NCBI GenBank assembly: GCA_029776225.1
Contig: JAKOTR010000011.1
Location: forward strand, 186,001-250,000
Origin: Acidobacteriota bacterium
Lineage (GTDB): Bacteria; Acidobacteriota; Terriglobia; Bryobacterales; Bryobacteraceae
Direction of reading: 5' to 3'
DNA length: 64,000 bases
Shown here: one piece after another, positions 1 through 64,000 of the stretch
Position numbering within the stretch: position 1 is the stretch's first letter
How the letters are laid out: each line of letters opens with the position of its first letter
The notes under the pieces: model-generated
The model's database searches: none
The model's input: the letters and a program-made list of their open reading frames with translations, nothing else
What the model was told of the DNA's origin: nothing
Translations under genes and position numbers: made by a program

Positions 1-272
1 ACCGGCTCGGCGTGCCGCGCGACGGCGAGCCACTCGTTGAGCGCGCCGCACTCGTCCGATTCGAAATGGCTGAAGCCGATCCAGCGTATGCGCGCGGGAT
101 CGATTACCGAGGCGATGCCTTCACGCACCTCTGCGAACGTGCGGCGGAATCCGGTGTGAAACAGCAGCGGCTCGTCGTCCTTGACGAGAAAGTGATGGAA
201 TTCGAGGTTGAACTCCGGTACGAAAACCGTGACGCGGTAGATGTCCGGAGCGATTTCGGCAACGCTTCCCAT
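1..272 (-). CDS. Metallo-beta-lactamase-fold protein, partial (N-terminal ~90 residues)
   Basis: A minus-strand frame opens with ATG at 272 and runs off the left edge of the window. An AGGAGGGG Shine-Dalgarno lies just upstream of the ATG. The visible protein has an N-terminal beta-rich stretch and an H-x-E-x-D motif at about residues 69-73 (HFESD). That motif resembles the metal site of flavodiiron-type metallo-beta-lactamase folds (H-x-E-x-D rather than H-x-H-x-D). Such proteins often act on O2/NO or as oxidoreductase-linked hydrolases, but the rest of the metal site and any flavodoxin domain lie outside the window, so the function is open. Confidence 0.7.
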
Positions 273-294
273 AAGCCCCTCCTGAAGATCGAGT

Positions 295-699
295 CTAGCA
301 CCTTGGTTCCGGAGTCACCGTGAGTGTAAGGCCGTGAGCCGAAATCACGCGGACCGGAGCGCCCGCGCGGACCGGACGGTAGCCGGGGGCGAGTTCGGCG
401 CGCCAGAGCTCGCCGCGGATGCGGATATAGCCGGTGGGATTCAGATCCTCGGTGGCAATGCCCGTCTTGCCCACCAGCGCTGCCGCGCCGGCGGCAACAT
501 CCGTTTCGTACGCGCGGCGCAGGAACGGATACAGAACGAAATCCTTGGCCACGTAGGCCAGCCACAACCCGAGCGCGATGCGCCAGTCCAACCCCGCCCA
601 GCTCGCCAGCGCGATCGCCACTACTCCCGTCAGCGCCCATCCTGGAACCTGCAGGAGAATATAACGCCGGAAAACGCTCATCCTGACCGCGACCATCAT
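295..699 (-). CDS. NfeD-like membrane protein
   Basis: This 134-residue protein has hydrophobic segments at about residues 13-55. They are followed by a C-terminal beta-rich OB-fold domain of the NfeD type ([15 protein letters not shown] and the following strands). NfeD-family proteins work with stomatin/SPFH proteins or membrane proteases in membrane quality control. No stomatin gene is adjacent here. The gene lies 22 nt upstream of the metallo-beta-lactamase-fold gene on the same strand, so the two may be co-transcribed. The start is uncertain: ATG at 699 or an internal ATG at about 681; neither has a clear ribosome binding site. Confidence 0.7.
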
Positions 700-758
700 A
701 GCGCGCCGGAAGCCGTGGGCCGGGCGTTATTCTGAAGGTAGCCGAGGGGAACCCGCCA

Positions 759-1610
759 ATGGCCCAAACCGTCTGGAAAGGCTATCTCACGTTTGGCTTG
801 ATCTCCGTGCCGGTCCGGCTTTTCGCGGCCGCGCGGCGCGAGCACGTGAGTTTTCATATGCTGCACAACGTGTGCGGAACGCGGATCCGCCAGCAGCTTT
901 ACTGCCCTCACTGCGAGCGAACGGTGGAGCGCTCGGAAATCGTCAAGGGCTATCCGGAATCCAAGGACACCTTCGTGGTGGTGACTCCGGAGGAGCTGAA
1001 AGCCATCGCGCCGCCTTCGGAGCGGAGCATGGACATTGTCCAGTTCGTGCATGTGCAGGAGATCGACCCGCTCTACTTTGACGTTTCGTACTATGCGCTG
1101 CCGGAAGAACCGGGGCGGAAGGCGTACCAGCTCCTGGTGCAAACGATGCAGAAATCCGGGTACGCCGCGATTGCCAAGGTGGCGATGCACCAGCGCGAGT
1201 ACATCGTGCTGATTCGTCCCCGGGCGAACGGGCTGACGCTGCACACCATCTACTACCCCGAGGAGTTGAACCAGCTCGCGGAGTACGGCAAACCGGGCGC
1301 GGTGGAGATCCGGCCGCAGGAGGTGGAACTGGCCGAGCGGCTGGTGGAAAACCTGGCGGCGCCATTCGAGCCGGAAAAGTTTCAGGACGAGTACCGCAAG
1401 CGGGTTCTCGAGCTGATCGAGGCAAAGCGGGAAGGCAAAGAGGTGCGCGCGGCGCCGCCCGCGAAGGTGGCGCCGGTAATCGATCTGATGGAGGCGCTCC
1501 AAAAGAGCCTTGCGGCGGCGGGCAGGAAGCCTCCGGAGCGCGCCGAGGAGCTCCAGCCCGCGAAAGCGGAGCGCAAGCGTCCCGCGAAGAAGAAGCGGCT
1601 GGCTTCGTGA
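759..1610 (+). CDS. ku: Non-homologous end-joining DNA end-binding protein Ku
   Basis: The 283-residue protein matches bacterial Ku throughout its core: the N-terminal W-K-G-x-L-T-F-G-L-I-S-V-P-V-R-L-F signature, the beta-barrel ring region, and a lysine-rich C-terminal tail (KAERKRPAKKKR). A C-x-x-C pair (YCPHC, about residues 49-52) sits near the start. Ku homodimers thread onto broken DNA ends and recruit the ligase LigD. No ligD is in the window, so the partner must be encoded elsewhere. The basic tail is typical of Ku proteins that bind DNA or ligase. The gene is divergent from the NfeD-like gene. Confidence 0.93.
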   Translation: MAQTVWKGYLTFGLISVPVRLFAAARREHVSFHMLHNVCGTRIRQQLYCPHCERTVERSEIVKGYPESKDTFVVVTPEELKAIAPPSERSMDIVQFVHVQEIDPLYFDVSYYALPEEPGRKAYQLLVQTMQKSGYAAIAKVAMHQREYIVLIRPRANGLTLHTIYYPEELNQLAEYGKPGAVEIRPQEVELAERLVENLAAPFEPEKFQDEYRKRVLELIEAKREGKEVRAAPPAKVAPVIDLMEALQKSLAAAGRKPPERAEELQPAKAERKRPAKKKRLAS

Positions 1611-1622
1611 GGGTTCGGCGGC

Positions 1623-2468
1623 TCAGAAGGTTCCGGTCCGGACCCGGCGCAGCGTGTAGAGTTCCGGGTGAATGGAGGAGTGTTCCAGGCGCTGCCAGTC
1701 GTCGTTGACGTGAATGAGACGGCCGCTGATGTGGTTGGAGCGCTCCGAAGCCAGGAACAACGCGAGTTCAATCTGCTTTTCCGCCGGAGTGCCGCCGCTG
1801 AAGCGCAGTTCGAGCGCTTCCTCCTTGGCTTTCCAGCCGGCACGGTCGCCGGCGCTGAGGATCTGATCCGTCATATGGGTGTAGGTGGCGCCGGGGGCCA
1901 TGCAGTTCACCTGGATGTTGTGATCGCGCACCTCTTCGGCCAGCGTCTCCACCAGGCGCGCCACGCCGGCTTTGGCCGAGGCGTAGGCGGAGAAGTTGCG
2001 GCGGGGCGCCGCGCAGCCTTCATCGCTCAGCACAATAATTTTTCCCGACCGGCGCTCGATCATTTGCGGCAGCACGGCCCGGCAGGCGTGCATAACGCCG
2101 ATCAGGTTTGTCTCGATGGCTTCGACCCAGGCCTTGGGCGCGCATTCGGCCAGCGGCCCGATGGGTCCCTGAATGGCCGCGGCGGCCACCAGGACGTGTA
2201 CGCCGCCGAAATGGACTCGCATGCGGTCCACGGCCGCGCAGACCTGGTCGTAATCAGTGACGTCGGCCCGGATGCGGAGGGCGGCGCCCCCGGCGTGCTC
2301 GATTTCCATGTGGGTGAGGTCAAGTTCCGCCCTGCTGCGCGCCAGAAGGCCCACACGGGCGCCAGCCCGGGCAAATCCGATCGCCAGGCGCTTGCCGATG
2401 CCACGGCCCGCCCCGGTCACAAGTACGCATTTATCCTTAAAAGTCCGCACGATGATGCCGTCCCCCAT
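1623..2468 (-). CDS. Short-chain dehydrogenase/reductase
   Basis: A classical SDR of 281 residues. The glycine-rich cofactor motif TGAGRGIG lies at about residues 18-25, an Asn-Ala-type strand follows (VLVAAAAIQGP), and the catalytic Y-x-x-x-K appears as YASAK at about residue 160. The C-terminus carries an extra stretch of about 30 residues beyond the SDR core. An arginine at the end of the second strand (LLARSR) favours NADP(H). The substrate cannot be inferred. The gene converges with ku (12 nt between stops) and diverges from infA. No Shine-Dalgarno is seen before the ATG at 2468. Confidence 0.85.
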   Translation of the reverse strand: MGDGIIVRTFKDKCVLVTGAGRGIGKRLAIGFARAGARVGLLARSRAELDLTHMEIEHAGGAALRIRADVTDYDQVCAAVDRMRVHFGGVHVLVAAAAIQGPIGPLAECAPKAWVEAIETNLIGVMHACRAVLPQMIERRSGKIIVLSDEGCAAPRRNFSAYASAKAGVARLVETLAEEVRDHNIQVNCMAPGATYTHMTDQILSAGDRAGWKAKEEALELRFSGGTPAEKQIELALFLASERSNHISGRLIHVNDDWQRLEHSSIHPELYTLRRVRTGTF

Positions 2469-2505
2469 TAAGGTAGTACAAAACGCGCGAAATATCGAAA
2501 GCTGG

Positions 2506-2533
2506 TTGGCAAGCGCGTGGGGTGCTGTATAAT
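2506..2533 (+). promoter_or_regulatory. Sigma70-type promoter of infA
   Basis: TTGGCA at 2506-2511 and TATAAT at 2528-2533 are separated by 16 nt, a near-consensus housekeeping promoter. The predicted start of transcription at about 2540 leaves a 5' leader of about 120 nt before infA, which holds the structured element described next. Confidence 0.75.
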
Positions 2534-2553
2534 GAAATCAAGATAGCTGAATC

Positions 2554-2626
2554 GCGAGGGAAGAAGTGTGTGAATTCGCGCGTCTGAACTTGAGTCCAGA
2601 CGAAGGGCGGTCGCTTCCTCTCTCGC
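2554..2626 (+). ncRNA. Structured 5' leader (possible cis-regulatory RNA) of infA
   Basis: Between the promoter and infA the sequence can fold into a closed structure. GCGAG+GGAAG at 2554-2563 pairs with CTTCC at 2614-2618 and CTCGC at 2622-2626, giving ten base pairs with a 3-nt bulge. Inside, CGTCTG (2581-2586) pairs with CAGACG (2597-2602). I recognise no known riboswitch class. It could be an autoregulatory leader for IF-1 or a small RNA read through into infA. The pairing is by eye only. Confidence 0.4.
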
Positions 2627-2659
2627 CTTCATCCACCGAAATCTCACAGCAGGAGGACA

Positions 2660-2878
2660 ATGAGCAAGGAAGATAGCATTGAAGTAACCGGAACCGTGGT
2701 TGAAAAGTTTCCCAGTGGTCTGTTCAGCGTTCAGCTAGACCAGGACCGGATTGTGCTGGCGCATCTGGCCGGCAAATTGCGCCGGAACCGGATTCGCGTT
2801 CTGGCAGGCGATCGCGTGACCCTGGAACTTTCCCCGTACGATTTGACGAAAGGTCGCATCACCTACCGCCACAAGTAG
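2660..2878 (+). CDS. infA: Translation initiation factor IF-1
   Basis: A 72-residue single S1/OB-fold protein, exactly the normal IF-1 length. It shows the family features MSKED at the start, the beta-barrel core, and the terminal KGRITYRHK-type strand. IF-1 binds the 30S A site and helps IF-2 and IF-3 during initiation. A strong AGGAGG lies about 7 nt before the ATG. Here the gene is monocistronic and preceded by a long structured leader, rather than lying in a ribosomal protein operon. Confidence 0.97.
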
Positions 2879-2989
2879 ATTCCCACCGTCGCTCGGATTA
2901 AGACAAAACCGGATCAACGCCGGCGGCCCCGAGTGCTGCGGCGGAGTCCCCCGCCAAGGCGGTCCTGCCTCCCGTGATACAACAAAGGC

Positions 2990-4105
2990 TTGAGATACCG
3001 GACCCTTTTCATTTTTGGGACGCGCCCGGAGGCCATCAAGCTGTGCCCCGTGATCAATCACCTGCGCTGCCGTGCGGAGTTCGAGGTGAGCGTCTGCGCC
3101 ACCGCCCAGCACCGGGAGCTGCTGGACCGGGTTCTGGCGGCTTTCCAGGTTGTGCCGGACTTCGATCTCGACGCGATGCTTCCGGGCCAAACGCTCACCC
3201 AGACGGCGGCGAGGATCCTGGCCGGATTGGAACCGATTATCCTGAAGGTGCGTCCAGATATTATACTGGTACAGGGAGATACAACCACCACACTCTGCGG
3301 AGCTTTGGCGGCCTTTTACCAGAAGATCCCGGTAGGCCACGTTGAAGCTGGATTACGCACCTGGGACAGCCTGCAGCCCTTCCCCGAAGAGATGAATCGA
3401 GTTCTTGCCACGCGCCTGGCGTCCCTCCACTTCGCGGCGACGGATTGGGCTGCGGCGAATCTGACACGTGAGGGTGTGGACCCGTCACGAGTGGTGGTTA
3501 CGGGAAATCCCGGCATTGACGCGGTGCTCTACGTGAAAGAGCAGCTCGAACTGGGAAAGCTAAAGGGAACGGAGTGGCAACCGGACCCCACGCGCAAGCT
3601 GATCGTAGTGACCGCGCACAGGCGGGAGAGCTTTGGCGAGGGGATTGAACGCATCTGCTCGGCGCTTCGGCGATTGGCGGAGCGGCCGGATGTTCAGATC
3701 GTTTACCCGGTCCATCCGAACCCGAACGTGCGGGAACCGGTGCGCCGGCATCTATCGGGGCTGCCGAATATCTGTCTGCTGGAACCGTTGGATTACGTAC
3801 CGTTTGTTGACCTGATGCGGCGCGCGTGGCTGCTGATCACCGATTCGGGCGGGATTCAAGAGGAAGGGCCGTCGCTCGGCAAACCGATTTTGGTCTTGCG
3901 TGAGAAGACGGAGCGGCCGGAAGCCGTCCGGGCCGGGACGGTGAGACTGGTGGGAACGGATGAGGAAAATCTCCTGCGGGAGGTGGAACGGCTGCTGGAT
4001 GACCCTCAGGAGTACGAGCGGATGGCGGTCATTCACAACCCATACGGAGACGGCCGCGCAAGTATTCGAATTGCGGACTCAATTGTCTCATTCTTAAAGA
4101 AATAA
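2990..4105 (+). CDS. wecB: UDP-N-acetylglucosamine 2-epimerase (non-hydrolysing)
   Basis: The 371-residue protein is a full-length GT-B-fold epimerase with the N-terminal FGTRPEAIK signature, HVEAGLRT at about residue 117, the VTAHRRESFG motif and the DSGGIQEE substrate loop. It interconverts UDP-GlcNAc and UDP-ManNAc for surface polysaccharide synthesis. Translation begins at a TTG (2990); no ATG fits the conserved N-terminus and only a weak AAAGG precedes it. No other polysaccharide genes are adjacent, so it is probably a housekeeping envelope gene placed alone. Confidence 0.94.
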   Translation: MRYRTLFIFGTRPEAIKLCPVINHLRCRAEFEVSVCATAQHRELLDRVLAAFQVVPDFDLDAMLPGQTLTQTAARILAGLEPIILKVRPDIILVQGDTTTTLCGALAAFYQKIPVGHVEAGLRTWDSLQPFPEEMNRVLATRLASLHFAATDWAAANLTREGVDPSRVVVTGNPGIDAVLYVKEQLELGKLKGTEWQPDPTRKLIVVTAHRRESFGEGIERICSALRRLAERPDVQIVYPVHPNPNVREPVRRHLSGLPNICLLEPLDYVPFVDLMRRAWLLITDSGGIQEEGPSLGKPILVLREKTERPEAVRAGTVRLVGTDEENLLREVERLLDDPQEYERMAVIHNPYGDGRASIRIADSIVSFLKK

Positions 4106-4206
4106 AGTTTGGAAATTTTGTCGTTAAAAAGCTTTGAAGACGCCCTCCGAGGGGTTAGGGTGAAATGGCAGCAGATATAATGGGGCCAGAAGGGGAAGCG
4201 GATCGC

Positions 4207-5640
4207 ATGAAGACCCCGGCCACGTCAGCAAAAAATAAGAAAGCGCCGGCGGAGAGCTCCAACGACCTGGTTGCGCTGCTTTCACAGAAAGTGATCGGCC
4301 AGCCGACGGCGATGAAATATATCGTTCCCTACATCGAAATGTTCCAGGCGGGGCTTGCGCCGGAGGGGCGGCCTGTTGGAGTGTTCCTCCTGCTGGGACC
4401 AACGGGTACGGGAAAAACCAAAACTGTGGAAGCTCTCGCGGAGGTCTTGCACGGGAGCGAGAAAAACGTCCTCAAGATCGACTGCGGCGAATACCAGATG
4501 GAGCACGAGGTCGCTAAGCTGATCGGCGCGCCACCGGGATATCTGGGGCACCGTGAGACGCAGCCCATGCTCAACCAGCAGAAGCTGAACGCGGTGACCA
4601 GCGAGAAGTGCAATCTCTCGATTGTTCTGTTCGACGAAATCGAAAAAGCTGCGCCGTCGTTGACCCGCCTGCTGCTGGGAATTCTGGACCGCGCTATTCT
4701 TCGCCTGGGCGATAATAGCGCCGTAAATTTCGAAAACAGCCTGATATTCCTGACCAGCAACCTGGGCGCCCGGGAGATGATGAGGGAGATTAATCCCGAG
4801 TTCGGTTTCCACGCGGGCGTGCAGACGGAGCGGGCCGAGCTTACCAGCAAATTGGAGAGCATCGCGCTTGGGTCGGTTCGGAAGCGGTTCTCGCCGGAGT
4901 TTGTCAACCGGATCGACGCCGTGATCACGTACCAGCCGCTCGATCACGAATCGCTGGCGATCATTCTGGACCAGCAGATTGCGGAGCTGCAGCGGCACGT
5001 CAATACACGGCTGGGGGACCGGTACTTCAACATCGAAGTGCCGTTCGAGAGCCGGCAGTTCCTGCTCCGGAAGGGAACCAGCCCGGAATACGGCGCGCGG
5101 GAGCTGAAGCGGACGATTCACCGCTACCTGACCCAGCCGCTGGCGACGCTGGTTGCCAGCGGGCGCATCGAGCCGGGCGCGCGCGTCCGGGTCGAGGTGT
5201 CCGAGGACAAGGAGAGCCTGACCATCCGCTCTCTGGATCACGGCGCTGTCCGTGCGCCTCAGCACCCGACGGTGCTTCTGGTAGACGACAACCGCGACCT
5301 GCTGCGCTTTCTGGAGCGGTTGATGGCGCAGGCCGGCTGGCGGCTGCTGACCGCCGAGTCGGCTCAGGAGGCCAAGGAGGTACTCGCCAACCAATTGCCA
5401 AACGCGGCGCTGCTCGATTTCCTGCTTCCCGACGGCAACGGCGTCGAGCTTGGAGTGATGCTCCAGCGGATGGCGCCGAAGGCGCAGGTCATTATCATGA
5501 CGGGCGCGCAGCTCTCGGCGGAGGAGGAGGCGATCTGCCAGGAGTACGATTTTCCGGTGCTGCGCAAGCCGTTCCTTGCGAACGACATTCTGAACTTGAT
5601 CCGCGCGCGGCTGTTCCGGTCAAGCGCGGCGACGGTTTAG
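4207..5640 (+). CDS. ClpB/ClpC D2-type AAA+ ATPase fused to a response-regulator receiver domain
   Basis: Numbered from ATG 4207 (477 residues). Walker A GPTGTGKT is at about 64-71, a GYLG pore loop at 111-114, Walker B LFDEIEKA at 141-148 and sensor 1 TSNLGA at 183-188. An arginine-finger region (SPEFVNRID) and a ClpB-like small domain with the sensor-2 GARELKR follow. This is a single Clp/Hsp100 D2 module; the N-domain and D1 are absent. From about residue 350 a CheY-like receiver follows, with acidic pocket VDDN, acceptor Asp in LLDFLLPDGNG and Lys in RKPF. A longer frame starts at ATG 4165, but a TATAAT at 4176-4181 sits inside it, so 4207 is preferred. It may be an unfoldase gated by phosphorylation. 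Confidence 0.85.
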   Translation: MKTPATSAKNKKAPAESSNDLVALLSQKVIGQPTAMKYIVPYIEMFQAGLAPEGRPVGVFLLLGPTGTGKTKTVEALAEVLHGSEKNVLKIDCGEYQMEHEVAKLIGAPPGYLGHRETQPMLNQQKLNAVTSEKCNLSIVLFDEIEKAAPSLTRLLLGILDRAILRLGDNSAVNFENSLIFLTSNLGAREMMREINPEFGFHAGVQTERAELTSKLESIALGSVRKRFSPEFVNRIDAVITYQPLDHESLAIILDQQIAELQRHVNTRLGDRYFNIEVPFESRQFLLRKGTSPEYGARELKRTIHRYLTQPLATLVASGRIEPGARVRVEVSEDKESLTIRSLDHGAVRAPQHPTVLLVDDNRDLLRFLERLMAQAGWRLLTAESAQEAKEVLANQLPNAALLDFLLPDGNGVELGVMLQRMAPKAQVIIMTGAQLSAEEEAICQEYDFPVLRKPFLANDILNLIRARLFRSSAATV

Positions 5641-5648
5641 CGGTGAGG

Positions 5649-6692
5649 TCAGGGCGCAGGTTCCAGACTCCAGGTCTCGCTGAGGCTGCGCCTGTTTTTC
5701 AAGAACACTTCAAGACGGAACGTGACGCTGCCCGAGTTGCGGCGGTAGGTGATGCTGCCCTCGCGCAGTTGCGCGAGGGGGACGTCGAGCGTCCGAGTCT
5801 CGCCGTCGTCGGTAATGGACAGCACGGCTCCCGAGGCTTGGGCCAGGGCGGGCGCGTCGCGGTCCCACATCAAATGAAGATTTTGATCCGACTCCACAAC
5901 CAGCAGTGACAGAGCGTACGGATCACGGGGCGGCGCGCGGCGCGCGGGCGGCGCTGGCAGTGGTCCGAACGCGGCAAGGAATCCCAAGAATCCATCCACA
6001 AGCAACAGGGCGGCGAGCAGAGGCCCCTGAATCCACCAGGAGGCCCAGACAGCGCTCCGCGGGCGGAAAGCCAGAACGGCGGACTCGGGTTCGCACGCGG
6101 GCGGCTCTGGTTCCGGCGCCGGCGCGGGCTCGCTTTTTTCGTGCCGGAGGGGGAGTTCCAGACAGCCCGGCACGGCCGTAACTTCACCGTTCTCCCGGTA
6201 AAACAGGCCGGCGAGAGCGGCCCGGCGCGGCTGCGGCCGGATCAACAGGGCCACGCAATACGGTTCGGGGAAAAATTCGGAAAACAGCTCGAGGTCCGAA
6301 GGCGCGAGTGACAATCCGGCCCGCGCCTGCGTCCGGTAGAAGCCGACGGCATAGATGGACCGGCCGGGAGACCGCTCCCAGAGGCGCAGCGTTATCCGCA
6401 GGTTTTCCTTGTCCCTCTCCGAGAGGCGGTAAATGGGGCCGGAGGCGTACTCGATGGGGACTTCCAGGACATTTTCGACCGTGACTGCGACGCCTGGACC
6501 TGCCCCGGCGCAGCCCAGAAGCAATCCGCCGGTTTCAAGCCGGGCGCCCAGCCCGCGTCCGGCGCCTGCCAAAACGCGGCTCGCCGCGCGCACGGAGAAA
6601 TGAACGCTTACCGGCTTGCCCGGCACCTGCCAGTAGTAAATATTCCGCGGTCTTCTCGACAGCGTCTGAGAACCTGCCCATCGTTGGCGCAA
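5649..6692 (-). CDS. JAB/MPN-like domain membrane-anchored protein of unknown function
   Basis: Up to 347 residues. The N-terminal half resembles a JAB/MPN isopeptidase fold: an ETGGLLLG segment matches the family's E-x-GG-x-L-x-G strand, and a GFYRTQ...LSLAPSDLELF segment sits where the active enzymes have H-x-H...S-x-x-D. The metal-binding histidines are missing, so it is probably catalytically dead. A Pro/Glu-rich linker, a transmembrane segment (about residues 225-245) and a beta-rich C-terminal domain follow. The longest frame starts at TTG 6692; a GTG at about 6626 fits the domain start better. The function is unknown. Confidence 0.65.
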   Translation of the reverse strand: MRQRWAGSQTLSRRPRNIYYWQVPGKPVSVHFSVRAASRVLAGAGRGLGARLETGGLLLGCAGAGPGVAVTVENVLEVPIEYASGPIYRLSERDKENLRITLRLWERSPGRSIYAVGFYRTQARAGLSLAPSDLELFSEFFPEPYCVALLIRPQPRRAALAGLFYRENGEVTAVPGCLELPLRHEKSEPAPAPEPEPPACEPESAVLAFRPRSAVWASWWIQGPLLAALLLVDGFLGFLAAFGPLPAPPARRAPPRDPYALSLLVVESDQNLHLMWDRDAPALAQASGAVLSITDDGETRTLDVPLAQLREGSITYRRNSGSVTFRLEVFLKNRRSLSETWSLEPAP

Positions 6693-6761
6693 TCCCGTCT
6701 ATCGTAGTGGCTCTAACCTGGCGAACTCAAGTATTTCAATAAAGTTACACTGAATTTGGGC

Positions 6762-7583
6762 ATGCCCGGTACGCTCTATCTCATCGCCACACCCATCGGA
6801 AACCTGGAAGACATCACCCTGCGGGCTTTGCGCATCCTCAGAGAGGTGGACGTGATTGCCTGCGAGGACACCCGGCAGACACAGAAGCTGCTGCACCACT
6901 ACGGGCTGGACAAGCGGACCATAAGTTACCACGAACACAACGAAGCGCTGCGGGCGCCTGAGTTGGTCGCGCAGCTTGAAAGCGGCGCGAACGTCGCCCT
7001 GGTGTCGGATGCGGGCACGCCGCTGGTCTCGGACCCGGGGTACCGGCTGGTGGTGAAGGCGATTGAGCGCGGGGTACAGGTGGTGCCTATCCCGGGGGCG
7101 TCGGCTGTGATGGCGGCCCTGGCCGCGTCCGGGCTGCCCACGGACACTTTCCAGTTCTTCGGCTTTCTTCCGGCGCGCTCCTCGCAGCGGCGGAAGTTCC
7201 TTGCAGGGCTCAAGGAGGCGTCCGCGACGCTGATCTTCTTTGAAGCGCCGCACCGCATTCGCGAGACGCTGGCCGACATCGCCGAAGTGCTCGGCCCGCG
7301 TCCCGTTGTGCTGGCGCGCGAGCTGACCAAGATCCACGAGCAATTTCTGCGCGGAACGGCCGAGGAGCTGCTACGCTCGCCGCTCCCGCAGAAAGGGGAG
7401 TTCACGGTGCTGATCGGGAAGGCGTCTTCCGGTTCTCGTGAAGAAGAGATGCCGGCGGCCGAGGCGGTTGAGGAGAGGGTGCGGGCGGGAATGGACCGCA
7501 TGGACGCGATCAAGGCCGTGGCAAAGGAACGCGGCCTGTCGAAGCGCGAAGTGTATCGCCTGACGCTCGAAAAGGAGCGCTAA
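6762..7583 (+). CDS. rsmI: 16S rRNA (cytidine-1402-2'-O)-methyltransferase
   Basis: A tetrapyrrole-methylase-fold SAM enzyme of 273 residues. It carries the family motifs [18 protein letters not shown] at the N-terminus, [23 protein letters not shown], and the PGASAV strand. RsmI 2'-O-methylates C1402 in the ribosomal decoding centre, together with RsmH elsewhere. The C-terminal [10 protein letters not shown] helix is typical. ATG 6762 is preferred over a TTG six bases upstream. Its TAA stop overlaps the TAG stop of the convergent histidine kinase gene within a CTAA tetranucleotide. Confidence 0.95.
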
Positions 7584-9553
7584 TCGGCGGCCTGACGCCG
7601 GGCCCTTGCCGGCGCCGTCACTTCCTCGATGGCTTTGGCCAGTTCGAGCGGCCGGACCGGCTTGGGAACGTAGCCGTCCATCCCGGCGGCGAGGCAGCGT
7701 TCCCGGTCTCCTTTCATGGCGTGCGCGGTCATGGCGAGGATGGGCACGTGCCGGCCGGTGGTTTTCTCGCGCGCGCGGATGGCGGCGGTGGCAGCCAGGC
7801 CGTCCATGTCGGGCATCTGGACGTCCATGAGGATCAGATCAAAATTTTGCTCGGCGGACTTTTGGACCGCCTCACGGCCGGTTGTTGCCAGCACCACGCG
7901 GTGGCCCTGTCTCTGAAGAATACGGAGGGCGACCTTCTGGTTCAGAACGTTATCCTCCGCCATCAGGATGAAGAGGGGCTGCGCTGCCGTGATGGGCTGC
8001 GGGATGCGGTTTGGAGGCGGTTCGGTGGCCGCCGCGGCATCCGTCCGGACGACCGGCATCGGCACGGTGAAATGAAAAGTGCTGCCGACGCCGAGCTCGC
8101 TTTCGACCTCCAGGCGTCCTCCCATGAGTTCCACCAGCCGGGCTGAAATCGCGAGCCCGAGCCCCGTGCCTCCGTACTTCCTCGTCGTCGATCCGTCGGC
8201 CTGCCGGAAGGCGTCGAAAATCGTAGGGAGCTGTTCAGGCGCGATGCCGATTCCCGTGTCGGTAACGGAGAAGCGCAACGCAACCTCGCTTTCGGTGCGA
8301 GATGCCACCTGGACGCGCACGTCGATGCGGCCCGAGTTGGTGAACTTGACGGCGTTGCCCAGCAGGTTCAGCAGAACCTGCCGGAGGCGCAGCGGATCAC
8401 CGAGCAGCCTGTCGGGGATGCCGTCTTCCGCCTCGAAGTTGAGGGCCAGTCCTTTCTGGCGTGCGGAGATCGACAGCGTGCGGACGGCTGCGCTCACGAC
8501 TTCAACCGGGCACAAGGGCACCGGTTCGAGATCGAGCCGCCCGGCCTCGATTTTCGAGAAGTCCAGGATGTCGTTCAGCAGCATCATGAGCGATTCCGCT
8601 GAACTTTGAGCTGTTTCGAGGTACTCGCGCTGTTCCGGAGTGAGTTCGGTCGCCAGCACGAGTCCCTGCATCCCGATGATGCCGTTCATGGGGGTGCGAA
8701 TTTCGTGACTCATGTTGGCGAGGAACTCGGACTTTAGCCGGGACGCTTCCTGGGCGCGGGCGAGCAGTTCCTGGGTTTCGGCGGTCTTCCGGCGTATGGA
8801 CAGTTTCAGCGTCACGATCCAGATCACCGCGACCAGTGCGAGACCGCCGACTATGGAGGCGGTGACGATGACCTGGGTGGTGGAGAACACTGGGGGGCGG
8901 CGGATCGTGACCAGATCGGCGCTGGTTCGGAGGCGGATCTGGTGTTCGTCCTCCGAAAGAGGGATAGAAATGCCGGTGACCTGCACCTCGGCGCCGGGCG
9001 GAGCGACCTGCGCCAGAACCGACGGGCTGCCGTCCGGCCGCCGGAGGTATACCCGAAGCATTTTCTTGCCGGCTTCCAGCAAGAGAAAATCCCTGTGCTC
9101 GCCGGCGCTGATCCTCGCTACCTTGCCGGTGAGACGGACCAGGCGGCCCGAGTACTTCGCCGTGCGCGCCTCCTTGGGAGTCGTGACCTGCGGGGTGACG
9201 CGGGGCCCTCTGCCGAGCCGGATGACCTGGTCGGCGACCAGCTCAGGCTCAATGTCCCGAAGCCACCGCGGCCGGCCGCGAACTTCCACGCGATCGCCCA
9301 GAGAGAGCTGCAGGGGCTGTGTTCCCGTGACCGCGATGCCGCCGCCCTCGTCCTCGAAATAGAAGACTCCCGGAGAATAGGTCATCATGCCGGGCGGAAA
9401 TGTGACGACGCCTCGCACCGCCACCCGAGGCTGCGCGTCGGGATGCTCGACAAGCCGGCGTTTCAGCTCCGTAATGGAGACGGTTTCGATGCCGGCGGCC
9501 AGTGCCGTCGATTGCATCGCGAAGCAGAGCGCCAATGGGATTGCGGAAACCAC
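7580..9553 (-). CDS. Hybrid sensor histidine kinase with periplasmic domain and receiver
   Basis: 657 residues. A short signal peptide (1-20) is followed by a periplasmic region (about 25-215) with two OB-like beta segments. A transmembrane helix lies at about 227-251, then a coiled linker. The HisKA domain has its phospho-acceptor in [11 protein letters not shown] (about residue 282). The HATPase domain shows the DTGIGI and GGTGLGL motifs. A C-terminal receiver has its acceptor Asp in [13 protein letters not shown] (about 579). It probably senses a periplasmic ligand and relays phosphate through its own receiver. No HPt or output regulator is adjacent. The start is GTG 9553. Confidence 0.92.
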
Positions 9554-9668
9554 TAATAGGCATATCGGCAGAAGCGCGGAATTCTTGTGTTCCGGCTAAC
9601 GGCACGGCCTGCGTCCGGCGGCGCTGTTGCCCTCCCTTGTCCCGGCGGTTGTGGTATTCTTCGGTGCG

Positions 9669-10511
9669 ATGAGCACTCGAAGCAATTTTTCACGACGTTC
9701 CTTCCTTTCGCTTATGGCGGCGGGCCCGCTGGCTGCCACAGCGGTGAGCGCCAAGAAAGTTCCGATCGGGATCGAGCTGTATTCGGTGCGCGGCGAGATG
9801 AAAAAAGATGAGATCGCCACCGTGCGCGCCGTGGCCAAGATGGGGTACGAGTGCGTCGAGTTCTATTCCCCGTACTACGACTGGACGACAGACCGGGCCA
9901 AGGAAATGCGGAAACTACTCGACGATCTCGGCGTACGGTGCTATTCGACGCACAACAGCCCGCAGGCGCTGCAGCCGGCTGGGATAGAGAAAGCGATCGA
10001 ACTGAACCAGATCATCGGCAGCAAGTACATCGTTATGGCGTCGCCGGGCAGGGTGCGGACACTCGATGACTGGAAGCGCGTGGCCAGCGTGCTGAACCAG
10101 GCTTCGGAGGCCGCGAAGAAGAGCGGCCTGCGCGTGGGCTATCACAACCACGGCGCCGAATGGAGGCCCGTCGAGGGGCAGAAGCCGATGGAACTGCTGG
10201 CGGCGAACACGGAGAAGGACGTGATGCTCCAACTCGACGTCGGCACCTGCGTGGAAACGGGCAACGATCCGGTGGCATGGATCGAGCGCAATCCGGGCCG
10301 CATCCAGTGCGTCCACCTGAAGGAATGGTCGCCGGAGAAGGGCTACCGGGTGCTGTTCGGTGAGGGAGCGTCGCCGTGGAAGAAGATTTTCGCGGCGGCG
10401 GAAAGCAAGGGCGGCGTCGAATTCTATCTGATCGAGCAGGAAGGCTACGACCTGCCCGAACTGGAGACGGCACAGCGCTGCCTGGAGCTGTACCGCAAGC
10501 TGCGGGGCTAA
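9669..10511 (+). CDS. Exported sugar phosphate isomerase/epimerase-like TIM-barrel protein
   Basis: The start is taken at ATG 9669, because it directly gives a twin-arginine type signal (SRRSFLSLMAAG, about residues 8-19). An upstream TTG frame would bury it. The mature domain is a xylose-isomerase-like TIM barrel with metal-ligand motifs YHNHGAEW, QLDVGTCVETG and VHLKEW, typical of AP-endonuclease-family-2 sugar isomerases or epimerases. Such Tat-exported proteins are frequent in Bryobacterales and related carbohydrate degraders. The substrate is unknown. It converges with the amidohydrolase gene that follows. Confidence 0.87.
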   Translation: MSTRSNFSRRSFLSLMAAGPLAATAVSAKKVPIGIELYSVRGEMKKDEIATVRAVAKMGYECVEFYSPYYDWTTDRAKEMRKLLDDLGVRCYSTHNSPQALQPAGIEKAIELNQIIGSKYIVMASPGRVRTLDDWKRVASVLNQASEAAKKSGLRVGYHNHGAEWRPVEGQKPMELLAANTEKDVMLQLDVGTCVETGNDPVAWIERNPGRIQCVHLKEWSPEKGYRVLFGEGASPWKKIFAAAESKGGVEFYLIEQEGYDLPELETAQRCLELYRKLRG

Positions 10512-10554
10512 TCACTACGCGAGCCTGTCTGCCTCGGGACACGCACGGCCGGCG

Positions 10555-11472
10555 CTACGCCCAGCCGTAGAGTTTCATTGCGGTCAGGCCGCGGATCTTG
10601 GCACGGGCAGCTTCGGGCGCGAAATCGAACATCAGATCGAACAGCCGGAGCTGCCTCTCAAACGCGGCCGGACTGCTTCCCAGCCCGCCCCAGATCATCC
10701 TGTCGGGGCCGAACGCATCATAGGCCTGCCGCACGATCGGCCGGACATCCTGAAACGGGTATTTCTGCTTCGACGAGTATTCCACTCCCGAGTACTTCAT
10801 ATACACATTCGGCAGCCGGGCCAGCTTGAGCACTTCCTGAAACTCGGCGGGCGTGCCCTGCCCGGCGCGCGCGAGGTGGTCGAGTATGACGCGGACAGCC
10901 GGGAAACGCGCAGCCAGTTCGCCGATCTGCGGCGCGTAATACGGGATGAAGTGCATCTGGATAGCCAGGCCCAGCTCCTGAGCCTTGCGCCACGTGGTTT
11001 GCATGGCGGGGTGGCGCATGTCGCGGTCCTTGATCGCGCCGCTGGTTGTGGGCGGCTCGCCCGGCTTGCGCATCTGGTGTATCCGCAGGGCGACGATCCG
11101 CCCGGGATGCTTTTTCACCAGCGCCTCCATGCGGGCCGGAGTGTCCGGCGCGATGGGATCGAACAGGCAGGTGCCCTTGAAGAAACCGGGGCGGGGCTCA
11201 TGGGCGAAGCAGTATTCGAGATAGCGGTGATCGTCCTGGTACGGCTCCGGGTGAACGATCACGACGTGATCGATTCGCGAGGCCGCAAACTCCACGTATT
11301 GTTCCAGGGGTTCTGCCGACGGCTTATAGGGCGCGTTCGGGTGGTAGGGGAACCGCTGCTGGTCCGCGGCGAACAGATGAATGTGCGTGTCCACGAGCGG
11401 GCGGTTCGGGGCAAACGCCCATACGGCCGCCGCGCCGCCCAGGAGCTCCCTGCGCGTCAGTTTCGAAGACAT
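10555..11472 (-). CDS. Tat-exported amidohydrolase (amidohydrolase_2 family)
   Basis: 305 residues. The N-terminus has a Tat-like signal (TRRELLGGAAAVWAF), then the metal motif DTHIHLF at about residue 28. The TIM-barrel strands of the amidohydrolase-2 family follow (ALRIHQMR, IQMHFIPYY, ILDHLAR, IWGGLGSSP). This family hydrolyses lactones or decarboxylates aromatic and sugar-derived acids, for example 2-pyrone-4,6-dicarboxylate lactonase; the substrate here is not evident. The usual Asp ligand after MIWG appears replaced (MIWGGLGS rather than W-G-S/T-D-x-P), which may matter for activity. Confidence 0.87.
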   Translation of the reverse strand: MSSKLTRRELLGGAAAVWAFAPNRPLVDTHIHLFAADQQRFPYHPNAPYKPSAEPLEQYVEFAASRIDHVVIVHPEPYQDDHRYLEYCFAHEPRPGFFKGTCLFDPIAPDTPARMEALVKKHPGRIVALRIHQMRKPGEPPTTSGAIKDRDMRHPAMQTTWRKAQELGLAIQMHFIPYYAPQIGELAARFPAVRVILDHLARAGQGTPAEFQEVLKLARLPNVYMKYSGVEYSSKQKYPFQDVRPIVRQAYDAFGPDRMIWGGLGSSPAAFERQLRLFDLMFDFAPEAARAKIRGLTAMKLYGWA

Positions 11473-11586
11473 GGCAACCTATTCTCCGGTACTTCGGGTT
11501 CGCCGGCTTTTGTGAGGGCGCGGCGGGTTTTTCGTTCCGAGTATATCGTTGCCGGGCTGGGGCCGGAAGGGCCCCGGCAGACGGGC

Positions 11587-13143
11587 CTAGTGCCGGAAGT
11601 GGCGCACGCCGGTAAAGACCATGGCCAGGCCGAGCCGGTCGGCGGCGGTGATCACTTCGTTGTCGCGGATGGAGCCCCCCGGCTGGATCACGGCCGTGAT
11701 GCCGTGTTTCGCGGCTTCCTCGACGCCATCCGGGAACGGGAAGAAGGCGTCCGACGCCAGTACGGTGCCCTTGAGCGGCAGCACGGCCTTCATCGCGCCG
11801 ATCTTCACAGAATCCACGCGGCTCATCTGCCCGGCGCCGACCGATACCGTCTGGCCTTCCCTGGCATACACGATGGCGTTGGATTTGACGTGCTTGCAGA
11901 CTTTCCAGCCGAACAGCAGCGCGCGCAATTCCTCCTCCGTGGGGGCGCGCTTGGTTTTTACTTCAAGCCGGGCGGGGTCGAGCTGGTGGATGTCGGGCGT
12001 CTGGGCCAGGAATCCGCCGGTGATCGACTTCACCACGAGGCCGGGGGCGCCGTCGCTGGCAACCTTGAGCAGCCGCAGGTTTTTCTTTGCGGTGAGGATG
12101 GCGAGGGCCTCCTGGGTGTAGTCGGGCGCAGCGATTGCCTCGATGAACGTCTTGGCGATCTCACGCGCGGTTTCCTCATCGACCGGACGGTTAAACGCCA
12201 GCACGCCGCCAAAGGCGGAAACCGGGTCGGCCTCGAAGGCTTTGCGGTAACTCTCGGCCAGAGTGGCCTGCTCGGCGCAGCCGCACGGGTTGGTGTGCTT
12301 GATGATGGCGGCGGCGGGGCCTTCGAACTCCTGGATGAGCTGCCATGCGGCGTCGAGATCGACCAGGTTGTTATAGGAAAGCTCCTTGCCGTGCAGTTGC
12401 TCGGCGCCGGCAATGCCGGAGCGCCCGGAGGCGTACAGCGCGGCCTGCTGGTGGGGGTTTTCTCCGTAGCGCAAATCGAGCGCGCGGTCCGCACGGATGT
12501 CGAGCGTGAGCGGGAGCGCCGGCGTGGTCTCGACGTACTTGTCCTCCTCGACGGTGATACGGCTGAGGCGGGCGCTGATGGCGCGGTCGTAGTCGGCGGT
12601 GAGCCGGAACGCCTTTTTCGCCAGCCGCCAGCGCGTGGCGAGCGACACCGAGCCGCCGCACTCCTCGAGTTCCCGCGCGACGGCGTCGTAATCCTCCGGC
12701 GCGACCACAACGATGACGTCCTGGTAATTCTTGGCGGCCGCACGGATCAGGGTAGGCCCGCCGATGTCGATGTTCTCGATCAGTTCCGGAACAGTGGCGC
12801 CCTCCCGCGCCGCGACTTTCTCAAAGGCGTACAGATTGACGACCACCATGTCGATGGTGGAGATGCCGTGCTCGTCGAGCGACCGGCGGTGCTCCGGGTT
12901 GCTGCGAATCGCGAGCACGCCCGCGGCGATCCGGGGGTGGATGGTCTTCACGCGCCCGTCGAGCATCTCGGGAAATCCGGTCACCTCGGAGATATCCCGC
13001 ACGGTGAGCCCGGCCTCCTTGAGCGCACGCGCCGTGCCGCCGGTGGATATGATCTCGCAGCCCAAGGCGGCCAGCCGGCGGGCAAAGTCGGCGATGCCCG
13101 ATTTATCCGTAACACTGATCAAAACTCGTTGGATTTTGGACAT
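11587..13143 (-). CDS. purH: Bifunctional AICAR transformylase/IMP cyclohydrolase
   Basis: A full-length 518-residue PurH. The N-terminal IMP cyclohydrolase domain (MGS-like fold, about 1-190) shows ISVTDKSGIADFA and KTIHPRI. The C-terminal formyltransferase domain (about 200-518) carries the conserved KHTNPCGCA and ends in the usual MVFTGVRHFRH. It performs the last two steps of IMP synthesis. The gene is divergent from icd, with about 50 bp between the starts. No other pur genes are nearby. Confidence 0.97.
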   Translation of the reverse strand: MSKIQRVLISVTDKSGIADFARRLAALGCEIISTGGTARALKEAGLTVRDISEVTGFPEMLDGRVKTIHPRIAAGVLAIRSNPEHRRSLDEHGISTIDMVVVNLYAFEKVAAREGATVPELIENIDIGGPTLIRAAAKNYQDVIVVVAPEDYDAVARELEECGGSVSLATRWRLAKKAFRLTADYDRAISARLSRITVEEDKYVETTPALPLTLDIRADRALDLRYGENPHQQAALYASGRSGIAGAEQLHGKELSYNNLVDLDAAWQLIQEFEGPAAAIIKHTNPCGCAEQATLAESYRKAFEADPVSAFGGVLAFNRPVDEETAREIAKTFIEAIAAPDYTQEALAILTAKKNLRLLKVASDGAPGLVVKSITGGFLAQTPDIHQLDPARLEVKTKRAPTEEELRALLFGWKVCKHVKSNAIVYAREGQTVSVGAGQMSRVDSVKIGAMKAVLPLKGTVLASDAFFPFPDGVEEAAKHGITAVIQPGGSIRDNEVITAADRLGLAMVFTGVRHFRH

Positions 13144-13192
13144 GGAACATTTATTGTAGCCCGCTTGCGGTCTTGCACGGCTATGATGGAAA

Positions 13193-14209
13193 GTGTCCTA
13201 CCAAGTAACTCTGCTTCCTGGAGATGGGATCGGGCCCGAGGTCGCGCAGGCTACCGTGCGCGCCGTCGAGGCCACCGGAGTACCAATCGAGTGGGATTGC
13301 CTGGAACTAAGCTCGAAGACGCTTGAGGCCCACGGCGAAGAGATTCCCGAGTACGTGATTGAATCGCTCGAGCGCACGCGTGTCGGTTTGAAGGGACCGG
13401 TGACGACGCCGATCGCCGGCGGCCACCAGAGCGTGAACGTGATGCTGCGCAAGCGGCTGGAACTGTTCGCGAATGTCCGCCCGGTGCGCAGCTTTCCCGG
13501 CATCAGGTCGCGCTACAGCGACGTGCACATCGACATCGTGATGTTCCGGGAGAACACCGAAGACCTCTATGCCGGTCTGGAGAACGAGGTGATCCGGGAC
13601 GTCATCACCAGCCTGAAGGTGATCACCCGGGCGGCGTCTCTGCGCATTGCGCGCTTTGCCTTCGAGTGGGCCCGGAAGCACAATCGCCGGAGGGTGCACG
13701 CGATTCACAAGGCCAACATCATGAAGCTCGGCGATGGGTTGTTCCTGCGCTGCTGCCGGGAAGTGGCGCAGGACTATCCCGAGATCGAATACAAGGAGAT
13801 GATTGTCGATAACACGGCCATGCAGCTTGTCATGCGGCCGGAAATTTTCGACGTGCTGCTCATGCCCAACCTGTATGGCGACATCATCTCGGACCTTGTG
13901 GCCGGGCTGGTGGGCGGGCTGGGTATCGTGCCCGGAGCAAACATCGGCGAGCGGCACGCGGTGTTTGAAGCCGTCCACGGGAGTGCGCCGGATATTGCGG
14001 GGAAGGGGATTGCGAATCCGACTGCGCTCATGCAATCGGCCGTGCTGATGCTGGCTCACCTGGGAGAAACTGAGGCGGCGCGGCGGCTTCAATCGGCCAT
14101 CGAGTGGGTGTATGCGGAAGGGAAGTACCTGACGCCGGACGTCGGAGGCACGGCCGGAACGGCCGAATTCACGGACGCCGTGATCCGCCAGATACAAAAA
14201 GGAACGTAG
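13193..14209 (+). CDS. icd: NAD-dependent isocitrate dehydrogenase (isocitrate/isopropylmalate DH family)
   Basis: 338 residues with the beta-decarboxylating dehydrogenase signatures: LLPGDGIGPEV at the start, the substrate loop HQSVNVMLRKRLELFANVRPV, MFRENTEDLYAG, the LMPNLYGDIISD metal motif and the HGSAPDIAGKGIANP nucleotide loop. The short size and the ENTEDLYAG motif fit the NAD-type, IDH3-like enzymes rather than 3-isopropylmalate dehydrogenase. It converts isocitrate to 2-oxoglutarate in the TCA cycle. The start is GTG 13193 with a weak GGAAA before it. Its 3' end overlaps the terminator of the convergent gap gene. Confidence 0.88.
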   Translation: MSYQVTLLPGDGIGPEVAQATVRAVEATGVPIEWDCLELSSKTLEAHGEEIPEYVIESLERTRVGLKGPVTTPIAGGHQSVNVMLRKRLELFANVRPVRSFPGIRSRYSDVHIDIVMFRENTEDLYAGLENEVIRDVITSLKVITRAASLRIARFAFEWARKHNRRRVHAIHKANIMKLGDGLFLRCCREVAQDYPEIEYKEMIVDNTAMQLVMRPEIFDVLLMPNLYGDIISDLVAGLVGGLGIVPGANIGERHAVFEAVHGSAPDIAGKGIANPTALMQSAVLMLAHLGETEAARRLQSAIEWVYAEGKYLTPDVGGTAGTAEFTDAVIRQIQKGT

Positions 14210-14231
14210 ACCGCCGGGCGGCCTACGTTCC
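14194..14231 (-). terminator. Rho-independent terminator of gap
   Basis: GGAACGTAG (14201-14209) pairs with CTACGTTCC (14223-14231), with a further inner stem, and on the minus strand the hairpin is followed by TTTTTGTAT. It therefore ends transcription coming from gap. The T-tract and the left arm lie inside the last codons of icd, so the element is embedded in the coding end of the opposing gene. Confidence 0.75.
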
Positions 14232-14249
14232 CCGAAAGTGTGTCTCTTC

Positions 14250-15275
<1,026 letters not shown>

Positions 15276-15430
15276 TCAGGGTCTAGTGGGATAACATCTA
15301 ATCATAACAGACCGGCGGGGATCACTCCGCTTCCGAGAGCGGTGGCGAGCTTCGAAGCGGCGAAGCGCAGCCGAAGACGCCTTCAACGCGCTCTTGGGCA
15401 CGCCGCCGATGTTATATTGGAAATTCCCGC

Positions 15431-18100
15431 ATGCAACTTGAGAAAGTCTATGAACCCCAACGGTTTGAGCCGCATTGGGCGCAGTGGTGGATCGATACGG
15501 GCATTTTCCGGGTTGACGCGAACGCCCCGGGACGCCCGTTCTCGCTGGTGATCCCGCCGCCGAACGTCACGGGCTCGCTGCACATCGGGCACATGCTGGA
15601 GCATACCGAGATCGACGCCACGATACGCTGGCGCCGGATGTGCGGCGACAACACTCTGTGGCTGCCCGGCACCGATCACGCCGGCATCGCCACGCAGATG
15701 CTCGTAGAGCGCCAGTTGGCCAGCGAGGGGATCGACCGCCGCCAGATCGGCCGCGAGGAGTTCGAGCGCCGCGTGTGGGCCTGGAAGGAAAAGTACGGCG
15801 ACACGATCAAGCGCCAGATGATCCGCACCGGAACCAGTTGCGACTGGTCGCGCGAGCGGTTCACGCTCGATCCGGGGCTCTCCCGCGCCGTCCGCGAAGT
15901 TTTTGTCCGCCTGTACGAGAAGGGGCTGATTTACCGCGGCGAGTACATGGTGAACTGGTGCCCGCGTTGCCATACCGCCCTCTCGGACCTGGAAGTCACG
16001 CACGATCCGGTCCCCGGCAACCTGTGGCACATACGCTACCCGGTGAAGGGCGAGAACCGTTTTCTCGTCGTGGCGACGACGCGTCCGGAAACCATGCTGG
16101 GCGACACCGCCGTCGCCGTCAACCCGAAGGACGAGCGGTATAAGGACCTGCACGGAAAATCAGTCATCCTGCCGCTGATGAATCGCGAGATCCCGATCAT
16201 TGCGGACGAAGTGGCGGATCCGCAGTTCGGCACCGGAGTGGTGAAAGTTACTCCCGCGCACGATTTGAACGACTTTGAAGCGGGGCGCCGCCACGATCTG
16301 CCGAAAATCCAGGTGATCGACGGCACGGCGCGCATGACCGCGGCCGCCGGGCCCTACGCCGGGCTCGACCGCTACGAAGCGCGCACGCGCGTGGTGGCGG
16401 ACCTCGAGGAACAGAAGCTGATCGAGAAGATCGAGCCGTACGAGGTCAGCCTGGGAAAGTGCCAGCGCTGCAAGACCCCGGTGGAGCCGCTGATCTCTAC
16501 GCAGTGGTTCGTGAAGACGAAGCCGCTGGCCGAGCCGGCCATCCGCGCGGTGGAGGAAGGACGCATCCGGTTCACGCCGGAGAACTGGACGAAGACTTAC
16601 TACGAGTGGATGTACAACATCCGCGACTGGTGCATTTCGCGCCAGCTCTGGTGGGGCCACCGCATCCCCGCCTGGCACTGCAAGGATTGCAGGGAAATCG
16701 TGGTGGCGCGCGAAACGCCGGAGCAGTGCCGGTGCGGGTCCAGGAACCTGGAACAGGATCCCGACGTTCTCGACACGTGGTTCAGCTCCGGTCTCTGGCC
16801 GTTCTCGACGCTCGGCTGGCCGGATAAGACCGAAGACCTAAGGACTTTCTATCCGACCTCTCTGCTGATCACGGGCTTTGACATCCTGTTCTTCTGGGTC
16901 GCCCGGATGATCATGCTGGGCCTGGAGTGCACCGCCGACGTGCCGTTCCGCGAGGTCTACATACACGGCCTCGTGCGCGACGCCGAGCGCCAGAAAATGT
17001 CCAAGACCCGCGGGAACGTGATCGACCCGCTCGAGGTCACCGAGAAATACGGCACCGATGCGGTGCGTATGGCCATGCTGCTGGGCGCCGCGCCGGGCAC
17101 CGACATCGTGCTGAGCGAAGAGCGCATGCTGAGCGCCCGCGCGTTCGCGAACAAGATTTGGAACGCCGCGCGGTTCATCTTTCTGAACATGGAGCGCTCG
17201 GGCGTCTCCCCGTGGGTGCCGGAGGAGTGCGTCTCCTACCGTCCGGTTGCCGTCGGGGCCGGAGCGGAAGGCGTGCCGCTGGAAGACCGCTGGATCTTCA
17301 GCCGGTTGAACAGCACGGCGGAGATGGTGAACCGCGCTCTGGAGCGCTACCGCTACCACGAAGCCGCCCAGTTGCTCTGGCAATTCTTCTGGCACGAGTT
17401 CTGCGACTGGTATCTGGAAATCAAGAAGCTGCGCTTCAAGGAAAATTCGGGGCTGGACGCCCACTGGCGCAATCTGCTTACGGTTTTCGAAGTCTCGCTG
17501 CGGCTGCTGCATCCGGTGATGCCGTTTCTCACCGAGGAGCTCTGGCAGCGGCTGGCAAAGGGATCCAAACACCGCCCGGTTTCCATTGCGCTCGGGCAAT
17601 ATCCGCAGTACGACGTTGAGATCACCGACCTTGCGGCCGAACGGGACATGCAGATTGTGCAAGATATCGTCACCGCCGCGCGTAACCTCCGCGCCGACCT
17701 GGGGCTGAATCCCAAGGAGCAGGTTGACGCCGTGTTGTACTCGCACACCACAGCCGCCGGTGTGGCGCGCCAGCAGGTCGAGGCCATTCAGAAGCTGGCA
17801 AACGTGAAGCTCGAAATTCACGATGGAGCCGCTCCGGCGGATGCGAAGGGGGTGAAGCGCTCCACTACTGAGTTCGACCTGCTGTTGCGCGTGTCGAGCG
17901 CGCAGGTTGAGGTACAGCGCAAGCGGTTGGGGAAAGAGATCGAACAGCTCGAAAAGCTGATCGCCAATTCCGAGAGACAGTTGGGGAATCAGGAATTTCT
18001 GGCGCGCGCGCCGGAGCACGTAGTGAATTCGATACGCCAAAAACTTTCCGAGTACAAGAGCCAGCTTGAAAAGAGCCGCGGCGCGTATGAAGCCTTATGA
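15431..18100 (+). CDS. valS: Valyl-tRNA synthetase
   Basis: 889 residues. Class I signatures are present: the HIGH motif in [14 protein letters not shown] (about residue 45) and KMSKS as [12 protein letters not shown] (about residue 520). The editing domain shows [15 protein letters not shown], and two zinc-like Cys clusters occur (CQRCKTPVE and CKDCREI...CRCGS). A C-terminal tRNA-binding coiled coil (about 825-885) ends the protein. It charges tRNA-Val. A TATATT at 15413-15418 lies close to the ATG, so the leader may be very short. The gene heads a block with ATGA overlaps into nadC and birA. Confidence 0.98.
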
Positions 18101-18918
18101 ACGACGTGATCCGCGAAACCGTGGCGCGCGCGCTGGCCGAGGACATCGGATCGGGTGACCTGACTTCGCAAGCCTGCGTTCCGGCGGACATGAAAGCCAC
18201 CGGCCGCTTCGTGGCGCGCGAGCCGCTGGTGGCCGCCGGGATGGAGGTGCTGCCGGTCATCTACGAGCTCCGCGGCGGCGTGGACAGCCTGGAAATTTTG
18301 AAGCGGAGCGGCGACCGCGTCCTTCCCGGCGAGGCGCTGGCGTGTGTGCGCGGCCCGGCTCGTACACTGCTCGAATGCGAGCGCGTCGCGCTGAACTTTC
18401 TCCAGTTGCTGAGCGGCGTCGCGACCACGGCGCGCCGCTATGCCGATGCGGTGGCCGGCACGAAGTGCCGCGTGCTCGACACGCGCAAGACCACTCCCGG
18501 CCTGCGCCTGCTGGAGAAGATGGCCGCGGCCGCTGGAGGCGTCATGAATCACCGGATGGGTCTTTACGACGCCATCCTGATCAAGAACAACCATATCGCT
18601 GCCGCGGGCGGAGTGCGGGCCGCGCTGGAGCGCACGCGAAATGCCGGCGTTCCGGTGCAGATCGAGGTGCGCACGCGCGAGGAACTGGACGAAGCGCTGG
18701 CCGCCGGGGCCACTCACCTGCTGCTCGACAATCTCACGCCGGAGGAAGCCGCCGAGTGGGTGCGCTATGTCGCGGGCCGCGCGACGGTGGAGCTTTCCGG
18801 CGGCATCACGCTCGAAACCATACGCGCCTACGCGGAATCCGGCGCCGATTTCATCTCCTGCGGCGCGATTACTCACTCCACGGCGGCTGTCGACATCAAC
18901 TTCCGGCTGGAGCTATGA
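18097..18918 (+). CDS. nadC: Nicotinate-nucleotide pyrophosphorylase (carboxylating)
   Basis: 273 residues of the quinolinate phosphoribosyltransferase family. Visible motifs are the N-terminal [42 protein letters not shown] with its substrate-binding Arg/Lys, NNHI and LSGGI. It converts quinolinate and PRPP to nicotinate mononucleotide in NAD synthesis. The ATG overlaps the valS stop by 4 nt (ATGA), so translation is probably coupled. nadA and nadB are not in the window. Confidence 0.97.
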
Positions 18919-19667
18919 TCGACCTCGCCAGTGTTCGCGCGCGGTTTCCCGGGCGCCAAATCGTCTGGTTCGATTCCTGCGCGACGACGATGGCGGAAGC
19001 GGAGAAGCTGGCGCGCGAAGGCTGCCCAACGGGGTCCGTGGTGGGCGCCGAGGAGCAGACCGCTGGAAAGGGGCGCTATGGCCGTAGCTGGATCGCCGAG
19101 CGCGGAGCGAATCTTTGTGTCTCCATCGTGCTGCGGCTCAACATGCCGGATGAGAACGTTCCCGTGCTGTCGCTGGCGCTGGGACTGGCCGCGGGACACG
19201 CGATTTCTCAAACCGCCGGTTTGGCCTGCGATCTGCGCTGGCCCAACGACGTGCTGATCGGAGAAAAAAAGTGCGCCGGCATCCTGGTGGAAGCAGCGGG
19301 AGGAACTTACATCGCCGGTATCGGGATTAACGTGAACCAGACGGAATTCCCGGATGACCTCGCCGGCACGGCGACCTCGCTGCGGGCGGTCTCGGGGCGG
19401 ACGCACTCGCGCGAGCAGTTGCTGATCCGCCTGCTCGAATCCGTCGACAGCTTTACGAAGATGCTGGTAGAAGGCGGCAAGGAGCCGGTGCTTCAGGCGT
19501 TCTCGCGCGCATCGAGCTACGTCAAAGGCAAGCGCGTGCTGGTGGAACACGGTGCGGCGCCGATCGAGGGCGTCACCGACGGGCTTGACCCCAGGGGCTT
19601 CCTTTACGTGCGCCGGCCGGATGGAGAAAGAACTCTGATTTTAGCCGGCGGAGTACGGCCGGCATGA
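18915..19667 (+). CDS. birA: Biotin--[acetyl-CoA-carboxylase] ligase, short form without repressor domain
   Basis: 250 residues, starting at ATG 18915, which overlaps the nadC stop (ATGA). The catalytic domain shows the biotin-loop motif TAGKGRYGRSW (about residue 50), the LRWPNDVLIGEKKCAGILVE strand and GIGINVNQ. A C-terminal SH3-like domain follows. There is no N-terminal winged helix, so this is a group I ligase without biotin-operon repressor activity. It biotinylates carrier domains such as AccB. Confidence 0.95.
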   Translation: MIDLASVRARFPGRQIVWFDSCATTMAEAEKLAREGCPTGSVVGAEEQTAGKGRYGRSWIAERGANLCVSIVLRLNMPDENVPVLSLALGLAAGHAISQTAGLACDLRWPNDVLIGEKKCAGILVEAAGGTYIAGIGINVNQTEFPDDLAGTATSLRAVSGRTHSREQLLIRLLESVDSFTKMLVEGGKEPVLQAFSRASSYVKGKRVLVEHGAAPIEGVTDGLDPRGFLYVRRPDGERTLILAGGVRPA

Positions 19668-19676
19668 AGGCACGCT

Positions 19677-20447
19677 ATGCTTCTGGCACTCGACGTAGGC
19701 AACACCAACGTAACCATCGGGGTCTTTAAGAACGGCGAGCTCATCGCGCACTGGCGGCTGCGTACGAACCATGAACAGACGGCCGATGAATGGGGCGTCC
19801 TGCTGAGGAACCTGTTCGCGCTGTCGTCGCTCGATTTCGCCAGCATCGACGGCATCATCATCTCCAGCGTGGTCCCGCCGCTCGATTCCTCGCTCGCGGC
19901 GATGGCGACGCGCTATTTCCACACCGAAGCGATGTTCGTCGAACCCGAGACCGACACTGGCCTGCGGATTTGCTATGAGAACCCGCGCGAAGTCGGCGCC
20001 GACCGCGTGGTGAACAGCGTCGCCGCGTTCCGGAAGTATGGCGGGCCGTGCGTCATCGTGGACCTGGGCACCGCGATCACCTTCGACTGTGTTTCGGCCG
20101 ATGCCGAGTACCTCGGCGGGCTGATCTGCCCCGGCATCACGATCGGGGTGGAAGGCCTGTTCGCCAAGACGGCGCGGCTTCCCATGGTGGACGTGCGCGA
20201 GCCGGCAAAACTGATCGGGACGAACACCGTGGGCAGCATTCAATCGGGCCTCTACTACGGCTCGATCGCCATGATCGATGGAATCCTCGAGCGGCTGATC
20301 GGCGTGCTGGGGCCGGAAACCCGCATGGTCGCCACAGGCGGGCAGGCGAGCCTGATCGTGCGCGGCTCCCGCTACCTGAAGCAGGCGGACGAGGATCTCA
20401 CCCTGGAGGGGCTCGCCATGATCTGGGAGCGAAACCGGCGGCGATGA
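19677..20447 (+). CDS. coaX: Type III pantothenate kinase
   Basis: 256 residues of the CoaX family: the N-terminal phosphate-binding LALDVGNTNVTIGVF, GADRVVNSVAAF, the DLGTAITFDCV motif and TGGQASLI near the end. It phosphorylates pantothenate in the first step of CoA synthesis and, unlike types I and II, usually needs a monovalent cation. birA and coaX are often neighbours, as here (9 nt apart). Confidence 0.96.
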   Translation: MLLALDVGNTNVTIGVFKNGELIAHWRLRTNHEQTADEWGVLLRNLFALSSLDFASIDGIIISSVVPPLDSSLAAMATRYFHTEAMFVEPETDTGLRICYENPREVGADRVVNSVAAFRKYGGPCVIVDLGTAITFDCVSADAEYLGGLICPGITIGVEGLFAKTARLPMVDVREPAKLIGTNTVGSIQSGLYYGSIAMIDGILERLIGVLGPETRMVATGGQASLIVRGSRYLKQADEDLTLEGLAMIWERNRRR

Positions 20448-21127
20448 CAGAGGAAGCCTGGTCCGGCAATTACTTCACTTACTTCACGGAAATCGAGGAG
20501 CACTTCCAAAAGGCGCGCGGCACCGGTTTGTTTCTGCTCTCGCCGCTCGATTGGGCGCTGATTGAGAGCTGGAAGAACGCCGGCGTGCCGCTCGAGGCGG
20601 TGCTGCGGGGCATCGACGCCGCTTTCGAGAAATGGCGCGCAAGAAAGTCCAGAGTGCAGAAGATCAACTCGCTAGCCTACTGTGCCCAGGCAGTGCTCGA
20701 GCAGGCTCAGTTGATGGCCGGGAAAGCTCCGCCCGCTACGGCCAGGGAGCCGGCGCCGCCTTTCGGGCTCGACGAGCTTCGCGCTTACCTGGAGTCCAAC
20801 GCCGCGCAGCTCCGGAAACCGGGATACGAGGAGATCGCCGCCGCTCTCGACCGCCTGGCCGCCGAAGCCGAATCGCACTACCGCGACCTGGAGGAGCTGG
20901 AGCGCCGCCTCACCGCGCTTGAGGAAAAGATGATCGCCATTGCGCGGGCGGCGCAGTCCGATGAAGACGTCCTGGCCGCCCGCCGGGAGTTCGATCTCCG
21001 GCTCCGCCCCTATCGCGCCAAAATGACGGCCGAGCAGATCGCCATGCTCGAAAAGCAGTATCTGGATCGCCGCCTGCTGGAGTCGGCCGGCTTGCCTCGA
21101 TTGAGCCTGTTTTATTTGCGCCAATAA
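20444..21127 (+). CDS. Hypothetical protein encoded after coaX
   Basis: The true start is ATG 20444, overlapping the coaX stop by 4 nt; the frame stays open further upstream only as a shadow of coaX. The 227-residue product begins with a compact helical region (YFTYFTEIEEHFQKARG), then WALIESWKNAGVPLEAVLRGIDAAFEKW, a region reminiscent of DNA-binding or replication-initiator helices. A central Ala/Pro linker and a long coiled coil (about 125-200) follow. I do not recognise an assigned function. Its place at the end of a block of core genes suggests a conserved cellular role. Confidence 0.8.
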   Translation: MTEEAWSGNYFTYFTEIEEHFQKARGTGLFLLSPLDWALIESWKNAGVPLEAVLRGIDAAFEKWRARKSRVQKINSLAYCAQAVLEQAQLMAGKAPPATAREPAPPFGLDELRAYLESNAAQLRKPGYEEIAAALDRLAAEAESHYRDLEELERRLTALEEKMIAIARAAQSDEDVLAARREFDLRLRPYRAKMTAEQIAMLEKQYLDRRLLESAGLPRLSLFYLRQ

Positions 21128-21200
21128 TTCTTTGTGCCCGCCAATAATCGGGGATAATTCGGACCCAATTCGATAAACTGGGGAAAGGAGTACGCTCGGA

Positions 21201-24581
<3,381 letters not shown>

Positions 24582-24632
24582 GCAACTCTGATACTGTAAA
24601 TTCGAAACAACCGCGAACGGGAGGTGCTGAAC

Positions 24633-25496
24633 GTGGCTTTGCGAATGCTCTATCTCGTGCTGGTCCTGAGTCTGGCGGCAGCCGGGCAGGAACGCCGTAC
24701 CCTGACGGCCGGCGAAGTAATCGACAGAATCAAACAACAGGTGGGGGTGGCCTGGCGAGCTTCCACCGTGGACACCATCAAGGCCGGGAGTCCCGCAACG
24801 CCCGTCACCGGGATCGCGGTCACCATGATGCCCACATACGATGTGCTGCGGCGCGCGGCCGCATCGGGCAAGAACCTGATCATCGCGCACGAGCCCACGT
24901 TCTACGGACACCTGGATGAGACCGGCTACCTGGAAAAGGAGAACGATGCGGTCTGGGCCGCCAAGCAGGCGTTTATCAAAGAGCACAACCTAGTGATTTT
25001 CAGGTTCCACGACCATTGGCACGCCCGGCGCCCGGACGGCGTCATGACGGGGGTGGTGCGCGCGCTCGGGTGGCAGAAGTATCAGAGCGCGGGCGCCCCC
25101 GGGCGGTTCACCATACCGCGAACCACTCTCGAAAAACTGGCCGCGGAGCTGAAGCAGAAGCTGGGAAGCCGGGTGGTCCGGGTGGTCGGCGACCCCCGCA
25201 TGGTGGTGACCAGAGTGGCTCTGAACCCGGGAGCCGCGGGATTCACCTCGCACCGCCGCCTGCTCCAGCGGGAAGACGTGGAGGTAGTGGTGATCGGCGA
25301 GGTGCCCGAGTGGGAAACCATCGAATACGTGACCGACGCAGTGGCTCAGGGCAAACGCAAGGCCCTGATCCTGCTCGGCCACATTCCCTCCGAACAAGCC
25401 GGAATGGAAGAATGCGCCGCGTGGCTGAAGACGTTCATCCACGAGGCGCCCGTGGAGTTCGTGCCTACTGTGGAGCCGTTTTGGACGCCTGAGTAA
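24633..25496 (+). CDS. Exported Nif3-like dinuclear metal protein
   Basis: GTG 24633 is chosen because GGGAGG lies 8 nt upstream; a GTG at 24624 would overlap that site. The first 18 or so residues form a Sec signal peptide (LYLVLVLSLAAAG). The mature part follows the Nif3/YbgI fold: VTGIAVTMMPTYDVLRRAAA, IIAHEPTFYGH (normally H-H-P), HDHWHARRPDG and a C-terminal GHIPSEQAGMEECA metal motif. Cytoplasmic Nif3 proteins bind two metals and are linked to GTP cyclohydrolase or radical-SAM functions. An exported version is unusual and its role is unknown. Confidence 0.82.
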   Translation: MALRMLYLVLVLSLAAAGQERRTLTAGEVIDRIKQQVGVAWRASTVDTIKAGSPATPVTGIAVTMMPTYDVLRRAAASGKNLIIAHEPTFYGHLDETGYLEKENDAVWAAKQAFIKEHNLVIFRFHDHWHARRPDGVMTGVVRALGWQKYQSAGAPGRFTIPRTTLEKLAAELKQKLGSRVVRVVGDPRMVVTRVALNPGAAGFTSHRRLLQREDVEVVVIGEVPEWETIEYVTDAVAQGKRKALILLGHIPSEQAGMEECAAWLKTFIHEAPVEFVPTVEPFWTPE

Positions 25497-25510
25497 GAGA
25501 GTGCCGTTCC

Positions 25511-26767
25511 CTACAGCGGCGCGGCGCCATTGCCGTTCCAGGCGATGGTCTTGCCGCCGTGCCGGATCGATAGGCCGGCCATCAGGGTGGGAATGGTGGA
25601 CCATGCGCCGGTCTCGATATCGCACACCGGCCGCTCGCGGCTTCTCAGGCAGGCCAGGAAATTCAGGATGTGCCTGCCGCAGTCGGAGTCGAAGGACGCA
25701 TGCCCGTTTGGTGGCTCGTCGTGCAAGTCCACCCTCTTTTCGGGAGCCGATTTCCCGCCGCCGCGCCAGTTCCGGGTGACGGGCCGCAAGGTGTAACCGT
25801 AGCGGTTGACGAACAGCACGGCGTCGTCTCCCCAGAAATAAGTGCCGAGAACGTCCGAGCGCGAGCTGTAATTCACGACGAAGTCCCGATACTGCCAGGA
25901 AACGTCGGTTGTGTCCGGGAACCGGTCGTCCTGCGGCCGGTTGTACCACCCGTAGACCGCGGCCGCGGTGCGCGCGGGTTCGTTGACGCCCAGGTACCAG
26001 TGAGCGACATCGAGGAGATGCACGCCCCAGTCCGCCAGCGGGCCGCCGCCGTACTCCCAATAGTTGCGCCAGCCGCGCTGGCGCTGGGGGCTGTATGGGC
26101 GGCGCGGCGCCGGCCCCTGGAACATTTCCCAGTCAAGGTCTGGGGGAGGGGCAGTCGACTCCTCGTCCTGGCGAGCGGCGCCTCCCGCCGTGCCCTGTCT
26201 TCCTCTGGGCGCGCTTCCGCCGGGGTTGATCAGCACGACATGGCGCACTTTGCCAAGAACCCCGCTCTTGACCTCCTTGTAAGCCTCCATGAACGGTGCG
26301 CTGCTGCGTTGCATCAGGCCGACCTGCACCACGCGCTTGTGCTCCCGGACGGCCGCGATCGCCTTCAGGCACATGTCAATGTCGTTGGAGACCGGCTTCT
26401 CCAGGTAGATGTCCTTGCCGGCTTGGCAGGCGTCGATGACCATGGGGCAGTGCCAGTGGTCAGGTGTGGCGATCACGACAACGTCTATATCCTTGCGGTC
26501 AAGCACCCGCCGGTAGTCGCCGTACGTGGCGACGTTGCCGCCCACGAGAGCAGCGGCCTTTTCCAGGTTGGGCTTGTATACATCGCACAGGGCGGCAATG
26601 CGGAAGGCGGGGTTGAACTTGAACTGCGGTATCAGAGCCGCGTAGGCGCGGGTTCCCGTGCCGATGACCCCGACCACGAACTGGTCCGAAGGCGCCGGAG
26701 CCGCAGGGGCCCCCGCCGCGGCCAGTCCCATGGTTGCCTTCTTCAGGAACGATCGCCGGTTTTCCAT
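25511..26767 (-). CDS. Tat-exported Gfo/Idh/MocA family oxidoreductase
   Basis: 418 residues. The N-terminus RRSFLKKATMGLAAAGAPAA is a twin-arginine signal. A Rossmann domain follows, with GVIGTGTRAYAAL, DVVVIATPDHWH, and the EKPVSND motif containing the conserved catalytic-region Lys. The C-terminal alpha/beta domain is about 250 residues. Family members oxidise or epimerise sugars using tightly bound NAD(P). The pairing with the DUF1080 gene 46 nt upstream on the same strand suggests joint periplasmic processing of a glycoside or keto-sugar. Confidence 0.92.
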   Translation of the reverse strand: MENRRSFLKKATMGLAAAGAPAAPAPSDQFVVGVIGTGTRAYAALIPQFKFNPAFRIAALCDVYKPNLEKAAALVGGNVATYGDYRRVLDRKDIDVVVIATPDHWHCPMVIDACQAGKDIYLEKPVSNDIDMCLKAIAAVREHKRVVQVGLMQRSSAPFMEAYKEVKSGVLGKVRHVVLINPGGSAPRGRQGTAGGAARQDEESTAPPPDLDWEMFQGPAPRRPYSPQRQRGWRNYWEYGGGPLADWGVHLLDVAHWYLGVNEPARTAAAVYGWYNRPQDDRFPDTTDVSWQYRDFVVNYSSRSDVLGTYFWGDDAVLFVNRYGYTLRPVTRNWRGGGKSAPEKRVDLHDEPPNGHASFDSDCGRHILNFLACLRSRERPVCDIETGAWSTIPTLMAGLSIRHGGKTIAWNGNGAAPL

Positions 26768-26813
26768 TTATGCATTCCTCCTTCAGCGTTTTTCCAGGCT
26801 GCCTGGGAACAAG

Positions 26814-27557
26814 CTACTGGTTGAGCCGGCGCATCCAGATGTTGCGGAACTGCACCGTCGTATCCGGCGCGCCCTCGGTGACCCCTTTCGCCGTCGCGAT
26901 CTTCCGGCCGACGTACCTGCCGTGGTCCTGAAGCACCAGCGGGCCCTCACTCGTTGTGCACTTGCGCGGGCGCACCGGCACGTGATCCTGGATGAGCACG
27001 CCGTTGTGCAGCAGCGTGAGGCTGCCGGGAGTCTCCACCGTGCCGTCGGGAGCGCAGCGCGGGGCGTGGAAGATGATGTCGAAGGTCTGCCATTCGCCCG
27101 GCGGGCGGGAAGCGTTCACCAGCGGCGCGGATTGCCCGTAGAGTGCGCCGCAGGCGCCTGTGGCGTATGTCTCGTTCTTGTAGGAGTCGAGAATCTGGAT
27201 CTCGTACCGGCCGTGGAGCAGCACGCCGCTATTCGCCCTCCCCTGGCCCCTCATATGGGGCTCGTAGGGAAGATTGAACTCCAGGTGAATCTGCGCGTCC
27301 CGGAACGTCTCCTTGGTTCGGGTATCGCCCGCGCCGGTGCGGCAGCTCATCACGCCGTTGGCGACCGTGCACTTCGAGGGCTGCCCATCCATCGTGGTCC
27401 AGGCGGAATTGTCGCGGCCGTCAAACAGGACGATGGCATCGGAGGGCGCTTTGCCCGGACCGCCCGGGTCGACCACCGGCGGTTGTGGCCCCTCGGAGCT
27501 CTGGGCGCACGCGATCCCGGCGGCAAGAACGAAGATTCCAAATTGCAGAACTGCCAT
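26814..27557 (-). CDS. Secreted DUF1080 (3-keto-disaccharide hydrolase-like) protein
   Basis: 247 residues with a signal peptide (1-19, ending ACAQ). It is followed by a concanavalin-like beta-sandwich characteristic of DUF1080: IVLFDGRDNSAW near the start, DAQIHLEFNLP, NSGVLLHGRYEIQILDS and GPLVLQDHG. DUF1080 proteins have been tied to hydrolysis of 3-keto-glycosides made by Gfo/Idh/MocA-like oxidoreductases, and exactly such an oxidoreductase lies downstream. A consensus promoter ends a few bases before its ATG, so the message may be nearly leaderless. Confidence 0.9.
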   Translation of the reverse strand: MAVLQFGIFVLAAGIACAQSSEGPQPPVVDPGGPGKAPSDAIVLFDGRDNSAWTTMDGQPSKCTVANGVMSCRTGAGDTRTKETFRDAQIHLEFNLPYEPHMRGQGRANSGVLLHGRYEIQILDSYKNETYATGACGALYGQSAPLVNASRPPGEWQTFDIIFHAPRCAPDGTVETPGSLTLLHNGVLIQDHVPVRPRKCTTSEGPLVLQDHGRYVGRKIATAKGVTEGAPDTTVQFRNIWMRRLNQ

Positions 27558-27566
27558 GTCAGTAGA

Positions 27567-27596
27567 ACTATACAGAAACCCCCGCTAATGTGTCAA
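27567..27596 (-). promoter_or_regulatory. Sigma70-type promoter of the DUF1080-Gfo/Idh/MocA operon
   Basis: On the minus strand TTGACA (27596-27591) and TATAGT (27572-27567) are 18 nt apart. Transcription would start near 27560, only about 3 nt before the ATG at 27557, which leaves no room for a Shine-Dalgarno. Confidence 0.7.
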
Positions 27597-27762
27597 TGGA
27601 AATCTCACCAGGACAGCCTACATGGCAACTTGAGGAAGTGCTGGGGTCGGTGAACTGCTTGTTAACCTCCCATACTGCAATAGCAGACTATCGACTCAGC
27701 TCGCGGGGCGGGATTACTGGCTGGGGTGGTAACGGTGGGGGTGGGAGTTCTTCGTCGAAGCG

Positions 27763-28557
27763 CTAAACGTCTTGTAACTGCTCCATCACGTCGAGGATGG
27801 TTTCACCGCCCGGCTTTCGTGCGGCGCGCAGGCGCTCGAAGGTGTCATACATTTGCTTGATTTTTTCGCCGTAGGCGGCGGCATTGCCCGGCCCGTTGTA
27901 CAGTTCGGCGAACCGCCGGAAATCCTTTTGCCGCAGCGCGGGCACCATGCGGGGCTGAGCCTCGCTTTTTTGAAGGAAGTCAAAGAAGGCCTCGATCTGC
28001 CGCCGTTCGCTGCTTGAGAACGCGTCGAACATTTCGTGAACGGACCCGAATCCGGCGGCGGCGTGATTGGATCCCAGGATCTGCGGGCTTCCCATGCTGA
28101 TGGACAGCTTCGCCGCCGTCTCGTCCAATGAGCGCGCGAATTCGAACGCCCGCCATTCGCCGGCCTGCCCGCAATGGACCAGCTCGAATTCTCCGGCGGC
28201 TGATGCGCGCCAGCGGTGGCCCGTCCAGGGCCTTTTGGCATCGAACTGGAAATGGGTGTGGAAGACTTCGCTGTTCGCCTTGCCCCAGTGGCGGAAGAAG
28301 TGATGGTTTTCGAAACGGATGAGCATGCGCCCTCCGGGGCCGAAGCCGTCGCCGCCGGATTCCACGCAGAAGACGGCCACCGCGACGCCGGTTTCAAGCT
28401 GCAACTGCGCGGCAAGCGAGCTCAGCAGACCGCCCGCCTTGTTCCACACCCTGGCGGCGAGCCGTTCTGCGCTCGTGGGGTGCTCGCTGAGCCTCAGCAG
28501 CTCATCATCAGGCGGCGCCATCTCAGGGCCGGAGAGGAAAGTAGTCGATTTTTCCAC
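27763..28557 (-). CDS. N-acetylmuramidase-family (phage-endolysin-type) protein
   Basis: 264 residues without an evident signal peptide. The central domain (about 55-225) matches the N-acetylmuramidase family found in phage endolysins: VAVFCVESGGDGF with the likely catalytic Glu, MLIRFENHHFFRHWG, SISMGSPQILGSNHAAAGF, and a trailing helical ALRQKDFRRFAELYNGPGNAA. Such enzymes cut the glycan strand of peptidoglycan. No holin, phage structural or integrase gene is nearby. It could be a domesticated endolysin, a cell-wall remodelling enzyme or an exported effector. Confidence 0.8.
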   Translation of the reverse strand: MEKSTTFLSGPEMAPPDDELLRLSEHPTSAERLAARVWNKAGGLLSSLAAQLQLETGVAVAVFCVESGGDGFGPGGRMLIRFENHHFFRHWGKANSEVFHTHFQFDAKRPWTGHRWRASAAGEFELVHCGQAGEWRAFEFARSLDETAAKLSISMGSPQILGSNHAAAGFGSVHEMFDAFSSSERRQIEAFFDFLQKSEAQPRMVPALRQKDFRRFAELYNGPGNAAAYGEKIKQMYDTFERLRAARKPGGETILDVMEQLQDV

Positions 28558-28670
28558 GCCCCTATCCTAGAGACCACAATCGCCGCGGAACGAGGCTGCA
28601 TTTCAGTAATTCGCTCATAGGGAACGAAAAAGAAAAACAAATTCGACGTGACTCGTTTGACTCGCCGCGC

Positions 28671-29732
28671 TCAGTCCATGCGGCGCCGCCAGATGTCGAT
28701 CAGCGCAAAGGTCACGGCCATCACCACGGGGCCGAGAATCACACCGGATGCGCCGAAAACAATGATGCCGCCGACCACCGCAATGAACACCGCCGCAGTG
28801 TGGACGCGGATGCGCCCTCCCACAAAGACCGGAAACAGGATGTTATCGATTGTCCCCACCACCAGGGTGCCCCAGGCCGTGAGCACGAGAGCCTTGATCC
28901 AGAACCCCGAAAGCGCCAGATAGATGGCTGCCGGAATCCACACCACGAACGCGCCCAGAACGGGTACGATCCCCAGCAACCCCATCACGGTTCCCCAGAA
29001 AAGCGGCCCGGGCAGCTTCAGCCACCAGAACATCAACCCGCCCAGCGCCCCCTGCACCGCGGCGACCGCAAGCGTCCCGTAGATGGTGGCAAAAATTGTG
29101 TCGTTAACGCGAGAGAACACTTCATCGGCTTCGTCCCGGGAGAGCGGAATCAGGCCGCGCACGCGGTTCACCAGCGGGCGCCGGTCCCGGTAGAAGTAGA
29201 AAAGCAGAAAGAACGTGATGAGGAACTGAGCCGCGGCCCAGAACGAACCCGCCACGACAGTGGCGACCTGCGGTGTCAGGTTGGTGATGGCCTGCTCAAT
29301 CGCTCCCCCGACATCCCACCGCGATTCGGCCCAGCGGAGGAACGACATCAGCCTGCGATGCGGCTCCAGCGCCTTGAGCCACTCGCCGGATGTGATTGCC
29401 GCTTGGGCCGCAGAAAGCGCGTTCGCTGCCTGCCGGACAAACTCCTGGAACAGGAACACGAAAGGAACAACAACCACGACCGCCACCGCGAAGACGGTCA
29501 ATCCGGCGGCCAGGTTCTTGTGCCCGATTCTCTCCCTCAGCCAGTCATAGACCGGGTGAGTGGGGATCGCCAGCGCCACCGCCCAGGCCAAAGCCGGCAG
29601 AAACGGCGCTACGAGCAGGTTGCAGAGGTAGAGCGCCAGGCCGGTTGCAACCGCCAGCACGGCAACCAGCGCCGGCTCGCGGGGCACCCGGTTCGAATCC
29701 GGGGCGCCGTGCTCGCGCGTTGGCCCGTCCAT
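28671..29732 (-). CDS. AI-2E/PerM-family membrane transporter
   Basis: 353 residues with about eight hydrophobic helices in the AI-2E family pattern: a paired N-terminal hairpin (LALYLCNLLVAPFLPALAWAVAL), an amphipathic middle (about 75-150), and the C-terminal cluster with GTLAVAAVQGALGGLMFWWL and GVILGPVVMA. Family members export small molecules (AI-2 was proposed) or exchange ions. It begins 3 nt after the egtD stop, so it belongs to the egtBD operon and could move ergothioneine or an intermediate. Confidence 0.87.
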   Translation of the reverse strand: MDGPTREHGAPDSNRVPREPALVAVLAVATGLALYLCNLLVAPFLPALAWAVALAIPTHPVYDWLRERIGHKNLAAGLTVFAVAVVVVVPFVFLFQEFVRQAANALSAAQAAITSGEWLKALEPHRRLMSFLRWAESRWDVGGAIEQAITNLTPQVATVVAGSFWAAAQFLITFFLLFYFYRDRRPLVNRVRGLIPLSRDEADEVFSRVNDTIFATIYGTLAVAAVQGALGGLMFWWLKLPGPLFWGTVMGLLGIVPVLGAFVVWIPAAIYLALSGFWIKALVLTAWGTLVVGTIDNILFPVFVGGRIRVHTAAVFIAVVGGIIVFGASGVILGPVVMAVTFALIDIWRRRMD

Positions 29733-29735
29733 GGG

Positions 29736-30704
29736 CTACTTCGCCAGCCACAAATTCAAAGCAAAAGGCCAGTCCTCGTCCACCCAGATCTCCTCCGGAT
29801 GGAAGTTGGTCTTTGCCGCAAGCTCCGGCAGTTCGCGCAAGGAGAACTTGTGGCACGCCTCAGTCCAGATCGTTTCGCCTTCCCGCAGCGTTACCGTGAT
29901 GCGCGCCTCGCGGACCGTAACTGTCTGGAGACGGCGCGAGCGCAGGTGCATTTCGATTCTTTGCTCGGCTTCGCAGAATCGCGCCTCGTGCGCGAACTGG
30001 CGGAGGTCGAAATCGCCCCCGAGTTCCCGGTTGATTCGCGCCAACAGATTCAGGTTGAAAGCAGCTGTGACGCCCGCCGGATCGTCGTAGGCCGCCAGCA
30101 GGCGCTCAGCCGGTTTCTGGAGGTCGGTTCCGAGCAGCAGCGCATCGCCCGGCGCCAGCAGCCCGCGAATGGACTTGAGAAAACGAACGGCCGCCGGGCG
30201 GTCGAAATTCCCGATCGTACTGCCAAGGAACAACACCAGCATCGGCCGGCCGGGTTCCCGTTCGGCCGCGGCGCGCGCCAGCCCTTCCAGAAACGGCCCT
30301 TCCAGCCCGACCACCGTGAGCGCGCCCAGGCCCAATAGTTCCCGGTTGCAACGGATGAGCGCGGCCGCCGACACGTCGATCGGATAGTAAGTGAGCCGCC
30401 CGCACACTCTAAGCGATTCCAGAATGGTGCGCGCCTTGCGGCCGTCGCCGCTACCGAGTTCCGTAACCACGGCCGGGCAGCCCGCCGCTTGCCGGATTTC
30501 GTCGCGGTGGCGCTGGAGCAGCCGCTGCTCGGCCCGCGTCAAGCCGTATTCCGGCAGATGAGTGATCGCCTCGAAGAGCGCGCTGCCCACATCGTCGTAG
30601 AGGTACTTCGAGGGCAGTTCTTTCTGCCCCGCCTTGGTAAGCCCGGAGCGCACCTCCTCGGCGAAGGAGAGTTCCGGTTTCAGGTTCCGCGCCTGACCGG
30701 CCAT
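29736..30704 (-). CDS. egtD: L-histidine N-alpha-methyltransferase
   Basis: 322 residues. It shows EgtD landmarks: SKYLYDDVGSALFEAIT near the N-terminus, the SAM-binding VTELGSGDGRKARTIL, YPIDVSAAAL, FLGSTIGNF, and LLGTDLQKPAERLLAAYDDPAGVTAAFN. EgtD trimethylates histidine to hercynine, the first step of ergothioneine synthesis. It lies 3 nt downstream of egtB, and its own stop is 3 nt before the transporter start. egtA, egtC and egtE are not in the window. Confidence 0.95.
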   Translation of the reverse strand: MAGQARNLKPELSFAEEVRSGLTKAGQKELPSKYLYDDVGSALFEAITHLPEYGLTRAEQRLLQRHRDEIRQAAGCPAVVTELGSGDGRKARTILESLRVCGRLTYYPIDVSAAALIRCNRELLGLGALTVVGLEGPFLEGLARAAAEREPGRPMLVLFLGSTIGNFDRPAAVRFLKSIRGLLAPGDALLLGTDLQKPAERLLAAYDDPAGVTAAFNLNLLARINRELGGDFDLRQFAHEARFCEAEQRIEMHLRSRRLQTVTVREARITVTLREGETIWTEACHKFSLRELPELAAKTNFHPEEIWVDEDWPFALNLWLAK

Positions 30705-30707
30705 CGA

Positions 30708-31925
30708 TCAGTTCTCCGCCAGCCGGAAGCCCGCGTAGACGTACGGATAATTCGGCCGGAACCAGTTGCGGAACGAGCGGCGCAGCAGCGGCGCGGCGGT
30801 GCGCGGCGATGCGCCCTTCATCACGTAATGGCAGTTGTCGAAAAAATTCGCCGAGTAGCCGGGATAAAAGGGAAACGGCTTGAAGCCCGGGAACGGCTCG
30901 AACACAGTCGAGGTCCACTCCCATCCGTTGCCCACGAGTTGAGACACGCCGAACGCGCTGTCGGTCTCCGGCGTGGCATCGACCGGCTCCGGGTCCCAGC
31001 CGGCGAAGTTGAAATTGCCGCGTACTGATCCGGGATCACTGCTTCCCCACGGATAGGCGCGTTCCTCGCCCGAGGGCGTCCCGTATGCGGCGCGATGGAA
31101 CTGCTCCTCGGTGGGCAGGCTTTTTCCAACCCATGCCGCGTAAGCTTCCGCCTGCCGCTGCGTGACGTAGACGGGCCAGTCGAGCGGCAGCGGGATTTCT
31201 TCGAACATCCCGCGCCAGAACCAGGCATCCCCGCGCTTCACCCAAAAGTGGGGCGCCTCGCCGCCCGCGCGCACATACTCGAGATACTCGCCGTTCGTGA
31301 CTTTGTACTTACCGATCGCGAAGGCGGGCGTTTGTACCTTGTGCGCCTCGAATTCGTTGTCCCATCCGAAGTCTTTGCCTCGCGGCTGGCCTAGCGATGC
31401 CACACCAGCCGGAATCTCAACCATCTCCGGTTTCGGAGGAACGCCCGAAACGCGCCGCCGCTCGCGCCGGGGAATCTTGGCCTCGGGCGGCAGGTTGTGC
31501 ATCAGGTACGCGAATGTCTCCGCGTGCATCCATCGATGCTCGATCGCGACATGCAGCAAAGTCTCGGGAGCGCGCTCAAACGCAGCGTCCAGAAGCTCCC
31601 GGACGCGCTGGTTGTACGCAAGCACCTCGTCGACCCGCGGCCAGTCCGAGGGCGAATCCGCAGGCGCCGACCCCTCCGGCGGGTCGATGCCGAAAGCAAA
31701 AAGCTTGTCGAATGTGGGATGAAACGAGGTCATGCCCAGCGCCCAGCGGCATATCTGGTTCCAGTCGAAAGCCTCGAGGTGTCCGAGGTAGAAGATCAGG
31801 CGGTGGCGCTCCGGGATCGGGCGATCGTACAGCGCGTCGGGGTTGAGCAGGCGGAACAAATTGTCCGTGTGCTCCCGGGCGCGGCGTAGCTCCTCCTTGA
31901 GAATGTACACAGATGTGTTAGCCAT
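30708..31925 (-). CDS. egtB: Ergothioneine biosynthesis sulfoxide synthase EgtB
   Basis: 405 residues from ATG 31925, which has GGAGGGG about 8 nt upstream; a GTG at 31931 is too close to that site. The N-terminal DinB-like domain supplies iron ligands: His in YLGHLEAFDWN and two His in IEHRWMHAETFAY (H-x3-H). The C-terminal formylglycine-generating-enzyme-like domain (about 165-405) has GNGWEWT and ends with RRSFRNWF...AGFRL. EgtB joins hercynine to a thiol using O2. With no egtA or egtC here, a variant that uses cysteine directly is likely, but this is inference. Confidence 0.94.
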   Translation of the reverse strand: MANTSVYILKEELRRAREHTDNLFRLLNPDALYDRPIPERHRLIFYLGHLEAFDWNQICRWALGMTSFHPTFDKLFAFGIDPPEGSAPADSPSDWPRVDEVLAYNQRVRELLDAAFERAPETLLHVAIEHRWMHAETFAYLMHNLPPEAKIPRRERRRVSGVPPKPEMVEIPAGVASLGQPRGKDFGWDNEFEAHKVQTPAFAIGKYKVTNGEYLEYVRAGGEAPHFWVKRGDAWFWRGMFEEIPLPLDWPVYVTQRQAEAYAAWVGKSLPTEEQFHRAAYGTPSGEERAYPWGSSDPGSVRGNFNFAGWDPEPVDATPETDSAFGVSQLVGNGWEWTSTVFEPFPGFKPFPFYPGYSANFFDNCHYVMKGASPRTAAPLLRRSFRNWFRPNYPYVYAGFRLAEN

Positions 31926-31952
31926 CGACACAGCCCCTCCGGCTCCAGTGTG

Positions 31953-32831
31953 TCACACCAGCCGAGCTTCGCGCAGAAACCGTAAGGCCACCTCGCGCGG
32001 CGGCATATGCCGGCCATCAACGGAGTAATTCAGGTCCCGCATAGCGCTTTCGGAAATTTTTCCGGAGAGCGAAGCCAGAGCGTCGTGCGCGCGAGGGTGG
32101 CTTTTCAGGAACGCGGTGCGGGCGATGAATGCCGCCTCGTAGGGAGGAAAGGCGTTTTTGTCGTCGTCGAGCACCACAACGTCGAGCACAGAAAGCAGCC
32201 CGTCCGTGGTGTTTCCCGCGGCCATGGTGACCTGCCCCTGTTCGAGCGCGCGGTACAGCAGGCCCAGATCCATGGTGATGGGCGGCGCCGCCAGAGGCAG
32301 GCCGTAGGTGGCCTTCAGCGCCGCCAGGCCGTCGGGCCGCTGGAGGAATTCGTAGCCCACGCCCAGTTTCCAACCCGGCCGGTAGGCCGCCGCATCGCTG
32401 AGGGTCTTGAGGCCGTAGCGGCGCGCCAGTTCGCCCGGCACCACCATTGCGAAACTGTCGTTGAACCCGAGCGGCGGAAGCCAGGTGATCTCAAAGCGCT
32501 TCTGGTATTCCCGGCTGACCCGCTCAAAAACAGCTTTCGGATCCCGGGCCGGCGGAAGCTGAAGGATGGCGGTGAGGGCTGTCCCGGTGTATTCCGGGTA
32601 GGTGTCCAGAGAGCCGCTCACAAGCGCCGTGTGCGCAAGCATGGTGCCGCCCAGGTCGAGCCTGCGGTCCACCCTCGTGCCCAGGCGGGCCTCCAAAAGC
32701 TGGGCGGCGATCTCGCCGAGGATGACCTGCTCGGTAAAATTCTTCGACCCGACGCGCACGGCACTGCCGCGCCCGCAGGACGCCAGGGCGCCCGCGCCGA
32801 TCAGGCCCGCGATAGCCTGCCTTCGATCCAT
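31953..32831 (-). CDS. Opu-type ABC transporter substrate-binding lipoprotein
   Basis: 292 residues starting at ATG 32831; the frame stays open far upstream only as a shadow of the ATPase and permease genes. The N-terminus has a signal with lipobox LASC (about residues 16-19). The mature protein follows the OpuBC/YehZ quaternary-amine-binding fold: VGSKNFTEQVILGEI, LDTYPEYTGTAL and LVVVLDDDKNAFPPYEAAF-like regions. Such proteins bind betaines. The gene overlaps the permease by 31 nt and ends 27 nt before egtB, hinting that the ligand may be ergothioneine, itself a betaine. Confidence 0.9.
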   Translation of the reverse strand: MDRRQAIAGLIGAGALASCGRGSAVRVGSKNFTEQVILGEIAAQLLEARLGTRVDRRLDLGGTMLAHTALVSGSLDTYPEYTGTALTAILQLPPARDPKAVFERVSREYQKRFEITWLPPLGFNDSFAMVVPGELARRYGLKTLSDAAAYRPGWKLGVGYEFLQRPDGLAALKATYGLPLAAPPITMDLGLLYRALEQGQVTMAAGNTTDGLLSVLDVVVLDDDKNAFPPYEAAFIARTAFLKSHPRAHDALASLSGKISESAMRDLNYSVDGRHMPPREVALRFLREARLV

Positions 32832-33418
32832 CCCAAGACTCCGTCGGCCGCCAGCGCCATGGCCGCGGCCGGGATAGCGCCCGCGAGAATCAGGTTTGCA
32901 TTCACCGTGGCGACGCCGCGAAAAATGAAAACGCCGAGCCCTCCGGCGCCGATCGCCGCGGCGATGGTGGCCGTACCGATCGTGGTCACTACGGCCACGC
33001 GCACGCCCGCGAAGATTACTGGCACCGCGAGCGGGATCTCCACCTGCCACAGCCGCTGCCTGTCCGTCATGCCGATGGCGATGGCCGACTCGCGCACCGC
33101 CGGATCCACGCTCAGGATTCCCGCGATTGTGTTGCGCAGCACCGGCAGCAGCGCGTAGAGCACCAGCGCGACGATAGCGGTGCCCCGGCCGATGCCTCCC
33201 AGCAGCGGAACGGGTATCAGAAATCCGAACATCGCAAGGCTGGGCACGGTCTGGATCACATTGGCCAGCCCCAGCGCCCAGCGCCGCGTGGCCGGGCGCC
33301 AGGCCAGCAGAATGCCGGCGGAAATCCCGGCCGCGGCAGCAATCCCTGTAGAGATCGCCACGAGGTACAGGTGATCGAGCGTGAGATTCGCGATTTCCCG
33401 AGCCATGCCCGGCGGCAT
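32801..33418 (-). CDS. Opu-type ABC transporter permease
   Basis: 205 residues with five or six membrane helices of the OpuCB/ProW type. The family EAA-like loop appears as ESAIAIGMTDRQRLWQVEIPLAVPVIFAGVRVA, followed by GTATIAAAIGAGGLG. One permease gene serves the system, so it presumably homodimerises. The ATG at 33418 overlaps the ATPase stop by one base (TGATG). Its end overlaps the binding-protein gene by 31 nt. Confidence 0.93.
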   Translation of the reverse strand: MPPGMAREIANLTLDHLYLVAISTGIAAAAGISAGILLAWRPATRRWALGLANVIQTVPSLAMFGFLIPVPLLGGIGRGTAIVALVLYALLPVLRNTIAGILSVDPAVRESAIAIGMTDRQRLWQVEIPLAVPVIFAGVRVAVVTTIGTATIAAAIGAGGLGVFIFRGVATVNANLILAGAIPAAAMALAADGVLGWIEGRLSRA

Positions 33419-34161
33419 CAGGGCTCCATTTTCCAGTCGAGGCCGGCGAGGAACGCCCGAGCCTCGGGGTTGTCCAGTTCCAGGAAGCGCCGCGGCTCGG
33501 CGATGGCTTCGATCCGGCCGTTCGCCAAGAGCGCGATCCGCGTGGCCAGCGCCAGCGCTTCGCGAATGTCGTGGGTAACAAAAACGGCGGTGCTCTGCCG
33601 GTGTTTGCGGAGCGCCAGGAATTGCCGCTGCAAGTCGAGCCGGGTGACCGGATCCACCGCGCCGAACGGTTCGTCGAACAGCAGCAGCGGCGGCTCGGCG
33701 GCAAGGGCGCGCGCCACTCCCACGCGCTGCCGCTGCCCGCCGGAGAGCTCCGCCGGACGGCGATGCGCGAACTCATCGGGCGGCAAACCGACTTCGGCCA
33801 GCAGCTCGCGCACGCGCTCCTCGATCTTCGATTTCGGCCAGCCCTCGAGCTTCGGCGCCAGCCCGATGTTTTCCGCCACGGTGAAATGCGGGAACAGCCC
33901 AACGTCCTGAATCACGTAGCCGATGCGGCGGCGCAGGCGGATCGGGTCCCATTCCGTTGTCGGGCGGCCTTCCACCTCGACGGCGCCCGAAGTGGGCACG
34001 ATCAGACGGTTGATCGCTTTGAGCGCGGTGGTTTTGCCCGAGCCGCTGCGGCCGAGCAGCACCAGGGTCTCGCCGGCTTCGAGTTCAAAGCTGACGTCGT
34101 CCAGAATTTGCCTGTCTCCGATCCGGTACGACACACGGCGGAATGCGACGATGGCGCTCAT
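33418..34161 (-). CDS. Opu-type ABC transporter ATP-binding protein
   Basis: 247 residues. Walker A is GRSGSGKTT (about 37-45), the Q-loop QDVGLFPHFTVAENI, signature LSGGQRQRVGVARAL and Walker B LLLFDEPFGAVDP, followed by THD. It matches OpuCA/YehX ATPases but is short and lacks the C-terminal CBS pair that senses ionic strength in classical osmoprotectant importers. It starts the minus-strand unit ATPase-permease-binding protein-egtB-egtD-transporter. Confidence 0.94.
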   Translation of the reverse strand: MSAIVAFRRVSYRIGDRQILDDVSFELEAGETLVLLGRSGSGKTTALKAINRLIVPTSGAVEVEGRPTTEWDPIRLRRRIGYVIQDVGLFPHFTVAENIGLAPKLEGWPKSKIEERVRELLAEVGLPPDEFAHRRPAELSGGQRQRVGVARALAAEPPLLLFDEPFGAVDPVTRLDLQRQFLALRKHRQSTAVFVTHDIREALALATRIALLANGRIEAIAEPRRFLELDNPEARAFLAGLDWKMEP

Positions 34162-34332
34162 TCACCCAGCTTGCTCGTAGCATAACAGCGCCTGGGGGCG
34201 GAGCGCAGACCGGCGCCTGGACCGAGAAGCCCGCGCCCCGGCCCACGTGTGGGTGCGGTTGCGGCGGTTTCCCACCAAACGCGGGCAAAAATGTTGCAAC
34301 TTAGTCGGAAGCGCTTTTTGTATACTTGCAAC

Positions 34333-36444
34333 GTGACCCGGCGAGAGTTGTTGCTTACGGCGGCCTGGGCAACGGCGTCGTATGGGTCAGCGCAAGAAGG
34401 CTACCCGGGAACTCCCTATCGCGACTATTCACGGTGCCTGCCGGACTTCCTCCGCGATCTGGCGGCCAAAGCCTACGAAAGACGCAATCGCGAACTCGCC
34501 AAACTGACCACGCCTGAGGCGGTTCGCGAGCGGCAACGGTGGGCGCGCTCCACCTTCTGGAAGCTCATCGGCGGAATGCCGCAGCGAACCCCGCTGAACG
34601 CGCGCACGATCGATGTGCTCAAGCGTGACGGCTACGAGATCGAAAAGATCGTCTACGAAAGCCGGCCGAATTTCCATATCCCCGCGTTGCTGTATTTGCC
34701 TTCCGGCCCGGCGCCATACCCGAGCATCCTCTTCCAGATGGGACATTCGGCGAACGGGAAAGCCTACGAAGGCTACCAGCGGTGCTGCCAGGGGCTGGTC
34801 AAGCTCGGCTTCATGGTGCTGGCGTTCGATCCCATGGGGCAGGGCGAGCGGATTTATTATCCGGGGCCTTCGGGGCAGTCGCGCCTTGGCCCTCCCACCG
34901 CCGAGCACACGGTTCCGGGCAGGCAGATGCTCCTGTACGGGGACACCGCCACCCGCGTGCAGGTGTGGGACGCCGTGCGCAGCCTGGATTATCTGGCCGC
35001 CCACCCGCTGGCCGACCCCAAGCGGATCGGCGCCACGGGACAATCGGGCGGCGGCACCCTCACGATGATGCTGGCGGCGGTGGACGACCGGCTGGCGGCC
35101 GCCGTCATCTGCAGCGGGAACACCGAAAATTTCGCCTGCGCGCAGTTCATCCCGCCCGGCTCGACTGACGACGCGGAGCAGAACCTGCTGGGTTCCGCCC
35201 CGCTCGGATTCGACCGCTGGGACCTGCTCTATCCGCTGGCCCCGAAACCGCTTCTGGTCAGCGTCAGCGACAAGGACTCCTTTGGCACTTACTCGCCTAA
35301 CTACATCGCGAGCGGGTGGGAGGAGTTCCAGAAGCTGAGAAAAATCTATGAAGTGCTGGACGCCGAGGACCGCTTGGGCTGGGTCAGCACCTCTTTGCCG
35401 CACGCTCTGGCCTACGATTCCCGCCTCAGCGTCTACAACTGGTTTTCCCGGTGGCTCAAAGGAGAGAAAACGCCGATCGGCCGCGAGCCGGACGTGGAAC
35501 CCGAGCCGGACCGCGCGCTTTGGGTGTCGCCGGATGGCAACGTCGTCAAGTCTTTCGGCGGGAAGACGCCGTTTCTGCTCAACAAGTCCCGCAAGGTGAC
35601 GCGCCGCCCGGCGGATCTGGCGAAATTGCTGGCGGTCGAGCACCCGGCGAAGGGGCTCCGCATGAGGGTGCTGAAGCGCCAGCCGTCGCGCAACGTCGAA
35701 ATCGAGGCTGTAGAAGTCCAAACCTCGGCTCACGTGTGGGTTCCCGCCTGGGTTTTCTTGCCGCGGAAAGCCGGAGATGTGCGCGCGGCCTGCCTGCTGC
35801 TGGAGCCCGCCAGCCGCAACACGCGGTGGAACGAGGGCGGGCTCTATCAAAAGCTGGCCGAGAGCGGGGCGGCGGTTTGCGTTGCCTCGCTGCGCGGCAT
35901 CGACGACCTGGAGCCGGAGTACGGGCGGGGCGCGGCCCGCTATGCCCGCACGCGCAACACCGAGGAGTATTATGCCTGGGCCTCGCTCATACTGGGCCGC
36001 CCGATGCTGGGACAGTGGGTGACCGACACCCTGGCTCTCACCGCCGCGCTCCGGGCGCGGCCCGAGTTCGCCGCCGTGCCCCTGACCGTCGCCGCGTTGG
36101 ATAAGATGACCGTGCCTGCGCTGTGCGCGGCCGCGCTCGACCCGGGCATTAGCAGGCTCTATCTGGTCCACGGGCTGGTTTCTTTTCAGAGCGTGGTGGA
36201 GACGGAAATGTACCGCACCTCGTTTGCGAATTTCGTTCCCGGATTCCTCAATCACACCGACCTGCCCGAGATCGCCGCGTCAATTGCGCCGCGGCCCGTC
36301 GTGCTCGTGGGGACCGTGGACGGCGCCGGCGCGGAGGCCGACCCCGCCGTTGTGCGCAAGCAGTACCCTGGCAGTCATGTGGACGTCCTTTCCGAGTCAG
36401 GTTGGGATGTGCCTTACTTACATAGATTTACCGGGATATATTGA
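34333..36444 (+). CDS. Exported alpha/beta-hydrolase (acetyl xylan esterase-like), two-domain
   Basis: The start is taken at GTG 34333, giving the exported N-terminus TRRELLLTAAWATASYGSAQ (Tat-like); an upstream GTG frame (34249) would bury it. About 703 residues. The hydrolase domain has its nucleophile in ATGQSGGGTL (about residue 238) and a preceding FDPMGQGER oxyanion-region strand. The second half (about 400-703) is a degenerate hydrolase-like domain. Related proteins are found beside sugar-degradation genes in Acidobacteria and Planctomycetes. A TATACT at 34321-34326 lies 6 nt before the GTG, consistent with a leaderless mRNA. The stop codon overlaps the groES operator. Confidence 0.83.
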   Translation: MTRRELLLTAAWATASYGSAQEGYPGTPYRDYSRCLPDFLRDLAAKAYERRNRELAKLTTPEAVRERQRWARSTFWKLIGGMPQRTPLNARTIDVLKRDGYEIEKIVYESRPNFHIPALLYLPSGPAPYPSILFQMGHSANGKAYEGYQRCCQGLVKLGFMVLAFDPMGQGERIYYPGPSGQSRLGPPTAEHTVPGRQMLLYGDTATRVQVWDAVRSLDYLAAHPLADPKRIGATGQSGGGTLTMMLAAVDDRLAAAVICSGNTENFACAQFIPPGSTDDAEQNLLGSAPLGFDRWDLLYPLAPKPLLVSVSDKDSFGTYSPNYIASGWEEFQKLRKIYEVLDAEDRLGWVSTSLPHALAYDSRLSVYNWFSRWLKGEKTPIGREPDVEPEPDRALWVSPDGNVVKSFGGKTPFLLNKSRKVTRRPADLAKLLAVEHPAKGLRMRVLKRQPSRNVEIEAVEVQTSAHVWVPAWVFLPRKAGDVRAACLLLEPASRNTRWNEGGLYQKLAESGAAVCVASLRGIDDLEPEYGRGAARYARTRNTEEYYAWASLILGRPMLGQWVTDTLALTAALRARPEFAAVPLTVAALDKMTVPALCAAALDPGISRLYLVHGLVSFQSVVETEMYRTSFANFVPGFLNHTDLPEIAASIAPRPVVLVGTVDGAGAEADPAVVRKQYPGSHVDVLSESGWDVPYLHRFTGIY

Positions 36445-36467
36445 CACTCCTCGCGGGAGAGTGCTAA
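36441..36467 (+). promoter_or_regulatory. CIRCE operator overlapping the groES promoter
   Basis: TTGACACTC-N9-GAGTGCTAA matches the CIRCE consensus (TTAGCACTC-N9-GAGTGCTAA) with two differences in the left arm. Those changes create a consensus -35 (TTGACA, 36441-36446), with TAATAA at 36465-36470 as the -10. HrcA binding would block this promoter, the usual heat-shock control of groESL. hrcA itself is not in the window. Confidence 0.9.
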
Positions 36468-36569
36468 TAATACGCATTGGGGTCCGGGTCTAGTACGGAC
36501 CCGCCTCCGTGACACACCAGACGTGAATCAGTTGGGTATCAATTTGGGAATCAATTGGGAGGAATGGGT

Positions 36570-36881
36570 ATGAACATTCGACCGCTCTACGATCGTATCG
36601 TCGTGAAGCGTATCGAGGCTCAGGAACAGGTCCAGGGCGGGATCATCATCCCCGATACTGCCAAGGAAAAGCCGCAGGAAGGCGAAGTGATCGCTGTGGG
36701 CCAAGGCAAGCGCCTGGATAGCGGCAAGATCGTCCCGCTGGACGTGAAGGCTGGCGACCGGATTCTCTTCGGCAAGTACTCCGGCAACGAGATCAAGATC
36801 GACGGCGTGGAGTACGTCATCATGCGTGAGGACGAGGTCCTCGGAATTCTGGAAGGCGCGACAAAGGAAGCCAAAGCGTAA
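36570..36881 (+). CDS. groES: Co-chaperonin GroES
   Basis: 103 residues from ATG 36570, preferred over ATG 36564 because GGGAGGA ends at 36563, giving a 7-nt spacing to 36570. The sequence is canonical: [16 protein letters not shown], the mobile loop [19 protein letters not shown], and the [19 protein letters not shown] barrel strand. It caps the GroEL cavity. The gene is controlled by the CIRCE element and lies 18 nt before groEL. Confidence 0.98.
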
Positions 36882-38525
<1,644 letters not shown>

Positions 38526-38545
38526 TAACCAACCGGTTAGATTCG

Positions 38546-38584
38546 AGCCGTCCCGCGCCTTCAAGGCACGGGGCGGCTTTTTTT
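38546..38584 (+). terminator. Rho-independent terminator of groESL
   Basis: AGCCGTCCCG pairs with CGGGGCGGCT (one G-T wobble) around a CTTCAAGG-type apical hairpin, followed directly by seven T residues (38578-38584). It ends the groESL transcript. Confidence 0.9.
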
Positions 38585-38653
38585 ATTTCCTGATTTCTCA
38601 AGGAGCTTTTCCAGAGGTTTTTTCCCCGCCCGAAAGCAAGAACAGGCCCCAAG

Positions 38654-38669
38654 TGTCCCAAAACGTACA
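38654..38669 (+). promoter_or_regulatory. Candidate enhancer (UAS) of the NtrC-like activator, copy 1
   Basis: TGTCC-CAAAAC-GTACA is an inverted repeat with one mismatch. It shares the whole 16-nt word, except one base, with a perfect TGTAC-CAAAAC-GTACA at 43302-43317, just after the activator gene. Its centre lies about 78 bp upstream of the start predicted from the sigma54 promoter at 38714, a normal enhancer distance. Confidence 0.5.
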
Positions 38670-38713
38670 GCGGGACCGCAAAAGGCACAGCAAACGCCGC
38701 GCGGCTTGGCCTT

Positions 38714-38729
38714 TGGCGTTGATTTTGCC
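38714..38729 (+). promoter_or_regulatory. Candidate sigma54 (-24/-12) promoter of the baeRF-usp-kinase-regulator operon
   Basis: TGGCGT-N5-TTGCC, with the invariant GG at 38715-38716 and GC at 38727-38728 in correct register (G to G 12 nt). The predicted start near 38739 gives a leader of about 50 nt. An NtrC-type activator with a GSFTGA loop is encoded in the same operon, which supports the call. Confidence 0.55.
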
Positions 38730-38789
38730 CTGCCGGAGTGGCCAGCGAATTGCCCCTCTAACTGATTAAAGCGAAAAGGAAGGACGGAG

Positions 38790-39905
38790 TTGTTTGCAAA
38801 AGATCTGGCGAAGCTGATTCGTACCCTGGCAACGCTCGAGCCGGACGAGGCGCCCATCGTGAGCTGCTACGTGGATCTGACCGGGCGCCCCCAAATCGAC
38901 GAGCAGCGTGCCCGGGTGCTGGGGCATGCGGTCGGCGCGGCGTGGCAAGAGCCCTTTGAAGAAGCGCTGGACCGTATCCGAGCATACATCGCACGGTGCT
39001 TGAGGCCGGATGCCAAGGGCCTGGCCATCTTCGCGCGCGGGAGCCCCAACCCGATGTTTCTGCCCATCCAAAGCCTACAGCCCCTGCCCGACCGGTTGGT
39101 GGTAAACTCGACCCCCGACATGATCGATCTTTTGAAATTCGAGGATCACTCCGAGAGCTACCTCGCGGTGCGGGTGGGCGGCAACGCGGCGAACGTGTTC
39201 GAAATCCGCCTGGGCGCCATCACCCGGCCCATATGGAACCGTTACGAGGCTTTCCGCAGCCGGTTCGTGCGGCAGCGGGCGCGGGTGACCTATGGCCGCG
39301 GGGGACCCGAAGATGATGTGATCGAGGAACTGACCGCACTGCTGAACGCGCTGGTGGAGAGCCAGGCGCCCGAAGCGGTCATTCTCGAGGGGTCGGGCAA
39401 GACCGGCCGGCGCGTCGCCGGAGCGCTGCGCGAGGGTTTGGCGCCGAGTCCCCGTTTGCGGTCTCCTTCCGTCCGCGAAGTGCAGGCGGGCCTGCGAACG
39501 GCCGCCGCGGAGTTCGAACCGGCGCCGGACAGCATGGAGACACTGCGCCGCCAGCTCCTGCTCGACAGCCTGGCCGCGGCCGGCACACAGGCCACCATGG
39601 ATGCGCTGATGGAGCGGCAGCTCGATGTGGTGTTTATGACGCCCTCCTACCGGCCTGATCCCGGCTGGGTGTGCCGCGCGTGCTGGAACATCACGGTCGC
39701 TCCGGAAAAGCCGCCCGCCTGCTCGGATTGCGGGAAGGCGGACGTGATTGGTTTCGATATCCGGGAAGACATGCTGCGCGCGGCCGAAACCCTGGGGTGC
39801 GGCGTGGAACAGGCCGACGACGGAGGCCTGGTTGGCCGCCTTGGCGGAGTCGGCGCGCTGTTGCGGCATAGCGAGCCGGGGGTCCGCTGCCTGGAGGTGG
39901 TATGA
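38790..39905 (+). CDS. Bacterial eRF1-like protein (baeRF family)
   Basis: 371 residues from TTG 38790, with AAGGAAGGA about 7 nt upstream. The N-terminal part (VSCYVDLTGRP, then KGLAIFARG) and the middle domain (YLAVRVGGNAANVFEIRLG) follow the archaeo-eukaryotic release factor / Vms1-like fold that has also been annotated as host attachment protein. A C-terminal region (about 285-330) has a zinc-ribbon pattern C-x2-C...C-x2-C (CRACWN...CSDCGK). baeRF proteins are predicted to act on stalled or hibernating ribosomes. It overlaps the following Usp gene by 4 nt (ATGA). Confidence 0.72.
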   Translation: MFAKDLAKLIRTLATLEPDEAPIVSCYVDLTGRPQIDEQRARVLGHAVGAAWQEPFEEALDRIRAYIARCLRPDAKGLAIFARGSPNPMFLPIQSLQPLPDRLVVNSTPDMIDLLKFEDHSESYLAVRVGGNAANVFEIRLGAITRPIWNRYEAFRSRFVRQRARVTYGRGGPEDDVIEELTALLNALVESQAPEAVILEGSGKTGRRVAGALREGLAPSPRLRSPSVREVQAGLRTAAAEFEPAPDSMETLRRQLLLDSLAAAGTQATMDALMERQLDVVFMTPSYRPDPGWVCRACWNITVAPEKPPACSDCGKADVIGFDIREDMLRAAETLGCGVEQADDGGLVGRLGGVGALLRHSEPGVRCLEVV

Positions 39906-40714
39906 TCTCGAGGATTCTCGTCCCGCTGGATGCCTCGGAGCGGCGTTTTCTTGCTGTGCGGTGGGCAGCCGCTCTCGCACGGCGGTTTCACGCCGAGGTC
40001 GTCCTGCTGCATGTCATCGGCGAGAATCCGGGCCCCAAAGAGGTGCTGGAAGGCTGGGACCTGCTTTACGATTCCGCTCTTCAGAAATACTTTCCCGACC
40101 TCTCGGCGAAGCGCCTGATCGTGCCGGGCGACCCTGGGCGGGTGATCCTGGAACAGGCTGCCAGGGACCGGACGGACCTGATCGTCATGCCCACGCGGGG
40201 CAGGGGAGTGGTGCGCGGCGCGGTGCTGGGGTCGCTTACGGCAAAGATTCTTCGCGAAGCTCCCTGCGCCGTCTGGACGGGAACGCGCGCCGCCAACAGC
40301 TCCCAGCACCCGGCGCCCATGCGCATCCTGTGCGCGGTCGCGCTCGCGCCGCAAAGCGAAAAGGTCGTGCGCTGGGCCGCGGAAATGGCTAAGCACCTTC
40401 GCGGAGCTCTCACCATCATGCATTCCGAACCGCAGTTGCAGTTGCCGCGAATGTGCCGCTTTGAAGCCGAGTGGCGCTACGACCTGAAGCGTCTGCTGCG
40501 GGAACAACTGGCGCAAATGCAACAGAAAGCCGGCACGGAAGCGGCGGTGGCTCTGCGTGAAGGGAAAGCGGCAGCCGCCGTGGCCGGAGTTGCAGCCGAA
40601 TTGGGGGCCGATCTGCTGGTGATCGGGCGCAGCCCGGCCCGGGTTCTGGGAAGCCTGCGCACCACGGCGTACGGTATTGTCCGCGCGGCGCCCTGCCCGG
40701 TGTTATCCGTATAG
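39902..40714 (+). CDS. Tandem universal stress protein (two UspA domains)
   Basis: 270 residues with two UspA folds. The first (about 1-130) shows RILVPLDASE...FLAVRWAAALA and an ATP-loop-like MPTRGRGVVRGAVLGSLT. The second (about 140-270) starts RILCAVALAPQSEKVVRWAAEMA and ends DLLVIGRSP...LRTTAYGIVRAAPCPVLSV; its Gly-rich ATP loop is degenerate. Tandem Usp proteins accumulate under starvation or hypoxia. It is translationally coupled to the baeRF gene. Confidence 0.93.
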   Translation: MISRILVPLDASERRFLAVRWAAALARRFHAEVVLLHVIGENPGPKEVLEGWDLLYDSALQKYFPDLSAKRLIVPGDPGRVILEQAARDRTDLIVMPTRGRGVVRGAVLGSLTAKILREAPCAVWTGTRAANSSQHPAPMRILCAVALAPQSEKVVRWAAEMAKHLRGALTIMHSEPQLQLPRMCRFEAEWRYDLKRLLREQLAQMQQKAGTEAAVALREGKAAAAVAGVAAELGADLLVIGRSPARVLGSLRTTAYGIVRAAPCPVLSV

Positions 40715-40739
40715 GGCTTCCTGAGGTGGAGGAGGCACG

Positions 40740-41900
40740 GTGCAGAAGTCTGAAGCGATTCCGTTGATTCAAACGAAGCCGGCGGACTCCGATCGCAAAG
40801 GGGGCCAGGCAGGGCAGAAGCGCGCGGCGGTGATCCGCGCGGCGGTCGCCGGCCTGGCCATTGTCGCGATCGGCCTCCTCCACGGGATGACCCCCGAGCC
40901 GTTCGCCCACTGGCAGTATATCTGCCAGCGGCTGTACTATCTGCCGGTCGTTTATGCCGCGCTGTGCTTCGGCTGGCGGGGCGGGATTGCCGCGGCCGCG
41001 TTCGCGGGCATTTCCTACCTTCAGGGCGCCGCCGTCTGGCGCGATCTGCCGGGCTTTGCGCTCTATCAGTCGCTCGAAATCGTTGTCTTTTTCCTGGTCG
41101 GCGTACTCACCGGGGTTCTGGCGGACCGCGAACGGGCCCAGAAACGCGCCTCCGAGGAAACCGTGGAGAGGCTCAGCAAGATCTACGGCGAACTCCAGGA
41201 GAACTTTGACCGGATGAAGCGGGCGGAGCGGCTGTATGCGCTCGGGCAGCTTTCGGCCGGCCTTGCGCATGAGATCCGCAATCCGCTCGCGAGCATTGCG
41301 GGCGCAGCCGGGATCCTGCGCCGGAACCGCGCCTGTGATGCGAAATACGAAGAGTGCCTGGACATCATCAACAAGGAGTGCGCGCGGTTGAGCCGCCTGC
41401 TGACCAACTTCCTCGATTTCGCGCGCCCGCGCACGCCGCGCTACCAGCGGATCGCGCTCGAGCCGCTGCTCGATTCCGTGATTGACCTCGCCATGCACGC
41501 CGTCGATCGCAAGCCGATCGTGCTGCGGAAGGCGATCGCGCCGGATGCGCCGCCGGTAGAGACCGACCCGGAACAGCTCAAGCAGGTGCTGCTCAACCTG
41601 GTAATTAACGCGGTGCAGGCGACCGAAGAGAGCGGCGGCGAGATCGTCCTTTCGGCGGAATTCCGGGAGGGCAAAGCGCTCATCGAGGTTCGGGACCAGG
41701 GGCGGGCGCTTTCTCCCGCCTTGATGGAGCGCATTTTCGATCCGTTCTTCACGACCAAGGAGCAGGGGACGGGTATGGGGCTGTCGGTGGCGCACCAGGT
41801 TGTGACGCAGCTTGGAGGGATCCTGACCGCCCGGCGCAACCCAGACCGCGGGATGACGTTTTCCGTGCAATTGCCGCTCGAACCGGAGGTCCCGCTATGA
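40740..41900 (+). CDS. Membrane sensor histidine kinase (NtrB-like)
   Basis: 386 residues from GTG 40740 after a GGAGG site. Four hydrophobic helices (about 30-130) form an input domain of the DUF4118/KdpD-like type with a YYLPVVYAALCFGWRGG motif. A coiled linker is followed by HisKA with the phospho-acceptor in LAHEIRNPLASI (about residue 177), and HATPase with LLNLVINAVQAT and GTGMGLSVAHQ. It should phosphorylate the NtrC-like regulator, whose ATG overlaps its stop (ATGA). Confidence 0.94.
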   Translation: MQKSEAIPLIQTKPADSDRKGGQAGQKRAAVIRAAVAGLAIVAIGLLHGMTPEPFAHWQYICQRLYYLPVVYAALCFGWRGGIAAAAFAGISYLQGAAVWRDLPGFALYQSLEIVVFFLVGVLTGVLADRERAQKRASEETVERLSKIYGELQENFDRMKRAERLYALGQLSAGLAHEIRNPLASIAGAAGILRRNRACDAKYEECLDIINKECARLSRLLTNFLDFARPRTPRYQRIALEPLLDSVIDLAMHAVDRKPIVLRKAIAPDAPPVETDPEQLKQVLLNLVINAVQATEESGGEIVLSAEFREGKALIEVRDQGRALSPALMERIFDPFFTTKEQGTGMGLSVAHQVVTQLGGILTARRNPDRGMTFSVQLPLEPEVPL

Positions 41901-43294
41901 CAAGGCGCAAGCGGATCCTGGTGGTGGATGACGACGAGAGCCTCCGCCGCATCACGCAGATGCAGCTCCAGGAGGCGGGCTATGACGTGTGTACGGCCGC
42001 CGACGGCCAGCAGGCGCTCGCCATGGTTGGGGACTTCGCCCCGGCGCTGGTCATCACAGACCTGAAGATGCCCGGAATGTCCGGGATGGAACTCTTGGCC
42101 CGGCTCCGCTCGGAATGCCCGGAAACGATGGTCATTATGATCACCGCCTATGGCACGATCCAGAACGCGGTCGAGGCCATGAAAGCCGGCGCGTACGATT
42201 ACATCACCAAGCCGATCGACTATGACGAGCTTGTGCTGGTGGTGGACCGCGCCCTGGAACGCCAACAACTGGCCGAAGAAGTTCAGAACTTGCGTGCGGT
42301 CCTCAACGAGAAATACGGGTTCGAAAATATCATTGGGCACTCCAAGGCTCTGCTCCGCGTGCTGAATATAGCGGCCCGCGTCGCGCCGACGGATTCCACC
42401 GTATTGATTCAAGGCGAAACGGGGACGGGCAAGGAGCTGCTGGCCAAGGCCATCTATCACAACAGCCGGCGCAAAAACAAACCCTTCGTGACCATCAACT
42501 GCGGCGCGATTCCCAAAGACCTGCTGGAATCCGAGCTGTTCGGGCACGTGAAGGGCTCGTTTACCGGCGCAATCGCCAACCGGCGCGGCAAGGTCGAGAT
42601 GGCCGACGGCGGCACACTGTTCCTCGACGAGGTGGGCGAGCTGCCACTGGAACTCCAGGTGAAACTGCTGCGGCTGTTGCAGCAGGGCGAGATCGAAAAA
42701 GTCGGGGGAACGAAGCCGGCCGTGGTTGACGTGCGCGTGATCGCAGCGACGCACCGGAACCTTCAGGCCATGATCGAAAACGGCGCCTTCCGGGAGGACC
42801 TCTACTACAGGCTGGCGGTGATCCCTCTGGAGATCCCGCCTCTGCGGGAACGCGTCGAAGACATTCCGGAACTGGTGCAGCACCTGTTCCTCAATGCCCG
42901 GCGAAGGCACGGAAAGCCCGATTTGAAGCTGCCGCCGGCGCTGCTTCCTTACTTCACCGCCTACCGCTGGCCGGGCAACGTCCGGGAACTCGAAAACGTT
43001 CTGGAGCGGTTGGTGGTGCTGAGCGTGGGAGGGGAGGTTACGGTGGACGACCTCCCCGACTTTTTACGGCGCCAGCCGCCACCCCAGGAAGCGGTGGTGC
43101 TGGATCTGCCGCCGCACGGAATCAGCCTGGAAAACGTGGAGCGGGAACTGATTCTCCGGGCCCTGGAGAAATTCAACTGGAACCAGACGCAGGCGGCGGA
43201 ATACCTCGACATCAGCCGCCGGACTCTCATTTACAGGATGGAGAAGCACGGGCTCAGGCGGGAACAGGTGCAGGATACGGCCGCAGACGGCTGA
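41897..43294 (+). CDS. Sigma54-dependent response regulator (NtrC family)
   Basis: 465 residues. The receiver (1-120) has the acidic pocket VVDDDES and acceptor Asp in LVITDLKMPGMSG. The AAA+ domain (about 145-375) has Walker A GETGTGKE, the sigma54-contacting loop GSFTGA, Walker B GGTLFLDEVGELP and an arginine-finger region FREDLYYRL. The C-terminal Fis-type helix-turn-helix has ALEKFNWNQTQAAEYLDISRRTLIYRM. It opens sigma54 promoters when phosphorylated by the adjacent kinase. Two candidate targets and two candidate binding sites lie in this window. Confidence 0.97.
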   Translation: MTRRKRILVVDDDESLRRITQMQLQEAGYDVCTAADGQQALAMVGDFAPALVITDLKMPGMSGMELLARLRSECPETMVIMITAYGTIQNAVEAMKAGAYDYITKPIDYDELVLVVDRALERQQLAEEVQNLRAVLNEKYGFENIIGHSKALLRVLNIAARVAPTDSTVLIQGETGTGKELLAKAIYHNSRRKNKPFVTINCGAIPKDLLESELFGHVKGSFTGAIANRRGKVEMADGGTLFLDEVGELPLELQVKLLRLLQQGEIEKVGGTKPAVVDVRVIAATHRNLQAMIENGAFREDLYYRLAVIPLEIPPLRERVEDIPELVQHLFLNARRRHGKPDLKLPPALLPYFTAYRWPGNVRELENVLERLVVLSVGGEVTVDDLPDFLRRQPPPQEAVVLDLPPHGISLENVERELILRALEKFNWNQTQAAEYLDISRRTLIYRMEKHGLRREQVQDTAADG

Positions 43295-43301
43295 GCGGAA
43301 C

Positions 43302-43317
43302 TGTACCAAAACGTACA
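43302..43317 (+). promoter_or_regulatory. Candidate enhancer (UAS) of the NtrC-like activator, copy 2
   Basis: TGTAC-CAAAAC-GTACA is a perfect 5-bp inverted repeat with a 6-nt centre, placed 8 nt after the activator's stop codon in the gap between convergent genes. It is nearly identical to the copy at 38654. It lies about 740 bp upstream of the sigma54 promoter at 44046, far but still possible for an enhancer. Confidence 0.45.
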
Positions 43318-43348
43318 ACTCAAGCCGCCAGCCGGCCGGAAACGGACA

Positions 43349-43939
43349 CTAACCGGAAGCCACACTGTGCTGGACTTCGCGGCTCTCCCACTCCCGCTCG
43401 AACTCCTGTTTCATTTGGGGCGCGATCTCCCGCAGGTCCTTGATCGCCAGTTCCAGGTTGCGTATGGCCGCTTCGGGGATGGGCTGCTGATAGTCCCGGC
43501 AAAGAGCGAGCAGCGTGGCGACGCTGGCGAGGTGCTCTGCCGCGAGGTTCAGTCTGCGGCCGACCTTGTTCTCGATCAGCGACGCCGCCGCGACTCTGGA
43601 ATTGGCCGCGCACCGGTGAGCCGTTGACATCCAATCGTGTCCGAGTTCGTTGATTGCCGCCGTAATCTCCCCAATTTCGCCCGATTGGGCCACAGGCAGG
43701 GGTCTCGTCCATGCGCCTTCGCGTATGACCTGGACCTGGCGGACCAGCGCTTCGGCAGGGTCCGTGATCAAGCGCCTCCATTCCCGCAGCAGCCACAAAA
43801 CCCCTACCCCCGAGACAAACACCGCGCTGAGAAGGTACGATCCGATCGTGTTCAGATACAGGCCGCCTACCACACCCATCAGGTAACCGGCGAACAAGGC
43901 AATGCCCGCGCTCCCCAGAAACTTCGTTTTCAGGCTCAT
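43349..43939 (-). CDS. Membrane protein with HAMP-like domain, function unknown
   Basis: 196 residues from ATG 43939; a GTG at 43969 would add ten residues and neither start has a clear Shine-Dalgarno. Two membrane helices (about 5-45) are followed by a HAMP-like segment (WRRLITDPAEALVRQVQVIREGAW...EIGEITAAINELG), then helices rich in Ala and Glu. There is no kinase, cyclase or methyl-accepting domain, so it looks like a truncated receptor or a stand-alone signalling adaptor. It faces the NtrBC-like genes and may modulate them. Confidence 0.7.
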   Translation of the reverse strand: MSLKTKFLGSAGIALFAGYLMGVVGGLYLNTIGSYLLSAVFVSGVGVLWLLREWRRLITDPAEALVRQVQVIREGAWTRPLPVAQSGEIGEITAAINELGHDWMSTAHRCAANSRVAAASLIENKVGRRLNLAAEHLASVATLLALCRDYQQPIPEAAIRNLELAIKDLREIAPQMKQEFEREWESREVQHSVASG

Positions 43940-44045
43940 TGCCCGAAGGCTGAGCAACAGCCGTGCCACTCCGGGGTGGAGTTGCCGGCTAAATCCGGGC
44001 CGGGTCCGATTTTAAAAAAAGCCGATTAAATCGCGTGCAAACATC

Positions 44046-44061
44046 TGGCACAGTAAGTGCA
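44046..44061 (+). promoter_or_regulatory. Candidate sigma54 (-24/-12) promoter of the Rnk-like gene
   Basis: TGGCAC-N5-GTGCA, with GG at 44047-44048 and GC at 44059-44060 in correct register; it differs from the TGGCAC-N5-TTGCA consensus at one base. Transcription would begin near 44072, about 25 nt before the ATG at 44097 and upstream of its AGGAG site. Confidence 0.65.
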
Positions 44062-44096
44062 TAATGATAGTGGGACGATCCCCTAGGAGTGTATCT

Positions 44097-44540
44097 ATGA
44101 AAAGCGTGACCAGAAAACACAGAGGCACCAGGCCGCTCTGCATCAGCGAACAGGACGCCGAACGCGTCAGTTCGCTGTTAGACAGCATGCGCTCGCCCTC
44201 TGGCACGCTGCTCGCACGCCACCACCAGGAGCTCGAGGAAAAGCTCTCGGAAGCGGACGTGATCCCCGGGCCCGAAATGCCGGGCGACGTGGTCACCATG
44301 AATTCCGAAGTCACCCTTACCGACGTGGAGTCGGGGGAGTCCCTCGCGGTAAGGCTGACCTACCCCTCGGGTGCGAAACCGAGCGAAAACAGAATCTCCG
44401 TGCTATCCCCGATGGGAGCGCGGCTGTTCGGAGCGAAGGTCGGCACGACCGTCGAGATTGAACAGGCCGGCGTCTCGAAAAAGTACCGAATTAAGTCGAT
44501 CGTGTATCAGCCGGAAGCCGCACGAGACTTCCATCGCTAA
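44097..44540 (+). CDS. Rnk/GreA C-terminal-domain protein (RNA polymerase-associated regulator)
   Basis: 147 residues from ATG 44097, which has AGGAG 8 nt upstream; an ATG at 44064 lies before the predicted transcript start. After a basic N-terminus and a helical region, the C-terminal half (about 60-140) is the GreA/GreB C-terminal FKBP-like domain: VVTMNSEVTLTDVESGESLAVRLTYP, ISVLSPMGARLFGAKVGTTVEI. This is the Rnk architecture, which binds the RNA polymerase secondary channel without cleaving RNA. Its TAA overlaps the TAG of the convergent gene (CTAA). Confidence 0.85.
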   Translation: MKSVTRKHRGTRPLCISEQDAERVSSLLDSMRSPSGTLLARHHQELEEKLSEADVIPGPEMPGDVVTMNSEVTLTDVESGESLAVRLTYPSGAKPSENRISVLSPMGARLFGAKVGTTVEIEQAGVSKKYRIKSIVYQPEAARDFHR

Positions 44541-46333
44541 GAGCAGCGTACCCGCTCTTCCGCCGAGAAAACCCGGAATGTGCCGCTGGTGAGCGGTGTC
44601 TCAAAGACGGTCATGTTGCCCTGCGTCTTACCCGTCAATTCCTGCCCGGTTTCCACGTCGCGGAGCCTGGTGATCCGTTTGTCGGTGATCAACCGCGCCA
44701 CAACCGGCTTCTCGGCGAACGATTCGACAATGAATTTGTCATTGTCATAGACGAACAGGCTGACCATGCTCGGCGCGTCCAGCCGTACATACATATCCCT
44801 CGCCAGCACGTTGCGGATTGCCCGCAGCACGCTCTGGGGATAGCGGTACAGCTCGCCTTGGGCCTGCGGAATTGTCAGTACGTACAGAACGCCCTTGGAA
44901 TACTTGCCGGAGAGCAAGATGGGAGTGCCCGAGGTGCGGTTCGGCGATGTAAAGGCGCTGACGATTTCCCAGGAATCGTTGGTGAAGTACCGGATCTCGG
45001 GGATCAGGATGTCGCTTTCCACGGTCGCGCCGCGCAGGCCCCAGCCTGAAAACTCGCGCGTGGCCACCGTCCTGCCCGTGTACTCCAGCTCGATGATGTC
45101 CTCAATGCCCTTGCCCTGAAGCGCTTTGAGCAGACCGGAGGTGATGACGACCCATTTGCCGCTCGTCAACTGCTTCTTGATCTTGTCTACGATGTGCGGA
45201 TCGAACCTCGCCTGCTCGGTGAGCAGAATCGTATTCGCGTCTTCCGGGAACGTTGGCACGATGTCCATAGGAATGCCGATCATGCCGAGGTAGCTGGGTA
45301 AATGGTCCTCGCCGTAGGAGTGAAACGGCTTGTAGGTTTTGACTCCGATCGGGTTTCCTAACTGCCCCAGAAACTTGTCCACGCGCTCGAAAACGGGGCC
45401 GGCCAGGCGGGCGGCGCGTGAGTCGGGCACGGTGGTTCCATCGGGGTTCTTGGTGGGCGAGTAGATTGCGCCGATGTTGAAAATCGTTATTTCGCGAGCT
45501 TTGGCGAACAAGGTGAGCCAGATTTGCTCCTCGAAACGATTTGGCAGATTCATTCCGCCCTGGTCAACCCATCCGCCGCCGTTGCCGCCCGGCTTGAGGT
45601 TTTCAAAGAAACGCATGATCGAGTAGCCGTGGTACTGCTGGAGGTGCTGGTTGCCGGCGGGGTCGCGAGTCTCCGTGCCGGTGTAGATTCCGTCGAAAAA
45701 CTTCGGTCCGGTTTCGAGGTTGAAGCCGAGGTTTTGAAAATGGTCGTACCAGTTCGGGTACTTGATGACGATCTTGACCTTCGGATTGACGGCCTTGGCC
45801 GGCTTGATGATCAGGCTCTGGGCGGCCTCGTTTAGCTGCGCCAGGCGGAATTCCGTCCAGGAGCGCTTGCCTTTGGCGGCGATGTCGGAGTCCGCTTTGC
45901 AGTCAGTGAAGAAGAAGTCGTCCAATATGATTTCGTCGAAGTTGCGGGCGGTGAACTCTACCACTTCCTTAAGCATCCGGCGGTGCTCGGGGTTCGAGTA
46001 GCAGTAAGTCTCGAACTGGTTTCTTTCATTGATGGTGATCGTAATGCCGCCGGCGACTTTGAGGCCTTTGTCCCGGAAAAATTTCTTCGCCTGGTCCAGA
46101 GTAGCCTGATCGACCACCACGGTGTCACGGTGCGTTTCCAGGTAGATCTTATCCACCTTCATGTGCTTGGAAACGGCCTCCCAGCGGCTCTCCAGCCAGG
46201 CAGGGTCCTTCATGTTTTGCGTTTCGTACACTCTGGCGTACAGAGCGACGTCGAAGTTTTTGTAGTTATTTCCGCCGGCGATTAGGGCGACAGCGGTGAT
46301 CAGCGCAAGAATAGCAAGACGGAAATGTAGCAC
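44537..46333 (-). CDS. Large secreted protein with glycosidase-like TIM-barrel region, function unknown
   Basis: 598 residues with a signal peptide (about 1-20). The central part reads like a glycoside-hydrolase TIM barrel: an early YARVYETQNM strand, then VDKIYLETHRD, GLKVAGGITITIN, and FDEIILDDFFFTDCK with paired acidic residues that could be catalytic. VKIVIKYPNWYDHF and FDGIYTGTETRDP follow. The C-terminal 250 residues form further alpha/beta and beta domains. I cannot assign a family. It may hydrolyse an extracellular polysaccharide. Confidence 0.75.
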   Translation of the reverse strand: MLHFRLAILALITAVALIAGGNNYKNFDVALYARVYETQNMKDPAWLESRWEAVSKHMKVDKIYLETHRDTVVVDQATLDQAKKFFRDKGLKVAGGITITINERNQFETYCYSNPEHRRMLKEVVEFTARNFDEIILDDFFFTDCKADSDIAAKGKRSWTEFRLAQLNEAAQSLIIKPAKAVNPKVKIVIKYPNWYDHFQNLGFNLETGPKFFDGIYTGTETRDPAGNQHLQQYHGYSIMRFFENLKPGGNGGGWVDQGGMNLPNRFEEQIWLTLFAKAREITIFNIGAIYSPTKNPDGTTVPDSRAARLAGPVFERVDKFLGQLGNPIGVKTYKPFHSYGEDHLPSYLGMIGIPMDIVPTFPEDANTILLTEQARFDPHIVDKIKKQLTSGKWVVITSGLLKALQGKGIEDIIELEYTGRTVATREFSGWGLRGATVESDILIPEIRYFTNDSWEIVSAFTSPNRTSGTPILLSGKYSKGVLYVLTIPQAQGELYRYPQSVLRAIRNVLARDMYVRLDAPSMVSLFVYDNDKFIVESFAEKPVVARLITDKRITRLRDVETGQELTGKTQGNMTVFETPLTSGTFRVFSAEERVRCS

Positions 46334-46464
46334 CTTGTCCTCCCGTGTAAGGATTGCGGCGACGGAAGCCGGTCGACACGCGGCCGTAGTAAATAAGTGC
46401 CCCGCTCGCGCGCGGCTACCATTATATTTACGAATTTGCTGGGTGGGGGCCGGGTTTTGCGGAG

Positions 46465-48357
46465 CTAGCGGCCGTTGCCGTTGGCCGCCGGTCCGATGAA
46501 CGTGACGCGGGGGGCGGCCGTGGTGCCGCCCACGTGGGCGCGGAGCGCGAACCGCGGCAGTTGCGGGATCTGTTGCGAAAGCCCCGGAATCGACGGAATC
46601 GGCGGGAACGAGGGGACGGCCGGCATCTGCGGCACGTTGGCTCCGAGCAGCGCGGCAGACGTTGCGCCCTCGGCGTAGGCCGTGAGGTCGAGCGGCGCGG
46701 CATCGCTTTGCAAACCGACGTTCCCCTGCACCGTCAACGTCTGCCCTCTCCAGCGCAGGTTTGCCTGCTGGACCCGAAGCTGCGCCGGGGTGTACTGGGC
46801 GCGTGCGTTAAGAGCGACGTTGTCGAAGCGGCCCACGTTCAGCGCAGGCGCGTTGACGGTGAGGCCGGCGGTGGGCCGCTGCGTAGTGCCTCCAAGGTTC
46901 ACGACGAAGGAGGCCGCGCCGCGCACGTTGACGGGAACCAGCGGCTGTTTTCGTCCGAGGAAGGCTTGAAGCTGTGGGAGCATCCGCCCGGCGTCGGAGG
47001 TTTGCCCGCGCACCGTGCCTCCCAGCTTTTGGAAATCCACGGCGACGTTTCCATTCCACCGCGCCGAGAGCGCATCGAGGCCACCAAGCGAAACCCGGAT
47101 GCGCCCGCTTTGCACGGCGACGCTGAGCGGTCCGGAGGCGGGGAGCACGTTGGGAGCCGCGGAGGGCAACAGCGCAGTCAACTGCAAGCCGGCGCTGCCG
47201 GACGCCTGTTTGAATGCGAGGCCGGGCCAGCGCGCTTGCGCAGTCCCCGCGCCGTGGCTCGCCAATATGTACGGCGCCTTGAGCCCGGCGGTGAGCTGCC
47301 GGAGATCTATGCGCCCGATGCGCCCCTGCAAAGCGCTGGCGCCGGTCCTGTGAAGCGCCACGGCGCCCTCCGCGGTGAAATCGGCAACGGGAGCGTTCAC
47401 TGCAATGCTGTGCACGTCGATGCGCCCGCGCTGCCGCTGGTAAGTGAAATCGGCATTTACAGTCGGGCTCTCGAAACCAGTAGCAGGTATGTCGTTCCCG
47501 TGGAGAACCGTCCGCAGCCGGAGCTGATCGAGCGGCCCCGTGGCGGTAAACGTCCCTTTCAGTTCGCCCGATCCGGCCGGCGGCATCCCCGCGATCCGAG
47601 TGAGTTCCGGGAGATCGAGCGTAACGAAGCCGCGAAGGTTCACTGTGGGCCGGTCCATGGTACCGGCCGTCCCTGAGGCCCTGATGCTGCTCTCCGGCGT
47701 CTTCACTTCCAGCCGGTCGATTTCGACTGCGCCCGCCCGGATTCTAGTGGCGAGGTTGATTTCGTCCACCGCAATCTGCCGCTTCCTGTAAGTAACCGAG
47801 CCCGGCTCGCTGGACTGGAACTCGATACCGGAATCCGGCTCCACCGACAGCCGCCACTTCGGGAGATGGATAGAGACGCCATCGCGGCGGTCGTCCAGCC
47901 TGAACGAGCCGTTTGTGGCGCGGAGCCTGGGGATTGCCGGCATCGCCGCCTGCCCTCCGCCGCCGCTGCGCGCGCCCGGCAGGTTGCTGCCACCCCGTTC
48001 CGTAATAACGGCGTAAACCTGCGGGTCTTCCAACACCGCTTCGTCGAGTGCAAAATTGCCTCTTAGCAGCGCGCCCATGTTCAGGTTCAGGCGCACCGTT
48101 TTCGCGCTCAGAAGCGGTGGAAACTCAGGCTCCGGCTGTGTGCGGACCACGAGACCGTTCACTGTGACCGAGGGTCCCACGAGGCTGATACCGAGATCCT
48201 CGAAATCCAGAGCCAGCCCCTGCTCGCGGACCGAAGCGATCCTGCCCGCGATGTAATCCTTGGCCGCGCTCGTCCGGGTCACGACAAGCCACAGAAAGAC
48301 CGCAATGGCGACTACCGCGGCGCAGACCGCGATCGCGACTTTAGCGGGACGCCGCAC
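46465..48357 (-). CDS. AsmA-like envelope protein
   Basis: 630 residues: a short cytoplasmic stretch, one N-terminal membrane helix (about 7-27), and a long beta-strand-rich periplasmic body with the repeated LxLxxxxLxG pattern of AsmA/DUF748 proteins. A Gly/Pro-rich linker and a proline-rich stretch near the C-terminus are present. AsmA-like proteins are thought to bridge the envelope and carry phospholipids or influence outer-membrane assembly. It stands alone, divergent from the SDR gene. Confidence 0.75.
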   Translation of the reverse strand: MRRPAKVAIAVCAAVVAIAVFLWLVVTRTSAAKDYIAGRIASVREQGLALDFEDLGISLVGPSVTVNGLVVRTQPEPEFPPLLSAKTVRLNLNMGALLRGNFALDEAVLEDPQVYAVITERGGSNLPGARSGGGGQAAMPAIPRLRATNGSFRLDDRRDGVSIHLPKWRLSVEPDSGIEFQSSEPGSVTYRKRQIAVDEINLATRIRAGAVEIDRLEVKTPESSIRASGTAGTMDRPTVNLRGFVTLDLPELTRIAGMPPAGSGELKGTFTATGPLDQLRLRTVLHGNDIPATGFESPTVNADFTYQRQRGRIDVHSIAVNAPVADFTAEGAVALHRTGASALQGRIGRIDLRQLTAGLKAPYILASHGAGTAQARWPGLAFKQASGSAGLQLTALLPSAAPNVLPASGPLSVAVQSGRIRVSLGGLDALSARWNGNVAVDFQKLGGTVRGQTSDAGRMLPQLQAFLGRKQPLVPVNVRGAASFVVNLGGTTQRPTAGLTVNAPALNVGRFDNVALNARAQYTPAQLRVQQANLRWRGQTLTVQGNVGLQSDAAPLDLTAYAEGATSAALLGANVPQMPAVPSFPPIPSIPGLSQQIPQLPRFALRAHVGGTTAAPRVTFIGPAANGNGR

Positions 48358-48479
48358 GAGGCCCCTCTTTCCGCTTTCAGGCTAACACCGGCCCGGAACG
48401 GATTCACCGCTGGGCGGCAGCTTGTTTTTCAGCGACTTTTGGGCGTTCTGCGGAGCAATTGCTGTGTTAACATCCGGCC

Positions 48480-49277
48480 ATGCCGGGGATTTTTCGCGAG
48501 AAGCTGTTTGAAAACCGCACCGCCCTGATCACCGGCGGAAGCAGCGGCATCGGCCTGCATATCGCCGCAAAGCTTGCGGCGCACGGGGCGCGGGTTGCCC
48601 TGGTTGGCCGCGACAGGAACAAGCTCGAACGCGCCGCCGGCGCCATCAGCGCCTGCGGCGGTACCGCTTACTTCTTCGCCGCCGACGTGCGCGACTATCT
48701 TGCCATCTCGGAAGCTGTCCGCCAGGCGCACGAAGCACTCGGAAAACTCGACATCCTGATCTGCGGCGCCGCGGGCAATTTCCTGGCGCCGGCTTTGGGC
48801 ATGTCGGCCAACGGCTTCAAAAGCGTGGTCGATATCGATCTCAACGGGACGTTCAACACCTGCCGCGCTGCCTTTGGGCACCTGCGAAAGCCGGGCGCCG
48901 CGGTCGTCAATATCTCGGCGATTCACGGGTTCCGGCCCGTACCCATGCAGGCGCACGTGTGCGCCGCCAAGGCGGGCATCGAGATGCTCAGCAAGGTGCT
49001 GGCGCTCGAATGGGCCTCGGCGGGCGTGCGGGTGAACGCGGTCTGCCCCGGCCCGGTGGAGGACACGGAGGGCATGCGCCGCCTCACGCCGAGCGACGAG
49101 GCCAAGGCCGCCCTGGTTGCGTCCAGTCCCTTGCGGCGCTACGCCACCAAGGACGAGGTCGCGGACCTCACATTGTTTCTGTGCTCGGATGCGGCCGCGA
49201 TCATTACCGGGGCCGTCTTTGTCTGCGACGGCGGACTGTCGCTCACCGGGACCGGCTTCGGCGCCCCGCCCGTATGA
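48480..49277 (+). CDS. 2,4-dienoyl-CoA reductase-like short-chain dehydrogenase
   Basis: 265 residues. The cofactor motif TGGSSGIG lies at about 19-26, and VGRDRNKLE suggests NADP(H). The segment LICGAAGNFLAPALGMSANGFKSVVDIDLNGTFN closely follows the signature of peroxisomal/mitochondrial 2,4-dienoyl-CoA reductases. In line with that subfamily, the usual catalytic Tyr of Y-x-x-x-K is absent (HVCAAK). It probably reduces dienoyl-CoA esters during unsaturated fatty acid oxidation. No other beta-oxidation gene is adjacent. Confidence 0.85.
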   Translation: MPGIFREKLFENRTALITGGSSGIGLHIAAKLAAHGARVALVGRDRNKLERAAGAISACGGTAYFFAADVRDYLAISEAVRQAHEALGKLDILICGAAGNFLAPALGMSANGFKSVVDIDLNGTFNTCRAAFGHLRKPGAAVVNISAIHGFRPVPMQAHVCAAKAGIEMLSKVLALEWASAGVRVNAVCPGPVEDTEGMRRLTPSDEAKAALVASSPLRRYATKDEVADLTLFLCSDAAAIITGAVFVCDGGLSLTGTGFGAPPV

Positions 49278-49345
49278 GCGAACGCGTTTCTTGGAAACTT
49301 TTCACCCGGCCGGACGAGTCCAATGGTCGAAGAAGGAGAGAGAAC

Positions 49346-50254
49346 ATGAGGGGAGCGTCTGTCCAGGCAGCGGTAGCGGGGATTGCTTTTGCAACGGTTG
49401 TACTAGCGCAAACGGCGAGCACTAACACGAACGAAGTACGGATTGCCGTGCTTTCTCATGCAAGTCCCGGCGTGGCCGGGTGGACCGCGGCAGGGGCCGG
49501 CCCGTTTCAAGGGGCGGTAAAGGGAGCGCCGTACTCGGCAATTGCCGTCTCCGAAACGGTTCAGACGCTGGCCGACGGCAACAGAATCCGCCGCGAAACC
49601 ACTGGCGCCGTGTATCGCGACAGCGAAGGGCGGACGCGCCACGAAAGCCAGATCGGGGACGCGGGGCATGCGGAAGCCGCCCGTAAGTTCATCACGATCC
49701 ACGATCCGGTTGCCGGTGTGCACTACGTGCTCAACCCGCAGCAGAAAACCGCGATGAAGACGACGATGCCGGCGGTAGTCAGGCGGGTTGCGGTCGGCGT
49801 CCCGCAGGAAGGCCCCGTGCCGGCGGCATTCGCCGGATATGCCGCGCCCGTAACCGTTGTCAGGCGCGTGGAGCCGGCCCCTTTTCCGGGCCAGCGGATG
49901 GAACAGGTCAAAACGGAACAGCTTGGCACGAGGATGTTCGAAGGCGTTCAGGCGGAGGGCACGCGAACGACTCTGACAATCCCCGCAGGCACTATCGGCA
50001 ACGAGCGGCCGATTGAGATTGTTTCCGAATCGTGGTTTTCTCCCCAACTCCAGACAATGGTGATGAGCAAGCACAGCGACCCCCGGACGGGGACCAACAC
50101 CTACCGGCTGACCGCGATTAACCTTGGCGAGCCGGATCGCTCGCTCTTCGAGGTCCCGCCCGATTACAGGATCGAGGAGAGGGGCGTAGTGGGGGCCGCC
50201 CCCACTGACGTAATCATTCGACAACGGCTTCAAGCGCAGGCTGATGAGCGGTAG
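49346..50254 (+). CDS. Secreted hypothetical protein
   Basis: 302 residues from ATG 49346, with AAGGAGAG about 6 nt upstream. A Sec signal covers about 1-22. The rest is beta-rich with conserved-looking segments GAVYRDSEGRTRHESQIG, FITIHDPVAGVHYVLNPQQKTA and VSESWFSPQLQTMVMSKHSDPRTG. This suggests a periplasmic or outer-membrane protein of the type common in Acidobacteria, of unknown function. The next gene is another secreted protein 59 nt downstream, so they may be co-transcribed. Confidence 0.75.
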   Translation: MRGASVQAAVAGIAFATVVLAQTASTNTNEVRIAVLSHASPGVAGWTAAGAGPFQGAVKGAPYSAIAVSETVQTLADGNRIRRETTGAVYRDSEGRTRHESQIGDAGHAEAARKFITIHDPVAGVHYVLNPQQKTAMKTTMPAVVRRVAVGVPQEGPVPAAFAGYAAPVTVVRRVEPAPFPGQRMEQVKTEQLGTRMFEGVQAEGTRTTLTIPAGTIGNERPIEIVSESWFSPQLQTMVMSKHSDPRTGTNTYRLTAINLGEPDRSLFEVPPDYRIEERGVVGAAPTDVIIRQRLQAQADER

Positions 50255-50313
50255 CGCCCCGCAGGGCGGCGCCTGCCTGGTAACCATTAAGCGCCGGGAG
50301 GCATCTCAGGGCT

Positions 50314-51684
50314 ATGAGCCGCTGGGGTGCGCTCGTTCTCACTTTCCTGGTGGGATTGCCCGTTGCGGCGCAGCAACCGCGGGCGCCACAGGTCCCGCCG
50401 CTGGGTATTCCGAGAGGCGGCAAACAGACGAAACCTTCGGCGGAACCCACCATCACTATTTCCGGCATCCTTCGCAGGCTAAGCGATAAGGAACTGGTCC
50501 TGGAAGCGCAGGATAGCCGTATCCTCACGTTCACGCGGACTCAGAAAACCACGTTCTACAAGAACTCGGCCGAGGCGAAACCGTCGGAGTTCACTCCCGG
50601 CGACTGGCTCTTCGTCGAAGCCACTCAGGACGAGGAGGGCTTCCTTCACGCAGTGGCGGTCGCCTGGCAGAAGGCGGGTACTCCCGAAGAGCGGGCGCGC
50701 GCGGCGCAGCCCGTCGAGCCCTCCGTGCAGCGTTCCGACTTTGACGAGCCCCCACCCGTGCTTCGCCGCGCCGGCTCGCGCGCTCAGGAAAAAACGGAAG
50801 AAGCCGCGGCGCGGCGCGAGCCCGAACCGCGTGTGGTGCGCGAGGCGGAGCCCCCCGCGCGCATCGGACCAGACGACCCCGGTCCGCCCCCGTTGCGCCG
50901 TGGAGCGCCGGCCCGAAGCGGTCAACCGGCGGACGCGGAGGCAAAGCTTCCCGAGCCGCTGCCAGAGCCACCCGCGGCGCCGCCCAGAGAGGACCCGCTC
51001 ATCGAAAAGGCGCGGCGGGCCGTGGCCGCATATAACGAGAAACTGCCCAACTATATCTGCCGGCAGATGACCACCCGGTACCAGAGCCGGAGCAGGCCGG
51101 TGAACTGGAAGGCCGTTGACGTAATTTCGGCGGACGTCGTCTATGAAAACGGGCGCGAGCAGTACCGCAACATCGAGGTAAACGGCAAGCGGACGGATAA
51201 GACGTTGGAGCAGCTCGGCGGAGCCTGGTCCAAGGGCGAATACGGCAGCGTGCTGGCGGACCTTTTCTCACCCGCCACGGCCGCCGAGTTTCTCTTGCGC
51301 AAGAACGAAACCATTGCCGGCGTGGACGCCGCCGTTTACGTCTTCTTCGTCGAACAGCCGAATTCCCATTGGTCCGTTCACGTGCCATCGCAGGTAATCC
51401 GCCCGGCCTACGGCGGCTCGGTCTGGATCGACCGCAAGAACGGCCGCGTGATGCGGATTGAGATGCAGGCGCAGAGGCTGCCGCTGGACTTCCCGCTCGA
51501 CACGGTGGAGGTTTCGGTGGACTACCAGTACGTCCGCCTGGGCGACGCCACCGAGCACTTACTGCCAGTGCACGCCGAAATGCTGACCTGCCAGAGAGCG
51601 ACCGGCTTCTGCTCCCGGAACGCGGCCGATTTCCGCAACTACCGAAGGTTCGAAGGCGAGGCGACCATCAAGTACGAGCAGTAA
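50314..51684 (+). CDS. Secreted hypothetical protein with proline-rich linker
   Basis: 456 residues with a signal peptide (about 1-19). An N-terminal beta domain (about 45-120, ISGILRRLSDKELVLEAQDSR) is followed by a Pro/Arg/Glu-rich low-complexity linker (about 125-225). A C-terminal domain opens with KLPNYICRQMTTRYQSRSRP, a motif that recurs in secreted proteins of this bacterial group, and continues as a beta-rich lipoprotein-carrier-like fold. The function is unknown; it may be an envelope lipid- or protein-binding factor. Confidence 0.75.
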   Translation: MSRWGALVLTFLVGLPVAAQQPRAPQVPPLGIPRGGKQTKPSAEPTITISGILRRLSDKELVLEAQDSRILTFTRTQKTTFYKNSAEAKPSEFTPGDWLFVEATQDEEGFLHAVAVAWQKAGTPEERARAAQPVEPSVQRSDFDEPPPVLRRAGSRAQEKTEEAAARREPEPRVVREAEPPARIGPDDPGPPPLRRGAPARSGQPADAEAKLPEPLPEPPAAPPREDPLIEKARRAVAAYNEKLPNYICRQMTTRYQSRSRPVNWKAVDVISADVVYENGREQYRNIEVNGKRTDKTLEQLGGAWSKGEYGSVLADLFSPATAAEFLLRKNETIAGVDAAVYVFFVEQPNSHWSVHVPSQVIRPAYGGSVWIDRKNGRVMRIEMQAQRLPLDFPLDTVEVSVDYQYVRLGDATEHLLPVHAEMLTCQRATGFCSRNAADFRNYRRFEGEATIKYEQ

Positions 51685-51753
51685 CGGGCGCTTCCGCACG
51701 GGCCGCTGAGATTCCTACTGGACAACACTACCCGATCGCACTTAAATAGACCT

Positions 51754-52965
51754 ATGTCAAAAACGAAACTGCTGCGGGAAGCTCTTTCGGCGGGCGAAGG
51801 GATCCTCCGGCTGGCGCCGTGCTGGGTGCCGCGCTCATTTCTGATGCCCGGCGGCCGGCTCAAGCTCGATCCGCGCGACCTCTACGCGCTTGGCGCCCAC
51901 CGCGGAGGAATCGACGAACGCTGGTTCTCATCGACGACCCGTGCCGACAACGGCCCCGGCACGCCAGAAGACGAAGGCCTCAGCTACATCGTGGCCGACG
52001 GCCATCGAATCCTGCTGAAGGAGGCCGTGGAGACGATCGGCGACGAGCTGCTCGGCGCGGATGTCATGCGCGAGCACGGCGGGTGGAACGTCCTGTGCAA
52101 GTTTTTCGACAATCTCGGCCCCATCCCTCACCACATGCACCAGATGGACGAGCATGCGGCGAAAGTGGGCCGCAAGGGGAAACCCGAGGCTTATTATTTT
52201 CCGCCACAGTACAACTTCACCGGCAACAATTTTCCGTACACGTTCATGGGGCTGAACCCCGGAACCACTAAGGACGACGTCCGGCGCTGCCTGGAGCGCT
52301 GGAACGAAGGCGACAACGGCCTGCTCTACCATTCCCGGGCCTACAAATTGCAGCCCGGCACCGGCTGGCAGGTCGACGCCGGCATCCTGCACGCGCCCGG
52401 ATCGCTGGTGACCTACGAGCCCCAGGTGAATTCGGACGTATTCGGAATGTTCCAGTCGATGGTCGAAGGCCGCGTTGTGCCCTGGGACCTGCTGGTCAAG
52501 GACGTCCCGCCGGAGCACCACCACGACCTGGACTACATCATCTCCATGCTGGACTGGGAAGCCAACGTGGATCCCGACTTCGCCAAGAAGAACCTGTGCC
52601 ATCCCAAACCCGTTGCGGACGAAGCCGCGATGGCGGACTGCGGCTACTGCGAGAAATGGGTCGCCTACAAGAGCCCAAAGTACTCGGCGAAGGAGCTGAC
52701 CGTGTTTCCGGGCCGCTCGGCCGTGATTCGCGACGCCGCGGCGTACGGCCTCATCGTGGTGCAGGGTTGGGGTACCGTGGGCAAGCTGGAGGTGGAAACG
52801 CCCACGCTGATCCGCTACGGCCAGATGACCAAGGACGAGCTGTTTGTCACCGCCCCCGCCGCCAAAGCCGGAGTGGTAGTGACCAACCGCAGCGACACGG
52901 AGAACCTGGTCATGCTGAAGCACTTCGGGCCGGGGAACCCGGATCTGGCTCCCTTGCTCGAATAA
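51754..52965 (+). CDS. Cupin-fold protein, mannose-6-phosphate isomerase-like
   Basis: 403 residues without a signal peptide. The metal-binding cupin signature appears as PIPHHMHQMDEH...KPEAYYF (about 126-150) with a second His at GILHAPGSLV (about 215), matching the His-x-His...Glu...His ligand set of type I phosphomannose isomerases. A second cupin (about 310-395) follows. It probably isomerises a sugar or sugar phosphate; the exact substrate is not evident. Two paired cysteines (CGYCEKW) are unusual. Confidence 0.8.
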   Translation: MSKTKLLREALSAGEGILRLAPCWVPRSFLMPGGRLKLDPRDLYALGAHRGGIDERWFSSTTRADNGPGTPEDEGLSYIVADGHRILLKEAVETIGDELLGADVMREHGGWNVLCKFFDNLGPIPHHMHQMDEHAAKVGRKGKPEAYYFPPQYNFTGNNFPYTFMGLNPGTTKDDVRRCLERWNEGDNGLLYHSRAYKLQPGTGWQVDAGILHAPGSLVTYEPQVNSDVFGMFQSMVEGRVVPWDLLVKDVPPEHHHDLDYIISMLDWEANVDPDFAKKNLCHPKPVADEAAMADCGYCEKWVAYKSPKYSAKELTVFPGRSAVIRDAAAYGLIVVQGWGTVGKLEVETPTLIRYGQMTKDELFVTAPAAKAGVVVTNRSDTENLVMLKHFGPGNPDLAPLLE

Positions 52966-53059
52966 GCGCCACTGGGCGCACTGCCGGGACGGCACCGGGG
53001 GGAAGCGCGAATGTGTCACCTCCGGCCCCGCCCCTGCATCCTGTACACTGAGGAAGGAA

Positions 53060-53284
53060 ATGCCTCTTTACGAATACAGGTGCGCCAGTTGCGGCGCGAA
53101 GTTTGAACTGTTGCGGCGGATGCAGGACGCCGACGCGGAAACCGTGTGTCCAGAGTGCGGTTCCAAGGGCGCCGGCCGCCAGCTCTCGGTTTTTGCCAGC
53201 CACATGGGCGGCGGCGGTAAGGCTGAGACGGCCCCCTGCGGAGCGCCTGCCTCGGCCTGCAACCTCGGCCGTTGTCCGATGTGA
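53060..53284 (+). CDS. FmdB-family zinc ribbon protein
   Basis: 74 residues. MPLYEYRCASCGAKFE and CPECGS provide the two C-x2-C knuckles of the FmdB/CxxC regulatory family. The tail contains three more cysteines (APCGAPASACNLGRC). These small proteins are often near enzymes of C1 or amide metabolism, but their role is not established. A GGAAGGAA ribosome binding site precedes the ATG. A strong terminator follows. Confidence 0.85.
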   Translation: MPLYEYRCASCGAKFELLRRMQDADAETVCPECGSKGAGRQLSVFASHMGGGGKAETAPCGAPASACNLGRCPM

Positions 53285-53319
53285 TGCAGGGCGGCGGTCT
53301 GCCGCTCACGTTTTCCAGG

Positions 53320-53355
53320 GCCGGCGGAATTGCCCGCCGGCTTTATCCTTTTTAT
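53320..53355 (+). terminator. Rho-independent terminator after the FmdB-family gene
   Basis: GCCGGCGG (53320-53327) pairs perfectly with CCGCCGGC (53334-53341) and is followed by a T-rich run (TTTATCCTTTTTAT). Confidence 0.8.
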
Positions 53356-53590
53356 CCCCAAGAATTTACAGGGTTTTCCTTCTCCCCTCTGAGGCCTTGT
53401 TCGGCCGGCAACCGTCCCCGCAATTGTCCCCGTCCATGATGCTGCAATTGGCACGGAGGAGCCCGGGCGTGTGCCGTATGATTGTAAGTAGCGCGCGCGA
53501 CTGGCTGGAAGGCCCGGACGCCGCCGAAGCGTTCGAAAGCCTTCTTGGGGATGAGTTGAGAGGGAGTGTTGGAAAAAACGGGGTGGACCA
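53356..53590. other. Intergenic stretch with no recognised gene
   Basis: The rest of the 306-nt gap between the FmdB-family gene and the Oar-like receptor holds open frames only as low-quality shadows. I see no RNA gene, and no convincing promoter within normal spacing, although TATGAT occurs near 53476. Confidence 0.5.
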
Positions 53591-56500
53591 GTGAAGTGGA
53601 CGCTCCTGATCGGACTTGTCGCGGCTTGGGGATGTCCGGTGTACGGCCAGGTTCTGCTGACCGGCCGTGTAGTGGACGAGAATAGCGCAGCAGTCCCGGG
53701 CGCCCAAGTCACACTCACGCGCCCCGGTTCGGACCTGCGCCTTCAAGCCACCGCCGATCCAACCGGGAAATTCGTCTTCGAGTTGGATACGGAGGGCGAA
53801 TACCTGCTCGGCGCCGAACGCCAGGGTTTTTTCCGCCTGACGAATCGCCCCGTGACGCTCACTGCCGGAACCAACGAGGTCACCCTGGTACTGAACCCGG
53901 CGCGCGAGGTCTTCGAGGAAATCGACGTTTCCTATTCGCCGCCGGACGTCGACTTCGACCGCACCACTCCCGAGCAACGCCTCACCGGCACCGAACTGGT
54001 TCAGATCCCCTATCCCTCAACCAATACCTTGAGAAATGCCTTCCGGGCGATACCCGGCATCGTTGAGGATTCGCGCGGCGGCGTCCACCTCCACGGCGGC
54101 GCCGAGGAGCAGACCCTCTACACCCTCGACGGGTTTCAGGTGAACGACCCGCTGACTGGGCGTTTTGAGACCCGTATCACAGTGGAGTCCGTGCAGTCGC
54201 TGGCGGTATCCGGCGTCAACCAGGCCGAGGTCGGGAAGGGTGCGGCGGGCGTACTGGCCATCAAGACAATTACTGGCAGCGACCGCTTCCACTACTCCGG
54301 CACGAATTTCATTCCCGCCATCGAGAACCGCAAGGGTTTGGTTCTCGCCGGCTGGACCCCGCGCTTCAACGTCGCTGGACCGCTGCGCCGCGGGCGCGCG
54401 TGGTTCTCGGACAGCATCGACCTCCAGTACGACAATCAGATTGTCGAGGAGCTTCCCAAAGGACAGGACCGCACCAACAGCATCCGGTTCAGCAACCTGC
54501 TGCGGAACCAGTTCAATCTCACGCCCTCCCACATCATCTACACGGGGCTGCTCACCAATCTCTGGACCGCTCCGCGAAACGGCCTGGGCGTTCTCGATCC
54601 GAGGGAGACGACGCTCGACCGCCGCACGCGCCAGTGGTTTTTCAACATCAAAGACCAGATGTACTTCGGCGGCGGAGCGCTCATCGAAGCCGGCTATGCG
54701 GCCAACCGCACCTTCGCACGCGAAATCCCCCAAGGCCACGGCGTGCTCCTGATCACGCCGGACGGCCGCCGCGGCTACTCGTTTCAGGACGCCATCCGCA
54801 AGGCGGGCCGCGACCAGTTCCTGGCCAACGTATTCCTCCCTTCGTTCACCGCTCTGGGCGGCCACCAACTCAAGGTCGGCGCGGATGTTCATTCCGTGAA
54901 CTACTGGCAGGACGTGCGCCGCACCGGATACATCTACCTGCGCGCCGATAACACGATTTCCCGGAGCGTCTCTTTCGGCGGCTCCGGAAATGCGTGCATC
55001 TCCAATACCGAGGCGGCCTGGTACATTCAGGACTCCTGGAAGCCGCAAGCCAGCCTGCTGGTGGAGCTCGGGCTGCGCCAGGACTGGGACCGCCTGCTCG
55101 GCAACTTCACCCTGTCTCCGCGATTCGGCTTTTCCTGGGCGCCGCCGCGCCTGGAATCCATCAAGATCTCAGGCGGGTATGGCATCATCTACGACCAGAC
55201 CAGCCTGCGCGTTTTCAGCCGCCCCCACGACCAGTACTCCCTGACCACTTACTATTCGGCTGACGGCTTGCCTCTATGGGGACCGGCGGTATCGGTGTTC
55301 CTCGCTGCTTCGGGGCCGCTCAGAACGCCCCGGTACCGAACCTGGAGCCTGGGCGCCGAGCGCCGCTTCATTGGCGACCTGTACGCGCGGCTTCAGTACA
55401 TCGGCCGCCGCGGCCGCGACGGTCTCATGTACTACAACACTGTGATCTCGGGCGCTCTGCCGCTTGAGAAGGTGGCGGCGCGGTACGGGACCTCGATGTT
55501 CGACGCCGTCTATTTGCTCGGGAATCTGCGCCGCGACGTTTATGATGCCGTCGAGGTCACCCTGCGGAAGTCGTTTCGCGGACAGTATGAGATCCTGGGG
55601 AGCTACACGCGGTCGCGCGCGCTTTCGAACGGCGTCGTCGATATCAGCGTGGACGAGCCGCTGCTCATCACGAGTAACATCGGCCGCATGCCCTGGGATG
55701 CACCCAACCGCTTCGTGAGCTGGGGCTACCTGCCCACGCTGTGGCCGAATTGGGCGGTGGCCTACCTGTTCGAAGCACGCGACGGCTTCCCGTTTTCAGT
55801 CACCGACGAGGCAGGCCGGATTCAAGGCAAGCTGAACGATTACCGCTTCCCCGTCTTCGCCGAGCTGAACCTGCACCTCGAGCGGCGGTTCCGGTTCCGG
55901 GGGAACCGCTGGGCCCTCCGTTTCGGGTTCAACAACATTTTGAACCGCAAGAACCCAAACGTAGTGAACGCCGACAGCAGCTCCCCGCATTTCATGACGT
56001 TCTACGGCGGGCAGAGCCGGGCCCTGAACTTCCGCATCCGCTGGCTCGGCAAGCAAGACGCATCGAGTGCGGCAGGACGCGCCGGTGCGCCTCATTTGTG
56101 CTTAATTGGTTCCATGCGCCTGCTTGCGCTCTGCACCCTCACGGTTTGCCTGCTGGCGGCGGCCGAATTCCGGCAGCATACCATCGCTTCCGATCTGAAG
56201 GGCGGTTACCAGGTGGTTGCCGCCGACCTCAACAAGGACGGCAGGCCCGACCTCATCGCTCTCGCCAGCGGACTCAAGGAACTCCTGTGGTTTGAAAACC
56301 CGGGCTGGCAGCGCCACATACTTCTGGCAGGCGTTTCCCGCCCGATCAACCTTGCCGTGTCCGATCCCCGCCCGGACGGCATCCCCATCATCGTGCTCGC
56401 CCAGGAATTTTCCATGGACCCCCAACAGAGCGCCGGCATTGTCTCCGTGCTCACCCACACCGGCGACCCGCGGCAGCCCTGGACAGCCGCGGAGATCGAC

Positions 56501-57241
56501 CGCCTGCCCACCTCGCACCGCCTGCGCTGGGCCGATATCGACGGCAGCGGAAGCAAGGTTGTGGTGAATGCTCCGCTGGCCGGCGCCCGCGCCTCCGCGC
56601 CCGATTACCGCGACAGGGTTCCCCAGGTCTTCTACCGCCCGGGCACGTGGAAGCGCGAGGTGATCTCGAATGATCTCGCGGGCGTCCTGCACGGCATCTC
56701 CATCGTCGACTGGGACGGCGACCGCCGCGACGAAATCCTCACGGCGAGCTTCGAAGGGATCAGCCTGTTCCAATTGGGTGGGAAATGGCGCCGTACGCGG
56801 CTCGCCCAAGGCAGCCCGGACGCGTGGCCGAAGTGCGGATCGAGCGAGGTGGCCGTGGGCAGGATTGGCAAGCGCCGGTTTCTCTGCGCCATCGAGCCGT
56901 GGCACGGCAACCAGGTAGTGGTCTACGTGGAGCGGCGCGGCCAGTGGGAACGCCAGGTCATAGACGATTCATTCGTCGACGGCCACGCACTGCTCACAGC
57001 CGATCTCGATGGCCGCCGCCGCGATTCCATCGTCGCCGGATATCGCGGCAAGGGGCGCAGCGTGTTCATCTACACGGCGGAGGATAACGAAGGGAAGCGC
57101 TGGACAAGGCACCCGCTCGATGAGGGCGGGATGGGCGCCGCCAGTTGCGCCGCGGCCGATCTGAACGGCGACGGCAAGCTGGACATCGCCTGCATCGATT
57201 CGTCCAGCCTCAAGTGGTACGAAAACATCACGCGGCGCTGA
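53591..57241 (+). CDS. Oar-like TonB-dependent receptor fused in frame to a second secreted FG-GAP/VCBS-like protein
   Basis: 1216 residues from GTG 53591. Part 1 (about 1-835) is a complete small Oar-type receptor: signal peptide, CarboxypepD_reg-like domain (LTGRVVDENSAAVPGAQVTL), plug (NAFRAIPGIVEDSRGGVHLHGG, then TLYTLDGFQVNDP), and a beta barrel ending in aromatic ALNFRIRWLGK. Part 2, from Met 842 (ATG 56114), starts with a fresh signal peptide (LLALCTLTVCLLAAAEF). It continues with repeated Asp-rich FG-GAP-like loops (DLNKDGRPDL, DWDGDRRDE, DLNGDGKLDI) of a beta-propeller. A barrel terminus followed by an internal signal peptide indicates two genes joined by loss of a stop codon. The receptor probably imports large carbohydrates. 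Confidence 0.85.
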   Translation: MKWTLLIGLVAAWGCPVYGQVLLTGRVVDENSAAVPGAQVTLTRPGSDLRLQATADPTGKFVFELDTEGEYLLGAERQGFFRLTNRPVTLTAGTNEVTLVLNPAREVFEEIDVSYSPPDVDFDRTTPEQRLTGTELVQIPYPSTNTLRNAFRAIPGIVEDSRGGVHLHGGAEEQTLYTLDGFQVNDPLTGRFETRITVESVQSLAVSGVNQAEVGKGAAGVLAIKTITGSDRFHYSGTNFIPAIENRKGLVLAGWTPRFNVAGPLRRGRAWFSDSIDLQYDNQIVEELPKGQDRTNSIRFSNLLRNQFNLTPSHIIYTGLLTNLWTAPRNGLGVLDPRETTLDRRTRQWFFNIKDQMYFGGGALIEAGYAANRTFAREIPQGHGVLLITPDGRRGYSFQDAIRKAGRDQFLANVFLPSFTALGGHQLKVGADVHSVNYWQDVRRTGYIYLRADNTISRSVSFGGSGNACISNTEAAWYIQDSWKPQASLLVELGLRQDWDRLLGNFTLSPRFGFSWAPPRLESIKISGGYGIIYDQTSLRVFSRPHDQYSLTTYYSADGLPLWGPAVSVFLAASGPLRTPRYRTWSLGAERRFIGDLYARLQYIGRRGRDGLMYYNTVISGALPLEKVAARYGTSMFDAVYLLGNLRRDVYDAVEVTLRKSFRGQYEILGSYTRSRALSNGVVDISVDEPLLITSNIGRMPWDAPNRFVSWGYLPTLWPNWAVAYLFEARDGFPFSVTDEAGRIQGKLNDYRFPVFAELNLHLERRFRFRGNRWALRFGFNNILNRKNPNVVNADSSSPHFMTFYGGQSRALNFRIRWLGKQDASSAAGRAGAPHLCLIGSMRLLALCTLTVCLLAAAEFRQHTIASDLKGGYQVVAADLNKDGRPDLIALASGLKELLWFENPGWQRHILLAGVSRPINLAVSDPRPDGIPIIVLAQEFSMDPQQSAGIVSVLTHTGDPRQPWTAAEIDRLPTSHRLRWADIDGSGSKVVVNAPLAGARASAPDYRDRVPQVFYRPGTWKREVISNDLAGVLHGISIVDWDGDRRDEILTASFEGISLFQLGGKWRRTRLAQGSPDAWPKCGSSEVAVGRIGKRRFLCAIEPWHGNQVVVYVERRGQWERQVIDDSFVDGHALLTADLDGRRRDSIVAGYRGKGRSVFIYTAEDNEGKRWTRHPLDEGGMGAASCAAADLNGDGKLDIACIDSSSLKWYENITRR
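56114..57241 (+). CDS. Secreted FG-GAP/VCBS beta-propeller protein (downstream part of the fused frame)
   Basis: If the stop codon lost between 56060 and 56113 were restored, this would be an independent 375-residue secreted protein with its own cleavable signal (about 1-19) and five or more calcium-loop-like Asp repeats. It is listed separately because internal initiation at this ATG is also possible. No strong Shine-Dalgarno precedes it. Confidence 0.5.
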   Translation: MRLLALCTLTVCLLAAAEFRQHTIASDLKGGYQVVAADLNKDGRPDLIALASGLKELLWFENPGWQRHILLAGVSRPINLAVSDPRPDGIPIIVLAQEFSMDPQQSAGIVSVLTHTGDPRQPWTAAEIDRLPTSHRLRWADIDGSGSKVVVNAPLAGARASAPDYRDRVPQVFYRPGTWKREVISNDLAGVLHGISIVDWDGDRRDEILTASFEGISLFQLGGKWRRTRLAQGSPDAWPKCGSSEVAVGRIGKRRFLCAIEPWHGNQVVVYVERRGQWERQVIDDSFVDGHALLTADLDGRRRDSIVAGYRGKGRSVFIYTAEDNEGKRWTRHPLDEGGMGAASCAAADLNGDGKLDIACIDSSSLKWYENITRR

Positions 57242-57257
57242 GGCGTCAGGCTCACAC

Positions 57258-57287
57258 GCTACTCCACTGGTTTGATTGCCACCTCGG
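57258..57287 (+). repeat. Left imperfect direct repeat flanking the TAC island
   Basis: This 30-nt stretch (GCTACTCCACTGG...) matches 59083-59112 (GCTACTCCCCTGG...) with about three substitutions and one indel, in the same orientation. Both copies are the reverse complement of a gene 3' end, as in integration sites used by tyrosine recombinases. No recombinase is present. Confidence 0.5.
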
Positions 57288-57327
57288 GCGGCGAGAAAAA
57301 GCTCTCGCGCCTTGCACTTTCCCTAGT
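57259..57327 (-). pseudogene. Displaced 3' end of a gene homologous to the 59084 gene
   Basis: On the minus strand the last codons read SPPEVAIKPVE-stop, closely matching MPRVAIKPGE-stop at the end of the gene at 59084. No complete reading frame leads into it. It looks like the original 3' tail cut off by insertion of the TAC island. Confidence 0.45.
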
Positions 57328-57394
57328 GGATAAGGTGCTCTTTGTTTTCAAAGCATTATGAAGCTGGCGGGGTGTGGAAAAACCAGGGGGCGGC

Positions 57395-57422
57395 TTGATG
57401 GAGCTAGGTATCATATGATACT
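57395..57422 (+). promoter_or_regulatory. Promoter and palindromic operator of the TAC operon
   Basis: TTGATG (57395-57400) and GATACT (57417-57422) are 16 nt apart. GTATCATATGATAC (57408-57421) is a perfect 14-bp palindrome covering the -10, where binding by the antitoxin's helix-turn-helix would repress its own operon. The predicted transcript starts about 10 nt before the toxin ATG. Confidence 0.55.
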
Positions 57423-57437
57423 GTTTGGGTGGGATGG

Positions 57438-57959
57438 ATGAGCGGCCTCAGCGCCAAGTCCCTTCGAGAACGCTGGATTGCCAATGCTAAGGAGCTGGAC
57501 GAGAAGGGATATTTTGCGAACTACCCACCGGCACAGCGCGAGGAGGTCCTCAAGAAGGGGTTTCTTGGCCGCTACCCACCGGATCAGGCGATCAGGCTGG
57601 CGCGCGAACAGACTGAGCGGGGCCTTGGCTATCGTACACCGCAGTTCAACGACAACATGCGCCAGTACTTCGGGTTGGTTGGTGATGAGGTCCGCGAGAA
57701 GTTGCTCGAAATCCTCGATGAGGTTCCGCCCGAATGCTACGAACCGCCGTACGAACTCAACGAACCGCCGGGTTGCCCTTCATTTTTCCATCAAGAGTTC
57801 TTGGGCGAGAAGTCTTTTTTAAGTTTCAGATCTCCGGTACCGCCAAGAAGCCAGTGGTTCTCTTTTGGTCCTGCCATCCTCCCTTGTACGGGAAGAAGAG
57901 AAAAGATCTATGAAGTGCTTTCAATGCAAAAGAGGCAAGATGGTGAGCCAAGTGACTGA
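57438..57959 (+). CDS. Putative TAC toxin, reading frame shifted near its C-terminus
   Basis: From ATG 57438 (GTG 57429 possible) the uninterrupted frame gives 173 residues with a charged helical N-terminus (LRERWIANAKELDEKGYFANYPP). After T-TTT-TTA at 57815-57821 the continuing frame is Pro/Arg-rich and overruns the antitoxin. A -1 shift instead gives KFQISGTAKKPVVLFWSC and then HPPLYGKKRKDL, stopping at 57911-57913 in an ATGA overlap with the antitoxin. That product (about 158 residues) ends in strands like those of RelE- or MqsR-type toxins. Either the gene is damaged by one lost T or it uses programmed frameshifting. The toxin class is not established. Confidence 0.65.
   Translation: MSGLSAKSLRERWIANAKELDEKGYFANYPPAQREEVLKKGFLGRYPPDQAIRLAREQTERGLGYRTPQFNDNMRQYFGLVGDEVREKLLEILDEVPPECYEPPYELNEPPGCPSFFHQEFLGEKSFLSFRSPVPPRSQWFSFGPAILPCTGRREKIYEVLSMQKRQDGEPSD
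57815..57821 (+). other. Slippery heptamer T-TTT-TTA in the toxin gene
   Basis: The zero frame is TCT TTT TTA AGT, so T-TTT-TTA has the X-XXY-YYZ form of a -1 frameshift site. A one-base backward slip continues AAG TTT CAG and restores a normal-looking C-terminus and the ATGA coupling to the antitoxin. I see no strong downstream hairpin and only a weak upstream Shine-Dalgarno-like GGGCGAG. Confidence 0.5.
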
Positions 57960-58557
57960 AATGAAGGCTCACATTCGAGGTGAGGAAGTAGCTGTCAGCA
58001 CCGAAGCATTAGTGTGCAGACGATGTGGCCTGCAAGTGCTGACTGATGAACAGTCGAAGGCCTATACGATTGCGAGCGCGGATGCATACCGCCGGAAGCA
58101 CAATCTCCTTACAACCAAGGAACTCAAGGAGGCCCGCAAGCGTCTCGGAATGAGCTTTCGAGAGTTTGCTGAATATCTCAAAGTCAGTGAAGCGAGTCCC
58201 AAGCGATGGGAGGCCGGCCTGGTTCAAGACGAGGCGATGGACGAATTGATCCGCCTCAAGACAGATCTGTCCACCGCGCGCAAGAATGTTGCGGATTTGG
58301 AGGCTAAGTTGGGCTTGAGAGCAACAGCTTCTCAGTCACAAGCAATGGTCTTTCAAATGCCGCGGCGGGAACTTGCCGAATCCCAATGGAGAGCGCGTGG
58401 CGCGTCCGTATCAGTCGGCGGGGGCCGATCTGCCCCCGGTTTATGTGGGATACCTGCTACGGCGCTTAGGACTGCTCGTCGGGAATCAGATGGGGTTCAC
58501 AATAGCACAGGAAAAGAGCCAAGTTCAGGCGGCGCACCGTTTTCAAGTGAGTGCTGA
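57910..58557 (+). CDS. MqsA-like zinc-finger/HTH antitoxin
   Basis: Starting at ATG 57910 (215 residues). A YgiT/MqsA-type zinc finger uses Cys at about 3, 6, 36 and 39 (CFQC...CRRC). An Xre-like helix-turn-helix follows (about 70-105, LTTKELKEARKRLGMSFREFAEYLKVSEASPKRWEAG arrangement), then a short coiled coil. The last 60 or so residues are low-complexity and overlap the chaperone gene by about 68 nt. In TAC systems this tail is where the SecB-like chaperone binds to stabilise the antitoxin. It should neutralise the toxin and repress the operon. Confidence 0.85.
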   Translation: MKCFQCKRGKMVSQVTEMKAHIRGEEVAVSTEALVCRRCGLQVLTDEQSKAYTIASADAYRRKHNLLTTKELKEARKRLGMSFREFAEYLKVSEASPKRWEAGLVQDEAMDELIRLKTDLSTARKNVADLEAKLGLRATASQSQAMVFQMPRRELAESQWRARGASVSVGGGRSAPGLCGIPATALRTARRESDGVHNSTGKEPSSGGAPFSSEC

Positions 58558-59023
58558 GCTCCAGCAGATCCAACTCCTGGATTGCACGGCAACCCTTTCA
58601 GAGTCGGATGGACAACTACAGGGTCAGTTGCGCCTTGGCCTAAAGATGGAAACCGCAGTCCTGAGTGTTTCCGAAAGGAATGCTCGGTTTGCGGTGCGAA
58701 TTAGCGTTTTTGGTGATCCGATCGATGCCCCGGAGCAGCCGGAACGGCACGGCTTCGAAGTAGCTTGCCGGTATGCTCTGGATTACGAACTTCGCCGCGG
58801 CTACACGCCTTCGACTGCGGAACTCGATGCATTCCGGGAGGGAAACGCCATCTTGCATTGCTGGCCCTACTCGCGTGAACTGGTGCAGAATTTGACAGCG
58901 AGGATGGGGCTTCCAATTCCACCCTTGCCCCTCTTGCGTTTGGTTCCGAAGGCTTCGCCAAAGACAGCACACAAACGTGCGGCAAAGTCTACGAGAAAAG
59001 TGGAAGAAAAGGCTGGCGACTAG
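58490..59023 (+). CDS. SecB-like chaperone of a toxin-antitoxin-chaperone module
   Basis: 177 residues from ATG 58490; the frame is open back to TTG 58373 but the SecB fold begins after 58490. It shows the SecB beta strands (RFQVSAELQQIQLLDCTATL, FAVRISVFG) and the diagnostic C-terminal segment FREGNAILHCWPYSRELVQNLTARMGLP followed by PPLPLLRL, with a basic tail. It is longer than housekeeping SecB and matches the size of TAC-linked SecB homologues such as mycobacterial Rv1957. Codon and base use look less GC-rich than the flanks, suggesting transfer with the two preceding genes. Confidence 0.85.
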   Translation: MGFTIAQEKSQVQAAHRFQVSAELQQIQLLDCTATLSESDGQLQGQLRLGLKMETAVLSVSERNARFAVRISVFGDPIDAPEQPERHGFEVACRYALDYELRRGYTPSTAELDAFREGNAILHCWPYSRELVQNLTARMGLPIPPLPLLRLVPKASPKTAHKRAAKSTRKVEEKAGD

Positions 59024-59082
59024 GGAGTACCATTCATCCTCGGACCGAGATTCAGGAGGTAGCCCAGAGGGCAGGCCCCCAG

Positions 59083-59112
59083 GCTACTCCCCTGGCTTGA
59101 TAGCCACTCGGG
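59083..59112 (+). repeat. Right imperfect direct repeat flanking the TAC island
   Basis: This is the right-hand copy of the repeat at 57258-57287. It covers the last codons and stop of the gene at 59084, so that gene keeps an intact 3' end. Just upstream, GGAGGTAGCC (59056-59065) and GGCTACTCC (59082-59090) form an inverted repeat that may act as a weak terminator for the chaperone gene. Confidence 0.5.
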
Positions 59113-60007
59113 GCATGGCAACTTCGGCCGGCCCGAGCAGCTTCGAGTGCAGCAGGAAGTCGCGCACGCGCAGGTACCACTCGCCCCCCGAATTGCCGTG
59201 GCCGGGCGGCGACTCGCACCATTTCGTCCGGTCCGCGACACCCGCCTTTTCCAGTAACTCCGCCGCAAGCGCCGTCTTGCCCGCTCTATTTTCGAGCAAG
59301 CGGGCGATCGCCACATCCTGGCGGGCGTTGCGCCTGATGAGCCGGCGGACGGTGAGCGGCCCTTCCTCGCTCTCGCCCCCCTGCGTTCCGCACAGGTAAG
59401 CATGCAGCACCCTGGCGGCGGTCGCCGACGCGGGGGCTTCCGGCGGAGGTAGCGGCTCAAACGGCCCCTTGGCCGCCGGCGGCGCAATTGCCGAGGAAAT
59501 CCGCAATTCCATGGGATAGATGACCCAGTGCCCAGCGACGTTCAGTTGCACCTCAAAGCGTGTGCGCCGCACCGGGGACTCCGGCGGCACCCAGAGGTCG
59601 AGCCAGACCACGCGGCAAGTCTGCCCCTCGACCTGTTCCGCCGCATCGTCCACGATCTCGCCGTTGTCGGTAATGGTGAGCGGCTCGAGGCCGTCCGGAA
59701 TGTAGGAATTGTCTCGCTTCACCCAGACGGGCCGGTAGGCGGCCACCTTAACGGCGCCTTCCGGATTCTGCCCGAGAAAGAGACTGTACTGCTGTCCTTC
59801 CGGAACCGAAATGACGGCCTGAAACGTGGCGTAGCCGTTGCGAGCGAGCGCGGGCGAAAGCACCTCGCGCGAACGCCCGGCCTTGTCGGCGGCGACAACC
59901 GCGCAAAACGGATCCACCCGCTGCAACTCGGTATAAATGCGGACGGACTGCGCCCTGAGGCCGCCGCCGGCAATCACCGCGGCGAGGAACAGGGTTCGGA
60001 GCGCCAT
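59084..60007 (-). CDS. Secreted hypothetical protein
   Basis: 307 residues from ATG 60007, chosen because it directly starts a signal peptide (ALRTLFLAAVIAGGGLRAQ); the frame is open upstream to 60112. The mature protein has a beta-sandwich-like region (about 20-170) with IYTELQRVDPFCAVVAAD and WLDLWVPPESPVRRTRFEVQL, a proline-rich linker, and a helical C-terminal domain. The last residues VAIKPGE are the part duplicated at 57259. The function is unknown. Confidence 0.75.
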   Translation of the reverse strand: MALRTLFLAAVIAGGGLRAQSVRIYTELQRVDPFCAVVAADKAGRSREVLSPALARNGYATFQAVISVPEGQQYSLFLGQNPEGAVKVAAYRPVWVKRDNSYIPDGLEPLTITDNGEIVDDAAEQVEGQTCRVVWLDLWVPPESPVRRTRFEVQLNVAGHWVIYPMELRISSAIAPPAAKGPFEPLPPPEAPASATAARVLHAYLCGTQGGESEEGPLTVRRLIRRNARQDVAIARLLENRAGKTALAAELLEKAGVADRTKWCESPPGHGNSGGEWYLRVRDFLLHSKLLGPAEVAMPRVAIKPGE

Positions 60008-60071
60008 CCGGCCTATTGTAGTCCCACAGCGGGCCAGATGGCGCTTCTTGGTTTGTATCTCAGGCGAGATT

Positions 60072-62687
60072 TCAGACGAGGTCGAATTTCTCCTGCTGCA
60101 ACGTGGCATCACTGATCACGAGCACGGGCCTGCCCAGCACTTCTTCCAATTCTTCGAGGTAGTTGTTATCGCTCGCCTTCAAAAACTTCGCAACTTCGGG
60201 GTTGACCCGCAGCGTCACATCGGGGCCTTCCACGGCCCGGGCGATCTTGTGCGCTTCCTGGATGATCTCTCCCACCACCGTCTGCACGCTTTTGACGTAG
60301 CCCGCGCCATCGCAGTACGGGCACGGCGAGCAGAGCGTCCGCTCCAGGCTCTGCTTGACGCGCTTGCGGGTGATCGCGACCAGACCGAAATCATTAAACT
60401 GAAGAATCTTGTTCGGGGCGCGGTCGGCTCGCATCGCCTCTTCGAGCGCCTGCATGACCTTCTGGCGGTTCTTGCGCTCGTCCATGTCGATGAAGTCAAC
60501 GACGATGATGCCGCCCAAGTCGCGCAGCCGTATCTGGCGGACGATCTCCTTCACCGCTTCGAGGTTCGTCTTGACGATCGTGTCTTCAAGCCGGTTCGAC
60601 TTGCCGACGAACTTACCCGTGTTCACGTCGATGGCCACCAGCGCCTCGGTCTGATTGATGACGATGTAGCCTCCGGACTTCAGCCAGACCTTCGGACGCA
60701 GCGCCTTTTCGAGTTCCGAAGTCACGTTGAAGGCGTCGAAAATCGGCGTGTCGCGCGTGTACAGTTTTACGCGGCCCACGGTGTTCGGCTGGAACCGTTC
60801 GACAAATCGCAACACGGTCTCATAGACTTCCTCGCTGTCCACCCAGATGGTCTTGAACTGCTCGGAGATCTGGTCGCGCAGAACGCGGCTGACAACGTCG
60901 AGGTCGTGGTGAATGAGCGCTGGAGCCTTGCGCGCCTCCGCCTTTTGCCGGATGTCGAGCCAAAGATTAAACAGGAACTTCATGTCCGAGGCGATCTCGC
61001 TCTCGTCCTTGCCTTCGCCGGCGGTGCGGACGATGTAGCCGCCCGGAATGCCGGTACGGTGGTTCTGCAGGATGCGCTTCAAGCGCTGGCGTTCCTCGTC
61101 GGAAGCGATCTTGCGCGAGACGCCCAGGTGCTCGACGGTCGGCATGTAGACGACATAGCGCCCGGGCAGGGCGATGTGCGAGGTGATGCGAGCGCCCTTT
61201 TGCCCGAGCGGCTCCTTGGCGATCTGAACCAGAATCTCCTGGCCCTCTTTGAGAAGTTCGGTAATCGAGGGCTGGGGCGGGCGCTCGTGACGCCCCTGGC
61301 CGTTCGCCTTCCCGCCAGGAGCGGGTTCGGTCTCGACGGTTTCGCGCGCCGGGGCTTCCTTGACCTCGCTCTCCGCCAGAGCAGCGCGCATCTTCCGGCG
61401 CGCCCGCCGGGAGACCCGGTGCGGATACCGGTAGCCCTGCTCCCGGAGCGTGGCCGTGAGGCTTATGGGCATGCGGGCGGGCTCGACCTCCTCCTCGGAG
61501 GTCTCCGCCTCAGCGGCGGGGGATTCCGAGGGTGCCTCCTCGGGAACGGCCCCTTCCGGGAAGCCGGCCAGCGGAGCTCCCTCGCTCTCTTCTTCCGGAG
61601 CGGTTTCGGACTCCTGTCCGGCTGCCGCTTCGGAAACGCCGGTTTCCGTAACGGGTTCTTCAGCCGCAGCTTCCTCGGCAGCTTCCGGAGTTGTTTCCTC
61701 TGTTGCCTCTTCTGCGAGGGCCGCGCCTGGGGTTGTCTCCTCTGCTGCCTCTTCGGCCACTACGGAAGCCTCTTCAGCGGGGGCAGCCTCAACAGCCTCT
61801 TTGGTAGCGGGCTCCTCAGCGGCGGCTTGTTCGGCACCAGCCTCTTCGGCAGCGGGTTCCTCAGCGGCGACTTCGGCAGCAGGTTGTTCGGCTGCGGCCT
61901 CTCCGGCTGCGGCTTCCTCGGCAGCGGCTTCTTCAACCGCCAGCTCTTCGGCGGCCGGCTCTACGGCAGCAGCTTCTTCCGCGGAGGGCTCTTCCTCGGC
62001 CGCCTCTTCGGCAGTCTGCTCGGCAGCGGGTCCCAGGGCCAGAGTCGGATCCTGGGCGGCAATCTCGTCCTCGGTCAAAGACTCGGCGTTCTCGCCCGGT
62101 TCCGCCTGCGCGGCAGTCTCTTCGGCCTCTTGAGGTTCTTCCCCGGTTTCATGATTGCTGTATTTGGCCAGGACTTCGCCCGGCAGCACCGGGAACTCTT
62201 TTTCGCGTTCCTCAGCTTCGGATTCTCGGCGGGAGCCGCCGATATCGGCAGCGTACTTGGATTCCGGGAACCCGCGGCTGCGCGAGCGGCGGCGGCGCGA
62301 ACGGCGGCTCTTGCGGTCCCGCCCCTCGTTTTCCTCCGAGCCGGCCTGCGGCGTGGGCGCCTCGACCTGCGGCGCCGCGCTGGTTTCGGCAGGCGCGCCC
62401 TTCTCGGCCCGCAGCGCCTTCTCCTCGGCGTTGCCCGCAATCCGGTCGTACTCCTCGTTGTCCTCAAAGAAGTCGGAAACGTAAAGGAAGGCGTCCCGCT
62501 CCAGGCCGATATCCACGAAAGCCGACTGCATGCCCGGCAGGACGCGGGTCACGCGGCCCTTATGTATGCTTCCGGCCAACGAATACTCGTTAGCGCGTTG
62601 AAAATAAACCTCGACCAGTTGGTCGTCCTCGAGAATCGCCAGCTTGGTTTCGTGGCGGTTCGAAGAGATGATCAGCTCTTTTCCCAT
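60072..62687 (-). CDS. rng: Ribonuclease E/G with a long Ala/Glu-rich insertion
   Basis: 871 residues. The N-terminus is a normal RNase E/G start (KELIISSNRHETKLAILEDDQLVEVYFQR, S1 domain GSIHKGRVTRVLPGMQSAFVDIG). The S1 domain is interrupted at about residue 75 by about 395 residues of low-complexity sequence, rich in Ala-Glu repeats between roughly 210 and 430, plus Arg-rich patches. The core resumes at ITELLKEGQEILVQIAKEPLG (about 472). It includes the catalytic Asp regions VAIDVNTGKFVG and VVDFIDMDERKNR and the zinc-link CPYCDGAGY. It processes rRNA and degrades mRNA. Confidence 0.93.
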   Translation of the reverse strand: MGKELIISSNRHETKLAILEDDQLVEVYFQRANEYSLAGSIHKGRVTRVLPGMQSAFVDIGLERDAFLYVSDFFEDNEEYDRIAGNAEEKALRAEKGAPAETSAAPQVEAPTPQAGSEENEGRDRKSRRSRRRRSRSRGFPESKYAADIGGSRRESEAEEREKEFPVLPGEVLAKYSNHETGEEPQEAEETAAQAEPGENAESLTEDEIAAQDPTLALGPAAEQTAEEAAEEEPSAEEAAAVEPAAEELAVEEAAAEEAAAGEAAAEQPAAEVAAEEPAAEEAGAEQAAAEEPATKEAVEAAPAEEASVVAEEAAEETTPGAALAEEATEETTPEAAEEAAAEEPVTETGVSEAAAGQESETAPEEESEGAPLAGFPEGAVPEEAPSESPAAEAETSEEEVEPARMPISLTATLREQGYRYPHRVSRRARRKMRAALAESEVKEAPARETVETEPAPGGKANGQGRHERPPQPSITELLKEGQEILVQIAKEPLGQKGARITSHIALPGRYVVYMPTVEHLGVSRKIASDEERQRLKRILQNHRTGIPGGYIVRTAGEGKDESEIASDMKFLFNLWLDIRQKAEARKAPALIHHDLDVVSRVLRDQISEQFKTIWVDSEEVYETVLRFVERFQPNTVGRVKLYTRDTPIFDAFNVTSELEKALRPKVWLKSGGYIVINQTEALVAIDVNTGKFVGKSNRLEDTIVKTNLEAVKEIVRQIRLRDLGGIIVVDFIDMDERKNRQKVMQALEEAMRADRAPNKILQFNDFGLVAITRKRVKQSLERTLCSPCPYCDGAGYVKSVQTVVGEIIQEAHKIARAVEGPDVTLRVNPEVAKFLKASDNNYLEELEEVLGRPVLVISDATLQQEKFDLV

Positions 62688-62979
62688 GAGTAACTCCGCT
62701 CAAATAGGCGGCGAGCGCGGCTGCTCAGGGGACCAAAGGCTTGCGAGAGGGCTTCGACGCCCGCCGGCGATAAGCCGCCCGGCGGTTGGCTTGCAAATCT
62801 ACGTAATCTTGTTGGGCTCCGGCGACGGAGTCCTTCGTCTCGACATCGCCCGGAACCAGGAAAGCCGGCCGGACCGGCCCAAAGAGCCCGTCCGCGTTGC
62901 ACTCGGCATTTCCCGCACTGCTAACGAAACAGACTCGCGGAAAACCTCAATCCCGTTGGCCAACCACGTTCGGCCATTC
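62688..62979. other. Gap between rodA and rng
   Basis: A 292-nt interval between two minus-strand genes. Open frames here look like shadows with no family resemblance. It presumably carries the rng promoter and leader, but I could not identify a convincing promoter or structure. Confidence 0.4.
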
Positions 62980-64000
62980 TCAACTCACAAATCGCCAGAG
63001 CCTGACACTGTTGACCAGGCCCAGCATCAAGAAAAATGACAACGCGTTGGAGCCGCCGTATGTCATTAAAGGCAATGGAATGCCTGTCACCGGCATGCGG
63101 CCAACGACCATCCCGATATTCACCAGGATGTGGAACAGAAGCAACGCAGCGACCCCCATGCAGACGTACATTCCCGAACGGTCGGGAGCCATTTGCGCGT
63201 TCTGCACAATTTGCATCAGCAACAGAAAATACAGCCCTAAAATGACCACGACTCCAACGAAGCCGTGCTCTTCGGCAAATGCCGAAAATATGAAATCCGT
63301 GTGCGGAACCGGGAGGAACCGGAGCTGCGTCTGCGTCCCCTTGGTCACTCCTCTTCCCCACATTCCCCCAGCCCCAACGGCGATCTTGGACTGGATCACC
63401 TGGTATCCGGAGCCTCGGGGATCCTGTCCTGGGTCCAGGAACGTCACCAAGCGAGCTTTCTGATAATCCTTCAGGACAAAATGCCAGCCCAGCGGCACCA
63501 CCAGCACCAGAATGATGGCAATCGCCACCCAGTATTGCCAGCGCAGGCCGGCCAGCAGAACTCCGATACCCAGGATTGGGAGATAGGTGAGCGCGGTTCC
63601 TAAATCGGGCTGCTTCATCACCAGCACCGTAGGCACTGCGACCAAGCCGCCCAATTTCAGCAGATCGCGGCCTTCCACCCGATCGGACTTCAATTCAGTC
63701 AAATACCGGGCTACTAGCAATATTATCACCGTTTTGACGAATTCCGATATTTGAAGCTTGAAGCCCGGAAGCTCGATCCAGCGCCGCGCGCCAAAAGCAG
63801 AGCCGCCGACCATCAGCACCAGCGCGAGGGCGATAACAGACAGAAAATAAAAGAGAAACGCATTGCTGAGCAGGCTGTGGTAATCGATTTGGGAGACGAT
63901 CCACATCACCACCAGGCCCCCGGCCACCCAGATGATCTGCTTCCACCAGGCGTCTTCCCATCTCGTATCCCGAGTGGCGCTGTAGATTTGCAGGATTCCG
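62980..64000 (-). CDS. rodA: Peptidoglycan glycosyltransferase RodA, partial (N-terminus beyond window)
   Basis: A SEDS-family membrane protein. The frame is open to the right edge, where it reads GILQIYSATRDTRWEDAWWKQIIWVAGG, the normal early part of RodA; ATG 63927 is therefore internal. Signatures include QPDLGTALTYLPI, GYQVIQSKIAVGAGGMWGRGVTKGTQ, PHTDFIFSAFAEEHGFVG and the C-terminal GIPLPLMTYGGSN. RodA polymerises glycan strands for cell elongation with a class B PBP. About 340 residues are visible. Confidence 0.96.
   Translation of the reverse strand, partial: GILQIYSATRDTRWEDAWWKQIIWVAGGLVVMWIVSQIDYHSLLSNAFLFYFLSVIALALVLMVGGSAFGARRWIELPGFKLQISEFVKTVIILLVARYLTELKSDRVEGRDLLKLGGLVAVPTVLVMKQPDLGTALTYLPILGIGVLLAGLRWQYWVAIAIILVLVVPLGWHFVLKDYQKARLVTFLDPGQDPRGSGYQVIQSKIAVGAGGMWGRGVTKGTQTQLRFLPVPHTDFIFSAFAEEHGFVGVVVILGLYFLLLMQIVQNAQMAPDRSGMYVCMGVAALLLFHILVNIGMVVGRMPVTGIPLPLMTYGGSNALSFFLMLGLVNSVRLWRFVS

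Follow-up and report, generated by a model that had tools for sequence, protein, structure and literature searches.

The window analysed here, a stretch of DNA of 64,000 nucleotides, contains at positions 4207-5640 of the forward strand an open frame (coding part 4207-5637) for a single uninterrupted protein of 477 residues, in which a Clp D2-type AAA+ ATPase is followed by a C-terminal receiver domain. The longest open reading frame is 14 codons longer at the 5' end, with an alternative ATG at 4165, but 4207 is the likelier start since its ATG coincides exactly with the first start codon in each of the two closest relatives (L009 and L010). According to Pfam, the large and small domains of the AAA+ D2 module occupy positions 4369-5193 of the + strand (AAA_2, residues 55-238, and ClpB_D2-small, residues 245-329) and the receiver positions 5272-5601 of the same strand (Response_reg, residues 356-465), with the acidic pair D360/D361, the acceptor D404, T432 and K454. 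All three matches exceed the curated Pfam cut-offs. N-terminal of the receiver part, Pfam detects nothing but the AAA+ module, the N-domain, D1 and the M-domain being absent. The module starts at about residue 20, and the N-terminal substrate- or adaptor-binding domain of ClpP partners is thus missing. With one module in 477 residues, the protein also departs from the layout of ClpB and Hsp104, which comprises two AAA+ modules and an M-domain. The predicted model of the single chain (36 sequences, mean pLDDT 83.6, pTM 0.64) consists of the D2 module, a poorly ordered linker (residues 345-351) and a complete receiver made of five strands and five helices. The preliminary description of this locus had proposed a single D2 module with the motifs GPTGTGKT, GYLG and GARELKR, devoid of N-domain and D1 and ending in a full receiver with acidic pocket, acceptor Asp and Lys, and this layout is borne out in all its parts.

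Directly upstream of the fusion lies a wecB-like gene for a UDP-N-acetylglucosamine 2-epimerase (2990-4105, + strand; Pfam PF02350), and a Ku-family gene occurs at positions 759-1610 (Pfam PF02735). Convergent to the fusion, positions 5649-6692 of the - strand encode a protein of 347 residues which has no Pfam match at an E-value of 1e-4 and displays an ETGGLLLG motif that we take to resemble JAB/MPN proteins. The nearest histidine kinase, a hybrid HisKA-HATPase-receiver protein identified by Pfam, is encoded at positions 7580-9553 of the - strand, 1,940 bp downstream of the fusion.

The same architecture recurs widely. A scan of named genome records, made on one genome per species with six short peptide patterns taken from the window protein, yielded 56 related loci, whose record titles all refer to Acidobacteriota or to groups within this phylum. 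Among them, 34 are fused (including L031, the receiver of which is cut by a contig end), 20 stop after the D2 module, and two, L063 and L064, are incomplete. Within the window's family the fusion occurs in at least 42 of 101 genomes, as judged by matches reaching query residue 466 or beyond, and one further case (G016) has its gene split across two contigs; the 101 family genomes and the 56 named loci overlap and are not independent of each other. The full fusion also occurs in 14 genomes from eight other families of the phylum. It is rare outside the window's family, with 3/119, 1/15 and 2/11 genomes in three families, and in one class 8 of 193 genomes match, one of the eight (G723) without a receiver match. 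The relative from the latter genome (L098, G723:C292) lies within a frame of 960 residues. The genome searches covered the phylum Acidobacteriota together with a plasmid collection, in which none of the 2,123 matching records covered 80% of the query in one place and no fusion was seen.

Both halves of the protein are under purifying selection. Among the three closest sequences, dN/dS amounts to about 0.05-0.06 for D2 and 0.07-0.09 for the receiver, with synonymous sites near saturation, and to 0.18-0.20 for the linker where computable. Together with the recurrent domain order, this selection therefore places the architecture beyond chance. The possibility that two genes were joined through a frameshift or an assembly error, envisaged at the outset as a potential refutation, was rejected and its probability is negligible: the fusion is found in 34 of the 56 named loci as well as in the genomes of the window's and other families, and the full-length places listed show no internal stops. 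The architecture is real and conserved.

Residue conservation was assessed on 88 aligned proteins, corresponding to 61 distinct fused and 27 unfused proteins (25 orthologues and two paralogues). Eight of 96 rows had been left out before counting, four of them truncated or odd (L031, L063, L064 and L098) and four identical duplicates (L076, L077, L080 and L081). In the AAA+ module, the Walker A residues G64, P65, G67, G69, K70 and T71, the Walker B pair D143/E144, Y112 and G114 of the pore loop, and N185, R235 and R298, presumably sensor 1, the Arg finger and sensor 2, respectively, are each present in 88/88 proteins. The sequence features of Clp/Hsp100 proteins, namely Walker A and B, an aromatic pore loop, the sensors, the Arg finger and a D2 small domain, are all found. 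Since the catalytic residues are invariant, the D2 module is very probably an active ATPase. Among solved folds, ClpC1 in the ClpC1P1P2 complex ranks first (8ycx_A; Z 31.7, rmsd 3.1 over 316 residues), and a ClpB structure less than 1 Z unit below (6oax_E; Z 30.8) is tied with it; the best structural matches cover residues 10-345 alone and barely test the receiver. Among NCBIfam models, ClpB (226 bits) and then ClpA (204 bits) score best, both far under their full-length cut-offs. With respect to ClpC and ClpA, the alignment reveals a family-specific insertion before Walker B, and a tree of the D2 module places the family on a long branch among outgroups which it does not resolve. The AAA+ core gives a weak match to the Pfam sigma-54 model (29.6 bits, versus 126.1 bits for AAA_2). 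A sigma-54 activator of the NtrC type was considered and rejected, AAA_2 and D2-small being dominant and no DNA-binding domain occurring among the Pfam hits. A role in anti-phage defence was likewise considered; the four PADLOC matches, all inside the AAA+ module, are weak (76.6 bits at best).

In the segment separating sensor 1 from the Arg finger, the module contains an insertion which ClpB is without, harbouring the tripeptide F199-G200-F201 (positions 4801-4809, + strand, identified by alignment) as a candidate ClpP-docking loop. Glycine at position 200, Phe or Leu at 201 and a hydrophobic residue at 199 are each found in 88/88 proteins, i.e., a D2 loop of the IGF/IGL type (hydrophobic-G-[FL]), and the adjacent positions 196, 198, 202 and 203 are variable. 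The loop aligns with GIGF in E. coli ClpX, with SIGL in E. coli ClpA, with GMGF in a ClpC-like protein of the same genome, and also with VGF in a ClpC from the structure bank, presumably of the B. subtilis type. The motif is missing at the aligned place in both proteins of the ClpB type that were compared, one being E. coli ClpB and the other a ClpB-like protein of the window's genome, named from its alignment with the former. In published reports, a conserved IGL/F motif is described as used by ClpA for ClpP and lacking in ClpB and Hsp104 (PMC5540906), and IGF loops are described as docking into hydrophobic sites of ClpP (PMC9035409). Compared with the IGL/F motif of PMC5540906, the Phe that occupies the first loop position in 47 of the 61 fused proteins is unusual, and the loop stretch of the predicted model displays a lower confidence, with block means of 74 and 60. 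A ClpP gene is present in the window's genome (G000:C81:226194-226736). Because of the conserved loop, its absence from the ClpB types and this ClpP gene, a putative ClpP partner is favoured over a disaggregase. The conserved ClpP-type loop represents the strongest point added to the preliminary description, the suggestion of disaggregation made there being at odds with a protein that lacks the ClpB N-domain, D1 and M-domain and invariably possesses a loop of ClpP-partner ATPases, which ClpB/Hsp104 disaggregases do not have.

In the receiver of the 61 fused proteins, D404 and K454 are present in 61/61 and belong to the six receiver positions without any variation, followed by D360 (57/61), T or S at position 432 (56/61) and D361 (54/61). 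The window protein has all the residues of a response regulator, i.e., acidic pair, acceptor Asp, Thr or Ser, and Lys, and the pocket is complete in 52/61 proteins when D or E and T or S are allowed. A pocket non-functional across orthologues, the other refutation initially considered, fails in view of these counts. The pocket is altered in the nine remaining proteins, six of which (L035, L036, L038, L039, L078 and L103) have a broken acidic pair and a receiver still in frame. Four of these, L035, L036, L038 and L039, form one subclade in which the acidic pair is lost and the acceptor Asp and Lys are kept, and where the switch may have been lost or altered. The residue located three positions before the Lys is aromatic in CheY. 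In 56 of the 61 fused proteins this position is occupied by V, L or I, and a classical aromatic (Thr-Tyr) switch is therefore doubtful here. Of the 88 proteins, 27 (25 orthologues and two paralogues) are without the receiver, which indicates that the motor can be kept without it.

In the tree, built from the D2 columns of the 88 proteins and four outgroup D2 modules, all 61 fused proteins fall in one cluster, inside which the unfused L086 and L089 also branch, their nested position being unevenly supported. This topology is most simply read as a single fusion event followed by one or two losses. The copies from other families sit inside the fused cluster and are rare, which suggests a horizontal spread to these families, several of the nodes involved being weakly supported. 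A wecB-like gene occurs at most 150 bp upstream, on the same strand, in 21/27 unfused and 6/61 fused loci (the window and five others). It can be regarded as a conserved neighbour, which is not proof of a joint action with the ATPase. Since this gene lies upstream of most unfused relatives and of the window's fusion as well, the window's copy seems to occupy the ancestral position, and we infer that the fusion probably formed at such a wecB-linked place. Two more single-D2 proteins are encoded in the same genome (L082, G000:C14:165059-165991, and L083, G000:C73:112967-113947). They are about 45% identical, are devoid of a receiver and possess the Gly-Phe loop. Relatives at a similar level of identity also occur outside the window's family, and a receiver gene and a kinase are located near L082.

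The absence of an adjacent kinase, stated in the preliminary description, holds for the immediate neighbours but not for the wider surroundings, given the hybrid kinase located downstream and the adjoining kinases of some families. The kinase at 7580-9553 is without a tblastn match in the loci of L009 and L010 and was discarded on this account as a conserved partner; as a partner of the window's fusion it is possible but unsupported. As to the proposed search for co-occurring kinases, the loci flanked by 1 kb or more of sequence on each side have one at a distance of 1 kb or less in 2/40 cases for fusions of the window's family, in 4/13 for fusions of other families and in 0/24 for unfused relatives. 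These counts rely on a home-made kinase profile which may miss some kinases, and on a family split of our own in which named records without a family label were counted with the window's family. The expectation derived from HisKA counts is about 0.6 of the 13 loci, so that four or more would occur with P 0.002, a value that assumes a random and independent placement with 2 kb per kinase, three of the four loci coming from one family. Cruder backgrounds, taken from the flanks of the loci themselves (9% for the window's family, 25% for the other families and 14% for unfused loci), reveal no kinase excess.

Pfam HisKA and HATPase_c domains were confirmed in neighbours of L071, L079, L090, L091, L093 and L104. 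Upstream of the L075 fusion lie a sigma-54 regulator at 23 bp and a kinase at 1.8 kb. Two loci from two genomes of one genus, L071 and L091, share the order LuxR-type regulator, fusion and PAS kinase, with identities of 61% for the kinase (519 aligned residues) and 64% for the regulator (232 aligned residues). This common order is suggestive of a phosphorelay link, without amounting to proof. A search of the window's genome with the L071 kinase gave 57 matches, the best with 41% identity over the catalytic part, and no stand-out orthologue. Other receiver genes flank the fusion in L071, L074, L075, L091 and L099.

The explanation that best accommodates these observations, to be held tentatively as its probability falls just short of even, is a single-ring Clp unfoldase acting as a partner of ClpP and equipped with its own two-component switch, which would be regulated by phosphorylation in cis. 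The phosphorylation-controlled unfolding initially put forward appears as a sensible reading, since the D2 motor and the intact pocket are conserved in orthologues. Skd3, a single D2 ring able to disaggregate, provides a precedent for a different reading, according to which the fusion would be a ClpP-independent unfoldase or disaggregase similar to the single-ring human Skd3/CLPB, set by its receiver and using the loop otherwise. The Skd3 structures retrieved in the fold search (Z 27.0 and 26.7), the ClpB structures matching about as well as ClpC, and the first rank of ClpB in NCBIfam all point in this direction; however, the missing M-domain, N-domain and D1 of ClpB, and a loop present in 88/88 proteins and absent from both ClpB-type proteins compared, render it unlikely.

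The receiver could also serve mainly as a docking platform for substrates or adaptors, with a minor or absent role of phosphorylation. This would account for the nine altered pockets, including the six with a broken acidic pair in receivers still in frame, for the aromatic switch residue missing in most proteins and for the kinases not being enriched nearby in the window's family (2/40), but it fits poorly with the invariance of D404 and K454 and with the 52 complete pockets, and it is judged improbable to the same degree as the Skd3-like reading. A receiver functioning as a phosphate sink, or as a pairing partner for that of some separate response regulator, on a motor reduced to a scaffold, would agree with the receiver genes that flank the fusion in five loci. 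It is very improbable in view of the catalytic residues kept in 88/88 motors, which a mere scaffold would not need.

For the preferred ClpP-partner reading, six copies would assemble into a ClpX-like ring, their hydrophobic-Gly-Phe loops would plug into the genome's ClpP, and the pore-loop tyrosines (Y112) would pull substrates through. Phosphorylation of D404 would be ensured by a histidine kinase or by a small phosphodonor. Attached through the short variable linker to the D2 small domain at its C-terminal end, the receivers would lie close to the side where related ATPases dock ClpP. Because of this attachment, phosphorylation would most likely alter ClpP docking or ring assembly, or open a docking site for a substrate or adaptor, turning the activity either on or off. 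One polypeptide would thus do what RssB does as a separate ClpXP adaptor. In PMC7226468, phosphorylation of the RssB receiver at Asp58 is reported to strengthen sigma-S binding and turnover by ClpXP, the physiological role of this phosphorylation being called controversial there. A more ambitious version would be a one-protein two-component protease regulator, in which a histidine kinase phosphorylates the Clp ring and the signal gates ClpP docking and destruction without any adaptor, and which arose once in a wecB-linked D2 protein of one acidobacterial family and then spread, in some families with or next to its own kinase. Taken as a whole, it is rather unlikely.

Compared with the known systems, the fusion adds a variant to the Clp unfoldases rather than a machine of a new kind. 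Like ClpX, it would form a single AAA+ ring, is devoid of D1 and has a loop of the IGF type at the aligned place, but its sequence is of the ClpB/ClpC D2 type, without the zinc-binding N-domain and with a C-terminal receiver. The D2 modules of ClpC and ClpA resemble it in sequence, fold (Z up to 31.7 to ClpC1) and hydrophobic-Gly-Phe/Leu loop, whereas the fusion has no N-domain, D1 or M-domain, possesses its own insertion before Walker B and has gained a receiver. The likeness to ClpB, Hsp104 and Skd3 lies in the best NCBIfam score (ClpB) and in the D2 fold, and the difference in a loop that ClpB lacks and in the missing ClpB M-domain, N-domain and D1. In RssB and CpdR, the latter a response regulator acting as a ClpXP adaptor, a receiver is likewise tied to a Clp ATPase, but these are separate adaptors whereas the receiver of the fusion is part of the ATPase chain. 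The sigma-54 activators of the NtrC type also combine a receiver and an AAA+ module in one protein; their receiver is N-terminal, a DNA-binding domain is present and the AAA+ module is not a Clp D2, in contrast to the Clp D2 with C-terminal receiver of the fusion. As far as searched, the architecture is unreported: the accessible parts of the open-access literature, subscription papers being mostly outside this scope, contain no recognisable report of a Clp ATPase-receiver fusion.

Bacteria are known to steer their Clp proteases via separate adaptors, among which response regulators are represented by at least RssB. Should the ClpP-partner reading be true, a sensor kinase could directly raise or lower protein destruction, signalling acting on the protease ring itself, and the fusion would offer a simple system for studying how phosphorylation gates an AAA+ ring or ClpP docking, and possibly a kinase-controlled degradation tool. 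A further neighbour, a relative of a Cas6-family gene, lies upstream on the opposite strand in 16/61 fused loci (e.g., L018:6166-7146, - strand) and in 0/27 unfused loci. The receiver-less orthologues (25 of the 88 proteins) represent a natural control for assessing the contribution of the receiver.
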